Positions 1 to 43,710 of a stretch of 43,710 nucleotides of DNA are shown here, piece after piece. Made by a program: the position numbers and the translations under genes. Position 1 is the first letter of the stretch, and each line of letters opens with the position of its first letter. Source of the DNA: Smithella sp. Lineage in GTDB: Bacteria; Desulfobacterota; Syntrophia; Syntrophales; Smithellaceae. The stretch covers positions 1 through 43,710 of the forward strand of contig JAGOMJ010000019.1 in the NCBI GenBank assembly GCA_017993615.1. Direction: 5' to 3'. Under the pieces are notes generated by a model that saw only the letters and a program-made list of their open reading frames with translations, did no database searches and was not told where the DNA came from.

Positions 1-127
1 TGAGATGTTTTATAACAGCCATCGTCTTCATTCGTATTTGAAATACAAAAATCCGAATGATTTTGAAAAGAGTCTTACGTTGGCAAAAGCAGCTTAACCG
101 GGTGTCCGTTTTTACTTGACCAGATCA
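1..127 (+). mobile_element. IS3-family insertion sequence, right end only
   Basis: The window opens inside the last codons of an IS3-type transposase. Just after its stop lies a sequence with the look of an IS3-family right terminal repeat, GGTGTCCGTTTTTACTTGAC (101-120), running on to a terminal CA at about 127. The left end and the target duplication are outside the window, so the element boundary is inferred from the transposase stop and the terminal CA rather than from a matched repeat pair. Confidence 0.65.
2..97 (+). CDS. IS3-family transposase (OrfB), C-terminal fragment
   Basis: Only the last 31 residues are present; the gene starts left of the window. The reading frame gives EMFYNSHRLHSYLKYKNP followed by NDFEKSLTLAKAA. 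This is the conserved C-terminal signature of IS3-family DDE transposases (E-x-FYN-x-x-R-x-H-S-x-L-x-Y-x-x-P-x-x-FE). It catalyses cut and join of the element ends. The stop at 95-97 is followed directly by the presumed right terminal repeat. Whether the element is intact cannot be judged here. Confidence 0.8.
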   Translation, partial: EMFYNSHRLHSYLKYKNPNDFEKSLTLAKAA

Positions 128-248
128 AAGATATCGTTTTTTATTGAAGCACTGCACCCTAGGAGTTTTTATGAAGTGCCCTTCCGGATTAATCCCGGGA
201 AAATGGGAGGGCATTCATTGGCCGGTGATGCACGACCGGATATTCGGA

Positions 249-1613
249 TCAATGCTGTCCTTCAGGCAGTTCCACCCGTGACAGATTTTCGAAACTTGTG
301 TATTTGTCCACAAAGGCCAGCTTGACGGTGTCGGTGGGGCCGTTTCTCTGTTTGGCAATGATGATTTCCGCAATACCTTTGTCGATATTGTCCTCCGATT
401 TGTTGTACACTTCATCCCGGTAAATAAAGGCGATGACGTCGGCATCCTGTTCAATGGCGCCTGACTCGCGCAAATCCGCCATCTGCGGCCGGCGGTTGGT
501 GCGGCTTTCGACCTGACGGTTCAGCTGTGAAAGCGCCACAACCGGCACATTGAGTTCTTTGGCCAGCGCCTTCAGGGACCGGCTGATATCCGATATCTCC
601 CGTTCCCGTGAATCGTGACTGTAACTGGAGCGCATCAGCTGAATGTAATCCACAACAACCAGTCCCAAGCCCTTGTCCGCTTTGAGCCTCCGGGACTTGG
701 CCTTCATTTCTAGAACGGTAATAGCGGGCGTGTCATCGATGTAAAGAGGCGCGTCCGAAAGGCGGCCGGCGGCAGTCGTCAGTTTCGGCCAGTCTGTTTC
801 TCCCAGAAAACCTTTTCGTAAGCGCTGGGCATCCACCCTGGCCTCAGAGGACAGAAGACGAAAAGCAAGCTGTTCCTTGGACATTTCCAGCGAAAAGACG
901 GCAGTCGGAATCTGCGCTTCCATTGCGGCGTGCAGTGCGATATTCAGGGCAAACGCCGTCTTGCCCATGCTGGGACGTCCTGCAATAATAATCAGTTCGG
1001 ATTTCTGCAAGCCGGCGGTCAAATCATCAATCTTTCCGAAGCCGGTCGGCACGCCGGTAATCAACTGCTGGCGGGAATACAAATCTTCGATAGAGCGGAA
1101 ACTGTCTTTAATAATATCCCGGATCGGAAAATAATCCTGGCGCACCTTGTTTTCGGAAATTTCGAAAATGCTGTGTTCGGCCTTATCCAGAATAGTATCC
1201 ACATCGGAACCGGTTTCGTAACAGTTGTCGATAATTTCCGTTGCCGACGTGATCAGACCGCGTAAAATCGCCTTCTCTTTGACAATTTTCGCATAATTGG
1301 CGGCATTGGCCGCCGATGGAACGTTGTCCACCAGAGAAGCCAGGTAGGTTGTACCGCCGACAGAATCCAGAAGGCTTTTATCTTTGAGGGCATTGCTCAG
1401 GGTAATCAGATCAACCGGTTCGTTTTTTTCGGACAGATCCTTGATCACAATGAAAATCTTCCGATGAGCCTCGGAGTAGAAATCCCTCTCGGATAAAATT
1501 TCGAAGACCCTGTTGGTGGCACTGTTCTCCAGCAGAATACTGCCCAGGACAGACTGTTCGGCCTCGAGATTCTGCGGCGGGAGTTTATATTGCGATGGAT
1601 CTTTTTCTTTCAT
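249..1613 (-). CDS. dnaB: replicative DNA helicase DnaB
   Basis: Hexameric 5'-3' helicase that unwinds DNA at the replication fork and recruits primase. The 454-residue protein has the usual length and no intein. An N-terminal DnaB domain (about 10-115) with the PPQNLEAEQSVLGSIL opening precedes a RecA-like ATPase core. Walker A is GRPSMGKT at about residue 211, and the Walker B region reads LVVVDYIQLM. The motif LSQLNRQVESR with the following RESGAIEQDAD is typical of the family. Its ATG overlaps the rplI stop by one base (TAATG), so it is the last gene of the ribosomal operon and probably translationally coupled. The IS3 end lies about 120 bp beyond its stop without disturbing it. Confidence 0.97.
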   Translation of the reverse strand: MKEKDPSQYKLPPQNLEAEQSVLGSILLENSATNRVFEILSERDFYSEAHRKIFIVIKDLSEKNEPVDLITLSNALKDKSLLDSVGGTTYLASLVDNVPSAANAANYAKIVKEKAILRGLITSATEIIDNCYETGSDVDTILDKAEHSIFEISENKVRQDYFPIRDIIKDSFRSIEDLYSRQQLITGVPTGFGKIDDLTAGLQKSELIIIAGRPSMGKTAFALNIALHAAMEAQIPTAVFSLEMSKEQLAFRLLSSEARVDAQRLRKGFLGETDWPKLTTAAGRLSDAPLYIDDTPAITVLEMKAKSRRLKADKGLGLVVVDYIQLMRSSYSHDSREREISDISRSLKALAKELNVPVVALSQLNRQVESRTNRRPQMADLRESGAIEQDADVIAFIYRDEVYNKSEDNIDKGIAEIIIAKQRNGPTDTVKLAFVDKYTSFENLSRVELPEGQH

Positions 1614-2065
1614 TATGATTCGCCGACAACCTTCAACGTGATCTGTGCCTCAACATCATGAGCCAGTTTTATTTTGACCGCGAACTCGCCGAGTTCTTTA
1701 ATGTGCTCGCCGTGCTCATGCATGATCATCTTCCGGTTAATGTCGTATCCTTTTTCTTTTAACGCGGCCTCGATATCCTTTGCGCTTACCGAACCGAAAA
1801 GTTTGTCCTGATCACCGACCTTGCGGGCAATGGTAATGGTTTCGCGGGACAGAACATCAGCCAGATCCTGCGCGTTCTTATGTTCTTTTGCGGCCTTCTT
1901 CAGAATATTGTTTTTTTCATGTTCGAAGAGTCTGATGTTTTTTTCATCGGCTTCAATCGCCAGTCCCTTGGGAATTAAAAAATTACGGGCGTACCCGTCA
2001 TTGACTTTCACCACCGTTCCGGCTTTGCCCAGGGAACGCACACTTTGTTTCAGAATGACCTTCAT
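1613..2065 (-). CDS. rplI: 50S ribosomal protein L9
   Basis: Large-subunit protein with two globular domains joined by a long helix; it influences frame maintenance. The 150-residue length is standard. The N-domain opens MKVILKQSVRSLGKAGTVVK and contains the L9 signature GYARNFLIPKGLA. The charged connecting helix (about 42-75) and the C-domain follow. A good ribosome binding site (GGAGG in AAACGGAGGATTTTC) precedes the ATG at 2065. It sits between the DUF2232 membrane protein and dnaB in one minus-strand operon. Confidence 0.97.
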   Translation of the reverse strand: MKVILKQSVRSLGKAGTVVKVNDGYARNFLIPKGLAIEADEKNIRLFEHEKNNILKKAAKEHKNAQDLADVLSRETITIARKVGDQDKLFGSVSAKDIEAALKEKGYDINRKMIMHEHGEHIKELGEFAVKIKLAHDVEAQITLKVVGES

Positions 2066-2109
2066 GAAAATCCTCCGTTTTTATAAAAATAGTATTGCGA
2101 TCATTATGT

Positions 2110-3087
2110 TCATAAATGATTTTTTTGAAAACGCTTGCGGAAATCAAACCATACATCAAACAGCCCGATGACCGCAATAGGTATCATAAGAATTTGCTGC
2201 ACTGCAATTAAAAAATAAAAAATATAGCGGATTAAAAAAGGTACGTTTTTGTTCTGGAAGAGAAAGCTGACAATCGCCAGCCCTTGCAGCAGATACACCA
2301 AGCAGACGATCAGAAAAACATTTAACCCAATGAAATTAAAGTTCTTTTGTGGAATGAACAATAGCAGGCCGGATATGATAAAAATCCATATGGCCCAGTC
2401 GGTCACTTTCCAACGCGCCAGTATTGCCATTTGCGCATAAACGATGCCGAATCGTCTCAGATAAGTTTTGCCCAGTAAAAGATTAGCCCAGATGATGAAT
2501 ACGGACAGAATGACCATCAGGGACGGGAAAATGTGGATGAGGCTGTTGATGATATTGTTTTCATTATCTTTGATCATGCTGATATCGTCCGGTTTTAAAG
2601 GCATCTGGCTGTAAAATTTGATTGTTTCGCTGATGGTCACGGTTATAAAATTCTTCACCAGCAGCCAGGGATTCACCCCCAGGCCCACAGCATCGTAAAC
2701 GAAATAAAAACCAATCGCTCCAAAAATCAATAAAACCGGTCCCGTAACTATTTTTTCGATGGAGTAATTTTCAGCCGCCATGTGCGCCATAAGCAATCCG
2801 GCCATTCCCATGGTAAAAATCGCGACAGCCGGCACATCCAGATTCAGCCCGACGGATAAAAGCATAAGAACCGCTAAAGAAAATAAAAGACACAGTGCTG
2901 TTTTAAAGATACCGTTGGTTGCTCCATTGACGAAGGCAATCATCGGAAGCAGAAAAAGAAAAACGGGGCCGACAAGCGGAACAAAAACGGCGGCAAAAGC
3001 AAACAGACCAACAGCAGACAGGAGACCGGAAAAAGAATTGCCGGACGCGGGTGCTCCGGATTTTTTAAAGAAAGAAAAACTGCTCAC
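2110..3087 (-). CDS. DUF2232 family membrane protein (YybS-like)
   Basis: A 325-residue, very hydrophobic protein with about eight predicted membrane segments. The first lies near residue 20-60 after a short Ser/Phe/Lys-rich cytoplasmic start. Position between rpsR and rplI is the conserved location of DUF2232/YybS-type proteins in many bacteria, and the family assignment rests on that plus the hydrophobic pattern. The biochemical function is unknown. It is 44 bp upstream of rplI and 170 bp downstream of rpsR, with a strong hairpin in the latter gap that may set its expression below that of the ribosomal genes. Confidence 0.75.
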   Translation of the reverse strand: MSSFSFFKKSGAPASGNSFSGLLSAVGLFAFAAVFVPLVGPVFLFLLPMIAFVNGATNGIFKTALCLLFSLAVLMLLSVGLNLDVPAVAIFTMGMAGLLMAHMAAENYSIEKIVTGPVLLIFGAIGFYFVYDAVGLGVNPWLLVKNFITVTISETIKFYSQMPLKPDDISMIKDNENNIINSLIHIFPSLMVILSVFIIWANLLLGKTYLRRFGIVYAQMAILARWKVTDWAIWIFIISGLLLFIPQKNFNFIGLNVFLIVCLVYLLQGLAIVSFLFQNKNVPFLIRYIFYFLIAVQQILMIPIAVIGLFDVWFDFRKRFQKNHL

Positions 3088-3128
3088 GATGCAACACCCC
3101 GTTAACCGTCGCTTTTTCTGAAAAAGAA

Positions 3129-3152
3129 GGTAACGCCGCCCGCGGCGTTACC
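3129..3152 (-). terminator. hairpin between rpsR and DUF2232, terminator or attenuator
   Basis: A perfect 11-bp GC-rich stem (GGTAACGCCGC / GCGGCGTTACC) with a 2-base nominal loop. On the minus strand it is followed by TTCTTTTTC, a U-rich tail. It lies inside an operon rather than at its end, so partial termination or mRNA-end protection after rpsR is more likely than complete termination. Confidence 0.6.
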
Positions 3153-3257
3153 TGACTGAAATGTTGTTGAATTGATTTTAAACCGAAACGAATGACTCAG
3201 TTTTGAAAAATAATCATCACACCATTATTCTAACGACAAAAAAACTGCGGAACAGAT

Positions 3258-3533
3258 TTATCTACCGTCAGCCGTCACATAAGGCATAATCGCAATCTGC
3301 CGGGCGCGTTTAATGGCCAGTGCCAGTTCCCGCTGATGGGAAGCGCAGTTGCCGGTGATGCGGCGCGGCATGATTTTGCCCCGTTCCGTTACGAAATTAT
3401 TAAGAATCGCAGTATTTTTATAATCAATCTTAATATTGGAATCCGAGCAGAACCTGCAGAATTTTTTTCTGTGAAAAAACTTCTTCTGGGGATATCTTCC
3501 TTGTTTTTCTCCGTTTTGTGTTTCCATTGCCAT
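3258..3533 (-). CDS. rpsR: 30S ribosomal protein S18
   Basis: Small-subunit protein that pairs with S6 on the platform of the 30S subunit. The 91-residue protein has a basic N-terminal extension followed by the S18 core KKFCRFCSD through [20 protein letters not shown]. The C-x2-C pair plus the later Cys and His make it the cysteine-rich (zinc-type) form. Its ATG starts three bases after the rpsF stop, with a GGGGG ribosome binding site inside the end of rpsF. A second ATG two codons later is an alternative start. Confidence 0.97.
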
Positions 3534-3536
3534 GGC

Positions 3537-4013
3537 TTATTCCCCCTTCGTTTGAGTTTCTTCTTTGTTGTGATCTTTTCTAACGCGCGGTCTGGATTCC
3601 CGCGGCGCCTTCTCAATTTGATTAATCTGTTTGCCTTCGGCAGCAGCGGCTTCCGCCTCTACCTTGGCCTGAACGCGCTTTGCTTCGGCTGCGGCGGCTT
3701 CCTGCTGAATACCTTCGGCAGTGGTCGCACCTTCCTTCTTCACCGTCATGAATTTAATGACCCGATCATCGATCTTGTAATTTCTTTCAATCTCGTTGAC
3801 AATGGAACCGTTGCCGGCAAAATCGATGAGAAAATAATAACCGTCTCTCTGTTTTTTGATTTCATAGGCGAGATGCCGTTTGCCCCACTTGTCAACCTTG
3901 GCAATGACACCTTTGCGGTCGGTAATGATGGTCTGACTTCTTTCGATTAACGCGTTGATCTCGTCCTCAATTAAATCGGCCAGGACGATAGCCACAACTT
4001 CATATCTTTGCAA
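3537..4013 (-). CDS. rpsF: 30S ribosomal protein S6 with Ala/Glu/Lys-rich tail
   Basis: S6 binds S18 in the 30S platform. The core (about residues 1-98) opens MQRYEVVAIV and includes the typical KRHLAYEIKKQRDGYYFLIDF strand region (65-85). A C-terminal extension of about 55 residues, rich in Ala, Glu and Lys, makes it longer (158 residues) than the roughly 100-residue E. coli core. Such tails are common in this lineage. The start is TTG at 4013, chosen because AAAGGAG lies 6-7 bases upstream and the conserved RYE follows immediately. First gene of the operon, with a structured leader just upstream. Confidence 0.95.
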   Translation of the reverse strand: MQRYEVVAIVLADLIEDEINALIERSQTIITDRKGVIAKVDKWGKRHLAYEIKKQRDGYYFLIDFAGNGSIVNEIERNYKIDDRVIKFMTVKKEGATTAEGIQQEAAAAEAKRVQAKVEAEAAAAEGKQINQIEKAPRESRPRVRKDHNKEETQTKGE

Positions 4014-4019
4014 TGTTTT

Positions 4020-4058
4020 CTCCTTTCGGCTCTAAAGCCCGATTGGACGGGCAAGGAG
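4020..4058 (-). promoter_or_regulatory. probable S6:S18 autoregulatory RNA leader of rpsF
   Basis: On the minus strand the rpsF leader folds as an outer helix CTCCTT (4058-4053) with AAGGAG (4025-4020) and an inner hairpin GCCCG-tccaat-CGGGC (4052-4037). On the 3' side an asymmetric internal loop carries CCG (4029-4027). An outer helix, inner hairpin and CCG bulge are the hallmarks I know for the S6:S18-binding mRNA motif, which mimics the S6/S18 site on 16S rRNA. The outer helix includes the rpsF ribosome binding site, which gives a direct way to repress translation. Confidence 0.6.
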
Positions 4059-4214
4059 TCCTAAAAATAGTAGGCGCGTTATCTATACCAAACCAAAACA
4101 GAAATCAAGAACTAAATGACCTTAATAAAATGATGTTCAAAATCAGATAATTAAATGATAATCTCCGTCCTTCCTTTAAGCTGAATCAAGCACATTGCCT
4201 GTCCAAGATAATTG

Positions 4215-4230
4215 AAAAACCGTTCCGGTT
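4215..4230 (-). terminator. weak terminator-like hairpin after the patatin gene
   Basis: On the minus strand AACCG-gaa-CGGTT is followed by a short T run (CGGTTTTTC). It sits about 35 bp beyond the patatin stop at 4263. The stem is only five base pairs, so this is a tentative call. The rest of the 4059-4262 gap shows nothing further that I can support. Confidence 0.3.
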
Positions 4231-4262
4231 CAATCTAAAAAAACGTAAACCGGAAATCGGGT

Positions 4263-5192
4263 TTAGAGCCGTGATTGTTTAAATAATTTTCCAGCCAAGC
4301 GTGTAATGCGCCGATAAATTGGCAGAGAAGCGTGAATGCTTTTCAGGGAATCGCGGGCGGCGCTTTCTCCCGCCTTGACAAGGTCCACGGCCCGTTTGAA
4401 ATCCATCCAGTGAAGATTGCCGACCTGGGGACGGATGATCACGTCGGCATCCGCCAATTCCGCCGCCTCCAGAACGCTGGGGGTGATTTCTCCCGCCCTG
4501 AAAACGACGTCCTTCGCCGTTTCGATCCTGAGATTCGTTTGCAAATCTCGATCCACCGTCACAGCGATGACGACGTCGGCTCCGGCCTCCCGTGCGGCGT
4601 GAACCGGCACCAGACTGGTAATGCCGCCGTCAGCCAGCAGCCAGTCTCCGTAACGAACCGGCTCGACGGCTCCCGGAACCGCACAACTGGCCAGCACAAC
4701 CTTGCGCAACGATCCTTCGGAAAAAACGATTTTTTTACCGGAGATCAGATCGGTGGAAACCACGTGAAGAGGAATTCGTGTTTCTTTAATATCGAGATCC
4801 GGCAGAAAATAGTTCATCAGAGAGAGGAAGTCATGGGAAGGCAGAATGGACGGTTTGAAAAAGGCCTGAACAAAAAGAACGCGATTCATGATAAATTGTT
4901 GTGCTTTCTTGAGAATGTTTTTCTCCTCTTGTGTAAAAGACAGTCCAATGGATTTCATCCTGGAGTCGTCGAACTCAGGACTTTGCAGATAAGCGTCGAT
5001 TTTGCTCTCGATCTCATCGGGAGCCTGGCCGGAAGCATAAGCGCCTCCGATCAAAGCACCGGCGCTGGTTCCTACAATCAGATCAATGTCGATGCCTTCT
5101 TCTTCCAGAACCTTGAGAACGCCGATATGAGAAAAACCGCGGACGCCCCCTCCGCCCAGTACCAGTCCAACTTTTTTACCCATCCATTTCAT
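4263..5192 (-). CDS. patatin-like phospholipase, RssA-type
   Basis: Predicted cytoplasmic serine lipase/acyl hydrolase of the bacterial patatin family. The 309-residue protein has all the expected elements. The oxyanion loop is LVLGGGGVRGFSHIGVL (about 10-26). The nucleophile elbow is GTSAG (about 42-46, Ser 44). The Asp of the catalytic dyad lies in LLADGGI (about residue 190). No signal peptide is visible, which fits RssA-like rather than exported toxin patatins. It lies 26 bp downstream of the antiporter gene on the same strand, so they are probably cotranscribed. The native substrate is unknown. Confidence 0.88.
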   Translation of the reverse strand: MKWMGKKVGLVLGGGGVRGFSHIGVLKVLEEEGIDIDLIVGTSAGALIGGAYASGQAPDEIESKIDAYLQSPEFDDSRMKSIGLSFTQEEKNILKKAQQFIMNRVLFVQAFFKPSILPSHDFLSLMNYFLPDLDIKETRIPLHVVSTDLISGKKIVFSEGSLRKVVLASCAVPGAVEPVRYGDWLLADGGITSLVPVHAAREAGADVVIAVTVDRDLQTNLRIETAKDVVFRAGEITPSVLEAAELADADVIIRPQVGNLHWMDFKRAVDLVKAGESAARDSLKSIHASLPIYRRITRLAGKLFKQSRL

Positions 5193-5218
5193 AAACAGAT
5201 ATCTACACCGGTTACGTT

Positions 5219-6889
5219 TTAGAGTTTGCAGGACTCCGCCGTCAGGCAGGTCTGCTCAACAAACCTCGTCAGTTTTTCTCCAATCAGGACATAAGGCAGC
5301 AGCACCTCATCCGCCCCGCTTTTCCTCAAGACATCAATCTGATCGGCCGAATCAGCCGTAGCAACGATGTAGGCGCTGGGCGCCAAGGCACGGCATGAAG
5401 TCACCAGAGCCTTGTTGCTGGTTCCCCGGAGGAGCATGTCGGGAATCGTTGAAAAAATTATTTGTGCTGCGGTTATATGAGCGTGCTCCAGCGTATCCAT
5501 GCTGCCGATATCGCCGAAAATCCCTTTTATGTTTTTATTGCTCAATTCTTTTAAATTTTCAAGATTGAAATCAATCACCAGAAGCTTTTTCAATAAATCC
5601 GGGGTCTCCGTCTCCAGCCGGCCGATAAATTCCCGCGCGCCGCGGTGGAATCCCAGAATCACGATGGGGTAGACATTTTTTTCCTCTTCATCATGATTTT
5701 CTTTCGTCCTGGCCGGAAATCCCCTTTTCTCCAGAAAACGGTTGAATACCAGATACGCCGCGTGATTCCCCTTGATAAAATATGAAGAAAGAACAGACGT
5801 CATGGCCATGGCGTAGATAATCAACGACATCATCCGCTGATCAATGTGCCCGTAATGCACGCCGAGCGCGGCCACCACCAGAGAAAATTCGCTGATCTGG
5901 GCGAGATTCAGACTGGCGATGAAACTGGTCCGCCTGCCGCTGCCCGCCAGCGTCAGCAGCGGATAAATCGTCAAAAAACGAGAAACAATCACAAATAGGA
6001 CAATGATCAACGCCATGCCCAGAATCGCGGCATCGGGAAAAGGAATTTTCATACCAATGGACAGAAAGAAAAGGGTCAGAAAAAAGTCGCGCAGGGGAAG
6101 AACTTTCGCCGTCACATGCATGCTATAGGGAAACGTCGAAATCGCGACACCGGCAATCAGAGCGCCCATTTCCATCGAAAGACCGATCCATGAACCGATA
6201 CCCGCCATCAAAGCGCACCACGCCATAGACATGGCCACCACCATTTCCGGCGTTTGTGATATTTTTTTAAAAATCCAGCTCAACAGGTACTTGCTGAGCA
6301 AAAAACCGATGGCCAGCAGAGCCACGCTCTTGCCGAGAGCGATAAAAACCAGAAGAAATTGCGGATTCGTGAAATGCGGCTGAAGCGCCAGAATCAGAAT
6401 GGCCCACAGGTCCTGAAAAATAAGAATGCCCAGCGTGATCCGTCCGGGGAAGGTGTCCAGTTCAAACTTGTCATAAAGAAGTTTAACGACAATCGCCGTC
6501 GAACTCAGAGCGCAAAACAGGGCCAGATAAAGGGCGTCAATATTGTTTCGGCTCAATTCGTAACCAAGCAGCAGAAAAAATCCCAGCCCGATCAGCACGC
6601 AGAAAATAAACTGGCCGATACCCGCATAGATCAGCTGACGACCGGAAGCCAGGAGTTTGGACGGATTGAGTTCCAGACCGATGATAAAAAGCAGCAGGAT
6701 CAGGCCGATCTCGGAGATGACCTCGATGCTGGCGGCTTCGGAAACCAGATTGAATCCCATCGCCGGCCCGATCAGCGCCCCGGCGACCAGATAACCGAGA
6801 ATGACGGGCTGACGGACAAGCTGAAATACAAAGCCCAGAGCGGTCGCCGCCAGAACAGAAATGCCGATGTCGGTAAGCATGCCATGCAT
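5219..6889 (-). CDS. CPA2-family cation:proton antiporter with C-terminal nucleotide-binding domain (Kef/YbaL-like)
   Basis: Integral inner-membrane antiporter. About twelve membrane segments fill residues 1-385, including LGYLVAGALIGPAMGF and the FLLPLRDFF-like segment seen here as LPLRDFFLTLFFLSIG. A cytoplasmic TrkA-N-like Rossmann domain follows (about 405-535). In that domain the dinucleotide loop reads ILGFHRGAREF instead of the usual GxGxxG, so NAD binding may be altered. A conserved acidic FGDIG segment is present. Total 556 residues, normal for the family. K+ or Na+ specificity cannot be read from the sequence. The start at 6889 gives MHGMLTDIGI, and MLTDIGI is an equally good alternative. 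Confidence 0.85.
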   Translation of the reverse strand: MHGMLTDIGISVLAATALGFVFQLVRQPVILGYLVAGALIGPAMGFNLVSEAASIEVISEIGLILLLFIIGLELNPSKLLASGRQLIYAGIGQFIFCVLIGLGFFLLLGYELSRNNIDALYLALFCALSSTAIVVKLLYDKFELDTFPGRITLGILIFQDLWAILILALQPHFTNPQFLLVFIALGKSVALLAIGFLLSKYLLSWIFKKISQTPEMVVAMSMAWCALMAGIGSWIGLSMEMGALIAGVAISTFPYSMHVTAKVLPLRDFFLTLFFLSIGMKIPFPDAAILGMALIIVLFVIVSRFLTIYPLLTLAGSGRRTSFIASLNLAQISEFSLVVAALGVHYGHIDQRMMSLIIYAMAMTSVLSSYFIKGNHAAYLVFNRFLEKRGFPARTKENHDEEEKNVYPIVILGFHRGAREFIGRLETETPDLLKKLLVIDFNLENLKELSNKNIKGIFGDIGSMDTLEHAHITAAQIIFSTIPDMLLRGTSNKALVTSCRALAPSAYIVATADSADQIDVLRKSGADEVLLPYVLIGEKLTRFVEQTCLTAESCKL

Positions 6890-7041
6890 AAGTTCGTATC
6901 TTTAATGCGTCACTGCGTATAAAGCCGAATGTTATTTTACTATCATAATGTTATAATGATTACAAATTCGCCGCCGTCCGCGGTCCTTGTTTTCATAAAG
7001 AACGATTTTGCAAAACGCTCTAGGACGCGAAAGACAGCGTA

Positions 7042-8430
7042 TTATTTTCCGATACAGAAACTGGAAAAAATCCTATCCAGGATCTCGTCGTTGATTTTTT
7101 TGCCGGTTATTTCATCCAGATGATCCAGCGCTTCGCGTAAATCGAACGCGATAAATTCCGCTGATAGACCGGCGGTAACGCTTTCTTTCGCGTTTTGAAT
7201 ATTTTTCAGAGATTGCTCGACGGCATGTTTGTGGCGTAAATTGGTCAGGATCGCCCCGGACGTGCTTTCTGTTTCACCGTCAACGGATAAATCCAAGATT
7301 GTTCTTTTCAGCTCTTCCAGTCCGGAGCCGGACTTGGCCGAGATTTCCAGAAACTTTGTATGAGGCGGAAAAAGGTTCGCAATGCTTTTCGTTTCCCACG
7401 AACGCGGCAAGTCGATCTTATTGACGGCGACAATGATTTTCTCCGACGTGTTTTTATCAATCGTTATTTTATCTTCTTCTGTCAACGGTTTACTCACGTC
7501 CAGCATGATTATGACAATATCCGCTTCGGCCAGTTTTTTCCAGACGAGCGCAATACCCTCCTGCTCGATTACGTTTTGCGGTTCCCGGATTCCGGCGGTA
7601 TCCGTCAGGTGCACGGGAATACCGCCGATATGAATCGTATCCGCAATCAGATCGCGTGTTGTTCCCGGAATATCAGTGACGATCGCTTTTTTCTTTCCCG
7701 CAAGAGCATTGAGCAGACTGGATTTCCCGACGTTGGGCTTTCCTGTAATGACCACATGAACACCTTCCGAATAGGCTCTGGCAAAGCGGTAGGATGTAAG
7801 AAGCCTCTGCATTCTTTCCATTGCCTGATTGATCTGCGGCGGTATTTGCACAAGCTCTGCTTCAGCGGTATCTTCTGCAAAATCGATGCTTGCTTCCATG
7901 AGGGCGAGCGCTTCGATCACCAACCCGCGGATCGTTTCAATTTCTTTGGAAAGCGATCCTTTGAGCTGTGCGAGCCCCACGGCGTAGGCTTTTTCGGATT
8001 GGGCGCCAATCATCGAGGCCAGCGCTTCCGCCTGGGACAAATCAAAACGGTTATTCAGAAAAGCGCGTTGTGAAAATTCTCCGGGACCTGCCAGCCGGCA
8101 TCCCAGTTTTTGCAATTGGTCAAGAATGGATTGGATGATAACAGGATTTCCGTGACAGCTGATTTCGACAACATCCTCGCCCGTAAATGAGCGGGGTTTG
8201 CGCATGAAAGCTATCAGGATTTCATCCAGTACCGTTTCGCCATCGGCGCAAACGATATCACCATGGTAAAGATGATGGCTTTTCCAGTCGCATGGACGGT
8301 TTGACGGTCTGAAAATACGGCGCGCCACTGCAAGGGCTTCCGGTCCGCTGACCCGGATGACGGCTATTCCGGACATGCCGAAAGGCGTTGCCGCGGCGGC
8401 TATGGTATCGCTGCGAAGCACGGCAGGCAC
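7042..8430 (-). CDS. mnmE: tRNA modification GTPase MnmE (TrmE)
   Basis: With MnmG it installs the 5-carboxymethylaminomethyl group on wobble uridine of certain tRNAs. The 462-residue protein has the N-terminal folate-binding domain (about 1-120, opening LRSDTIAAAATPFGMSGIAV). The G domain is inserted in the helical domain and contains GKPNVGKSS (about 225), IPGTTRD, DTAGIRE and NKID. The invariant C-terminal CIGK ends the protein. It starts 10 bp downstream of the jag stop in the rpmH cluster. mnmG is not in this window. Confidence 0.97.
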   Translation of the reverse strand: MPAVLRSDTIAAAATPFGMSGIAVIRVSGPEALAVARRIFRPSNRPCDWKSHHLYHGDIVCADGETVLDEILIAFMRKPRSFTGEDVVEISCHGNPVIIQSILDQLQKLGCRLAGPGEFSQRAFLNNRFDLSQAEALASMIGAQSEKAYAVGLAQLKGSLSKEIETIRGLVIEALALMEASIDFAEDTAEAELVQIPPQINQAMERMQRLLTSYRFARAYSEGVHVVITGKPNVGKSSLLNALAGKKKAIVTDIPGTTRDLIADTIHIGGIPVHLTDTAGIREPQNVIEQEGIALVWKKLAEADIVIIMLDVSKPLTEEDKITIDKNTSEKIIVAVNKIDLPRSWETKSIANLFPPHTKFLEISAKSGSGLEELKRTILDLSVDGETESTSGAILTNLRHKHAVEQSLKNIQNAKESVTAGLSAEFIAFDLREALDHLDEITGKKINDEILDRIFSSFCIGK

Positions 8431-8439
8431 TTCCCCTTA

Positions 8440-9324
8440 TTATGATTGGTTGATATCCTTCTTTTTCTCTTTCGTGCGCCGGCTGCTGCCGTTTTTTGCT
8501 GGAAGGATGATAATTTTCCGGTACTTGCCTTCCCCGCGGCTTTGCGTCACGAGTGATTCGTCCTCCTGCATGACCAGATGAATAATGCGCCGATCGTGAG
8601 CATTCATATTGGCGATGGATACCGGCTTTTTGGTTTTTTTGACTTTTTTCTTTATTTTTTCCGCCAGATCAAGCAGAAAATCTTCTCTTCTCTTCCGGTA
8701 TTCTCCCGAATCGATCAGAATCATCTTGTGTTCGCTGTCGATCTTATTGATGGCCTTGTTAATGATGTACTGGAACGCATCAAGATTCTGTCCGCGTTTG
8801 CCGATCAGCAGGCCGCTTTCGTCGCCCTCGATTCCCAGAATGATCTTTTCCTGAGTTTCTTGAACATTTGCTTTGTATTCCGGCGATATTCTCTGCAGAA
8901 TGCCCTCCAGCAGTTCCTGCGCCTTGAGCGACAGGGGGGAATTGGGAATGAAAGCCTCCCGCTCTTTTTTTACCGGCGATTTTTCTTCCGATATCTCTTT
9001 TACTTCTTTTTCCGGCTTCCTTTTGGGCAAAACCTTTGCTTCGCTTTTTTCCCGGTAATGGTCCGCTTTGGACCGGGGTTCATTTTTTTCCCTGGGCTTG
9101 TCCGTTTTTTCTTTGGGTTTATCCGAGAAGGAAAAATCGATATCCAGAGCCAGCAGGGACGCTCTGATTTTCGCTTTTTTGGAAAACAATCCCAGAAAGC
9201 CTCCGGATTCTCCTGAGATAATTTCGATATTGAGCTTTTCGCGAGGCACGCCGAACGTCTGACAGGCCTTCTCAATGGCTTCATCAATGGTTTTTTCTTC
9301 TATTTCAATAAATTCAGAACTCAT
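8440..9324 (-). CDS. jag: RNA-binding protein Jag/KhpB (Jag-N, KH, R3H)
   Basis: Cytoplasmic RNA-binding protein usually coupled to yidC. The 294 residues fall into a Jag-N domain (about 1-58, FIEIEEKTIDEAIEKACQTF), a long Lys/Glu/Arg linker (about 65-130), a KH domain and a C-terminal R3H domain. The KH domain has the GLLIGKRGQNLDAFQ loop at about 178-192. The R3H domain contains NAHDRRIIHLVMQ with SRGEGKYRKIII. The charged linker is longer than in Bacillus. Located between yidC (34 bp upstream) and mnmE (10 bp downstream), as in many genomes. Confidence 0.93.
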   Translation of the reverse strand: MSSEFIEIEEKTIDEAIEKACQTFGVPREKLNIEIISGESGGFLGLFSKKAKIRASLLALDIDFSFSDKPKEKTDKPREKNEPRSKADHYREKSEAKVLPKRKPEKEVKEISEEKSPVKKEREAFIPNSPLSLKAQELLEGILQRISPEYKANVQETQEKIILGIEGDESGLLIGKRGQNLDAFQYIINKAINKIDSEHKMILIDSGEYRKRREDFLLDLAEKIKKKVKKTKKPVSIANMNAHDRRIIHLVMQEDESLVTQSRGEGKYRKIIILPAKNGSSRRTKEKKKDINQS

Positions 9325-9357
9325 TTTTCATCCTCTTTTGTCCAACCGGCGCTTGAA

Positions 9358-11079
9358 TCAATCCGTTAATTTTTTATTAATGTATATCTGCTGTCCGATG
9401 CTTATGATATTATTGACCAGCCAGTAAATGACCAGCCCCGAGGGGAAATTCAAAAAGATAAAAGTGAAAATGATGGGCATGGCCAGCATGATCTTGGCCT
9501 GCATTGGATCGCCCATCGTGGGTGTCATTTTCTGCTGAATAAATTGTGTCGCCCCCATGACAATCGGTGTGATGTAATACGGGTCTTTAGCCGATAGATC
9601 CTGAATCCAGAAGAAAAATGGAGAATGGCGCAGTTCAATGGCATACAGCAGTGTGTTGTAAAGCCCGATGAACACGGGGATCTGGATCAGGATCGGCAGG
9701 CATCCGCCGAAAGGATTGACCTTATGCGTTTTGTAAAGCGCCATTGTTTCCTGTCCCAGTTTGGCCTGATCGTTTTTATATTTTTCCCTCAAAGCGGTGA
9801 TTTGGGGCTGAATCTTCTGCATCTCTTTCATGGATTTGTAGCTGATATTTCCGAGCGGCCAGAAAAGAACCTTGATCAGAATGGTCAGAATAATAATAGC
9901 CACACCGTAGTTGCCCACAAACTGATGAATAAATTTGATGAAAAGCAACAGACCGATGGAGAGCCACTTCAATCCCGGAATGACCGAATCGAATTCAATG
10001 GCCTCTTCCAGGGACAACCCCAGTTTTTTGAGCATGGCGTAGTCCTTGGGACCGATAAAGAGATTATATTTGAACGAACCGGACTGCTCCGGCGGGATGA
10101 TATTTTTTGCTCCTTTCAGATTCACGGCAATCACGTGATCATCCCGGGACATGTTGAAACTTGTTAAAGACGGATCCTGCGGAATAATCACTGCCATGAA
10201 ATATTTTCTTTCAACGCCGCCCCAGGACACATCGGGACCGATGGTTTGTTCTTTCGACACATCCGCCGATTTCCAGCGTTCGATGGATTTCGACACGTAA
10301 GCCACAGGACCTTCTTTGCTGTAGCCGTCTACTTTTTCTTTCGGGTCCACATAGTCGTACCAGTTAAGATACGGGATTTTCGTTATCGGCACATCGGTCA
10401 GATTGGATATGTTGACCTCCAGCGTTATTGAAAAATTATCGGGATTGAATATATAAATCTTTTCTACCCTGACATCATTGAACACGCGGGAAAACACCAG
10501 ACGCTGCTTCTTGCTGTTCTTAACCATATTCAACTCGGCTGTGTCCGTTTTGTAGACGGAATCCGCGGCAATCTCGCCGGATGACTCAGGAAAAGTAAGC
10601 GTAAGCGGATAAGGCATATCCGGCTGTAATGACACAACCTCGATCAAATCATTGTTTTTTTCTCCGGCCGGCTGTTTTTTACCCGTAACAAAATTCTTGA
10701 TCGCGGGCCAGATATCGCCGACACACTTTGTGCATTCTTTCTGATACCCCTTAAGTTGAAAGGACTTCAGAGCCGCGCCTTTGGTGGAAAACACAGCGGT
10801 GTAGTTTGCCGTTTCAACCTTGATGTCCCGGGATGATTCTTCTTGTGCCGGAAGGACGTTTTTGACCTTCTGTTTCGTCGTGGAGGCATCGGGAGAAACC
10901 GCTTGTTGCTTGACGACAGAATTTTCCTTTATCGGGGTCGGTTTTTGCGCTGTCTGATGTGATTCCCGAACCGGAACCGTTTCGGGTGGCACAGGCGGTT
11001 TGGCAAAAAAAATCTGATATGCAAAAAGCACAGCCAGTGACAGGACAACCGCCAGAATGGTTCTCTTATCCATTTTCAA
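9358..11079 (-). CDS. yidC: membrane protein insertase YidC
   Basis: Inner-membrane insertase, acting alone or with SecYEG. The 573-residue protein is the Gram-negative form. It has an N-terminal membrane anchor (about 7-24), a Pro/Lys/Thr-rich linker, and a large periplasmic beta-sandwich domain (about 85-370). The conserved five-segment Oxa1/Alb3 core (about 385-565) contains YGVAIIILTILIKVLFWPL and NPFGGCLPILIQIPVFIGLY. A short lysine-bearing tail, YINKKLTD, follows. The yidD gene ends 12 bp upstream and jag begins 33 bp downstream. Confidence 0.97.
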   Translation of the reverse strand: MKMDKRTILAVVLSLAVLFAYQIFFAKPPVPPETVPVRESHQTAQKPTPIKENSVVKQQAVSPDASTTKQKVKNVLPAQEESSRDIKVETANYTAVFSTKGAALKSFQLKGYQKECTKCVGDIWPAIKNFVTGKKQPAGEKNNDLIEVVSLQPDMPYPLTLTFPESSGEIAADSVYKTDTAELNMVKNSKKQRLVFSRVFNDVRVEKIYIFNPDNFSITLEVNISNLTDVPITKIPYLNWYDYVDPKEKVDGYSKEGPVAYVSKSIERWKSADVSKEQTIGPDVSWGGVERKYFMAVIIPQDPSLTSFNMSRDDHVIAVNLKGAKNIIPPEQSGSFKYNLFIGPKDYAMLKKLGLSLEEAIEFDSVIPGLKWLSIGLLLFIKFIHQFVGNYGVAIIILTILIKVLFWPLGNISYKSMKEMQKIQPQITALREKYKNDQAKLGQETMALYKTHKVNPFGGCLPILIQIPVFIGLYNTLLYAIELRHSPFFFWIQDLSAKDPYYITPIVMGATQFIQQKMTPTMGDPMQAKIMLAMPIIFTFIFLNFPSGLVIYWLVNNIISIGQQIYINKKLTD

Positions 11080-11091
11080 CCTCTCTATTTT

Positions 11092-11319
11092 TTACTTGAC
11101 GGGATCGTAACCGCCAGGATTCAGGGGATGACAGCGAAGAATTCTTTTTATGCCCATCCAGGAACCTTTTGCCGGTCCGTACAGTTTGATGGCCTCAATC
11201 GCATATTGGGAACATGAGGGATAAAACCGGCAGCAGGGAGCAAAAAAGAAAGGTGACAGGCAGGCTTGATACAAATGAATAAATGAAACAAAAAAATTAA
11301 TGAATATCTTTCTGAGCAT
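11092..11319 (-). CDS. yidD: membrane protein insertion efficiency factor YidD
   Basis: Small membrane-associated protein (75 residues) that assists YidC-dependent insertion. The family signature is plain: [20 protein letters not shown], then [10 protein letters not shown], and near the end [13 protein letters not shown]. An N-terminal amphipathic/hydrophobic stretch (about 4-22) is expected. It lies between rnpA (3 bp gap) and yidC (12 bp gap), the conserved order. Confidence 0.95.
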
Positions 11320-11322
11320 AAA

Positions 11323-11670
11323 TTATATATTGTTTTGCCGCGTGAAGAGTCCCGTTAATTCATCGCATGCTTCTTTATACGTCAAGGACGGTATGTTTCG
11401 TTTAGCCATGATGACGACATCGTAATTGTCGGGAAACAGGTTCTTATTGAGGCGAAAAAATTCTCTGACTAGTCGTTTGATTCTGTTTCGTTTTACTGCG
11501 TTTCCCGTTTTCTTAGTGACCGTAATTCCCAGTCTTTTGATTCCTTGAGTGTTTAAGCATGTTACAATTGTAAAATGTCTTGAACTTCTCCACACCCCCT
11601 GATTATAAATTGTTTTAAACCTGCTTCGGCTGCCTATCCTTTCCAGTTTCCGATAAGATTGTTCCTTCAT
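11323..11670 (-). CDS. rnpA: ribonuclease P protein component
   Basis: Protein subunit of RNase P, which matures tRNA 5' ends. The RNR signature KKTGNAVKRNRIKRLVREFF is present in the middle of the chain. The start is uncertain. I prefer the ATG at 11670 (MKEQSYRKLERIGSRSRF), giving 115 residues, because family members begin close to this LER/SRF motif. Upstream in-frame ATGs at 11703 and 11688 would add 11 or 6 residues, and none of the candidates has a strong ribosome binding site. It follows rpmH by under 50 bp. Confidence 0.93.
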   Translation of the reverse strand: MKEQSYRKLERIGSRSRFKTIYNQGVWRSSRHFTIVTCLNTQGIKRLGITVTKKTGNAVKRNRIKRLVREFFRLNKNLFPDNYDVVIMAKRNIPSLTYKEACDELTGLFTRQNNI

Positions 11671-11717
11671 GCATACTGACCCGACCATCCTTAAAAATGG
11701 CATCTGATATGCCGAAT

Positions 11718-11855
11718 TTAAACAGCGATACGCTTTCTTCCCTTCGCCCGGCGACGATTTAAGACCTCCCGGCCGGCTTTTGATGCCATTCTGACGAGAA
11801 AACCGTGTGTTTTCTTTCTTTTGGTATTTGTTTTATTGGTCAAAGTCTTTTTCAT
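11718..11855 (-). CDS. rpmH: 50S ribosomal protein L34
   Basis: Very basic 45-residue large-subunit protein. It contains the conserved [20 protein letters not shown] and RRRAKGRK with the usual C-terminal V. The start at 11855 ([10 protein letters not shown]) is chosen because AGAGG lies just upstream and the length matches the family; an upstream in-frame ATG at 11915 would add an unrelated hydrophobic leader. First gene of the rpmH-rnpA-yidD-yidC-jag-mnmE cluster. dnaA, often the next neighbour, is absent here. Confidence 0.96.
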
Positions 11856-11886
11856 TAGTGAATCCTCTAAAAGTAATAGGGTAATG

Positions 11887-11915
11887 CGTAAATCACAGTA
11901 GAATTTATTTGTCAA
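11887..11915 (-). promoter_or_regulatory. candidate sigma-70 promoter for rpmH
   Basis: On the minus strand a perfect -35 TTGACA (11915-11910) is separated by 17 bases from TTTACG (11892-11887). The -10 is poor, but the spacing and the place about 30-60 bp upstream of rpmH fit. The gap to 12013 shows no other feature. Confidence 0.5.
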
Positions 11916-12013
11916 GGCTAAATTGGCACACCCTGAAAACCGGTACTGCCAGGAAAGGTAAAACGGCAGGAAAAGATTAAACCGGAAAGTCTCTGCAATA
12001 TCTGTAGGATGCG

Positions 12014-12703
12014 TTAGCGGCCGACAAGAATTTTTTTAAACCACGGATAAAAGAGCGTCATGCTCGCATCCTTAACCCATGTGCGGTATTTCTCCTCCAG
12101 GGGGTTCATGTTTAATATCTGGGCCTGACATGATCTTGCCCCGATCAGGGAGATCATCAGACTGTAAAAGCAGTAAATAAACATTTCGATTTCGCGATTT
12201 GATCCTTTCAACGAAAGCTTCTCTTCAATGATACGCCGCATAGACGCCATACTCATGATGATGAAACGGTAGCCCGGTATTTCCTCTAAATTTCCGATAT
12301 TCACCACATTCAGCGCGGCGATACGCAGGGCATCGGGTTTTTGCATGGTGTAATCAAGCATACGATCGAGAAAAAGCTCAAAGCCCTCTTTCAGAGACAT
12401 GTTTTCCATTCCGTCAAGCCACGCTTCCTGCACGGAAAGAGTTTCATGATACAAATCTTCGGCCATGGCGTAAAAAAGATTTTCTTTGGAACCAAAATAA
12501 TAATGGATCATGGGATGCTCAACACCTGCCTGCTTGGCAATCATGCGGGTGCCGGCTTCCTTGAAGGGATAGACCGTGAAAACATCGCGGGCTGCTTTTA
12601 AAATCCGCTCCCGGACATTGCCCTCATTGGATGAAGAGCGGCTGCCCGAAGGTTTACTTAATTTTTGCAAAGATGATTTCAATTTTTTCTCTATATCATT
12701 CAT
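12014..12703 (-). CDS. TetR/AcrR-family transcriptional regulator
   Basis: DNA-binding repressor of 229 residues. The N-terminal helix-turn-helix (about 28-75) contains [20 protein letters not shown] and then [16 protein letters not shown], the family signature. The C-terminal half is an all-helical ligand and dimerisation domain with no recognisable specificity. It is divergent from the SCP2-like gene, and palindromes built on TTACC/GGTAA lie near each promoter. That suggests it represses itself and the lipid genes, with an acyl-CoA as a plausible effector (inference). No strong ribosome binding site precedes the ATG. Confidence 0.9.
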
Positions 12704-12717
12704 GCGTTGATCATATC

Positions 12718-12740
12718 ATTTACCAAACCAAATGGTAAAT
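12718..12740. promoter_or_regulatory. probable TetR operator, autoregulatory site
   Basis: Perfect inverted repeat ATTTACCA-aaccaaa-TGGTAAAT (8-bp arms, 7-base spacer), starting 15 bp upstream of the TetR start codon. The arm core TTACC/GGTAA recurs in the second site near the SCP2 promoter, which supports a shared regulator. Confidence 0.65.
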
Positions 12741-12880
12741 AAAAATATTCATTTTTTATTTTTTTATTCTACCCCTGTTCGCCGAAAACAATTTCACGCT
12801 CTATTCCTTTGTAAGTTATTGTTTATCCTAACTTATAACAAAATAGAATCCGACGTCAAACTCAAAAATGAAAAAACAAG

Positions 12881-12920
12881 TTGACAGGTTATTTTTTTTC
12901 TAGTACTTACCAACCGGTAA
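12881..12920 (+). promoter_or_regulatory. candidate SCP2 promoter with overlapping TetR operator
   Basis: A consensus -35 TTGACA (12881-12886) is followed by the inverted repeat TTACC-aacc-GGTAA (12907-12920), which covers the place where a -10 hexamer would lie at 17-18-base spacing. No good -10 is visible. The TTACC/GGTAA arms match the operator at 12718-12740. A repressor bound here would occlude the -10 region. The rest of 12741-12880 is AT-rich with nothing else I can support. Confidence 0.55.
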
Positions 12921-12971
12921 ACAACAATCCACATAAAATATTATAGCAAAATTCATGGAGGTAAATGGACT

Positions 12972-13541
12972 ATGGCAAAATTTAAAGCTCCAAGCGGTGT
13001 CAGCGTAAACGACTTTTTCGAAAAACTCGTCCCCGAACAGTTCAAAGAAGTGATTGCCGGAGCGAATCTGTCATCTTTAACGGGCAAAGAAGTCAATCTT
13101 CAGTTCAATGTCAACGATCAGCAATATTGCCTGAAAATTAAAGACGGCACGAATCTGGATGTCGTCAAGGGAAGCGTAGACAAACCTCTGCTCACGTTAT
13201 CGCTTTCAGAACAGGTGTTTCTTGATGCTGTAACCGGAAAGGCAGAAGGTTTGATTGACCGCTTCACGGATCCTGTGGAAATTGCCGATCCCATGAGGCT
13301 TAAAAATCTGATGGATACCAAAGGCACTTTGAATCTGAAACTGAAACAGGATGGAAATGAGATTCCCGTGACCATGATTTTTAACGGGGAAGAGGCGCCA
13401 AAAGTTGATATCAGTCTTGATTTGCAGGATTGGATTGCCATGCAGAATAAGCAAACCACAGGACAGAATCTTTTCATGAACGGCAAGTTGAAATTCGCCG
13501 GCGACATGACTCTTCTAATGAAACTGCAAACCCTTATCTAA
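12972..13541 (+). CDS. SCP2 sterol-binding domain-like protein
   Basis: A 189-residue soluble protein that resembles the SCP-2 sterol/lipid-transfer fold. The evidence is the pattern NLQFNVNDQQYCLKIKDG followed by ADxxL-like segments (KPLLTLSLSEQVFLDAVTGK) and the typical ending MNGKLKFAGDMTLLMKLQTL. The fold binds acyl-CoA or sterol in a hydrophobic tunnel, so a carrier role for a hydrophobic CoA thioester is likely. It has no signal peptide. GGAGG lies 10 bases upstream of the start. It is divergent from the TetR gene and followed by its own terminator, then the acyl-CoA dehydrogenases. Confidence 0.75.
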   Translation: MAKFKAPSGVSVNDFFEKLVPEQFKEVIAGANLSSLTGKEVNLQFNVNDQQYCLKIKDGTNLDVVKGSVDKPLLTLSLSEQVFLDAVTGKAEGLIDRFTDPVEIADPMRLKNLMDTKGTLNLKLKQDGNEIPVTMIFNGEEAPKVDISLDLQDWIAMQNKQTTGQNLFMNGKLKFAGDMTLLMKLQTLI

Positions 13542-13596
13542 AACGAGGAGAAGAAGTTACTCATTACGGATCAACCTGTTGCGTTAAACACCATTG

Positions 13597-13656
13597 CCGG
13601 GGGTGTGTCGAAAAACCGTTGGGGGGATTGGGATAACACACCCCTGGCTATTTTTT
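13597..13656 (+). terminator. intrinsic terminator after the SCP2-like gene
   Basis: A 12-bp stem CCGGGGGTGTGT / ACACACCCCTGG (one G-U pair) with a 27-base loop is followed by CTATTTTTT. It would end or attenuate the SCP2 transcript 55 bp after the stop, before the acyl-CoA dehydrogenase pair. Confidence 0.6.
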
Positions 13657-13733
13657 ATGAAAACCAGTCGGTCAATTTTTTCAGGATAATCTTGTAACGT
13701 TCAAGCCCCATGACCGCATTCAAGGAGATGATT

Positions 13734-14843
13734 ATGGAAGACAGAGATTTTGGGTTCGGCATGTCTGAAGAACAAAGCAGTATGAAAGATACTGTTGCGA
13801 AGTTGGTCAAGAGTATGGTTTCGGGGAATCCCGCCCATGATATGGATGAAGCCAGAAAGCTTCCCCGGGAGATCATAGACAAGGTTTGGGAACTGGGAGC
13901 AACGGTGTCCACTGTACCGGAAGAATACGGCGGATACGGCATGGAATATTCTCCCATTATGAATGCCATTTTTGTCGAGGAACTTGCCGCAGGCGACATG
14001 GCGCTGGCGATCGCGTCAACCCTGCCCGCAACCTTCATCTACACCATTTTGCAGATGGGCACCGATGAGCAAAAAAAGAAGTATTTGCCGTTGTACTGCA
14101 CTCCGACATATCAAGCCTGTACCGTAGCGATCAATGAGCCACTGTTCAGATTCGACGCCGTTTCACTGGAAACAAAAGCCGTTAAAAACGGCAGCAAATA
14201 TATCATCAACGGCAAAAAGTGTTTTGTCCCGATGGCCAAGGATTCCGGCCACATGCTGGTGGCAGCCGACATCGACGGGAAGATGGATTTGTTTATTGTG
14301 GAAGGGAACAATCCGGGTCTCAAAATCGGCGAGCGGGAAAAAAATCTGGGGATGTATGCTCTGGAAAGTTTTCCGGTCGTGCTGGAAAATTGTGAAGTCC
14401 CTGATGATGACCGTGTCGGCGGAGATAACGGATGTGATTACAGCAGATTCCTGCAGAAAACCCGTATCGCCATGTCGGCTATCGGGACCGGCGTTTCGCG
14501 CGCGTCGTACGAATACGCGCGGGAATATGCCAAAGAACGTATCCAGTTCGGTGAACCGATTGCCAGCCGTCAGGCCATCGCTTTTATGATTGCGGAAATG
14601 GCCTATGAGGTGGACGCCATGAGGTTGATGACCTGGAAAGCCGCATCGGCTCTTGAAGCCGGCCGCGACGCAAAGAAAGAGGCGTATCTGGCAAAACTCT
14701 ACGCCGGCGAAATGACCATGAAACTGACCGATTTCGGTGTGCAGATTCTGGGCGGACACGGTTACATTCGGGAAAATCCGGTGGAACGATACTATCGCAA
14801 CGGCAGAGGCATCGCCATTCTTGAAGGCATGGCCACGGTATAG
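13734..14843 (+). CDS. acyl-CoA dehydrogenase family protein, subunit 1 of a probable heteromer
   Basis: FAD-dependent acyl-CoA dehydrogenase fold, 369 residues from the ATG at 13734, which has AAGGAG six bases upstream; an ATG eight codons earlier lacks one. The C-terminal domain keeps the FAD-contact motif ERIQFGEPIASRQ (about 268-280) and QILGGHGYIRENP. The middle domain is degenerate, with NEPLFRFDA where typical enzymes have TEPGAGSD. The chain stops just after AILEGMATV, without the usual EGT-x-x-IQ tail. These gaps are complementary to those in the next gene, 12 bp downstream, so an alpha2beta2 enzyme is likely. Substrate unknown. Confidence 0.85.
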   Translation: MEDRDFGFGMSEEQSSMKDTVAKLVKSMVSGNPAHDMDEARKLPREIIDKVWELGATVSTVPEEYGGYGMEYSPIMNAIFVEELAAGDMALAIASTLPATFIYTILQMGTDEQKKKYLPLYCTPTYQACTVAINEPLFRFDAVSLETKAVKNGSKYIINGKKCFVPMAKDSGHMLVAADIDGKMDLFIVEGNNPGLKIGEREKNLGMYALESFPVVLENCEVPDDDRVGGDNGCDYSRFLQKTRIAMSAIGTGVSRASYEYAREYAKERIQFGEPIASRQAIAFMIAEMAYEVDAMRLMTWKAASALEAGRDAKKEAYLAKLYAGEMTMKLTDFGVQILGGHGYIRENPVERYYRNGRGIAILEGMATV

Positions 14844-14854
14844 GAGGTAAGACG

Positions 14855-16051
14855 ATGATTAATCTCGAAATGACACAAAAGATGATGGATGTAAAAAGCG
14901 GCATGAACAACATGGCGTCAAGCATGCTTCGGCCCGTTTCAAGACATTACGATGAACACGAACATGAATACCCTAAAGAACTGGACGTATTCCGTTCAAT
15001 AAAAATCATGAGCCGTCCGAAAAAGAAAAAAGAGGGCGGAGAAACAAAACCGGACAAACCAGGCGCCAAAAAACTGGGGGCCAATCTTTCGATGGTCATC
15101 GTCATCGAAGAGATGTGCTGGGGAGACCTGGGACTGTTGTTGTCACTGCCGAACGCGGGATTGGGAAACGCAGCGATTGCGGCGGTTGCAACCGACGAGC
15201 AGATGGAAAGGTTCGGCGAAAAATGGGCATCCATGGCTATTACCGAACCCGGTTCCGGTTCCGATTCCGGATCCATCACGGCCAGGGCCACCTTGGAGGG
15301 TGACGAGTGGGTGCTCAACGGCGAAAAAATATTTGTCACATGCGCTGAACGCGCTGAAGTGGCGGTCATCTGGGCAACGGTGGACAGAAGCGCGGGCAAA
15401 GCCGGGATAAAATCATTCGTGGTGGAAAAAGGACGCCCCGGATTCAAACTGGAAAAACTGGAGCATAAACTCGGTGTTCGCGCCTCGGACACTGGCACTT
15501 ACGTTCTCGATGATTGCCGCATCCCCAAGGACAACATTCTGGGAAGCGCGGAAGTCAAACAGTCAACCGAAGGCTTCAAAGGCGCTATGAAAACCTTCGA
15601 TAACACCCGCCCTCTGGTTGCGTCCATGGCGCTTGGCGTAACCCGGGCATCTTTGGATTTTACACAAGAAAAAATGGAAGCAAGCGGCATCACGCTTGAT
15701 TATGAAAAGAATCCGAATAATCTGAGTGCGATGGAAAAAGAGTTTTACCTGATGGAGGCCCACCTGGACGCCATGAGGCTGCTCACCTGGCGTGCCGCCT
15801 GGATGATGGATAACGGTGAATTCAACAATCTGGAAGCGTCCATGTCCAAGGCTAAAGCGGGGCGTTACGGCACGTTCATCTGTCAGAAATGCTGCGAGCT
15901 GCTTGGACCTTTGGGCTACTCCTGCGAAAACCTCGCTGAAAAATGGATGAGGGATGTCAAAATTACCGATATCTTCGAAGGCACCGGTCAAATTCAGCAT
16001 CTAATTGTGGCCAGAAATGTTCTCGGATATTCCAGCAAACAACTGAAATAA
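14855..16051 (+). CDS. acyl-CoA dehydrogenase family protein, subunit 2 of a probable heteromer
   Basis: A 398-residue acyl-CoA dehydrogenase fold. It carries the substrate/flavin loop ITEPGSGSDSGSI (about 128-140), LNGEKIFVTCA, and the catalytic-base region IFEGTGQIQHLIVARN (about 372-387). It lacks the R-x-x-F-G flavin motif; the equivalent helix reads TQEKMEASGITLDYEK. A Lys/Gly-rich insert (KKKKEGGETKPDKPGAKKLG, about 52-71) precedes the N-terminal helices' end. Partner of the upstream gene, probably in the same transcript, which ends at a strong terminator 22 bp past the stop. Confidence 0.87.
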   Translation: MINLEMTQKMMDVKSGMNNMASSMLRPVSRHYDEHEHEYPKELDVFRSIKIMSRPKKKKEGGETKPDKPGAKKLGANLSMVIVIEEMCWGDLGLLLSLPNAGLGNAAIAAVATDEQMERFGEKWASMAITEPGSGSDSGSITARATLEGDEWVLNGEKIFVTCAERAEVAVIWATVDRSAGKAGIKSFVVEKGRPGFKLEKLEHKLGVRASDTGTYVLDDCRIPKDNILGSAEVKQSTEGFKGAMKTFDNTRPLVASMALGVTRASLDFTQEKMEASGITLDYEKNPNNLSAMEKEFYLMEAHLDAMRLLTWRAAWMMDNGEFNNLEASMSKAKAGRYGTFICQKCCELLGPLGYSCENLAEKWMRDVKITDIFEGTGQIQHLIVARNVLGYSSKQLK

Positions 16052-16072
16052 AATTTTTTCTCCTTGCTTAAG

Positions 16073-16109
16073 AAAAATGCCTGCGCGTTGTACTTGCGCA
16101 GGCATTTTT
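16073..16109 (+). terminator. strong intrinsic terminator after the dehydrogenase pair
   Basis: Perfect 14-bp stem AAAAATGCCTGCGC / GCGCAGGCATTTTT with a 9-base loop and a terminal T run. It separates the dehydrogenase pair from the MaoC genes. A smaller stem CTTCC-ccgt-GAGGAAG-like at about 16127-16142 follows. Confidence 0.85.
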
Positions 16110-16249
16110 CAATTTTTCAACCACTCTTCCCCGTGAGGAAGATTAAAAAAACACCCCTTCTTTTTAACCAGGGCACTCATTTTCTTATAATTTTTCACTG
16201 GACTGTACGATATTGAAACGGATATGATATGCTATATTGAGGGGTATTT

Positions 16250-16714
16250 ATGGCAGATCAATCCAAAATAGGAATGGAATTTCCCGCATCCACTTTCATC
16301 ATTGAGAAAGACAAAATTATTGAATTTGCCATCGCTGTTTCTCAAAAAGAAATGAAGAATCAGATTCATCCTGTTTATCATGATGAAAAGGCCGCGAAAG
16401 CAGCCGGTTATGAAGGCATTCCCATACCTCCCACTTTCCTGACGAGTTCTTTTTTCTGGACAGGCGACGGACTGACAGGCATGGTGACCGCCCTGGGAAT
16501 CAATTTAAAAAGACTTCTGCACAGGGAAGAAGAGTACGAATATTTTTGCCCTATCCATGCGGGTGATATCATCACCCGGAAAATGAAAGTTGCCGATATC
16601 ATTAAAAAGGGGAAAGGGGCTAGAACTCTTGATATGACTATTCTGGAAGTTGAATATATCAATCAGCGCAATGAGTTGGTGGCAAAATCCCGCACAACGT
16701 TAACGGAAATATAG
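16250..16714 (+). CDS. MaoC-like hotdog protein (MaoC N-terminal type), probable non-catalytic hydratase subunit
   Basis: A 154-residue hotdog-fold protein of the MaoC N-terminal (FAS1 dehydratase-region) type, shown by HPVYHDEKAAKAAGYEGIPIPPTFLT (split: HPVYHDEKAAKAAGY at 40-54, then EGIPIPPTF). Typical members have GDxNPLY-D before this; here the segment is VSQKEMKNQIHPVYHD, so the catalytic Asp and Asn are missing. It lies 4 bp before a MaoC with both residues intact. That arrangement recalls two-subunit enoyl-CoA hydratases in which only one subunit is catalytic. GAGGGG lies just upstream of the ATG. Confidence 0.78.
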   Translation: MADQSKIGMEFPASTFIIEKDKIIEFAIAVSQKEMKNQIHPVYHDEKAAKAAGYEGIPIPPTFLTSSFFWTGDGLTGMVTALGINLKRLLHREEEYEYFCPIHAGDIITRKMKVADIIKKGKGARTLDMTILEVEYINQRNELVAKSRTTLTEI

Positions 16715-16718
16715 AAAG

Positions 16719-17195
16719 ATGACCGGGCAACATAATACAATTGAAATCGGGAGCGAGATGCCGGAATACATTTCTCTTCCGATTACCAGAACCCATCTGG
16801 TGCGCTATGCAGGAGCATCCGGGGATTTCAATCCGCTACATCATGATCAGACATTTGCCAACACCATCGGTTTACAGAATGTCATTGCCCACGGCATGTT
16901 TATCATGGCCATCGCAGGGGAAGCCATCACGTCCTGGATCGGGAACAAAAATATAAAAAAATTCCACTCCCGTTTTTTGGCTAAGACAGAACCCGTTGAC
17001 TGGGATAATTTTGAAAATACAAAAGACAGGGCAACCATCGTGGTAAAAGGAAAAGTGATCAGACTATTTGTTGAAAACGGCGAAAAATTATTCGAATGTA
17101 AAATTGTCGCCGAGAATCTGCTGGGCAGCAAAAAACTGTCGGGATCGTTCATCGCAGTCGTGACCGGAGAACCTCCTCGCGATGTGAACGAATAA
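16719..17195 (+). CDS. MaoC-family (R)-specific enoyl-CoA hydratase, catalytic subunit
   Basis: A 158-residue hotdog-fold hydratase adding water to trans-2-enoyl-CoA to give the (R)-3-hydroxyacyl-CoA. The family motif YAGASGDFNPLHHDQTFA (about 30-47) supplies the catalytic Asp 36 and His 41, and Asn 38 is conserved. The distal segment NVIAHGMFIMAI is also typical. It is 4 bp downstream of the probable non-catalytic partner and 8 bp upstream of the response regulator. It would act one step after the acyl-CoA dehydrogenase pair. Chain-length or ring specificity cannot be read. Confidence 0.85.
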   Translation: MTGQHNTIEIGSEMPEYISLPITRTHLVRYAGASGDFNPLHHDQTFANTIGLQNVIAHGMFIMAIAGEAITSWIGNKNIKKFHSRFLAKTEPVDWDNFENTKDRATIVVKGKVIRLFVENGEKLFECKIVAENLLGSKKLSGSFIAVVTGEPPRDVNE

Positions 17196-17203
17196 GAGGT
17201 TTT

Positions 17204-18526
17204 ATGAAGAAACGTATTCTCGTTGTTGATGATGATGCTGTGGCGTGTGAATTTCTCGAAGAAACGTTGAAACGTGACGGTTACGACGTCACCCTCTGCA
17301 GTTCCGCCTGGGAAGCTCTCCGGCAAAATATTGCCTCCTATAATTTGGTCATGTCCGATATTCGCATGTCCGGTATGGACGGACTGCAATTGCTGGAAGA
17401 ACTCCAGAAACAATCGCCGGATCTGCCGGTGATACTGATGACCGCTTACGGCTCTCTGGAAACCACAATGGCCGCTGTCAACAAGGGAGCATGGGACTAT
17501 ATCAGCAAGCCATTTTCTCCCGAAGACTGCCGCACGCTTGTCCGTAAAGTGCTGGAGTTAAGAAAACTTCGGCACAAGGGGATGAAACTGCAGCCCGCAA
17601 AGGTCGAAGAGTCAAAATTCATCGGTTCGTCGGCCATGATGGTCGACTTCTATAAACAAATCGCCCGCATTGCCGATTCCTCCGCCAGCGTCCTGATCGA
17701 AGGAGAAAGCGGCACAGGAAAGGAATTGACCGCACGCTCGTTGCATAATATGTCCTCCCGCCGCGAAAAGCCCTTCATCATCGTTCATTGCGGAGCCATT
17801 CCCGATAATCTGCTGGAATCGGAACTTTTCGGATACAATAAAGGCGCATACACAGGCGCCAGCCATCAGCACACCGGGCTTCTGGAGACTGCCGAAGGCG
17901 GCACGGTATTTCTGGATGAAATTACGGAAATGTCCACAGCGTTGCAGGGTAAATTTCTGCGTTTCATGCAAAACGGAGAACTTCGAAAAATCGGCGACAA
18001 TGCCGTTCGCAATGTCGAGGTGCGTGTTGTCGCCGCTGCCAATAAAAAAATAGATGACGAGGTGAAAAAAGAGAATTTTCGCCTCGATTTATTATACCGA
18101 TTTATTGTGCGGTTGCGCATTCCTCCTTTAAGAGAACATAAAGAAGACATTCCGCTTTTGACGGAAGCCTTGCTGAAAAAGTTGGGAGATACAAACGTAA
18201 GCGTTTCCCCGGATGCAATGGAGATGTTCATGGCTTACGATTGGCCGGGCAATGTTCGGGAGTTGGAAAATGTCCTTCAGCAAATTATGCTTCTTTCGCC
18301 TTTTGATGAAATCCTCCCCGAGAACCTGCCGGAACGTTTTCATAGTTCGACAGACAGGAAAGACATACTAAACGGTCCCGGATTATCCCCTCTCGAAGAA
18401 GCGGAAAAAGAAAAAATACTGCAAACGTTGAAGGAAACGTCCTGGAATCAGTCCCAGGCGGCAAAACGGCTGGACATTGACAGAAAGACTCTCCGGACAA
18501 AGATACGTCGTTACAGTCTGTCTTAG
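17204..18526 (+). CDS. sigma-54-dependent response regulator (NtrC/AtoC type)
   Basis: Bacterial enhancer-binding protein of 440 residues. The receiver domain (1-120) has the acidic pocket VVDDD, phosphoacceptor Asp 52 in LVMSDIRMSG, Thr 80 and Lys 102. The AAA+ domain contains Walker A GESGTGKE (167-174), the sigma-54-contact loop GAYTGA (214-219, a common variant of GAFTGA) and the Walker B segment GGTVFLDEI. A Fis-type helix-turn-helix (about 400-438) ends the protein. AGAGG precedes the ATG, and only 8 bases separate it from the MaoC stop, so it is cotranscribed with the hydratase pair. A histidine kinase converges on it. Confidence 0.95.
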   Translation: MKKRILVVDDDAVACEFLEETLKRDGYDVTLCSSAWEALRQNIASYNLVMSDIRMSGMDGLQLLEELQKQSPDLPVILMTAYGSLETTMAAVNKGAWDYISKPFSPEDCRTLVRKVLELRKLRHKGMKLQPAKVEESKFIGSSAMMVDFYKQIARIADSSASVLIEGESGTGKELTARSLHNMSSRREKPFIIVHCGAIPDNLLESELFGYNKGAYTGASHQHTGLLETAEGGTVFLDEITEMSTALQGKFLRFMQNGELRKIGDNAVRNVEVRVVAAANKKIDDEVKKENFRLDLLYRFIVRLRIPPLREHKEDIPLLTEALLKKLGDTNVSVSPDAMEMFMAYDWPGNVRELENVLQQIMLLSPFDEILPENLPERFHSSTDRKDILNGPGLSPLEEAEKEKILQTLKETSWNQSQAAKRLDIDRKTLRTKIRRYSLS

Positions 18527-18574
18527 GAAAAGCACTTCAGCGGGGAAAAATCATTTCAACGCCAGGACGGTTTT

Positions 18575-20125
18575 TTAATGAAAATGATCTGCATCCTTCA
18601 ATTTGGGGAAACATAGAATAACCATTGTTCCCTGGCCGCGAGAACTTTTTATTTCCATCTGACCCCGGTGGATCTTCATGACGTCACGCACGATAGCCAT
18701 GCCGAGGCCGCGCAAACCTTTGCTGGTTTTCGTGCTGTAGAAAGGCTCACAGACATTTTCCACAACATCCGGCGTCATTCCGTAACCTGTATCGCTGACG
18801 GTAATGGCCACAAAGTTTTCGCATGGAACCTCATGTGCCGACATGGTGATCGTTCCTCCCTCCGGCATGGCCTCCAGAGCATTCTGCATAACATTCATGA
18901 GAGCTGTCTGAATGCGATAGCGGTCCACATACAGAGGAGACACCGGATTCGTGATAGTGACAACGGATTCAACGTTGTTTTTTTGCAAGAAAGGCTCCAT
19001 GAGGGAAAGCATTTCATGGAATATCTGTTCCACAGGCAGTGCTTCAAAGCTGGGATCGGGCAGCCGAATGGCCTTGCGCACGTTCTGAATCACGGCATCC
19101 AGTCTGAGCGTCTGCTGGACAATCAAATTCAGTTTATGTTCGACGTTTTCCGGCAAGCCGCCCTTTTCCAAAAGCAGTTTCGCCAATCCAGCGATGGAAT
19201 GAAGGGGCGTCCCCAGATCATGCGCCAGATTGGCCGTCAGTTGTCCCAACGTGGTTAATTGCTTCAAATCCGTAACCTGTTTCTGCAGTTGGAACACCTT
19301 GATGGTTTCTTCATGAACCCGTTTTTCCAGATGTTTGGTGAGTTCCTGATTTCTTTCCATGACGTCCTGGATCTCATCAGCCATCATATTAAAGTGTCTG
19401 GATATCTGTCCCCATTCGTCTCGATGAACAATGGGGATACGATTATCATATTGACCTTCCTGAAATTCATCGATAGCGTGGATAATTAACTTTAATGGTT
19501 TGCCAATGATCCAGCGATAACTCAGGCCAAGAACTACAAGAATGAAAATTAATAGGCCGGCGCTGCTGATAATTAAAAGCCGGCCAGCCCGATGTACAAT
19601 TTCTTCATTGGCCCGCGAAAAACTGATGATACCAATTACAATGCGCACACTTTTCGTGTTTCCAGCAACCGGATAAAGCAGTCCCAACGCCGGTCCGTTT
19701 TCCGTCATTATTTTCATATAATGCAGCTTATTTTTCTTCATAACTGACATCACAATATTATCCGCCCATTGATACGGATCACGACTCGCTCCGGCTACAT
19801 AGTCAAAATGTTTTTGACCGATATCGAAGATGTCAATCCTGGCCAAACGACCGTCAGCCTGTAAATGATCATGAAGAGCGGATTCAAGGGCCTTCAGTCC
19901 TTTTTTGGTCGGAAAATCCTGGTAAAAAGTACTGACTGTTTCAGCGACATCTTTCAATCTTTTCGCCTGCTGTTCAACTAATATTCTTTCCAGAGCGGCG
20001 AGCTGAATAATTCCCCAAACACCCATGGTCAATGCAAGACCAGATACAATAAGAACAAGCAACTTTGATCTTACCGTCAACCTGTTGTTGAAAGCGGTGA
20101 TCTTTTTCAGAATTGTCTTAACCAT
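18575..20125 (-). CDS. membrane sensor histidine kinase
   Basis: Inner-membrane kinase of 516 residues. TM1 is at about 22-43. A periplasmic sensor of about 130 residues follows, then TM2 (about 182-203), a HAMP linker (about 204-256) and a coiled coil. The HisKA dimerisation helix carries ANLAHDLGTPLHSIAG (His at about 304). The HATPase domain has N box MNVMQNALEAMP, G1 DTGYGMT and G2 KGLRGLGMAIV. It is convergent with the sigma-54 response regulator, 48 bp end to end, and is the likely partner, although genes on opposite strands are not coexpressed by default. The ligand is unknown. Confidence 0.93.
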   Translation of the reverse strand: MVKTILKKITAFNNRLTVRSKLLVLIVSGLALTMGVWGIIQLAALERILVEQQAKRLKDVAETVSTFYQDFPTKKGLKALESALHDHLQADGRLARIDIFDIGQKHFDYVAGASRDPYQWADNIVMSVMKKNKLHYMKIMTENGPALGLLYPVAGNTKSVRIVIGIISFSRANEEIVHRAGRLLIISSAGLLIFILVVLGLSYRWIIGKPLKLIIHAIDEFQEGQYDNRIPIVHRDEWGQISRHFNMMADEIQDVMERNQELTKHLEKRVHEETIKVFQLQKQVTDLKQLTTLGQLTANLAHDLGTPLHSIAGLAKLLLEKGGLPENVEHKLNLIVQQTLRLDAVIQNVRKAIRLPDPSFEALPVEQIFHEMLSLMEPFLQKNNVESVVTITNPVSPLYVDRYRIQTALMNVMQNALEAMPEGGTITMSAHEVPCENFVAITVSDTGYGMTPDVVENVCEPFYSTKTSKGLRGLGMAIVRDVMKIHRGQMEIKSSRGQGTMVILCFPKLKDADHFH

Positions 20126-20477
20126 ATGCGAGGGTATATCAAAGACAAAAACAATTATCTACAAAACTTGAACACAGAAACTTGAAAACGACAGGAAAGA
20201 GCTTCATCCCGTTTCGTCGGGATTTTTTTTACCATAGCTCTATAAACCTGATATGGTTCACCTCAAGATCCCCTAAAGTTCAAATTGGCCAACTATCAGT
20301 TTGATTCAAAACCCGAGTCTATTCATTCAGGGAATAGTTTCCAAAAGCCAAAGGCTTTTGAACAGTTCGACTTGCTCTGCAAATTTCGCAGTACTCATTT
20401 CTAAAAAGTCTTCACTAAAAAGAAGGGATAGATCACAACCTATCCCTTCTTTAGAACCAGAAAAAGATTTTACTAAC
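20126..20477. other. intergenic stretch with three hairpins, no gene
   Basis: No convincing gene. Three stem-loops are present. ATCCCG/CGGGAT with a T run lies at 20206-20230 and is oriented for the plus strand although no plus gene ends nearby. CAAAAGCC-aaa-GGCTTTTG lies at 20342-20360. The 13-bp stem at 20419-20452 is listed separately as the terminator of the lysine-rich gene. Short frames in both strands here have no recognisable homology pattern. Confidence 0.6.
20416..20452 (-). terminator. intrinsic terminator of the lysine-rich protein gene
   Basis: Perfect 13-bp stem AAAGAAGGGATAG / CTATCCCTTCTTT around an 8-base loop. On the minus strand it is followed by a short T run (complement of A at 20416-20420). 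It lies 25 bp past the stop at 20478. Confidence 0.8.
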
Positions 20478-20765
20478 TTATTTTGCGGCGGGAGCAGCGG
20501 GTACTTCGGATTCCGCATCTTCAACGATTTTTTCATCTTTCTTTGATGATTTCTTAGACTTTTTATCCTTTGACTTCTTCACGTTTTTTTTCTTTGATTT
20601 CTTGGTTTTGTCTTTTTTTACATCACCTTTCTTGATGTCATCTTTTTCAATATCAGCAACCTTAACTGGCTCTGATGTGTCCGGTACCTCTGCTTTCTCA
20701 ACGGCAGCAACTGTCATGGAAAATGAGAAGATTAATGCAACAACCAACAATACAACTTTTTTCAT
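20478..20765 (-). CDS. small exported lysine-rich protein, sigma-54 controlled
   Basis: A 95-residue protein that I do not recognise as any named family. A clear Sec signal peptide (MKKVVLLVVALIFSFSMTVA, cleavage near AVA or VAA) leads into an acidic stretch (about 24-45). A lysine core follows (about 46-80) built of KK-x and KKSK/KSKK units, then an acidic tail (EKIVEDAESEV) and PAAPAAK. The mature chain is low complexity and probably disordered. GGAGG lies 8 bases upstream of the start, so the in-frame ATG seven codons earlier is rejected. A consensus sigma-54 promoter and a hairpin terminator frame it as a single-gene unit. Polyanion binding (LPS, nucleic acid, cell wall) is possible but unproved. 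Confidence 0.8.
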   Translation of the reverse strand: MKKVVLLVVALIFSFSMTVAAVEKAEVPDTSEPVKVADIEKDDIKKGDVKKDKTKKSKKKNVKKSKDKKSKKSSKKDEKIVEDAESEVPAAPAAK

Positions 20766-20930
20766 TTGAAATTCCTCCTTGATCAATTTTTATTTTATTG
20801 CAACATCACCCTCATTGAGGGACACAAACAAAAGTTCAATAATCATGTCGCCAGGACACATTTATTTAAGTTGGAATATTGTTTCTATCTTTAAAAGTTA
20901 GGTGGATACGTTTGTCGTTCACGCATTAAA

Positions 20931-20945
20931 GCAATTTACATGCCA
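20931..20945 (-). promoter_or_regulatory. sigma-54 (-24/-12) promoter of the lysine-rich gene
   Basis: On the minus strand TGGCAT-GTAAA-TTGC (20945-20931) matches the sigma-54 consensus TGGCAC-N5-TTGC in nine of ten defined positions. It keeps the invariant GG-N10-GC spacing (GG at 20944-20943, GC at 20932-20931). The predicted transcription start is near 20919, giving a leader of about 150 bases before the start codon. Confidence 0.8.
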
Positions 20946-21039
20946 GTACAAAGACAGTCTTTATTTGTTGCATGTATCTGAAAATACAAAAGTTAAATTT
21001 ATTAAGTCACGCCATGAATGTTTTTTATTAAAGAAATGC

Positions 21040-21075
21040 GGGGAATAATTCCCCATCGGAGAGGATTTATTCCTC
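21040..21075. promoter_or_regulatory. tandem enhancer (UAS) palindromes for a sigma-54 activator
   Basis: Two palindromes of the same design lie side by side. GGGGAATAATTCCCC (21040-21054) is perfect, and GAGGATTTATTCCTC (21061-21075) is nearly so. Their centres (21047 and 21068) are 21 bp apart, two helical turns, at about -128 and -149 from the predicted start of the lysine-rich gene. This is the classic geometry for NtrC-like dimers. They also lie 56-91 bp upstream of the flavoprotein gene on the other strand. Confidence 0.65.
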
Positions 21076-21130
21076 AGCATAGAATTATTGACCGTTTCTA
21101 CTCTTTCATGTTACCCCATTAAAAAATCGA

Positions 21131-22477
21131 ATGATCTTTATGCAAAAAGAAAAAAACGAAAACGATATTATTGTGATTGGCGCAGGAGCTGCCGGAATGA
21201 TGGCGGCCGGTCGTGCCGGTGAATTGGGTGCAAAAGTATTACTCCTTGAAAAAACCGATGACTGCGGCAAAAAAATTCTGGTCAGCGGCAAGACGCGCTG
21301 CAACTTGACCAATGCAGCCGAACTGAACCATTTTATTGCCATGTATGGCGATAACGGCCGTTTTCTTTTCAGCGCCTTTCATCATTTTTTCCGTACGGAA
21401 CTGCTTGATTTTTTCAATCATCACGGTCTGGCGACCAAGGTGGAACGCGGTGGACGGATATTTCCTGTGTCCGATGATGCTCATGATGTCGTGCGTATCT
21501 TCAAAAAATACCTTTCCGAAAATAACGTAACTCTAAAAGTGAACACTAAAGTAACCGGCATCACCATGAAGGACGATTCCGTTTACGGCGTGAAGACAAA
21601 GGACCAAGATTATCGCTGCAAAGCTGTCGTTCTGGCCACCGGCGGGGCCACCTGGCCTTCCACCGGTTCCACCGGCGACGGTTACAAAATAGTCGCTGCG
21701 TGGGGACACAACATCGTCAAACCGAAACCGGCGCTGGTGCCGCTGATTGTACGGGAACAGGAGCTTGCTCAATCCATGCAGGGAGTGAGCCTGCGCAACG
21801 TACGCGCCACGGCTTTTCAGGGCGAAGCGGATTCCATCGATTCCCGAATGACGCCCGATTGCATTTACGGACGGGGAGAAAAAAAATCGCCCCGGCATCC
21901 CGTTATTGAAAGCCGTTTCGGGGAAATGCTCTTCACCCACTTCGGACTGGGCGGCCCGATCATTTTATTAATGAGCCTGTCCGTCGTTGAAGCCCTGGAG
22001 AAAGGTCTGGTTTCCGTATTGATCGATTTAAAACCGGCGCTGACCCGCGAACAACTTCACAAACGGCTGCAACGGGATCTGGACAATTTCAGCAAAAGAA
22101 AAATTTCCGGCATCCTGAAAGAATATCTGCCCGCCAAGATGATTGAACCATTTATTGGGCTTACCGGAATCAACAATGAAAAACTGGCGCATCAGATAAA
22201 CGCCGCGGAAAGAGGAAAGATTGTTGAGATTTTGAAAGCGCTGCGTTTCAACATTAAGGCGTCTCTGCCGCTGGAAAAGGCAATCGTTACGGCTGGCGGT
22301 GTTTCGTTAAACGAAATAGATCCGCGCACGATGGCTTCCAAATTGATCAGCGGACTTTTCTTTTGCGGCGAGGTGATGGATATTGACGCCGATACCGGCG
22401 GGTACAATTTGCAGGCCGCTTTCTCTACCGGTTACCTGGCCGGTGAAAAAGCCGTCGAATACATAAAGGCATCTTAA
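21131..22477 (+). CDS. HI0933/BaiN-like NAD(P)/FAD-dependent oxidoreductase
   Basis: Flavoprotein of 448 residues in the HI0933/YhiN (BaiN-like) family. The N-terminal FAD Rossmann motif is VIGAGAAGMMAAGRAGELGA (about 12-31). KILVSGKTRCNLTNA follows at about 53-67 (family signature), then VVLATGGATWPSTGSTGDGY (about 161-180). The C-terminal FAD motif reads SGLFFCGEVMDIDADTGGYN, ending in LQAAFSTGYLAGEKA. Physiological substrates of the family are mostly unknown; some members act on bile-acid intermediates, which is no evidence for that here. Start is ATG 21131 or 21140, neither with a clear ribosome binding site. Confidence 0.9.
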   Translation: MIFMQKEKNENDIIVIGAGAAGMMAAGRAGELGAKVLLLEKTDDCGKKILVSGKTRCNLTNAAELNHFIAMYGDNGRFLFSAFHHFFRTELLDFFNHHGLATKVERGGRIFPVSDDAHDVVRIFKKYLSENNVTLKVNTKVTGITMKDDSVYGVKTKDQDYRCKAVVLATGGATWPSTGSTGDGYKIVAAWGHNIVKPKPALVPLIVREQELAQSMQGVSLRNVRATAFQGEADSIDSRMTPDCIYGRGEKKSPRHPVIESRFGEMLFTHFGLGGPIILLMSLSVVEALEKGLVSVLIDLKPALTREQLHKRLQRDLDNFSKRKISGILKEYLPAKMIEPFIGLTGINNEKLAHQINAAERGKIVEILKALRFNIKASLPLEKAIVTAGGVSLNEIDPRTMASKLISGLFFCGEVMDIDADTGGYNLQAAFSTGYLAGEKAVEYIKAS

Positions 22478-22489
22478 ATATCTCCGGCA

Positions 22490-22840
22490 TTACAATTCAG
22501 GCGCAACGGACGGAACCAGACAAACAAACACAATGGTTTCTTTCCCGGTGTTTCTGATCTGATGTTCTTCACCGGCCGGCATGAAAATGACACTCTCCGG
22601 ATCGATCGGATTCCACTGGCCGTTGCCGTAAACCTCGCCGGAACCGGCATGAATAAAAATCTCATGTTCCCATGGATGAGAATGTTTCGGCGTAAATCCT
22701 CCCGGAGCGATTTCGAAAACCCGCATACAAAAATTGCTCGCGCCGTCAGCCTTGCCCGTAACCACTCGTCCGGCAACGCCCCTGGCCGAATCCTTGTCAA
22801 AATGAGTTGGTGCGACCGTTTTATAATTGATCGACTTCAT
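22490..22840 (-). CDS. cupin-domain protein
   Basis: A 116-residue single-domain cupin. Motif 1 reads GGFTPKHSHPWEHEIFIHAG (the H-x-H-x-x-x-x-E metal ligands) and motif 2 PAGEEHQIRNTG (His ligand). A metal-bound beta barrel is expected; the reaction, if any, cannot be inferred. The start at 22840 is chosen for the GGGAG upstream. It lies 14 bp beyond the lpdA stop, as the last gene of the glycine cleavage operon. Confidence 0.85.
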   Translation of the reverse strand: MKSINYKTVAPTHFDKDSARGVAGRVVTGKADGASNFCMRVFEIAPGGFTPKHSHPWEHEIFIHAGSGEVYGNGQWNPIDPESVIFMPAGEEHQIRNTGKETIVFVCLVPSVAPEL

Positions 22841-22854
22841 AAGGGACTCCCTTG

Positions 22855-24213
22855 TCAACCGGTTAATAATGCAAACACTTCGCTCAATGTCGGATGGGGC
22901 AGCACCCAACCTTTCAACTGCTTTTTCGTCATTTGATTGGATACTATCAGTGCAAGCGGAACAATCAGTTCCGCCGCGTCTTCACCGACAATGGTCGCGC
23001 CAATCAGTTTATTCTGATGAAAAACTGCCTTGACAAATCCCTGCCCCGTCAATTCTGCGCGGGCAATAATATTGGCGCTGTATGGAGATTTGACGACTTC
23101 AACGGACAGGCCTTCTTCCCCAGCGCGTTTTTGGGTATAACCCACCCGCGCAATCTGCGGATGGCTGTAAACGACCGAAGGGATGCAATCTTCGTTATAG
23201 GCAAAGTCATCTCCTCCGAAAATACGTTCCACAGCGAATTTTGCCTGCTGCATCGCCCGGTGCGCCAGCATCATCCCGCCGGTAACATCGCCCACTGCGT
23301 AAATGCCGGCAACACTCGTCATCATCTTTTTATCCACCTTGATTCCGGCTTGTGTATATTCAATTCCGCATTTGTCCAATTCTGCCGTAAATAATAACGG
23401 TTTTCTGCCTGTGCAAAGGAGCGCATAGTCGGCGCTGATCTCCAAGTGCTTGCCGTCTTTTTGCGCGACCATTGCCACAGAACTTCCCGTATCCTTCAAG
23501 CTCTCCAGTTTTGTCGATGTATGAATAACAACACCCATTCTGGTTAATTCCTGTTTGAGCAGATCGGCGCATTCCTGATCCTCCAGTGGAATGATCGTAT
23601 CGAGGATTTCCACCATGGTCACTTTTGTCCCCAACTCGGCGAAGAAGGTGGCAAACTCCGCACCGATGACACTGCCGCCGACAATGATGATGCTCGAAGG
23701 AAGCGCATTTAAATTCAAAACGCCGTCCGATGTTAAAATCCTTTCGGAAAGATTAATTCCCGACAGCACCTGCGGAATGGAGCCCCAGGCCATCAAGATA
23801 TTTTGAGTTGATAAATTTTCGCTTTTCCCTGATGAATCCGTAAAACGAACTTCCGAAGGAGAAATAATTTCTCCAACACCTTGTTTGATTTCCGCACCGG
23901 CATCGTTGAGCATTTTTTGCGCGCCCAGAGCGGACACCTTCACAATCTGCTGTTGGTGTTTTTTGACGGCGGGAAAATCGACGGATGAATCCGCGATGTT
24001 GATCCCCATCCTTTTGAGTTTTTTCAGATCCGCGTAATATTTGCTACAGGAAAGCAGAGCTTTGGTCGGAATGCAGCCCCGGTGTGTGCAGGTCCCGCCC
24101 CAACCTTCTTTTTCGATGATCAGGACTCTTTTTTTCTTTTTCGCCGCCATTTCTGCAGCAGTCAATCCGCCCGGTCCTCCGCCGATAACAATCAAATCAT
24201 ATTTTTCGGACAC
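22855..24213 (-). CDS. lpdA: dihydrolipoyl dehydrogenase (L-protein)
   Basis: FAD enzyme that reoxidises dihydrolipoyl-GcvH with NAD+. It has 452 residues from the GTG at 24213 (VSEKYDLIVIGGG); GAGGT lies 6 bases upstream. The FAD motif is GGGPGGLTAAEMA. The redox disulphide is GGTCTHRGCIPTK, the NAD Rossmann motif IIVGGSVIGAEFATFFAELG, and the active-site His-Glu pair is HPTLSE close to the C-terminus. The location in the gcv operon indicates a dedicated L-protein rather than a pyruvate dehydrogenase component. Confidence 0.94.
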   Translation of the reverse strand: MSEKYDLIVIGGGPGGLTAAEMAAKKKKRVLIIEKEGWGGTCTHRGCIPTKALLSCSKYYADLKKLKRMGINIADSSVDFPAVKKHQQQIVKVSALGAQKMLNDAGAEIKQGVGEIISPSEVRFTDSSGKSENLSTQNILMAWGSIPQVLSGINLSERILTSDGVLNLNALPSSIIIVGGSVIGAEFATFFAELGTKVTMVEILDTIIPLEDQECADLLKQELTRMGVVIHTSTKLESLKDTGSSVAMVAQKDGKHLEISADYALLCTGRKPLLFTAELDKCGIEYTQAGIKVDKKMMTSVAGIYAVGDVTGGMMLAHRAMQQAKFAVERIFGGDDFAYNEDCIPSVVYSHPQIARVGYTQKRAGEEGLSVEVVKSPYSANIIARAELTGQGFVKAVFHQNKLIGATIVGEDAAELIVPLALIVSNQMTKKQLKGWVLPHPTLSEVFALLTG

Positions 24214-24270
24214 GTTTGTACCTCGCAATTTATAAAGACATTTTTATTAAAGACAAATCAGATTCACCAT

Positions 24271-25134
24271 TCACCCTGCTTTTGCCGCGTGATAGGAGCT
24301 GCGCACCAGCGGTCCGGACTCTACATGCTGAAAACCTTTTTGATAAGCGATTTCTTTGAACTCGGCAAATTCGTCCGGATGATAATATTTGGCCACCGGC
24401 CAGTGTTTCAGCGTCGGCTGCTGGTATTGCCCGATCGTCAGGCGTTTGCAGGAAACCGCTGCCAGATCATCAATCAATCGCAAAATATCATCACGGTTCT
24501 CGCCGAAGCCAATCATAAAACCGCTTTTGGATACAACGGAAGACGGACCGATATTTTTAAGAAGCTTCAGCGAAACATCATAATTACCCTGCGGCCGCAA
24601 TCGCGTAAACATCGGTTTCACAACTTCCATATTGTGGTTGATAACATCGGGCTGGACGTCAATCACCTTTGTAAGTGCCGACGGATTCCCCTGAAAATCG
24701 GGAATCAATACTTCTATTTTGCAATGTTCAACAGTTTTGCGCAGCCGCCTGATACAATCAGCAAATACGTGCGCACCGCCATCGCGCAAATCATCGCGGG
24801 TAACGGACGTGATCACCACATACTCCAGTTTCATTTTCTGCACGGCATCTATTAGATGATTAATTTCATTTTCGTCAATCGCTGCGGGTTTGCCGTGCTC
24901 AACATTACAGTAAAGACAGTTGCGTGTGCAGATATTGCCCATGATCAGAAAAGTCGCCGTGCCGCTTGCAAAACACTCCGCCATATTGGGACACGCCGCT
25001 TCCTGACAGACGGTATGCAACTGCAGATCGTTCAAAACTGATCGTATCTTCCGGCATTCATTGGAAAACGGAGGTCGTACTTTTAACCAGTCAGGTTTGC
25101 GGATGATTGACGATTTCTCATTTAATGGATTCAT
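24271..25134 (-). CDS. lipA: lipoyl synthase
   Basis: Radical SAM enzyme inserting two sulphur atoms into octanoyl-GcvH. Of its 287 residues the auxiliary cluster motif C-x4-C-x5-C is CQEAACPNMAEC (about 39-50). The radical SAM cluster motif is CTRNCLYC (about 66-73), and the C-terminal RSSYHA includes the conserved Arg-Ser-Ser. It is cotranscribed with the glycine cleavage genes, so it probably serves GcvH directly. lipB or lplA, needed for the octanoyl donor step, is not in the window. Confidence 0.96.
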   Translation of the reverse strand: MNPLNEKSSIIRKPDWLKVRPPFSNECRKIRSVLNDLQLHTVCQEAACPNMAECFASGTATFLIMGNICTRNCLYCNVEHGKPAAIDENEINHLIDAVQKMKLEYVVITSVTRDDLRDGGAHVFADCIRRLRKTVEHCKIEVLIPDFQGNPSALTKVIDVQPDVINHNMEVVKPMFTRLRPQGNYDVSLKLLKNIGPSSVVSKSGFMIGFGENRDDILRLIDDLAAVSCKRLTIGQYQQPTLKHWPVAKYYHPDEFAEFKEIAYQKGFQHVESGPLVRSSYHAAKAG

Positions 25135-25208
25135 AGATTATTCTGCATGACGCGTTATCGCACATAGAAAGATTACCCCGGCTCCTGAGAGTCGCCTCGC
25201 AATGGCGC

Positions 25209-26651
25209 TTACGATTTTTTCCAGCAGACATCCGGTTTACGCGCGGCCAAGACTTCGTCAAGCCGACTCACCGGGGTTGATACGGGTGCGTTCTTGACGC
25301 CTTCGGGATTTTCCTTGGCCTCGCGGGCAATGGCAATCATGGCATCGCAGAACGTATCCAGCGTCTCTTTTCTTTCCGTTTCGGTCGGTTCGATCATTAT
25401 CGCTTCCGGCACAATCAGCGGGAAGTAAATGGTCGGCGGATGATAACCGTAATCAATCAACTTCTTCGCGATGTCGCTGGTATGCACCGAGCTTTGAGCA
25501 ACCTGTCTGTTGCCGGAAAAGACGCATTCATGCATGCAGACCCGGTCATAAGGCAAATCAAAATACGGTTTTAATCGCTCCTTGATGTAGTTGGCATTGA
25601 GCACGGCCATTTCCGTGGCATGTTTCAAACCGTCAGCTCCCAGTGACCGGATATACGTGTAGGCTTTAACAATGACATTGAAATTTCCATAAAATGCGCG
25701 GACACGGCCGATACTGTCCGGAAATTTTTCCGACCATTTGAATTTATCATCTTTCCGAATAATGCGGGGGACCGGGAGAAAATCAAGCAGCGCATTGCTT
25801 ACGCCTACCGGCCCGCTGCCCGGACCGCCTCCGCCGTGCGGTGTGGAAAAGGTTTTGTGCAGGTTCAGTTGAATCACGTCGAAGCCCAGATCGCCGGGTC
25901 TAACTTTACCTAAAAAAGCGTTGGCATTGGCGCCATCGCCGTAAAGCAGGCCGCCTTTGCCGTGAACAATGGCCGCCACCTTCTCGATATTGCGTTCGAA
26001 AAGTCCCAGCGTGTTGGGATTGGTCAGCATCAGGGCCGCCACATCCTCCGTCATCAGCGATTCCAGATGCTCAATATCCACACCGCCTTCGCCGTTGGAT
26101 TTCAGTTCCCTGATCTCAAAACCGCAAAGAGCGCTGGATGCCGGATTCGTCCCATGCGCTGCATCCGGTATCAGAATAATTCTGCGTTTCTGGCCCTTTT
26201 TCTCAAAATATTTTTTTATCATCATGACGCCGGTCAATTCGCCATGCGCGCCTGCCGCCGGCTGAAGCGTAAATTCCGCCATGCCGAAAATCGCGCATAG
26301 GTACTTCTGCATGTCATAAAGCAGCCGCAGATTGCCCTGAGCGGATTTGACATCAGCATAAGGATGCAATCCGGTAAAACCGGGCAGAGCCGCAGCATTT
26401 TCATTAATTTTGGGATTGTATTTCATCGTGCAGGACCCCAGAGGATAAAATCCCAGATCGACGCCGAAATTACGGCGCGACAAATTGGTATAATGACGGA
26501 CCAGGTCAATTTCCGCCACTTCGGGCAAATCCAGATCGTCCCGCAAATATTGACGGCCGATCGCCTGTTCAATATTGATGGAAGGAACATCGCTCGCGGG
26601 AATACCCGCGGCAGCGCGTCCGGGTTTGCTTATTTCAAAAATTAATTCCAT
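25209..26651 (-). CDS. gcvPB: glycine dehydrogenase (decarboxylating) subunit 2
   Basis: Beta subunit of the two-subunit P-protein, which decarboxylates glycine and passes the aminomethyl group to GcvH. The 480 residues include [31 protein letters not shown] and the PLP lysine region [20 protein letters not shown] (Lys at about residue 265). GGGG lies just upstream of the ATG. The gene starts 10 bp after gcvPA ends. A 74-bp gap containing no obvious terminator separates it from lipA. Confidence 0.97.
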
Positions 26652-26661
26652 TCCCCATCCC

Positions 26662-27987
26662 CTATTTCACAATGTCAGCGACCTTATCCATATCTTCTTT
26701 GGAAATCATTTCCGTGGCGCAGAAAAGCAATGCGTCTTTCAGCTCCGGATAGTCCTTCTCCAATTCATACCCGCCGATGATTCCTTCTTTTTTCAGTTTT
26801 TTATTTACTTTCGCGGCATCAGGACAACGCAAAACAAATTCATTATAAACCGGCGCGGAAAAAACGTCTTGCCAGCCTGGAAGTTCCAGCAATTTATTTT
26901 TCAGATACCGGGCTTTATAAACGTTGAGCTCGGCCAGTTTTCTGAGATTTTTGCCCAGAGCGGCCAGGTAAACTCCCGCTGCCAGCGCGCACAGCGCTTC
27001 GTTGGAACAAATATTGGATGTCGCTTTTTCGCGGCGGATATGCTGCTCGCGCGTCTGAAGAGTCAACACGAATCCGCGCTGACCTTTTTTATCCACGGTT
27101 GCGCCCACAAGCCTTCCGGGAATGCGGCGCATGTATTTTTCTTTGGCGGCAAAAATCCCCAGATAGGGTCCGCCGTAATTCAGCGGATTGCCGAAGCTCT
27201 GGCCTTCGCCCACGACAAAATCAGCGCCCTGGGCTCCTGCGGGCTTCAGAAGGCCCATAGACGTCCCCTCCGTAAAACCGGCCACCAGCAAGGCTCCCTT
27301 CTGATGAGCGGCATCAACAGCCGGCGCGATATCTTCGATCACACCGAACACATTCGGGCTTTGCACAATTACCGCGGCCGTCTGATCATCCAATTTTTTT
27401 TGCAGAGCATCCGGATCAATCTGGCCGGACGGCATATAAGGGATTTCCACAACCGTATAGCCGTTGGCCCAACAGTAAGTCCGCAAAACCTGCCGGTATT
27501 CCGGATGCACCGAACGGGCAACGATCATTTTATTACGATTGGACATTTTCGCGCAAAGCACCGCGGCTTCGGCCGTGGCGGAAGCGCCGTCGTACATGGA
27601 TGCATTGGCAATTTCGGTGCCGGTAAGACGGGCGATCATGGTCTGATATTCGTAGATCGCCTGAAGAATGCCCTGGCTGATTTCGGCCTGATAAGGCGTA
27701 TAGGCCGTATAAAATTCCGCGCGCCCTACAATATGACCGACGACCGCCGGGATATAGTGATGATATGCGCCCGCGCCGGTTAACGTCACCTGCGGCATTT
27801 TATTTTTTTGAGCCAGTCCGCCCATGCATGACAGTGTCTCCATTTCGGAAAGCGCCGGGGGAATATCGGGAATGTGTTGCAATCTGAATTTTTCCGGGAT
27901 ATCGGCAAATAGTTCGTCGAGGCTTGAGATGCCGATGACCGACTGCATTTGAGCAACGTCATCGAATGTGTGGGGACAGTAATCCAT
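26662..27987 (-). CDS. gcvPA: glycine dehydrogenase (decarboxylating) subunit 1
   Basis: Alpha subunit of the two-part P-protein. The 441 residues begin [20 protein letters not shown], followed by [17 protein letters not shown] and [20 protein letters not shown]. The typical ending STNxCSN-like segment appears here as [20 protein letters not shown]. The split P-protein is common in anaerobes and differs from the single long GcvP of Enterobacteria. It sits between gcvH and gcvPB. Confidence 0.97.
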
Positions 27988-28004
27988 ATCGTTTTTTTCT
28001 TTCT

Positions 28005-28403
28005 TTAATGTTTATCTTCCTGCAGCATTTCATCATACTGATTCGCGGTCAGCAGCATATCCAGTTCTTCGGGTTTGGACAGGCGCATTTTGACGATCCA
28101 GCCATCACCGAAAGCATCCTGATTGATCAGCTCCGGCGTTTCTTCCAAGACCGTATTGACATCAATCACCTCTCCACTGACGGGCGCAAAAACATCGGAC
28201 ACGGATTTGACGGATTCGACTACGGCCACTGTTGCATGCTGGACCACCTTTCTTCCAATTTCCGGCAGGTCGACAAAAACAATATCGGTGAGCATTTCCT
28301 GAGCATAATCGGTGATGCCGATAATGGCTGTCCCGTCATTGTAGTAGATCACCCATTCATGATCGCGGGAATAATATCTGTCATTCGGGTTTGGCTTGGA
28401 CAT
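28005..28403 (-). CDS. gcvH: glycine cleavage system H protein
   Basis: Lipoyl carrier shuttling the aminomethyl group among P-, T- and L-proteins. The 132-residue protein has the lipoylation motif ESVKSVSDVFAPVSGEV, with the modified Lys at about residue 66. It also contains YYSRDHEWV at the N-terminus and GWIVKMRLS near the C-terminus. An AGGAGGG ribosome binding site precedes the ATG. Second gene of the gcv operon. Confidence 0.97.
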   Translation of the reverse strand: MSKPNPNDRYYSRDHEWVIYYNDGTAIIGITDYAQEMLTDIVFVDLPEIGRKVVQHATVAVVESVKSVSDVFAPVSGEVIDVNTVLEETPELINQDAFGDGWIVKMRLSKPEELDMLLTANQYDEMLQEDKH

Positions 28404-28419
28404 AATGCCCTCCTTATTG

Positions 28420-29526
28420 TTATTTTAACCGTTTATAAAATGGCAGTTTAACGACCTTGGCCGCCGTCATTGTATCGCGAATCGCAATTTCCAGTTTTGT
28501 ATCCGGTGCACAGTAATCAATATCGATGAATGCCAGAGCGATAGCCTTGTTCAGCGTGGGCGAAAACGTGCCGGATGTGACAAGGCCGATTTCTTTTCCG
28601 TCGCAGAAAACTTTATAACCGTGACGCGCGATGCCGCGTCCGGTCATTTCCAGGCCAGCCAGCTTTTTTCTGATTCCGGAACTTTGCTTGGCTCTCAGAG
28701 CCGCAGACCCGACAAATTCCTTTTGCGCATCGACAATCCACCCATAGGGAACCTCCAGCGGACTGACGGACTCGTCCATGTCCTGTCCATTGAGCATCAT
28801 GCCTGATTCCAGTCGTAACGTGTCACGGGCGCCCAACCCGCAGGGTTTCATGCCCTGTTTTGCGCCCTCCGTCATCAACCTGTCCCATATTTGGCCTACA
28901 ACGTTTCCCGGCGCATAAATTTCAAATCCGTCTTCACCCGTGTAGCCGCTGCGCGATACAATCGCATCAAATCCCGCGACGTGAGCTTTGCAAAAATGAT
29001 AGAAGCGCACATTTTTCAAATCAGCATCTGTTATTTTCTGCAAAATCTCTTCCGAAGACGGCCCCTGTAAATCCAGCTTACCCGTTTCATTGCTGATATC
29101 TCGCAATGCGCAATCAAACTTTTTATCCGTCTGAATTCTGTTGATCCAGGCCCAGTCTCTGTCTTTCGGCGTAGCGTTGGTGACGAGCATATAGTCATGC
29201 TCATCCATTTTATAAACGGTTAAGTCATCGATAACGCCACCTTCTTCATTGAGCAGCGCGGATAATTTAACCTGTCCGATTTTCTGATCAGCCAGATTTC
29301 TGGTCAAAACCAATTGCAGAAGATCAAGCGCCTGCGGTCCTTTGACCAGTATTTCTCCCATATGGCAAATATCAAAAAGTCCGGCAGCGTTTCTGGTTGT
29401 TCTGTGTTCGTCGATGACGTTGGTATACTGGACGGGCATGGCCCAGCCGCCGAAATCAATAATTTTGGCCTTCAGGGCGACATGCTTTTCGTATAATGGC
29501 GTTTTATTCAATTTTGATTCATCCAA
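28420..29526 (-). CDS. gcvT: aminomethyltransferase (glycine cleavage T protein)
   Basis: Transfers the methylene group from aminomethyl-GcvH to tetrahydrofolate with release of ammonia. The 368-residue protein contains KTPLYEKHVALKAKIIDFGG, the folate-binding Asp region (LFDICHMGEI, DLQGP) and SRSGYTGEDGFEIY. The start is unusual: both candidates are TTG (29526, or 29511 giving LNKTPLYEKH). The second fits the family start better and has GGATG upstream. First gene of the operon; no glycine riboswitch is visible upstream. Confidence 0.95.
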   Translation of the reverse strand: MDESKLNKTPLYEKHVALKAKIIDFGGWAMPVQYTNVIDEHRTTRNAAGLFDICHMGEILVKGPQALDLLQLVLTRNLADQKIGQVKLSALLNEEGGVIDDLTVYKMDEHDYMLVTNATPKDRDWAWINRIQTDKKFDCALRDISNETGKLDLQGPSSEEILQKITDADLKNVRFYHFCKAHVAGFDAIVSRSGYTGEDGFEIYAPGNVVGQIWDRLMTEGAKQGMKPCGLGARDTLRLESGMMLNGQDMDESVSPLEVPYGWIVDAQKEFVGSAALRAKQSSGIRKKLAGLEMTGRGIARHGYKVFCDGKEIGLVTSGTFSPTLNKAIALAFIDIDYCAPDTKLEIAIRDTMTAAKVVKLPFYKRLK

Positions 29527-29999
29527 TCTTTAAAAAATATACGGCAATCACTCAGGTAAAAAGCATGCCCGTGAAAACTATAATTTCCGGAAAAAAAATA
29601 TCCCTGAAACAACCCGACCGCATGTCAGATTCCGGGAATCTTTCATCCTTGCAAAAAGGATAATACAATACTTCAAATACCGGATTTAGAGCATAAAACC
29701 GGCTTGTCCGGAAAAAATCATTTCGCAGGGGAATATATCCATTGCACCTGTGATGATTGCTTTTTAAAAATTACTATAAGTAAAAATATATTTCAATAAT
29801 GAATACTGAAATAATCTTGTATCAATCCCGTGTCGTAGCAGATGCCCTTCAGAGCACTCCACTCCCGGGATCGCGGCTTACATTTCCTATAGTCAACGAG
29901 TTTTAGGATCAGCGAGTGTCACCCCATTTCGCTTCACTTCAGGGATAATTCCACTAACGCTTCGAGCTGCGCTACGCTTGCTCTCAGCGAGTGTCATTA
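29527..29999. other. long intergenic region between gcvT and def
   Basis: 473 bp without a supported gene. It holds a small hairpin ATCCTT-gcaaa-AAGGAT (29645-29661) and a 13-bp direct repeat listed separately. The glycine-riboswitch core (GCCGAAGG with a CTCTCAGGCAAAAGG-like strand) was looked for on the minus strand and not found. The gcvT promoter must lie here, but I cannot place it with confidence. Confidence 0.5.
29909..29996. repeat. 13-bp direct repeat, 75 bp apart
   Basis: TCAGCGAGTGTCA occurs at 29909-29921 and again at 29984-29996. The second copy ends 4 bp before the last codons of def. They may be remnants of an inserted or duplicated segment. Confidence 0.6.
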
Positions 30000-30560
30000 T
30001 TATTCTTTAAACAGTTTTTCAAAAAACAGTTGCTTGCTCTTGGGATAATAAATGTCGCCATAATCAACGATCAATTTCCCGTCAAGATGATCAATCTCGT
30101 GTTGGACAACACGAGCGATATAATCCAGATATTTCTTGTTGACTTTGCCTCCCTTGGCATCCAAGGCACGTACTTTTATTTCAGGAAATCGACTGACCTC
30201 GACCTGCACATCCGGACAGGACAGACACCCTTCCGCCCCGATGACCTTTTCTCCGCGTTCCTGGGTAATCCGCGGGTTGATGAGAACTTCGATATCATCG
30301 ATATCTTTTATCTTTTTTTGACCATCCTCAAAGCCTTTGACCCGGAAAACGATTATTCTTTTATTAATACCGATTTGAGGCGCGGCCAGACCCACCGCAT
30401 CATCTCTTTCCATAAAAGAGTCTACCAATGCCTGAACGGCTTCCCGTCCTTCCTTATCCAGGGGCACGGGCAACTCAGCGGATTTTTTCCTTAAAACAGA
30501 AGTGTCGCGGGCGTTTAGGCCTGCTTCATCCCATAATGCTAAAACTCTTTTCGTAGACAT
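30000..30560 (-). CDS. def: peptide deformylase
   Basis: Metal-dependent enzyme removing the N-formyl group from new proteins. The 186 residues contain all three motifs: GLAAPQIGI, EGCLSCPD and QHEIDHLDGKL (Cys plus two His as metal ligands, Glu as base). The N-terminal segment (about 1-25, STKRVLALWDEAGLNARDTS) is slightly longer than in E. coli and diverges from the usual ILxxPDPVL. A single-gene unit here, not next to fmt. Confidence 0.94.
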   Translation of the reverse strand: MSTKRVLALWDEAGLNARDTSVLRKKSAELPVPLDKEGREAVQALVDSFMERDDAVGLAAPQIGINKRIIVFRVKGFEDGQKKIKDIDDIEVLINPRITQERGEKVIGAEGCLSCPDVQVEVSRFPEIKVRALDAKGGKVNKKYLDYIARVVQHEIDHLDGKLIVDYGDIYYPKSKQLFFEKLFKE

Positions 30561-30694
30561 GATACTTGCTCAAAAATTATTTTGAAAAACACTTATCACC
30601 TATTCCCCGTTATTTCAAGTCATGAGTCCCGACCGTTAGAAGCAAATAACCCAAAGGTCACTATAGGCGCACTGAAATTTGACGGACGAATTAT

Positions 30695-30718
30695 CCGATC
30701 CCGATTTATCGGGATTGG
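30695..30718. terminator. hairpin upstream of the radical SAM gene
   Basis: CCGATCCCGAT-tt-ATCGGGATTGG forms an 11-bp stem with one G-U pair. There is no T run on either side, so a terminator role is doubtful; it may be a REP-like element. The rest of 30561-30835 is AT-rich leader with nothing else I can support. Confidence 0.4.
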
Positions 30719-30835
30719 AAATTATCCCGCGTGCGAAGCTACATGGAGATAATTGTCGCTTGCAATAAACGCGCATATTTTGCTAAACAACAAAAAGGGT
30801 GATTTTATAAAAAATATCATGAGGATGATTTATCG

Positions 30836-32086
30836 TTGATTAATCAAATCGTTACCAGAATTGCCAAGCGGGAGTTCGCCCGTTCACTGAAATTTGAAGA
30901 TGGAAGTTCGCCGGAACTGCCTTCCTGCGCCGACAATAACCAGCGCCTTCTCTACATTCATATCCCGTTTTGTGAGGAGCTCTGTCCCTATTGCTCCTTT
31001 CACCGGATTACCTTCAAAGAACCTTTAACACGCAGATATTTTCAGGCCCTGCGCCGGGAAATCAGGATTTATCATGAAAAAGGCTATCAATTCGAAGGGG
31101 TTTATGCGGGCGGCGGCACCCCGACCGTGCTGATTGATGAACTGGCGGAAACCTTGAATCTTTCGCGGGAACTCTTTCCCATCCGGGATATATCCGTGGA
31201 AACGAATCCCAACCACCTGACCGAAAAAAATATCGACGTTCTGCGACAATGCGGCGTCAAGAGACTTTCCGTGGGCGTGCAAACCTTCAACGACGATATG
31301 CTCAAAAAAATCGGACGCTACGAAAAATACGGCTCCGGTCAGGAAATCGCCGAACGGCTGAAATATTATCAGGGACACTTTCACACTCTAAACGCCGACA
31401 TGATTTTTAATTTCCCCGGACAGACGCCGGAGATGCTCGAGGCGGATTTGGCCGTTATTCTTAATTTAAACATGGATCAGGTGACCTTTTATCCCTTGAT
31501 GATTTCCGACCTGACGCGGGACATCATGAAAAAAACGGTGGGCCATGTCGATTTCAGCAACGAAGAACGTTTTTATAAATTGATCGTCCGGCGTCTGGAG
31601 AAAAACTATGATTTTTCATCGGCATGGTGCTTCTCGCGGAAGGAATCGCTGGTTGACGAGTACGTTGTGGAGTTTGAAGAATACGCGGGACTCGGCAGCG
31701 GCGCCATCGGCTATCTTTACGGAACATGTTATTCCAACACGTTTGATATTGAAGGATACATCGCTTCTCTGGAAAAAGGGAAATTGCCATTGCAGGCTTC
31801 CCGCAAGTTCGACCTTCATGATCGGATGAGCTATGATTTTTTAATGAAACTATTCAGCACGAAGCTGGATATCAAAGCCATGCAGAAAAAATACGACGGG
31901 AAATTTTTAAAAACCATGTGGAAGGAAATAGCAGCTTTTGAAATCGTCAGAGCGTATCGTTATTTTGATACCTCTCTGTATTTGACGCCGTATGGCCGTT
32001 ACCTGTGGGTCATCATGATGCGGGAATTTTTCATTGCCGTGAACAATTTCCGCGATTATTGCCGCAAGCAGGCAGGAGTGATGTGA
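30836..32086 (+). CDS. coproporphyrinogen III oxidase-like (HemN/HemW-type) radical SAM protein
   Basis: A 416-residue radical SAM protein. The cluster motif lies in IPFCEELCPYCSFHR (C-x3-C-x2-C, residues near 45-52). It is followed by VYAGGGTPTVL (SAM-binding GGGTP), SVETNPNHL and SVGVQTFNDDMLKKIGR, all as in HemN/HemW. The C-terminal HemN domain is less conserved. It may be a heme chaperone, an oxygen-independent CPO relative or a methyltransferase; no heme genes are nearby to decide. The start is TTG at 30836 with GAGG about 11 bases upstream. Confidence 0.8.
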   Translation: MINQIVTRIAKREFARSLKFEDGSSPELPSCADNNQRLLYIHIPFCEELCPYCSFHRITFKEPLTRRYFQALRREIRIYHEKGYQFEGVYAGGGTPTVLIDELAETLNLSRELFPIRDISVETNPNHLTEKNIDVLRQCGVKRLSVGVQTFNDDMLKKIGRYEKYGSGQEIAERLKYYQGHFHTLNADMIFNFPGQTPEMLEADLAVILNLNMDQVTFYPLMISDLTRDIMKKTVGHVDFSNEERFYKLIVRRLEKNYDFSSAWCFSRKESLVDEYVVEFEEYAGLGSGAIGYLYGTCYSNTFDIEGYIASLEKGKLPLQASRKFDLHDRMSYDFLMKLFSTKLDIKAMQKKYDGKFLKTMWKEIAAFEIVRAYRYFDTSLYLTPYGRYLWVIMMREFFIAVNNFRDYCRKQAGVM

Positions 32087-32188
32087 TATTTTGTGTCACT
32101 TCAAGCGTATGAGAAATCAAAAAAACAAGATGTCTCCCCATGACAAAAATGAATCGATAGAGCAAACTCGCATCAAAAGAGGATAACG

Positions 32189-33601
32189 ATGGATGAACAA
32201 CAAAAAGAATTGTTGAAGCAATTGCCGAAGATTGACGAAATTATTCTTCTTCTGGAGAAACAAAACATCTATGATCTGGCGCCGCACGAAATCGTCAAAG
32301 AAACCTGCCGCAGGATTGTGCAGAACCTGCGTGATAAAATCGTCAACGCTAAAAAGAAGCTTCCTGCAGAATTCATTCCCGATGCTAAAACAACCGCCAA
32401 AGAGGTGGAACAATCAATTAAAGGGTTGTACCGCTACAGCCTGCGCCGCGTCGTCAATGCCACGGGCGTTATTCTGCACACCAACCTGGGACGCGCGCCG
32501 CTTTGCCCCGAAGCTCTGGAAAGAATTATGGAAGTGGGCAAGGCCTACTCCAATCTGGAATTTGATTTAAACAAAGGCGAGCGCGGCCAACGCTACGATC
32601 ATGTCAGTTCGCTGCTTTGCGCCCTCACCGGCGCAGAAGATGCTTTAATCGTCAATAACAATGCGGCGGCGGTTTTGCTGGTGCTCAATACGCTGGCCCA
32701 GAAAAAAGAAGCCATCGTCTCGCGAGGCGAGCTCATCGAAATCGGCGGCGAATTCCGCATCCCGGAAATCATGCAAAAAAGCGCAACAAAACTTCGCGAA
32801 GTGGGAACGACCAACCGTACACGGCAAAGCGACTACGAAAAAGCCATCAACGACAAAACGGGTCTGATCATGAAAGTCCACACCAGCAATTACCGCATTG
32901 TGGGATTCACCGAAGAAGCAAGTATTGAATCGCTGGTTGAACTGGGTAAGAACAGGGGCATTCCGGTCATGGACGATCTGGGCAGCGGCTGCCTGATTGA
33001 TCTGGACCGCTACGGTCTGCAGCACGAGCCGACGATCCGTGAAAGACTGGCCGCGGGCGTTGACGTGGTCACGTTCAGCGGCGACAAACTTTTGGGCGGC
33101 CCGCAAGCCGGAATCATCGTCGGCAAAAAAGAAGTCCTCGCGAAAATCAAAAAGAATCCCCTGAACCGCGCCCTGCGCATCGACAAATTCACGCTGGCCG
33201 CTCTGGAAGCCACCTTGATGCATTACTTGAATACCTCCGCGGCGCCGAAGAAATTACGGGCCCTGAAGGCTTTGACCGAACCTGTTGCCGATGTCAAAAA
33301 ACGCGCTGAAAAATTAATAGAAAAATTGCAAAATGAAAATTTCGATCAGTTGAAATTCTCCATCCGTGAAGATTTCGCGGCAGCCGGCGGCGGCTCCCTG
33401 CCCACGCAGCAGATTCCCACGGTTTTAGTTGCCGTCAACAACAAAAATATGACGGCTACCAGGATGGAAGAAAAACTGCGCAAGCTTGAAATGCCGATCA
33501 TCGCCCGCGTGGATAAGGATGAAATCCTCTTCGACCTGCGCACCGTGGCAGAAGATGAATTTACATTCATCATTGAAGGGTTGAAACAGATAATCACCTA
33601 A
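32189..33601 (+). CDS. selA: L-seryl-tRNA(Sec) selenium transferase
   Basis: PLP enzyme converting Ser-tRNA(Sec) to Sec-tRNA(Sec) using selenophosphate. The 470-residue protein is full length. It has the N-terminal tRNA-binding region (1-60), RRVVNATGVILHTNLGRAPL, NNNAAAVLLVLNTLA and the PLP-lysine site VTFSGDKLLGGPQAG (Lys near residue 300). A GAGG site precedes the ATG. selB, selC and selD are not visible in the window, although selA commonly neighbours selB. Its presence implies that the organism makes selenoproteins. Confidence 0.96.
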   Translation: MDEQQKELLKQLPKIDEIILLLEKQNIYDLAPHEIVKETCRRIVQNLRDKIVNAKKKLPAEFIPDAKTTAKEVEQSIKGLYRYSLRRVVNATGVILHTNLGRAPLCPEALERIMEVGKAYSNLEFDLNKGERGQRYDHVSSLLCALTGAEDALIVNNNAAAVLLVLNTLAQKKEAIVSRGELIEIGGEFRIPEIMQKSATKLREVGTTNRTRQSDYEKAINDKTGLIMKVHTSNYRIVGFTEEASIESLVELGKNRGIPVMDDLGSGCLIDLDRYGLQHEPTIRERLAAGVDVVTFSGDKLLGGPQAGIIVGKKEVLAKIKKNPLNRALRIDKFTLAALEATLMHYLNTSAAPKKLRALKALTEPVADVKKRAEKLIEKLQNENFDQLKFSIREDFAAAGGGSLPTQQIPTVLVAVNNKNMTATRMEEKLRKLEMPIIARVDKDEILFDLRTVAEDEFTFIIEGLKQIIT

Positions 33602-33619
33602 CATTGTCATTCTCTGTTC

Positions 33620-33642
33620 AGCCAAGTCTTTTTGACTTGGCT
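33620..33642 (+). terminator. hairpin after selA, first of two
   Basis: Perfect 9-bp stem AGCCAAGTC-ttttt-GACTTGGCT 18 bp past the selA stop. It lacks a clear T run, so termination is uncertain. Its left flank mirrors the right flank of the next hairpin. Confidence 0.5.
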
Positions 33643-33660
33643 GTCTACAACACAAATACA

Positions 33661-33685
33661 CAGTCGAGTCCAAAAGACTCGACTG
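33661..33685 (+). repeat. hairpin after selA, second of two
   Basis: Perfect 10-bp stem CAGTCGAGTC-caaaa-GACTCGACTG. The 3' part GACTCGACTGAAC pairs with GTTCAGCCAAGTC of the preceding hairpin at 11 of 13 positions, so the two units are imperfect inverted copies of each other, as in BIME-like REP pairs. Confidence 0.6.
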
Positions 33686-33723
33686 AACTTAAGTCATGCG
33701 TTTCATCTGTAAAATAAATTTCA

Positions 33724-33732
33724 GGGGGGGGG
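33724..33732 (+). repeat. nine-G homopolymer at a ribosome binding site
   Basis: Nine consecutive G (33724-33732) followed by CGGC and the ATG at 33737. The tract overlaps the Shine-Dalgarno region of the beta-propeller gene, so length changes would shift spacing. Confidence 0.75.
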
Positions 33733-33736
33733 CGGC

Positions 33737-34870
33737 ATGAAAAAAATCTTTGCAAAGATTTCCAGCATGAATGGCGTGTATAAGGCCTTTCTGGTGTACT
33801 TTTTAATACTCCTTTTGGCATTGACATATAAATGTTTTCCCATATTCGATCAATCGGAGACCATCAACAACTTGAGTTTTTCCCATGACGGAAAGAAAAT
33901 CGTGTTTGACCGCTGTCGTAATGTAGGCTGTCAGATACAGGTCTATGATTTGGCAACAGGTGAATTGGCTGCTTATAAATCGCCCCTGACAAAAAGATGG
34001 ACTATGGGGAAGTACTCTTATGACGGGAAGAAAATCACTTTCTCCATTATCCCCATAAAAATTACCGGTGATCTCAATTTGAATAAGATGCAGATAGCCG
34101 TCATGGATGCTGACGGGAAGAACTTTAAAAAGGTTACCACCGGCCCCGGCGCCAAGTTATATCCAACTTTTTCTCATAACGGGAAGAAGATACTCTATGC
34201 CCGCGCGGCTCGTATCAGAGAAAAAGGCAAAACACCCGCTGCGGATTACGATGCCTGGGAAGTTGATTTGACAACCGGCAAGCAGACACAACTCTCTCAT
34301 TTCGAGTATTTTTACATGGGTTACCTCTCATATTTTCCTGATGATGAAAGATTCATGTATTACGGGGAACTGCCATCAATATTTGAGGGTGAGAGATTAT
34401 CTGCTGGTGGAGGAGGCTATAATCCTAGGCTGATTGAATTGGCGAAAAGAGGTATGGGTATACATGCCGTTGTCGAGATGAAAGGTAAGGATCTTATTCC
34501 AACGATGTATAATTTTGGTGACAAGGTTGTTCCCGAAAAGCCACTTCTGAGCAAAGACGGATCCGTACTGATATTTGGAAAAGCCGCTGAGGCAGGAACA
34601 TTTTACCTCTATTCATCGGATGGCAATCACCGGCTTGTGGGTAGTGGTGGTTCGGTTGATTCCGCAGCTATCTCACCAGATGGGACGTTGCTGGGAATGA
34701 TATCAGTTAAACTAGGCATACATATCTTTTCAGTCCCTGACGGCCAACGTCAGAAAGATCTATATGTACCATATGCAAAGAAAAAAATTGTAAATTGGAA
34801 AGAATCACATAAAGGAAATAAATATTTATACAAGATGATACCTGAAAAACCTTCACGCATTCTCAATTGA
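33737..34870 (+). CDS. membrane-anchored TolB-like (PD40) beta-propeller protein
   Basis: A 377-residue protein with one N-terminal membrane anchor or uncleaved signal (about 15-34, VYKAFLVYFLILLLALTYKC) and a periplasmic propeller of PD40-type blades. The blades are seen as repeats of F-S-x-D/N-G-K-K-I: FSHDGKKIVFDR, YSYDGKKITFS, FSHNGKKILYAR, then YFPDDERFMYY and ISPDGTLLGMIS. Such propellers bind proteins or carry sugars; the specific role is unknown. It is the first cargo gene of the accessory block between selA and rluD. Confidence 0.75.
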   Translation: MKKIFAKISSMNGVYKAFLVYFLILLLALTYKCFPIFDQSETINNLSFSHDGKKIVFDRCRNVGCQIQVYDLATGELAAYKSPLTKRWTMGKYSYDGKKITFSIIPIKITGDLNLNKMQIAVMDADGKNFKKVTTGPGAKLYPTFSHNGKKILYARAARIREKGKTPAADYDAWEVDLTTGKQTQLSHFEYFYMGYLSYFPDDERFMYYGELPSIFEGERLSAGGGGYNPRLIELAKRGMGIHAVVEMKGKDLIPTMYNFGDKVVPEKPLLSKDGSVLIFGKAAEAGTFYLYSSDGNHRLVGSGGSVDSAAISPDGTLLGMISVKLGIHIFSVPDGQRQKDLYVPYAKKKIVNWKESHKGNKYLYKMIPEKPSRILN

Positions 34871-34891
34871 TAAGAAAAGTCAAAAAGGTGT

Positions 34892-34919
34892 ATGGATACC
34901 GGTCTTCGCCGGTAAGACA
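34892..34919 (+). repeat. REP-like hairpin, copy 1
   Basis: ATGGATACCGGTCTTCGCCG and then GTAAGACA, with stem TACCGG/CCGGTA (34897-34914). It has the same TGGAT-stem-loop-stem-GACA architecture as the copies at 37179 and 40349 but is more degenerate. Confidence 0.65.
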
Positions 34920-34933
34920 TAATAAGGTAAAAC

Positions 34934-34990
34934 CGGAGCAATAAGTTGGTCGGAAAGAGGGACGCCCTTAAAATTGTAAAATAGATAAAT
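34934..34990 (+). pseudogene. decayed copy of the rluD 5' end, relic 1
   Basis: GCAATAAGTTGGTCGGAAAG (34938-34957) and the following bases match the start of rluD (GCAATAAGATGGTCGGACAG, 37212-37231) at 21 of 25 aligned positions. The rluD ATG is TTG here, and the frame (LVGKRDALKIVK) stops after 12 codons. It follows the beta-propeller gene. Confidence 0.6.
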
Positions 34991-35130
34991 AAAGGATAAC
35001 TGATACCGCACTCAACAAGACTCAATGTTCCCAAAGAAATATGTCAGCACCCTTTTTTCCGACTCCTTGGACAGTCTCCCGCCCGCTAAAGCAAGGCTTT
35101 TTATCTACCGGAAAGGCATTATAAAAACCG
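34991..35130. other. intergenic stretch before the AAA ATPase gene
   Basis: No gene supported. A small AAAGC-aag-GCTTT stem lies near 35088-35101. Together with the REP-like copy and relic 1, this accounts for the 317-bp gap after the propeller gene. Confidence 0.4.
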
Positions 35131-35167
35131 TTGACAAACTGACTGAATTATATATAATACGGTCAAC
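35130..35167 (+). promoter_or_regulatory. strong sigma-70 promoter for the AAA ATPase, with inverted repeat
   Basis: TTGACA (35131-35136), 16-base spacer, TATAAT (35153-35158): both hexamers are perfect. The 6-bp arms GTTGAC (35130-35135) and GTCAAC (35162-35167) bracket the promoter as an inverted repeat and could be a repressor site. The start codon is 30 bp downstream of the -10. Confidence 0.8.
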
Positions 35168-35187
35168 ACAATGACCAAGGTAATTAT

Positions 35188-36318
35188 ATGTACATTGCAC
35201 AAAAACAATTGGAAAAGTTAAGAAATCTGGCCGTTCCGGGCAAGGTGGTTGTTATTTACGGCGCCAGGCGCACGGGTAAAACGACACTGCTGAAAGAATT
35301 TCTGAAAGACGAAACAAAAGATCATCTGCTGGTCAACGGAGAAGATATTACCGTCCATTCCTATTTATCCAGCCAGTCGGTGGAAAAGCTCACATCTTTT
35401 GTCGGCAACGCAAAACTTCTGATTGTTGACGAAGCGCAGAAAATTCCCAATATCGGAATAAATCTCAAGCTGATTGTTGATCATCTATCCGGTATCCGCA
35501 TGGTCGTCACCGGCTCGTCGTCCTTCGATCTGGCGCGTCACACGGGCGAACCGCTGACCGGACGAAAATACACGCTCAAATTGTTTCCGCTGGCGCAAAT
35601 GGAAATCGGTCAGATTGAAAGAATACATCAAACTCAAGCCCATCTGGAGAACCGCTTGATTTACGGTTCTTATCCCGAAGTCGTCTTAATGCAGGATAAT
35701 CAAGGGCGGGAAAAGTATCTCAAAGAAATCGTGTCTTCTTATTTGTATAAAGATATTCTGGAGCTCGACGGCATCAGACAATCCGTCAAGATTATCCGCC
35801 TGCTCCAGCTTCTTGCTTTCCAGATAGGCAAGGAAGTATCGCTGACCGAACTGGGAACATCATTATCCATGAGCAAGAATACCGTGGAGCGCTATCTGGA
35901 CCTCCTGGAAAAAGCATTCGTCCTGCATCGCTTGACCGGTTTCAGCCGCAACCTGCGCAGTGAAATCATAAAAAACTGCCGCTACTATTTTCTGGACAAC
36001 GGCGTGCGCAACGCGCTGATCAACAATTTCAATCCGCTCTCGCAACGCAACGATTGCGGCGAATTGTGGGAGAATTACCTGATCATGGAAAGATTGAAAA
36101 GGCAGGAATATCTGGACACCCCGGCTAATAATTATTTCTGGCGGACTTATACCAGACAGGAAATTGATTTTGTCGAAGAGCGTCAAGGCCGCCTGTTCGG
36201 CTATGAAATGAAATGGGGCAAGGCAAAACCCAAGCCACCGAAACTCTGGCAGTCGGCCTATCCGGAATCTTCCTATGAGCTGATTAACAGAGAGAATTAT
36301 CTCAAGTTTATTACTTGA
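35188..36318 (+). CDS. AAA ATPase with C-terminal DUF4143
   Basis: A 376-residue protein of the common AAA_14/DUF4143 family. Walker A is GARRTGKTT (25-33), Walker B LLIVDEAQK, sensor-1 VVTGSSSFDLA. A winged-helix-like region (VSLTELGTSLSMSKNTVERY, about 218-237) and DUF4143 follow, ending in a nuclease-like fold segment (TRQEIDFVEERQGRLFGYEMKWGK). The E-I-D-F...E-x-K pattern resembles PD-(D/E)xK sites. Family members are widespread, often on mobile DNA, and mostly without known function. It is the second cargo gene upstream of rluD. Confidence 0.88.
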   Translation: MYIAQKQLEKLRNLAVPGKVVVIYGARRTGKTTLLKEFLKDETKDHLLVNGEDITVHSYLSSQSVEKLTSFVGNAKLLIVDEAQKIPNIGINLKLIVDHLSGIRMVVTGSSSFDLARHTGEPLTGRKYTLKLFPLAQMEIGQIERIHQTQAHLENRLIYGSYPEVVLMQDNQGREKYLKEIVSSYLYKDILELDGIRQSVKIIRLLQLLAFQIGKEVSLTELGTSLSMSKNTVERYLDLLEKAFVLHRLTGFSRNLRSEIIKNCRYYFLDNGVRNALINNFNPLSQRNDCGELWENYLIMERLKRQEYLDTPANNYFWRTYTRQEIDFVEERQGRLFGYEMKWGKAKPKPPKLWQSAYPESSYELINRENYLKFIT

Positions 36319-36322
36319 TGCA

Positions 36323-36346
36323 GGAACTGCTTTCCCGAACAGTTCC
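36323..36346 (+). terminator. hairpin after the AAA ATPase gene
   Basis: GGAACTG / CAGTTCC, 7-bp stem, 10-base loop, 5 bp past the stop. No T run follows, so it is a weak terminator candidate. Confidence 0.35.
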
Positions 36347-36371
36347 ATAACTAAAATACCGGAGCAAATAC

Positions 36372-36467
36372 TTGTTAGGGACGTCTGAAAAAATCAGTTT
36401 TATAGTGGATAAAAGCCAGAGCGGGCAGAGGCTGATTTTTCAGTGGGACAAACATTTCAATATTTAA
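36372..36467 (+). pseudogene. truncated copy of the rluD 5' end, relic 2
   Basis: A frame starting at TTG 36372 reads LLGTSEKISFIVDKSQSGQR then LIFQWDKHFNI and stops. The intact RluD begins MVGQAEKIKFTVDKSQGGQR. At DNA level GATAAAAGCCAGAGCGGGCA (36408-36427) and the next 8 bases match 37257-37284 at 26 or more of 28 positions. The homology starts about 10 bp upstream of the start codon and ends near codon 22. It follows the AAA ATPase gene. Confidence 0.85.
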
Positions 36468-36489
36468 TCTAAAAGAACAAGGTGTTGAC

Positions 36490-37083
36490 ATGGCAACTGT
36501 TAAACGAATTAAATCTGATAATGTATTTCAATTAAAAATAACTCTTAATCATATTAAGCCACCGATTTGGAGAAGAGTATTGGTTGATTCAGATATTAAG
36601 CTGCCTGATTTACATAAAATTATACAGACTGTAATGGGCTGGACTAATTCTCATTTACATCAATTTATTATTGGCAATCAATATTACTCACTTCCAAGCG
36701 ATGAATCATTTTACAAAGTAGTTGATTATCGCCGAATTAAATTGGATTCATTATTCAATACGCCAAAATCAAATTTTATTTATGAATATGATTTTGGGGA
36801 TGGTTGGGAACATTCAATCGTTATTGAAAAAATACTGCCTCGTAAAAAAAACACTTATTATCCAATATGCATTGACGGCAAACGAAGTTGCCCACCTGAA
36901 GATTGTGGTGGCACCTTTGGTTATGAAAATCTTATTACGATAATAAACAATCCCGAACATGAAGAATATGATGAAATGATGGAATGGCTTGGAGATTATT
37001 TTGACCCGAAGGAGTTCAATATAGATGAAGTGAATGAATTCCTCCGTGAAAAAAATTTTGGTTGTGTCGAATTATTTGACTAA
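36490..37083 (+). CDS. plasmid pRiA4b ORF-3 family protein
   Basis: A 197-residue member of the pRiA4b ORF-3-like family. The family signatures are LKITLNHIKPPIWRRVLVDS (about 16-35), LHKIIQTVMGWTNSHLHQF, YEYDFGDGWEHSI (about 99-111) and CPPEDCGGTFGYENL. The molecular function is unknown; relatives are frequent on plasmids and mobile DNA. The gene is clearly AT-richer than its neighbours and uses many ATT, AAT and TTA codons, suggesting transfer. Third cargo gene before rluD. The start context GGTGTTGACATGG has only a weak ribosome binding site. Confidence 0.85.
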   Translation: MATVKRIKSDNVFQLKITLNHIKPPIWRRVLVDSDIKLPDLHKIIQTVMGWTNSHLHQFIIGNQYYSLPSDESFYKVVDYRRIKLDSLFNTPKSNFIYEYDFGDGWEHSIVIEKILPRKKNTYYPICIDGKRSCPPEDCGGTFGYENLITIINNPEHEEYDEMMEWLGDYFDPKEFNIDEVNEFLREKNFGCVELFD

Positions 37084-37178
37084 AAGAAGGTATTGATAAT
37101 TTATAATATATTCGTTTCTATTTTTATGGAAACATGGAACGCCTTTGAGTTATCAAGTTTTTCAAAATGAAAAAGACT

Positions 37179-37204
37179 GGATTCCCGCCTTAGCGGGAAT
37201 GACA
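37179..37204 (+). repeat. REP-like hairpin, copy 2
   Basis: TGG-ATTCCCGC-ctta-GCGGGAAT-GACA: perfect 8-bp stem, 4-base loop, immediately upstream of rluD. Same flanks as the copy at 40349. Confidence 0.8.
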
Positions 37205-37220
37205 AAATTGAGGCAATAAG

Positions 37221-38234
37221 ATGGTCGGACAGGCGGAAAAAATAAAATTTACAGTTGATAAAAGCCAGGGCGGGCAGAGGCTGGATATATATCTCGCGCA
37301 GAGCGAGGCGGCGCTTTCGCGTTCGCAGGTGAAGTACGCCATTGAGGAAGGCGATGTGCTGGTCAACGATAAAGTTCCCAAAGTCAGCCAGCACCTCAAG
37401 GAAGGCGACGTGATTGTGCTGACCAAAAGGCCGCCGGTGGAGGCCATAGCCGTCCCGCAGGAAATGCCGCTGGACATCGTTTACGAAGACGACGCCGTTA
37501 TCGTCATCAACAAACCGGCGGGTATGGTGGTGCATCCGGCGCCCGGGAATCCCGATAAAACGCTCGTCAATGCTTTGCTTTTCCACTGCCATGATTTATC
37601 CGGCATCGGCGGTGTCTTGCGTCCGGGCATTGTGCACCGGCTGGATAAGGACACGTCCGGCCTTATTGTGGCGGCAAAATCCGATGACGCGCACCGCAAT
37701 CTTTCTTCGCAGTTTGAAAAACACGATGTGCACAAAAAATATCTGGCGCTCGTCTGGGGAGACGTGAAAGGCAATAGTGGAGAAATAGTTCTGCCTGTCG
37801 GCAGGCACACAAACAACCGCAAAAAAATGTCCACAAAAAGCAGACACGGCAAAGGCGCGCTCACTCTTTGGAAAGTGCGCGAACGCTTCGGCGTGGCAAC
37901 GCTTCTGGATGTGGAGATTAAAACCGGACGCACGCATCAGATCCGCGTGCATTTGTCCGACCGCGGTTATCCGGTGGTGGGCGATGCCGTTTACGGCAAC
38001 TCCGCCAAAATCAACACGGTTAAAGATCCCCTGCTGAAGGCAAAGATCAAGGAATTTAACCGGCAGGCACTGCACGCGGCACAACTTTCTTTCATTCATC
38101 CGCAAAAAGGCGAGCGGGTGGTATTTACCGCGGACATGCCGCAGGATCTGGCGGATTTGTGCGCTCAATTACGGACAAGCATCAAGTCAGTTGACTCAAA
38201 AAAAGATATGTGGAAGGATAAATTAAAAGGGTAA
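37221..38234 (+). CDS. rluD: 23S rRNA pseudouridine synthase RluD-type
   Basis: Isomerises uridines to pseudouridine in helix 69 of 23S rRNA (positions 1911/1915/1917 in E. coli numbering) if orthologous to RluD. The 337 residues comprise an N-terminal S4 domain (about 14-75) and the catalytic domain with GIVHRLDKDTSGLIVAAKS (catalytic Asp at about residue 142), GRTHQIRVHLSDRGYPVVGD and RQALHAAQLSF. GAGG lies upstream of the ATG. Only 3 bp separate it from pgeF. Its first codons are duplicated twice upstream, showing that insertions have targeted this position. Confidence 0.94.
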   Translation: MVGQAEKIKFTVDKSQGGQRLDIYLAQSEAALSRSQVKYAIEEGDVLVNDKVPKVSQHLKEGDVIVLTKRPPVEAIAVPQEMPLDIVYEDDAVIVINKPAGMVVHPAPGNPDKTLVNALLFHCHDLSGIGGVLRPGIVHRLDKDTSGLIVAAKSDDAHRNLSSQFEKHDVHKKYLALVWGDVKGNSGEIVLPVGRHTNNRKKMSTKSRHGKGALTLWKVRERFGVATLLDVEIKTGRTHQIRVHLSDRGYPVVGDAVYGNSAKINTVKDPLLKAKIKEFNRQALHAAQLSFIHPQKGERVVFTADMPQDLADLCAQLRTSIKSVDSKKDMWKDKLKG

Positions 38235-38237
38235 TCC

Positions 38238-39092
38238 ATGTTTCAACTGAACAAAAAGCATTCCATCCAGTATTACGAATCCTCGTTTTTGAGCGGATGC
38301 GATTTTTTGACGCATGCCTTCTGCACCAGGCTCGGCGGTCTCTCGGAAGACGATTATAAATCGCTGAACATCAGTTTCAAGGAAGGCGATCTGGAAAGCA
38401 GGGTTTTGCAGAACTGGAATCGTCTGGCCATGGCCTTTGCCATACCCCTGGAAAACTTCCTGACCTTGAATCAGGTGCACGGCGACGATATTTTTATAAT
38501 CAAACCCTACGGCGATTATTTACCTTCGGACGGAGCCCTGAATTACGACGCTATTGTAACGCCCCGTGAGAACCTGGCGATCTGCATCAAAACCGCGGAT
38601 TGCGTGCCGGTGTTCATCGTTGACCGGGCAAAAAAAATCATTGCGGCAGTCCATGCCGGATGGAAAGGCACCGCGCTGGAAATCAGCGCCAAAGTCGTTC
38701 GTCTTTTCCTGGACAAATACGGATCATATCCGCACGATATTCTGGCGGCCGTTGGCCCCTCGATCGGACTCTGCTGCTTTGAAGTTGATGAAGACGCGGC
38801 GGATTCTTTTCGCAATCAAAAAGATCACGAAGCGTTTTTATTCGCAGGCAATAGACCGAATAAATGGATCGTGGATTTACCGGAAGCCAACCGCAGACAG
38901 ATGATCAACTGCGGCATTTCCGCAGCCAATATCGACCTTTCCCATTTGTGCACGTCCTGCCGTCAGGATTTGTTTTACTCGCACCGGGGTTCCGGCGGGA
39001 TCACAGGCCGGCAGCTTAATTTCATCATGGTGAAAGGTGAGGCACCCTGCCGCGTCATGACCATCGGCGACGAATATCCAAAGATTCAGTAA
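38238..39092 (+). CDS. pgeF: peptidoglycan editing factor PgeF (laccase-domain, YfiH family)
   Basis: Copper/zinc-binding multicopper-polyphenol-oxidase-like fold. In E. coli the family acts in peptidoglycan quality control, removing mis-incorporated L-Ser. The 284-residue protein has the metal and active-site motifs: TLNQVHGDDIF, KTADCVPVFIVD and AAVHAGWKGTALEI (His, Cys, His). The C-terminal LCTSCRQDLFYSHRGSGGITGRQ (split LCTSCRQDLFYSHR + GSGGITGRQ) is also typical. It is translationally close to rluD (3 bp), the usual neighbour. Confidence 0.93.
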   Translation: MFQLNKKHSIQYYESSFLSGCDFLTHAFCTRLGGLSEDDYKSLNISFKEGDLESRVLQNWNRLAMAFAIPLENFLTLNQVHGDDIFIIKPYGDYLPSDGALNYDAIVTPRENLAICIKTADCVPVFIVDRAKKIIAAVHAGWKGTALEISAKVVRLFLDKYGSYPHDILAAVGPSIGLCCFEVDEDAADSFRNQKDHEAFLFAGNRPNKWIVDLPEANRRQMINCGISAANIDLSHLCTSCRQDLFYSHRGSGGITGRQLNFIMVKGEAPCRVMTIGDEYPKIQ

Positions 39093-39164
39093 AAAACATG
39101 GCTATTGACAGTATTTCTTTTCAGTATTAATTAAGATCATCGTCTTCAAAAAACGATTTCGTTT

Positions 39165-39285
39165 CTAAATCAATGATGATATCGCGGCGGCTAGGAGGAG
39201 GCGACGAGACGTATTGTACATACGTTGAGGAAGCCGACAACGACGCCAACAAAGATAGCGCTTGATTTTGAAATGAAATAAAGGA
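39165..39285. other. unusual GC-rich intergenic segment with palindrome, upstream of hldD
   Basis: Between pgeF and hldD lies a segment unlike the AT-rich surroundings. It contains a palindrome ACGTAT-tgtac-ATACGT (39209-39225) flanked by purine-rich GGAGGAGGCGACGAG (39195-39209) and GAGGAAGCCGACAACGACGC (39227-39246). It could encode a 31-residue peptide from ATG 39172, but it has no ribosome binding site of note. A TTGACA with a TATTAA/TAATTA -10 at about 39113-39141 could be the hldD promoter. Function unknown. Confidence 0.4.
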
Positions 39286-39293
39286 GTGAACAA

Positions 39294-40271
39294 ATGATTA
39301 TCGTTACAGGTGGCGCCGGATTTATCGGCAGCGCTTTTGTCTGGAAACTCAACCAGGAAGGCATTGATAACATTATCATCGTTGACCGTCTGGGAACGAG
39401 CGATAAATGGAAAAATCTGGTTAATCTTCGCTTCGTCGATTATATTCACAAAGATGATTTTCTGGAAATGGTCGATACCGATATGATGCCTTTCGACGTC
39501 GACGCGATCATCCATATGGGCGCCTGTTCCTCCACGACCGAACGCGATGCCGATTACCTATGGCACAACAATTACGCGTATACCAAGATTCTGGCCGAAT
39601 GGGCGCTGGAGCACGATATTCGTTTTATCTATGCCAGTTCCGCGGCAACCTATGGCGACGGCGCAAAAGGATTTGCAGACAGCCACAAAACCATCCCCGG
39701 ACTCAAACCCATCAATATGTACGGTTATTCCAAACAGGTATTCGATCTGTGGGTACTGCGCCAGAAGCTCGAAAGCAGAGTGGCTGGAATCAAATTTTTC
39801 AATGTCTTCGGCCCCAACGAATACCACAAAGGCGATATGTCCAGCGTCATTTTCAAGGCCTTTCATCAGATCAAAGAAACCGGCAAGGTCAAACTTTTCA
39901 AATCGTATAAAAAAGAATACAAAGACGGCGGGCAGATGCGCGATTTCGTTTATGTCAAAGACTGCGTCAACGTCATGTGGTGGCTTCTCCAAAACAGGAA
40001 GGTCAACGGCATTTTCAACCTGGGAACGGGAAAAGCGAGAAGCTGGAATGATTTAATTAAAGCTGTTTTTACAGCCATGAAAAAGAAAACAAATATTGAA
40101 TATATTGCCATGCCTGAAGCTCTGCGGAATCAGTATCAGTATTTTACCGAAGCGGAAATGAGCAAACTGAAGAAGGCGGGTTGTCCGTTTAAGTTTTCCT
40201 CGTTGGAAGATTCCGTCTATGATTATGTAACGAAATATTTGCAGAAATCCGATCCGCATTTGGGAAAATAA
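39294..40271 (+). CDS. hldD: ADP-L-glycero-D-manno-heptose 6-epimerase
   Basis: NADP-dependent epimerase making ADP-L-glycero-D-manno-heptose for the LPS inner core. The 325-residue extended SDR protein has MIIVTGGAGFIGSAFVWKLN (Rossmann motif), HMGACSSTTERDADYLWHNN, the catalytic YGYSK (Tyr-x3-Lys) and FFNVFGPNEYHKGDMSSV, all diagnostic for HldD/RfaD. AAAGGAG lies 8 bases before the ATG. It indicates a heptose-containing outer-membrane LPS. Confidence 0.96.
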   Translation: MIIVTGGAGFIGSAFVWKLNQEGIDNIIIVDRLGTSDKWKNLVNLRFVDYIHKDDFLEMVDTDMMPFDVDAIIHMGACSSTTERDADYLWHNNYAYTKILAEWALEHDIRFIYASSAATYGDGAKGFADSHKTIPGLKPINMYGYSKQVFDLWVLRQKLESRVAGIKFFNVFGPNEYHKGDMSSVIFKAFHQIKETGKVKLFKSYKKEYKDGGQMRDFVYVKDCVNVMWWLLQNRKVNGIFNLGTGKARSWNDLIKAVFTAMKKKTNIEYIAMPEALRNQYQYFTEAEMSKLKKAGCPFKFSSLEDSVYDYVTKYLQKSDPHLGK

Positions 40272-40285
40272 ATTATTCAACTTAC

Positions 40286-40375
40286 GTCACTTCGGCGAAG
40301 GCCGGAGTCTAGACATTATTTTCGCAAAAGCGGAACAATTTTATACACTGGATTCCGGCCTCCGCCGGAATGACT
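40286..40375. repeat. inverted pair of REP-like hairpins, copies 3 and 4
   Basis: Downstream of hldD. Copy 4 (40286-40312, GTCACTTCGGCGAAGGCCGG and on to TCTAG) is an inverted, slightly decayed version of copy 3 (40349-40375: TGG-ATTCCGGC-ctcc-GCCGGAAT-GAC). Both have 8-bp stems. The arrangement resembles a bacterial interspersed mosaic element and could stabilise or end the hldD mRNA. Confidence 0.75.
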
Positions 40376-40400
40376 AATGAGGCTTTTTACGGAGTTGTTT

Positions 40401-41147
40401 ATGAAAAGAGAAGTTGTTTGCATCATCCCCTCGCGCTATGAATCCAGCCGGTTTCCCGGCAAGCCGCTGGCTGATTTATGCGGCAAGCCGATGATTCAGC
40501 ACGTCTATGAACGCGTGGCCAAAGCCAAAGCCGTTCCCTATGTGGCGGTAGCCACCGACGACCAGCGGATATTCGATGCGGTAAAACATTTCGGCGGCAA
40601 CGTCGTGATGACAGCAGGAACGCACCGTTCCGGAACTGACCGCATCGCCGAAGCGGTCAAGTCGCTTAATCTTCCCGCCGACGCGATTGTCGTCAACATT
40701 CAGGGCGATCAGCCGATATTCGAACCGACGCAGGTGGACGAAGTGATTCAGCCCCTGCTGGACGACCCGTCCATCAACATGTCCACGCTGATTTATAAAA
40801 TTGTTCTGGACAAGGAAATCACCCATCCGCACGCCGTTAAGGTCGTCCTCGATCATCAGAATTTCGCGCTGTATTTCTCGCGGGCGACGATTCCGTATGT
40901 CCGGGATAAAAATCTGAGAGCCGATTATTACAAACATCACGGCATTTACGCCTATCGCCGGGATTTTCTCGATGTGTTCACCAAACTTCCCGAAGGCAAA
41001 CTGGAAAAACTCGAAGCGCTTGAACAGTTGCGAGCGCTCGAATACGGTTACAAAATCAAAGTAGTCGTCACGCCCTATGATTCCGTGGAAGTGGACAATC
41101 AACAGGAACTGGAAAGAGTACGCGAGATACTCCTGGAGAAAAAATGA
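40401..41147 (+). CDS. kdsB: 3-deoxy-manno-octulosonate cytidylyltransferase
   Basis: Activates KDO to CMP-KDO for LPS assembly. It has 248 residues from ATG 40401, which has GGAG seven bases upstream; an ATG eight codons earlier is less likely. Signatures are IIPSRYESSRFPGKPLADL (nucleotide binding), VATDDQRIF, GTDRIAEAV, VNIQGDQP (metal Asp), HHGIYAYRRDFL and EKLEALEQLRALE. Its stop overlaps the pldA start (ATGA). Confidence 0.96.
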   Translation: MKREVVCIIPSRYESSRFPGKPLADLCGKPMIQHVYERVAKAKAVPYVAVATDDQRIFDAVKHFGGNVVMTAGTHRSGTDRIAEAVKSLNLPADAIVVNIQGDQPIFEPTQVDEVIQPLLDDPSINMSTLIYKIVLDKEITHPHAVKVVLDHQNFALYFSRATIPYVRDKNLRADYYKHHGIYAYRRDFLDVFTKLPEGKLEKLEALEQLRALEYGYKIKVVVTPYDSVEVDNQQELERVREILLEKK

Positions 41148-42316
41148 ACCTTAAAATAATCAAAAAAACGTGTCTGCTCTTATGGATGTTTCTTCTGTTT
41201 ACGGTTGCGGCCGCAATGCCGGCCGGCGCCGCCGACATGGAAAACGCTCTGATGGAATGCGCTAAAATCAGGAACAACGCCACCCGACTGAAATGTTTTG
41301 ATAAACTGGCCCGTAAGCCATCCATCAAAGAAGAATCCACCGCCACAACAATCGAGAAAAAAGAGTCTGTCGCAGTCACCGCCGGAGACATGGAAACAAG
41401 CGAAGCCGCCGCAAAGCAAACGCCCTTATCCGTTATGGAAAAATACTGGGATATGAGCCTTGATCCCCGTAAGGAAAGAAATATTTTTGTCCTCTGGCCG
41501 TACCGGCCCTGCTATTTTCTGCCGCTGGCGTATAATTTTTCACCCAACAAGGATGCCGCGCTGGATTTCGATCCCGACGCCAAGGCAAAACACAATGAAG
41601 TAAAATTTCAACTGAGCTTCAAGTTTAAACTCTGGCGAGATATTATCAGGGATCATACCATAAAAAATATTATCGAAAAAAGTACCGGCATCCGAGGGGT
41701 TGATCTCTGGGTCGCCTATACACAGCAGTCGTTCTGGCAATTATATAACGATGCCTTTTCCGCTCCCTTTCGCGATACCAACTATGAACCGGAACTGCTA
41801 TTGAATTTCCGCATGCAGCGGGAGATCCCCTATCTTTTGGGAACAAAGCTGCAGTTTGTGAACATCGGCTTTAATCATCAGTCCAACGGCCGCTCCGAGC
41901 CGCTCTCCCGGAGCTGGAACCGTATTGTAGCCAATGTCGGCCTGGAAAAAAATTTTGGAACGGCTACCAATGATTCCTTCGAACTGCTGCTCAAGACGTG
42001 GTACCGGCTTCCCGAAGACGATGCCGACGATGACAATCCCGATCTTTCCAGATACATGGGATACGGCGAGTTATGGGGAACCCTCTACTGGAAAAAGCAG
42101 CGGTTCGCATTGATGCTGCGCAATAATTTACGTTCGGATAACAAAGGCGCGGTACAACTGGAATGGAGCATGCCGATGGCTTCTATCAACGAAAATCTGG
42201 CCAAAAAGATCAGCCTCTATGTGCAGTATTTCAACGGATACGGAGAAAGCCTGCTCGACTATAATAAAAACGTCAATCGAATCAGCGCCGGATTGATGCT
42301 TGCGGACTGGTACTGA
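41144..42316 (+). CDS. pldA: outer-membrane phospholipase A (OMPLA)
   Basis: Outer-membrane beta-barrel enzyme hydrolysing phospholipids that reach the outer leaflet. The 390 residues include a signal peptide (about 1-29, ending PAGAA) and a periplasmic N-terminal segment (MECAKIRNNATRLKCFDKLA, about 38-57). The 12-stranded barrel contains FKFKLWRDII, LWVAYTQQSFWQLYN and the active site NIGFNHQSNGRSEPLSRSWN (His about 245, Ser about 247, equivalent to E. coli His142/Ser144). It starts inside the kdsB stop, so the two LPS/envelope genes are coupled. Confidence 0.93.
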   Translation: MNLKIIKKTCLLLWMFLLFTVAAAMPAGAADMENALMECAKIRNNATRLKCFDKLARKPSIKEESTATTIEKKESVAVTAGDMETSEAAAKQTPLSVMEKYWDMSLDPRKERNIFVLWPYRPCYFLPLAYNFSPNKDAALDFDPDAKAKHNEVKFQLSFKFKLWRDIIRDHTIKNIIEKSTGIRGVDLWVAYTQQSFWQLYNDAFSAPFRDTNYEPELLLNFRMQREIPYLLGTKLQFVNIGFNHQSNGRSEPLSRSWNRIVANVGLEKNFGTATNDSFELLLKTWYRLPEDDADDDNPDLSRYMGYGELWGTLYWKKQRFALMLRNNLRSDNKGAVQLEWSMPMASINENLAKKISLYVQYFNGYGESLLDYNKNVNRISAGLMLADWY

Positions 42317-42357
42317 TTTTTGGATGCAAACGTCTAAAACACAACCGGTTTATCTTT

Positions 42358-42663
42358 ATGAAAGAAATCATAACAGCCACGGATGACCATACAGTTGAAA
42401 GCTCTCTGGGCTGGCGGGTCGATATTTTATCCATGGATGCTTTACGATATCAGGAGAGGGACAAAACCATCACATTTGAAATCGAAGACTATTCGGACGC
42501 TATTGGAGAACTCGAGTGGACAATTTACATCCCGCCGATATGCAAATGGCAGGATGAAAACCATCCGGAAGAAATCATTGGTCAGGAAAAACTGGACGAC
42601 ATTATCGACAGAATCAGCACGGCATTCTGGAAACTCGACATGAAAATTAGAGGAATAGCATGA
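42358..42663 (+). CDS. hypothetical protein, 101 residues
   Basis: Not recognised. A small acidic protein (MKEIITATDDHTVESSLGWR start) with alternating beta-type segments (KTITFEIEDY, ELEWTIYIPPICKW) and a C-terminal helix (KLDDIIDRISTAFWKLDMKI). No signal peptide or membrane segment. 41 bp after pldA with no clear ribosome binding site (TTTATCTTTATG). A shorter overlapping frame exists, but this one has the more protein-like composition. Confidence 0.6.
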   Translation: MKEIITATDDHTVESSLGWRVDILSMDALRYQERDKTITFEIEDYSDAIGELEWTIYIPPICKWQDENHPEEIIGQEKLDDIIDRISTAFWKLDMKIRGIA

Positions 42664-42877
42664 TCACATCTTCTGTGAAAAGAATTTTTCTGCTGTGGTC
42701 TGATAGTTAAGGTTATGAATTAATGACGAAATTACAGGATTGCTTAAAAACGCCTTTTGTTGTATGTTTTCATAAAGGATTTTTTGAGGAAAATTGATGT
42801 CAAATCATCACTGAAACAAATCCGTATAAATCGATCAAACACAAATACTATCAATTTTCTTTTTAGGGAAGTGCTCC

Positions 42878-43258
42878 ATGAGTTCAGATTTTTCTCTTGA
42901 ATTTAAAGAAAGGTACATTCATCTAATTCATGCACCGGATTATGAAATTTCGCCGGAAAGCAATGACATCCTATGGGCTGAATTAGCCAAGGCCTGCCGC
43001 AAATATAAATGCCTGAAAGTCTTAACGGAAGGCTCCAACCAGAAAAGAAGAATTACTTCCATGGACGCTTATCAATCCGGCGCTCAAGCGGCGGAGTCCA
43101 TTCCGGGAATGACTCTGGCCATCTGTATTGACGATTACACTCCTGACGACATTACTCAATTTTTTAAAAATGTTGCCTATAACAGAGGCGCCCGCATCGA
43201 ATTCTTCAACGACAAGAAAAAAGCTCTCGCCTGGCTCGGCTTCGAAGACACCGAGTAA
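42878..43258 (+). CDS. STAS/SpoIIAA-like small protein
   Basis: A 126-residue soluble protein resembling the SpoIIAA-like STAS/SEC14 group. It shows the common pattern of a central Gly-rich beta strand and the C-terminal FFKNVAYNRGARIEFFNDKK followed by ALAWLGF. Such proteins may bind lipids or act in stress responses, but the role is undetermined. AGGGAAG lies upstream of the ATG. The 214-bp gap before it is AT-rich with no further feature. Confidence 0.6.
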   Translation: MSSDFSLEFKERYIHLIHAPDYEISPESNDILWAELAKACRKYKCLKVLTEGSNQKRRITSMDAYQSGAQAAESIPGMTLAICIDDYTPDDITQFFKNVAYNRGARIEFFNDKKKALAWLGFEDTE

Positions 43259-43319
43259 ATCCCAACAAGGATTTTATATAAAGTAAAGTTATTAATTATT
43301 GTGGGCCTGAGAATATATC

Positions 43320-43710
43320 ATGACTATTCATAGCTATTCAAAATTAGAAATTGCTACTCAGCAATTGGATACAGCGTTAATGCTTTATTTCGAAGACAAA
43401 AATTATTTCTCAGTCATAACTTTAGCAGGAGCAGCGGAAGAAATACTCGCGGTGTACCTCAAGCTTCATAAACAACCTAATGCATTTGAGGAAATGTTGG
43501 ATTCATCGCTATTAATTGGCGAATTATTGTATAATTCAAAAGGTTCAAGAGACAGTATGTACAAAACAATCAATCGAGTTAAAAATGGTTCAAAACACAT
43601 GAAAGGAAGAGATGATATAAATATTCAATGTAATCTAAAAGAAGAAGCGCAAAACATTCTTGATCGTGCAGTTTCTAATTTTTACACATTGATGACTTTT
43701 GAGAATCTTA
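43320..43710 (+). CDS. hypothetical protein, truncated by the window end
   Basis: An open frame of 130 codons from ATG 43320 that runs off the window: MTIHSYSKLEIATQQLDTAL and so on, helical in look (NYFSVITLAGAAEEILAVYL, SRDSMYKTINRVKNGSKHMK). Composition is AT-rich and unlike the neighbouring LPS genes. I do not recognise the family; the all-helical pattern would suit a HEPN-like or regulatory protein, but this is a guess. No strong ribosome binding site precedes it. Confidence 0.7.
   Translation, partial: MTIHSYSKLEIATQQLDTALMLYFEDKNYFSVITLAGAAEEILAVYLKLHKQPNAFEEMLDSSLLIGELLYNSKGSRDSMYKTINRVKNGSKHMKGRDDINIQCNLKEEAQNILDRAVSNFYTLMTFENL

Follow-up and report, generated by a model that had tools for sequence, protein, structure and literature searches.

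Stacked gene-end relics between selA and rluD in Smithella-like bacteria suggest homology-anchored gene gain without an integrase

Cargo genes and relics in the window

How did three unrelated genes come to lie in a row between selA and rluD, each followed by a stretch that resembles the start of rluD? The window (the whole stretch of 43,710 nt that was analysed) is one contig of a Smithella-like genome, whose named relatives are Smithella sp. and Syntrophaceae MAGs. A sequence-only reading of the window had proposed that incoming modules, each with its own rluD 5' end, recombined or integrated at the start of rluD, restored the gene and left the old 5' end behind. The gene order that it gave (selA, beta-propeller, relic 1, AAA/DUF4143, relic 2, pRiA4b ORF-3, rluD) is as claimed, and the features are the following.

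32189..33601, plus strand: selA, the left conserved flank (Pfam SelA, E=1e-158), which adjoins rluD across the family
33737..34870, plus strand: cargo A, a PD40/WD40-like beta-propeller protein
34929..34990, plus strand: relic 1, a probable rluD 5' end (leader, TTG start, first ~12-15 codons)
35130..35187, plus strand: promoter-like leader of the AAA cassette, which four further genomes have conserved in different contexts
35188..36318, plus strand: cargo B, an AAA_14/DUF4143 ATPase (PADLOC candidate PDC-S01)
36355..36434, plus strand: relic 2, an rluD 5' end (leader, TTG start, ~21 codons)
36490..37083, plus strand: cargo C, a plasmid pRiA4b ORF-3-like protein (G+C 32%, versus 53% in rluD)
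37204..37290, plus strand: rluD leader and first ~70 nt, the part that recurs in the relics
37221..38234, plus strand: intact rluD, the right conserved flank

A match to the start of rluD had been noted behind each of the two upstream cargo genes. For relic 2 this is secure. It agrees with rluD at 76% over 71 nt, ungapped, and a profile of the rluD 5' end finds it with E=6e-14 among the selA-rluD intervals and with E=1.4e-13 in the window; on these alignments relic 2 is genuine beyond doubt. Relic 1 is probable only. Its local score against rluD (23) was reached by none of 500 dinucleotide shuffles, and the same score was reached at two places outside the accepted relics among 13,388 real 160-nt windows, one of these places lying elsewhere in the window on the wrong strand. 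The profile matches relic 1 over 21 nt with E=1.2 only, and we estimate its chance probability, for an interval of 3.6 kb and the correct strand, at ~0.005-0.06. Relic 1 gains weight because in one relative, G061, the same pair of genes (propeller and AAA) encloses a clear rluD relic; relic 1 is weak by sequence and likely by position. It is very improbable that chance similarity, or a tandem duplication with later decay, accounts for the relics as a whole. Relic 1 alone remains marginal against chance, which is ruled out for relic 2 (E about 1e-13) and for a relic in the relative G034 (E about 1e-29); simple tandem duplication is ruled out by the unrelated cargo between the relics.

The relics do share a left edge, which lies about 10 bp before the start codon. 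It is most simply the ribosome-binding site, because further to the left each rluD allele has its own cargo. The other ends of the relics vary, lying at about nt 60, 70 and 115 of rluD. In the comparison of relics with rluD alleles, both relics of the window match the resident rluD best; they are short and decayed, and no donor can be named.

Two further observations concern the sequence around these features. Five genomes share the AAA/DUF4143 segment (PDC-S01, window 35130-36318) over its full length, from a promoter-like leader of ~55 bp through to the stop codon, and the sequences to its left and right are unrelated among the five; the gene with its leader has the look of a discrete cassette. 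Palindromic dispersed repeats (GGATTCCCGC...GCGGGAATGAC and variants) lie directly upstream of rluD, at 37166-37207 in the window and in many relatives.

Variation of the interval and further relics in relatives

We compared 38 genomes of the family and 18 genomes from other families of the order, all of them draft assemblies, with one genome per species. The family retains the order hemN-selA-rluD-pgeF. In its 38 genomes the selA-rluD gap is between 13 and 3954 bp long and exceeds 400 bp in 16 of them, whereas the flanking gaps at the same loci do not exceed 269 bp (hemN-selA) and 177 bp (rluD-pgeF), and the selA-rluD gap in the 18 other genomes, measured as the distance between match ends, is 6-137 bp. 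Because the gap varies in the family while its neighbours are small and other families have short gaps, these distances indicate that it is a family-specific variable site whose variability arose within the family. Cargo in relatives comprises small secreted-protein-like genes without a known family, acyltransferases, a Cache-domain sensor, an M24 peptidase, PemK/MazF, PIN, ParE/HTH pairs and AAA/DUF4143. Cargo A also lies between selA and rluD in the relative G029, and at other loci in further genomes. Both empty sites and different cargo, which had been proposed as a check, are thus present between selA and rluD, as in minimal mobile elements and integrase-less hotspots.

No integrase was found among the cargo proteins scanned in the window and relatives, and the three PF00589 genes of the window's own genome are all on other contigs. 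Mobility genes are absent in the window and most genomes, the exception being an IS200-like Y1_Tnp in G019, G027 and G030. The variable gap and the integrase-free cargo support the proposed cargo-loading hotspot without an integrase. In the three exceptional genomes the Y1_Tnp (REP-type) transposase gene lies just upstream of rluD (L060, L049 and L057, respectively), and its end repeat, which is present in inverted form upstream, seems to provide rluD with its ATG start codon (ATAGGTGTTATGTCCCCGGAA).

When 812 gene ends were compared blindly with 540 kb of these loci, 13 matches passed the cut-off of E < 0.01. The rluD relic of the window was a strong match, as were the rluD relic of G034 (91% over 92 nt), a selA 3' relic in G073 (81% over 107 nt) and a lipA 3' relic in G008 (81% over 134 nt); shorter matches were found to the selA 3' end in G027 and to the rluD 5' end in G015. 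The G034 relic (~100 nt, about 91%) sits between two cargo genes, so that with G015 two further genomes carry relics of the rluD start, as anticipated. Because G015 has the same junction of relic 2 and cargo C (ORF-3) as the window, this insertion is either older than the separation of the two species or passed from one to the other. The match after selA in G027 (score 25) is ambiguous.

The selA 3' end is a second anchor and source of scars in relatives. Mirror scars of this kind, in the form of a ~115-nt selA 3' relic (E ~1e-24) behind a ParE/HTH toxin-antitoxin pair, are present in G073 and G061, where the relic runs on into a spacer matching the one between selA and rluD in the sibling G031. 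In G073 the relic and spacer score 84 against G031 versus 66 against G073's own current selA end, the last part of which most resembles another subclade, with a lead of about 10 points. The pattern fits what would be expected if the relic were the old resident end and the present selA end had arrived with the cargo.

Scars of similar form occur at other loci. The locus lipA-X of G007 reads lipA-vapBC-lipA 3' relic-X in G008 (L037, 1600-3500); in G033 a vapB-like start lies just after lipA. We also took 0.8 Mb of G007 as a genome-wide sample. A molybdopterin oxidoreductase-like gene (contig 3, 527359-531085) is followed by two 3' relics in succession, of 63 and about 35 nt, with small ORFs between them, and two other genes have one 3' relic each. 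In total there were six right-side gene-end matches, of which two are immediate tandem copies and four are scar-like (three genes), and four matches of other orientation. The controls gave 2 matches on the right side and strand and 5 of other orientation in 0.94 Mb of unrelated bacteria, and 0 and 1, respectively, in 0.19 Mb of the order's other families. The excess in G007 is suggestive, and part of the signal is background, because unrelated bacteria, too, have relics of the right side and strand, if less often. The view that insertion is specific to the start of rluD did not hold, given the selA 3' relics in the same interval and those of lipA and other genes elsewhere; the finding is more general than the rluD start alone.

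Exchange of blocks and movement of relics

Two relatives, G034 and G029, come from a different genus of the family, g2. Over the first 60 nt their rluD genes are up to 85 and 81% identical to the window's genus and 41-61% to non-sister g2 siblings, whereas the bodies of the genes match g2 siblings (counts of informative sites are 6:0 vs 9:78, with p=7e-6, and 6:1 vs 11:76, with p=1e-4). The rluD leader and first ~70 nt, from which the relics of the window derive, is the same part that was exchanged here. The last ~45 nt of selA are likewise of the type of the window's genus in both genomes, with a native gene body (p=5e-4 and 1.5e-4, each for the best of several cuts and uncorrected for that choice). 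The other type of rluD start (TTGTCC...) is probably ancestral because it occurs in several genera. These tracts begin in selA and end in rluD, as homologous recombination in both flanks would leave them. They suggest that a segment reaching from the selA end to the rluD start passed between the two genera, with both crossovers near gene ends. The relic in G034 may have arrived with the exchanged block rather than formed in place, because it is of window-genus type to about nt 115.

A relic was also found away from rluD. On contig 44 of G061 (L205, about 4600-7500), between rmuC and an NlpC gene, we found a propeller gene, a small ORF fused to an rluD relic (about 6090-6203, codons ~18-58), AAA/DUF4143 (88% identical) and a short selA-end-like stretch (E = 0.004), in the order of the window. 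In G030 a weak rluD 5' relic (contig 57, L213, 3367-3424, E about 4e-5) lies away from rluD, about 1.1 kb upstream of a propeller homologue. Since the G061 unit sits at a different locus, it appears that relics can move as passengers with cargo, and relics are therefore not one-for-one counts of events. The array of the window may owe its three modules to fewer than three acquisitions, and the earlier equation of three modules with three events at this site is not proven. In the extreme, all relics would have been made elsewhere or long ago and would travel only as passengers in double-crossover blocks, their stacking being inherited. The G061 unit, the weak G030 relic near a propeller gene and the block exchange in G029 and G034 are in favour of this; a pure passenger view leaves the formation of the first relic unexplained, and the relics in the selA and lipA cases are resident-like. 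We consider it unlikely.

Mechanism and relation to known systems

The displaced gene ends call to mind integrative elements, which replace the end of a gene and displace the old one; SXT, for example, docks in the start of prfC. Site-specific elements or satellites could thus dock in the start of rluD with an integrase that is elsewhere or lost, in which case the relics would be displaced att-side ends, and the shared left edge and the three integrases elsewhere in the genome would agree with this. However, no fixed core common to all junctions was found. One integrase site is opposed by the differing relic lengths, the scars from both flanks and the lack of an integrase in any cargo scanned, and the import tracts of G029 and G034 end in both flanking genes. 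A single att site is ruled out by the variable relic ends and the scars at selA, and we hold integrase docking in general to be improbable.

The reading that we consider probable is that the gap is an integrase-free site of insertion and exchange, which works through double homologous exchange and occasional one-sided, homology-facilitated illegitimate insertion. Its activity would be sustained by ordinary homologous recombination in the conserved genes on either side. Chromosomal DNA from a related bacterium would bring cargo beside a selA 3' end, an rluD 5' end or both. If both flanks match, two crossovers near the gene ends would swap the whole interval. If a single flank pairs (rluD start or selA end), the other incoming end would join illegitimately in or beside the resident gene end; the gene would be restored with the donor end and the resident end would stay as a relic between old and new cargo. 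Repetition at rluD would yield cargo-relic-cargo-relic-cargo-rluD, as in the window, if each relic there was made at this site, as we infer. The selA and lipA cases would fit a homologous anchor on one side and a foreign gene end joined to the resident gene. The comparison of the site in relatives, with its foreign gene ends, relics, variable interval, two-flank scars and integrase-free cargo, supports the original idea of DNA that arrives with its own rluD 5' end; of the proposed recombination at rluD, one-sided gain stands, and the exchange of whole intervals by double crossover (G029 and G034) has to be added to it. The uptake route may be natural transformation, which comEC (17/17 genomes of the genus) and dprA (16/17) permit and do not show.

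Small circles carrying cargo and an rluD fragment would also duplicate the rluD start when integrated by a single crossover. This gives the same order of cargo, relic, cargo and gene, and would explain a relic with a donor-like distal part, as in G034. It needs circle formation and a crossover within 60-115 nt of 75-90% identity, and the selA and lipA relics look resident, running into resident spacer or gene, so we give it little credence compared with one-sided insertion and double exchange of linear intervals.

The process is most likely of a known kind, namely that of integrase-less hotspots, minimal mobile elements and homology-facilitated illegitimate recombination. The last is known from laboratory events (cited in PMC6382021) and was proposed as a source of small variable segments in nature (PMC2884548); as in the laboratory events, we would have one homologous anchor and one illegitimate junction. 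At the latter 3-10 bp of microhomology would be expected, and the junctions here are too old, and donor and recipient too distant, for it to be read. It was also proposed for the stacked orphan immunity genes of the Vibrio cholerae T6SS (PMC5361080, PMC9711863), where successive one-sided homology-anchored insertions likewise push back old gene ends without an integrase. There the anchor is the toxin/chaperone region and the leftover is the immunity gene, whereas here housekeeping anchors stay intact, the cargo is unrelated and the scars come from both flanks. Rhs/CDI orphan 3' ends (as cited in PMC5361080) are similar strings of displaced gene ends, in toxin systems selected for variety rather than in housekeeping genes. 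In the minimal mobile elements of Neisseria, different genes lie between two conserved genes (PMC2784325; Snyder 2007 cited there), and the interval is similarly swapped by homologous recombination without mobility genes of its own; the passages on these elements describe whole-interval exchange and do not mention stacked gene-end relics. Integrase-less hotspots (PMC5635113) are also variable spots with few mobile elements and recombining flanking core genes; they were defined statistically within species, whereas here the comparison is across genera and the scars are individual. What is new is that housekeeping genes of an uncultured syntroph family hold a physical record of it that is clear, recurs and comes from both sides.

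Many hotspots of gene acquisition lack an integrase, and the entry of genes into them has been argued mostly from statistics. In the natural genomes of these uncultured syntrophs, single insertions have left physical scars that derive from the one or the other flanking gene and preserve order and polarity. It is conceivable, though unlikely, that Smithella-like bacteria have an active, possibly specialised route of DNA uptake or repair by which foreign genes are preferentially docked, across the whole genome, at housekeeping gene ends; if so, gene-end relics would be a readable, ordered record of successive gene acquisitions. If our preferred reading is right, a search for such relics could serve in general to reveal gene gain anchored by homology, and the cargo, with its toxin-antitoxin pairs and a candidate defence ATPase, would tell us what gets loaded.
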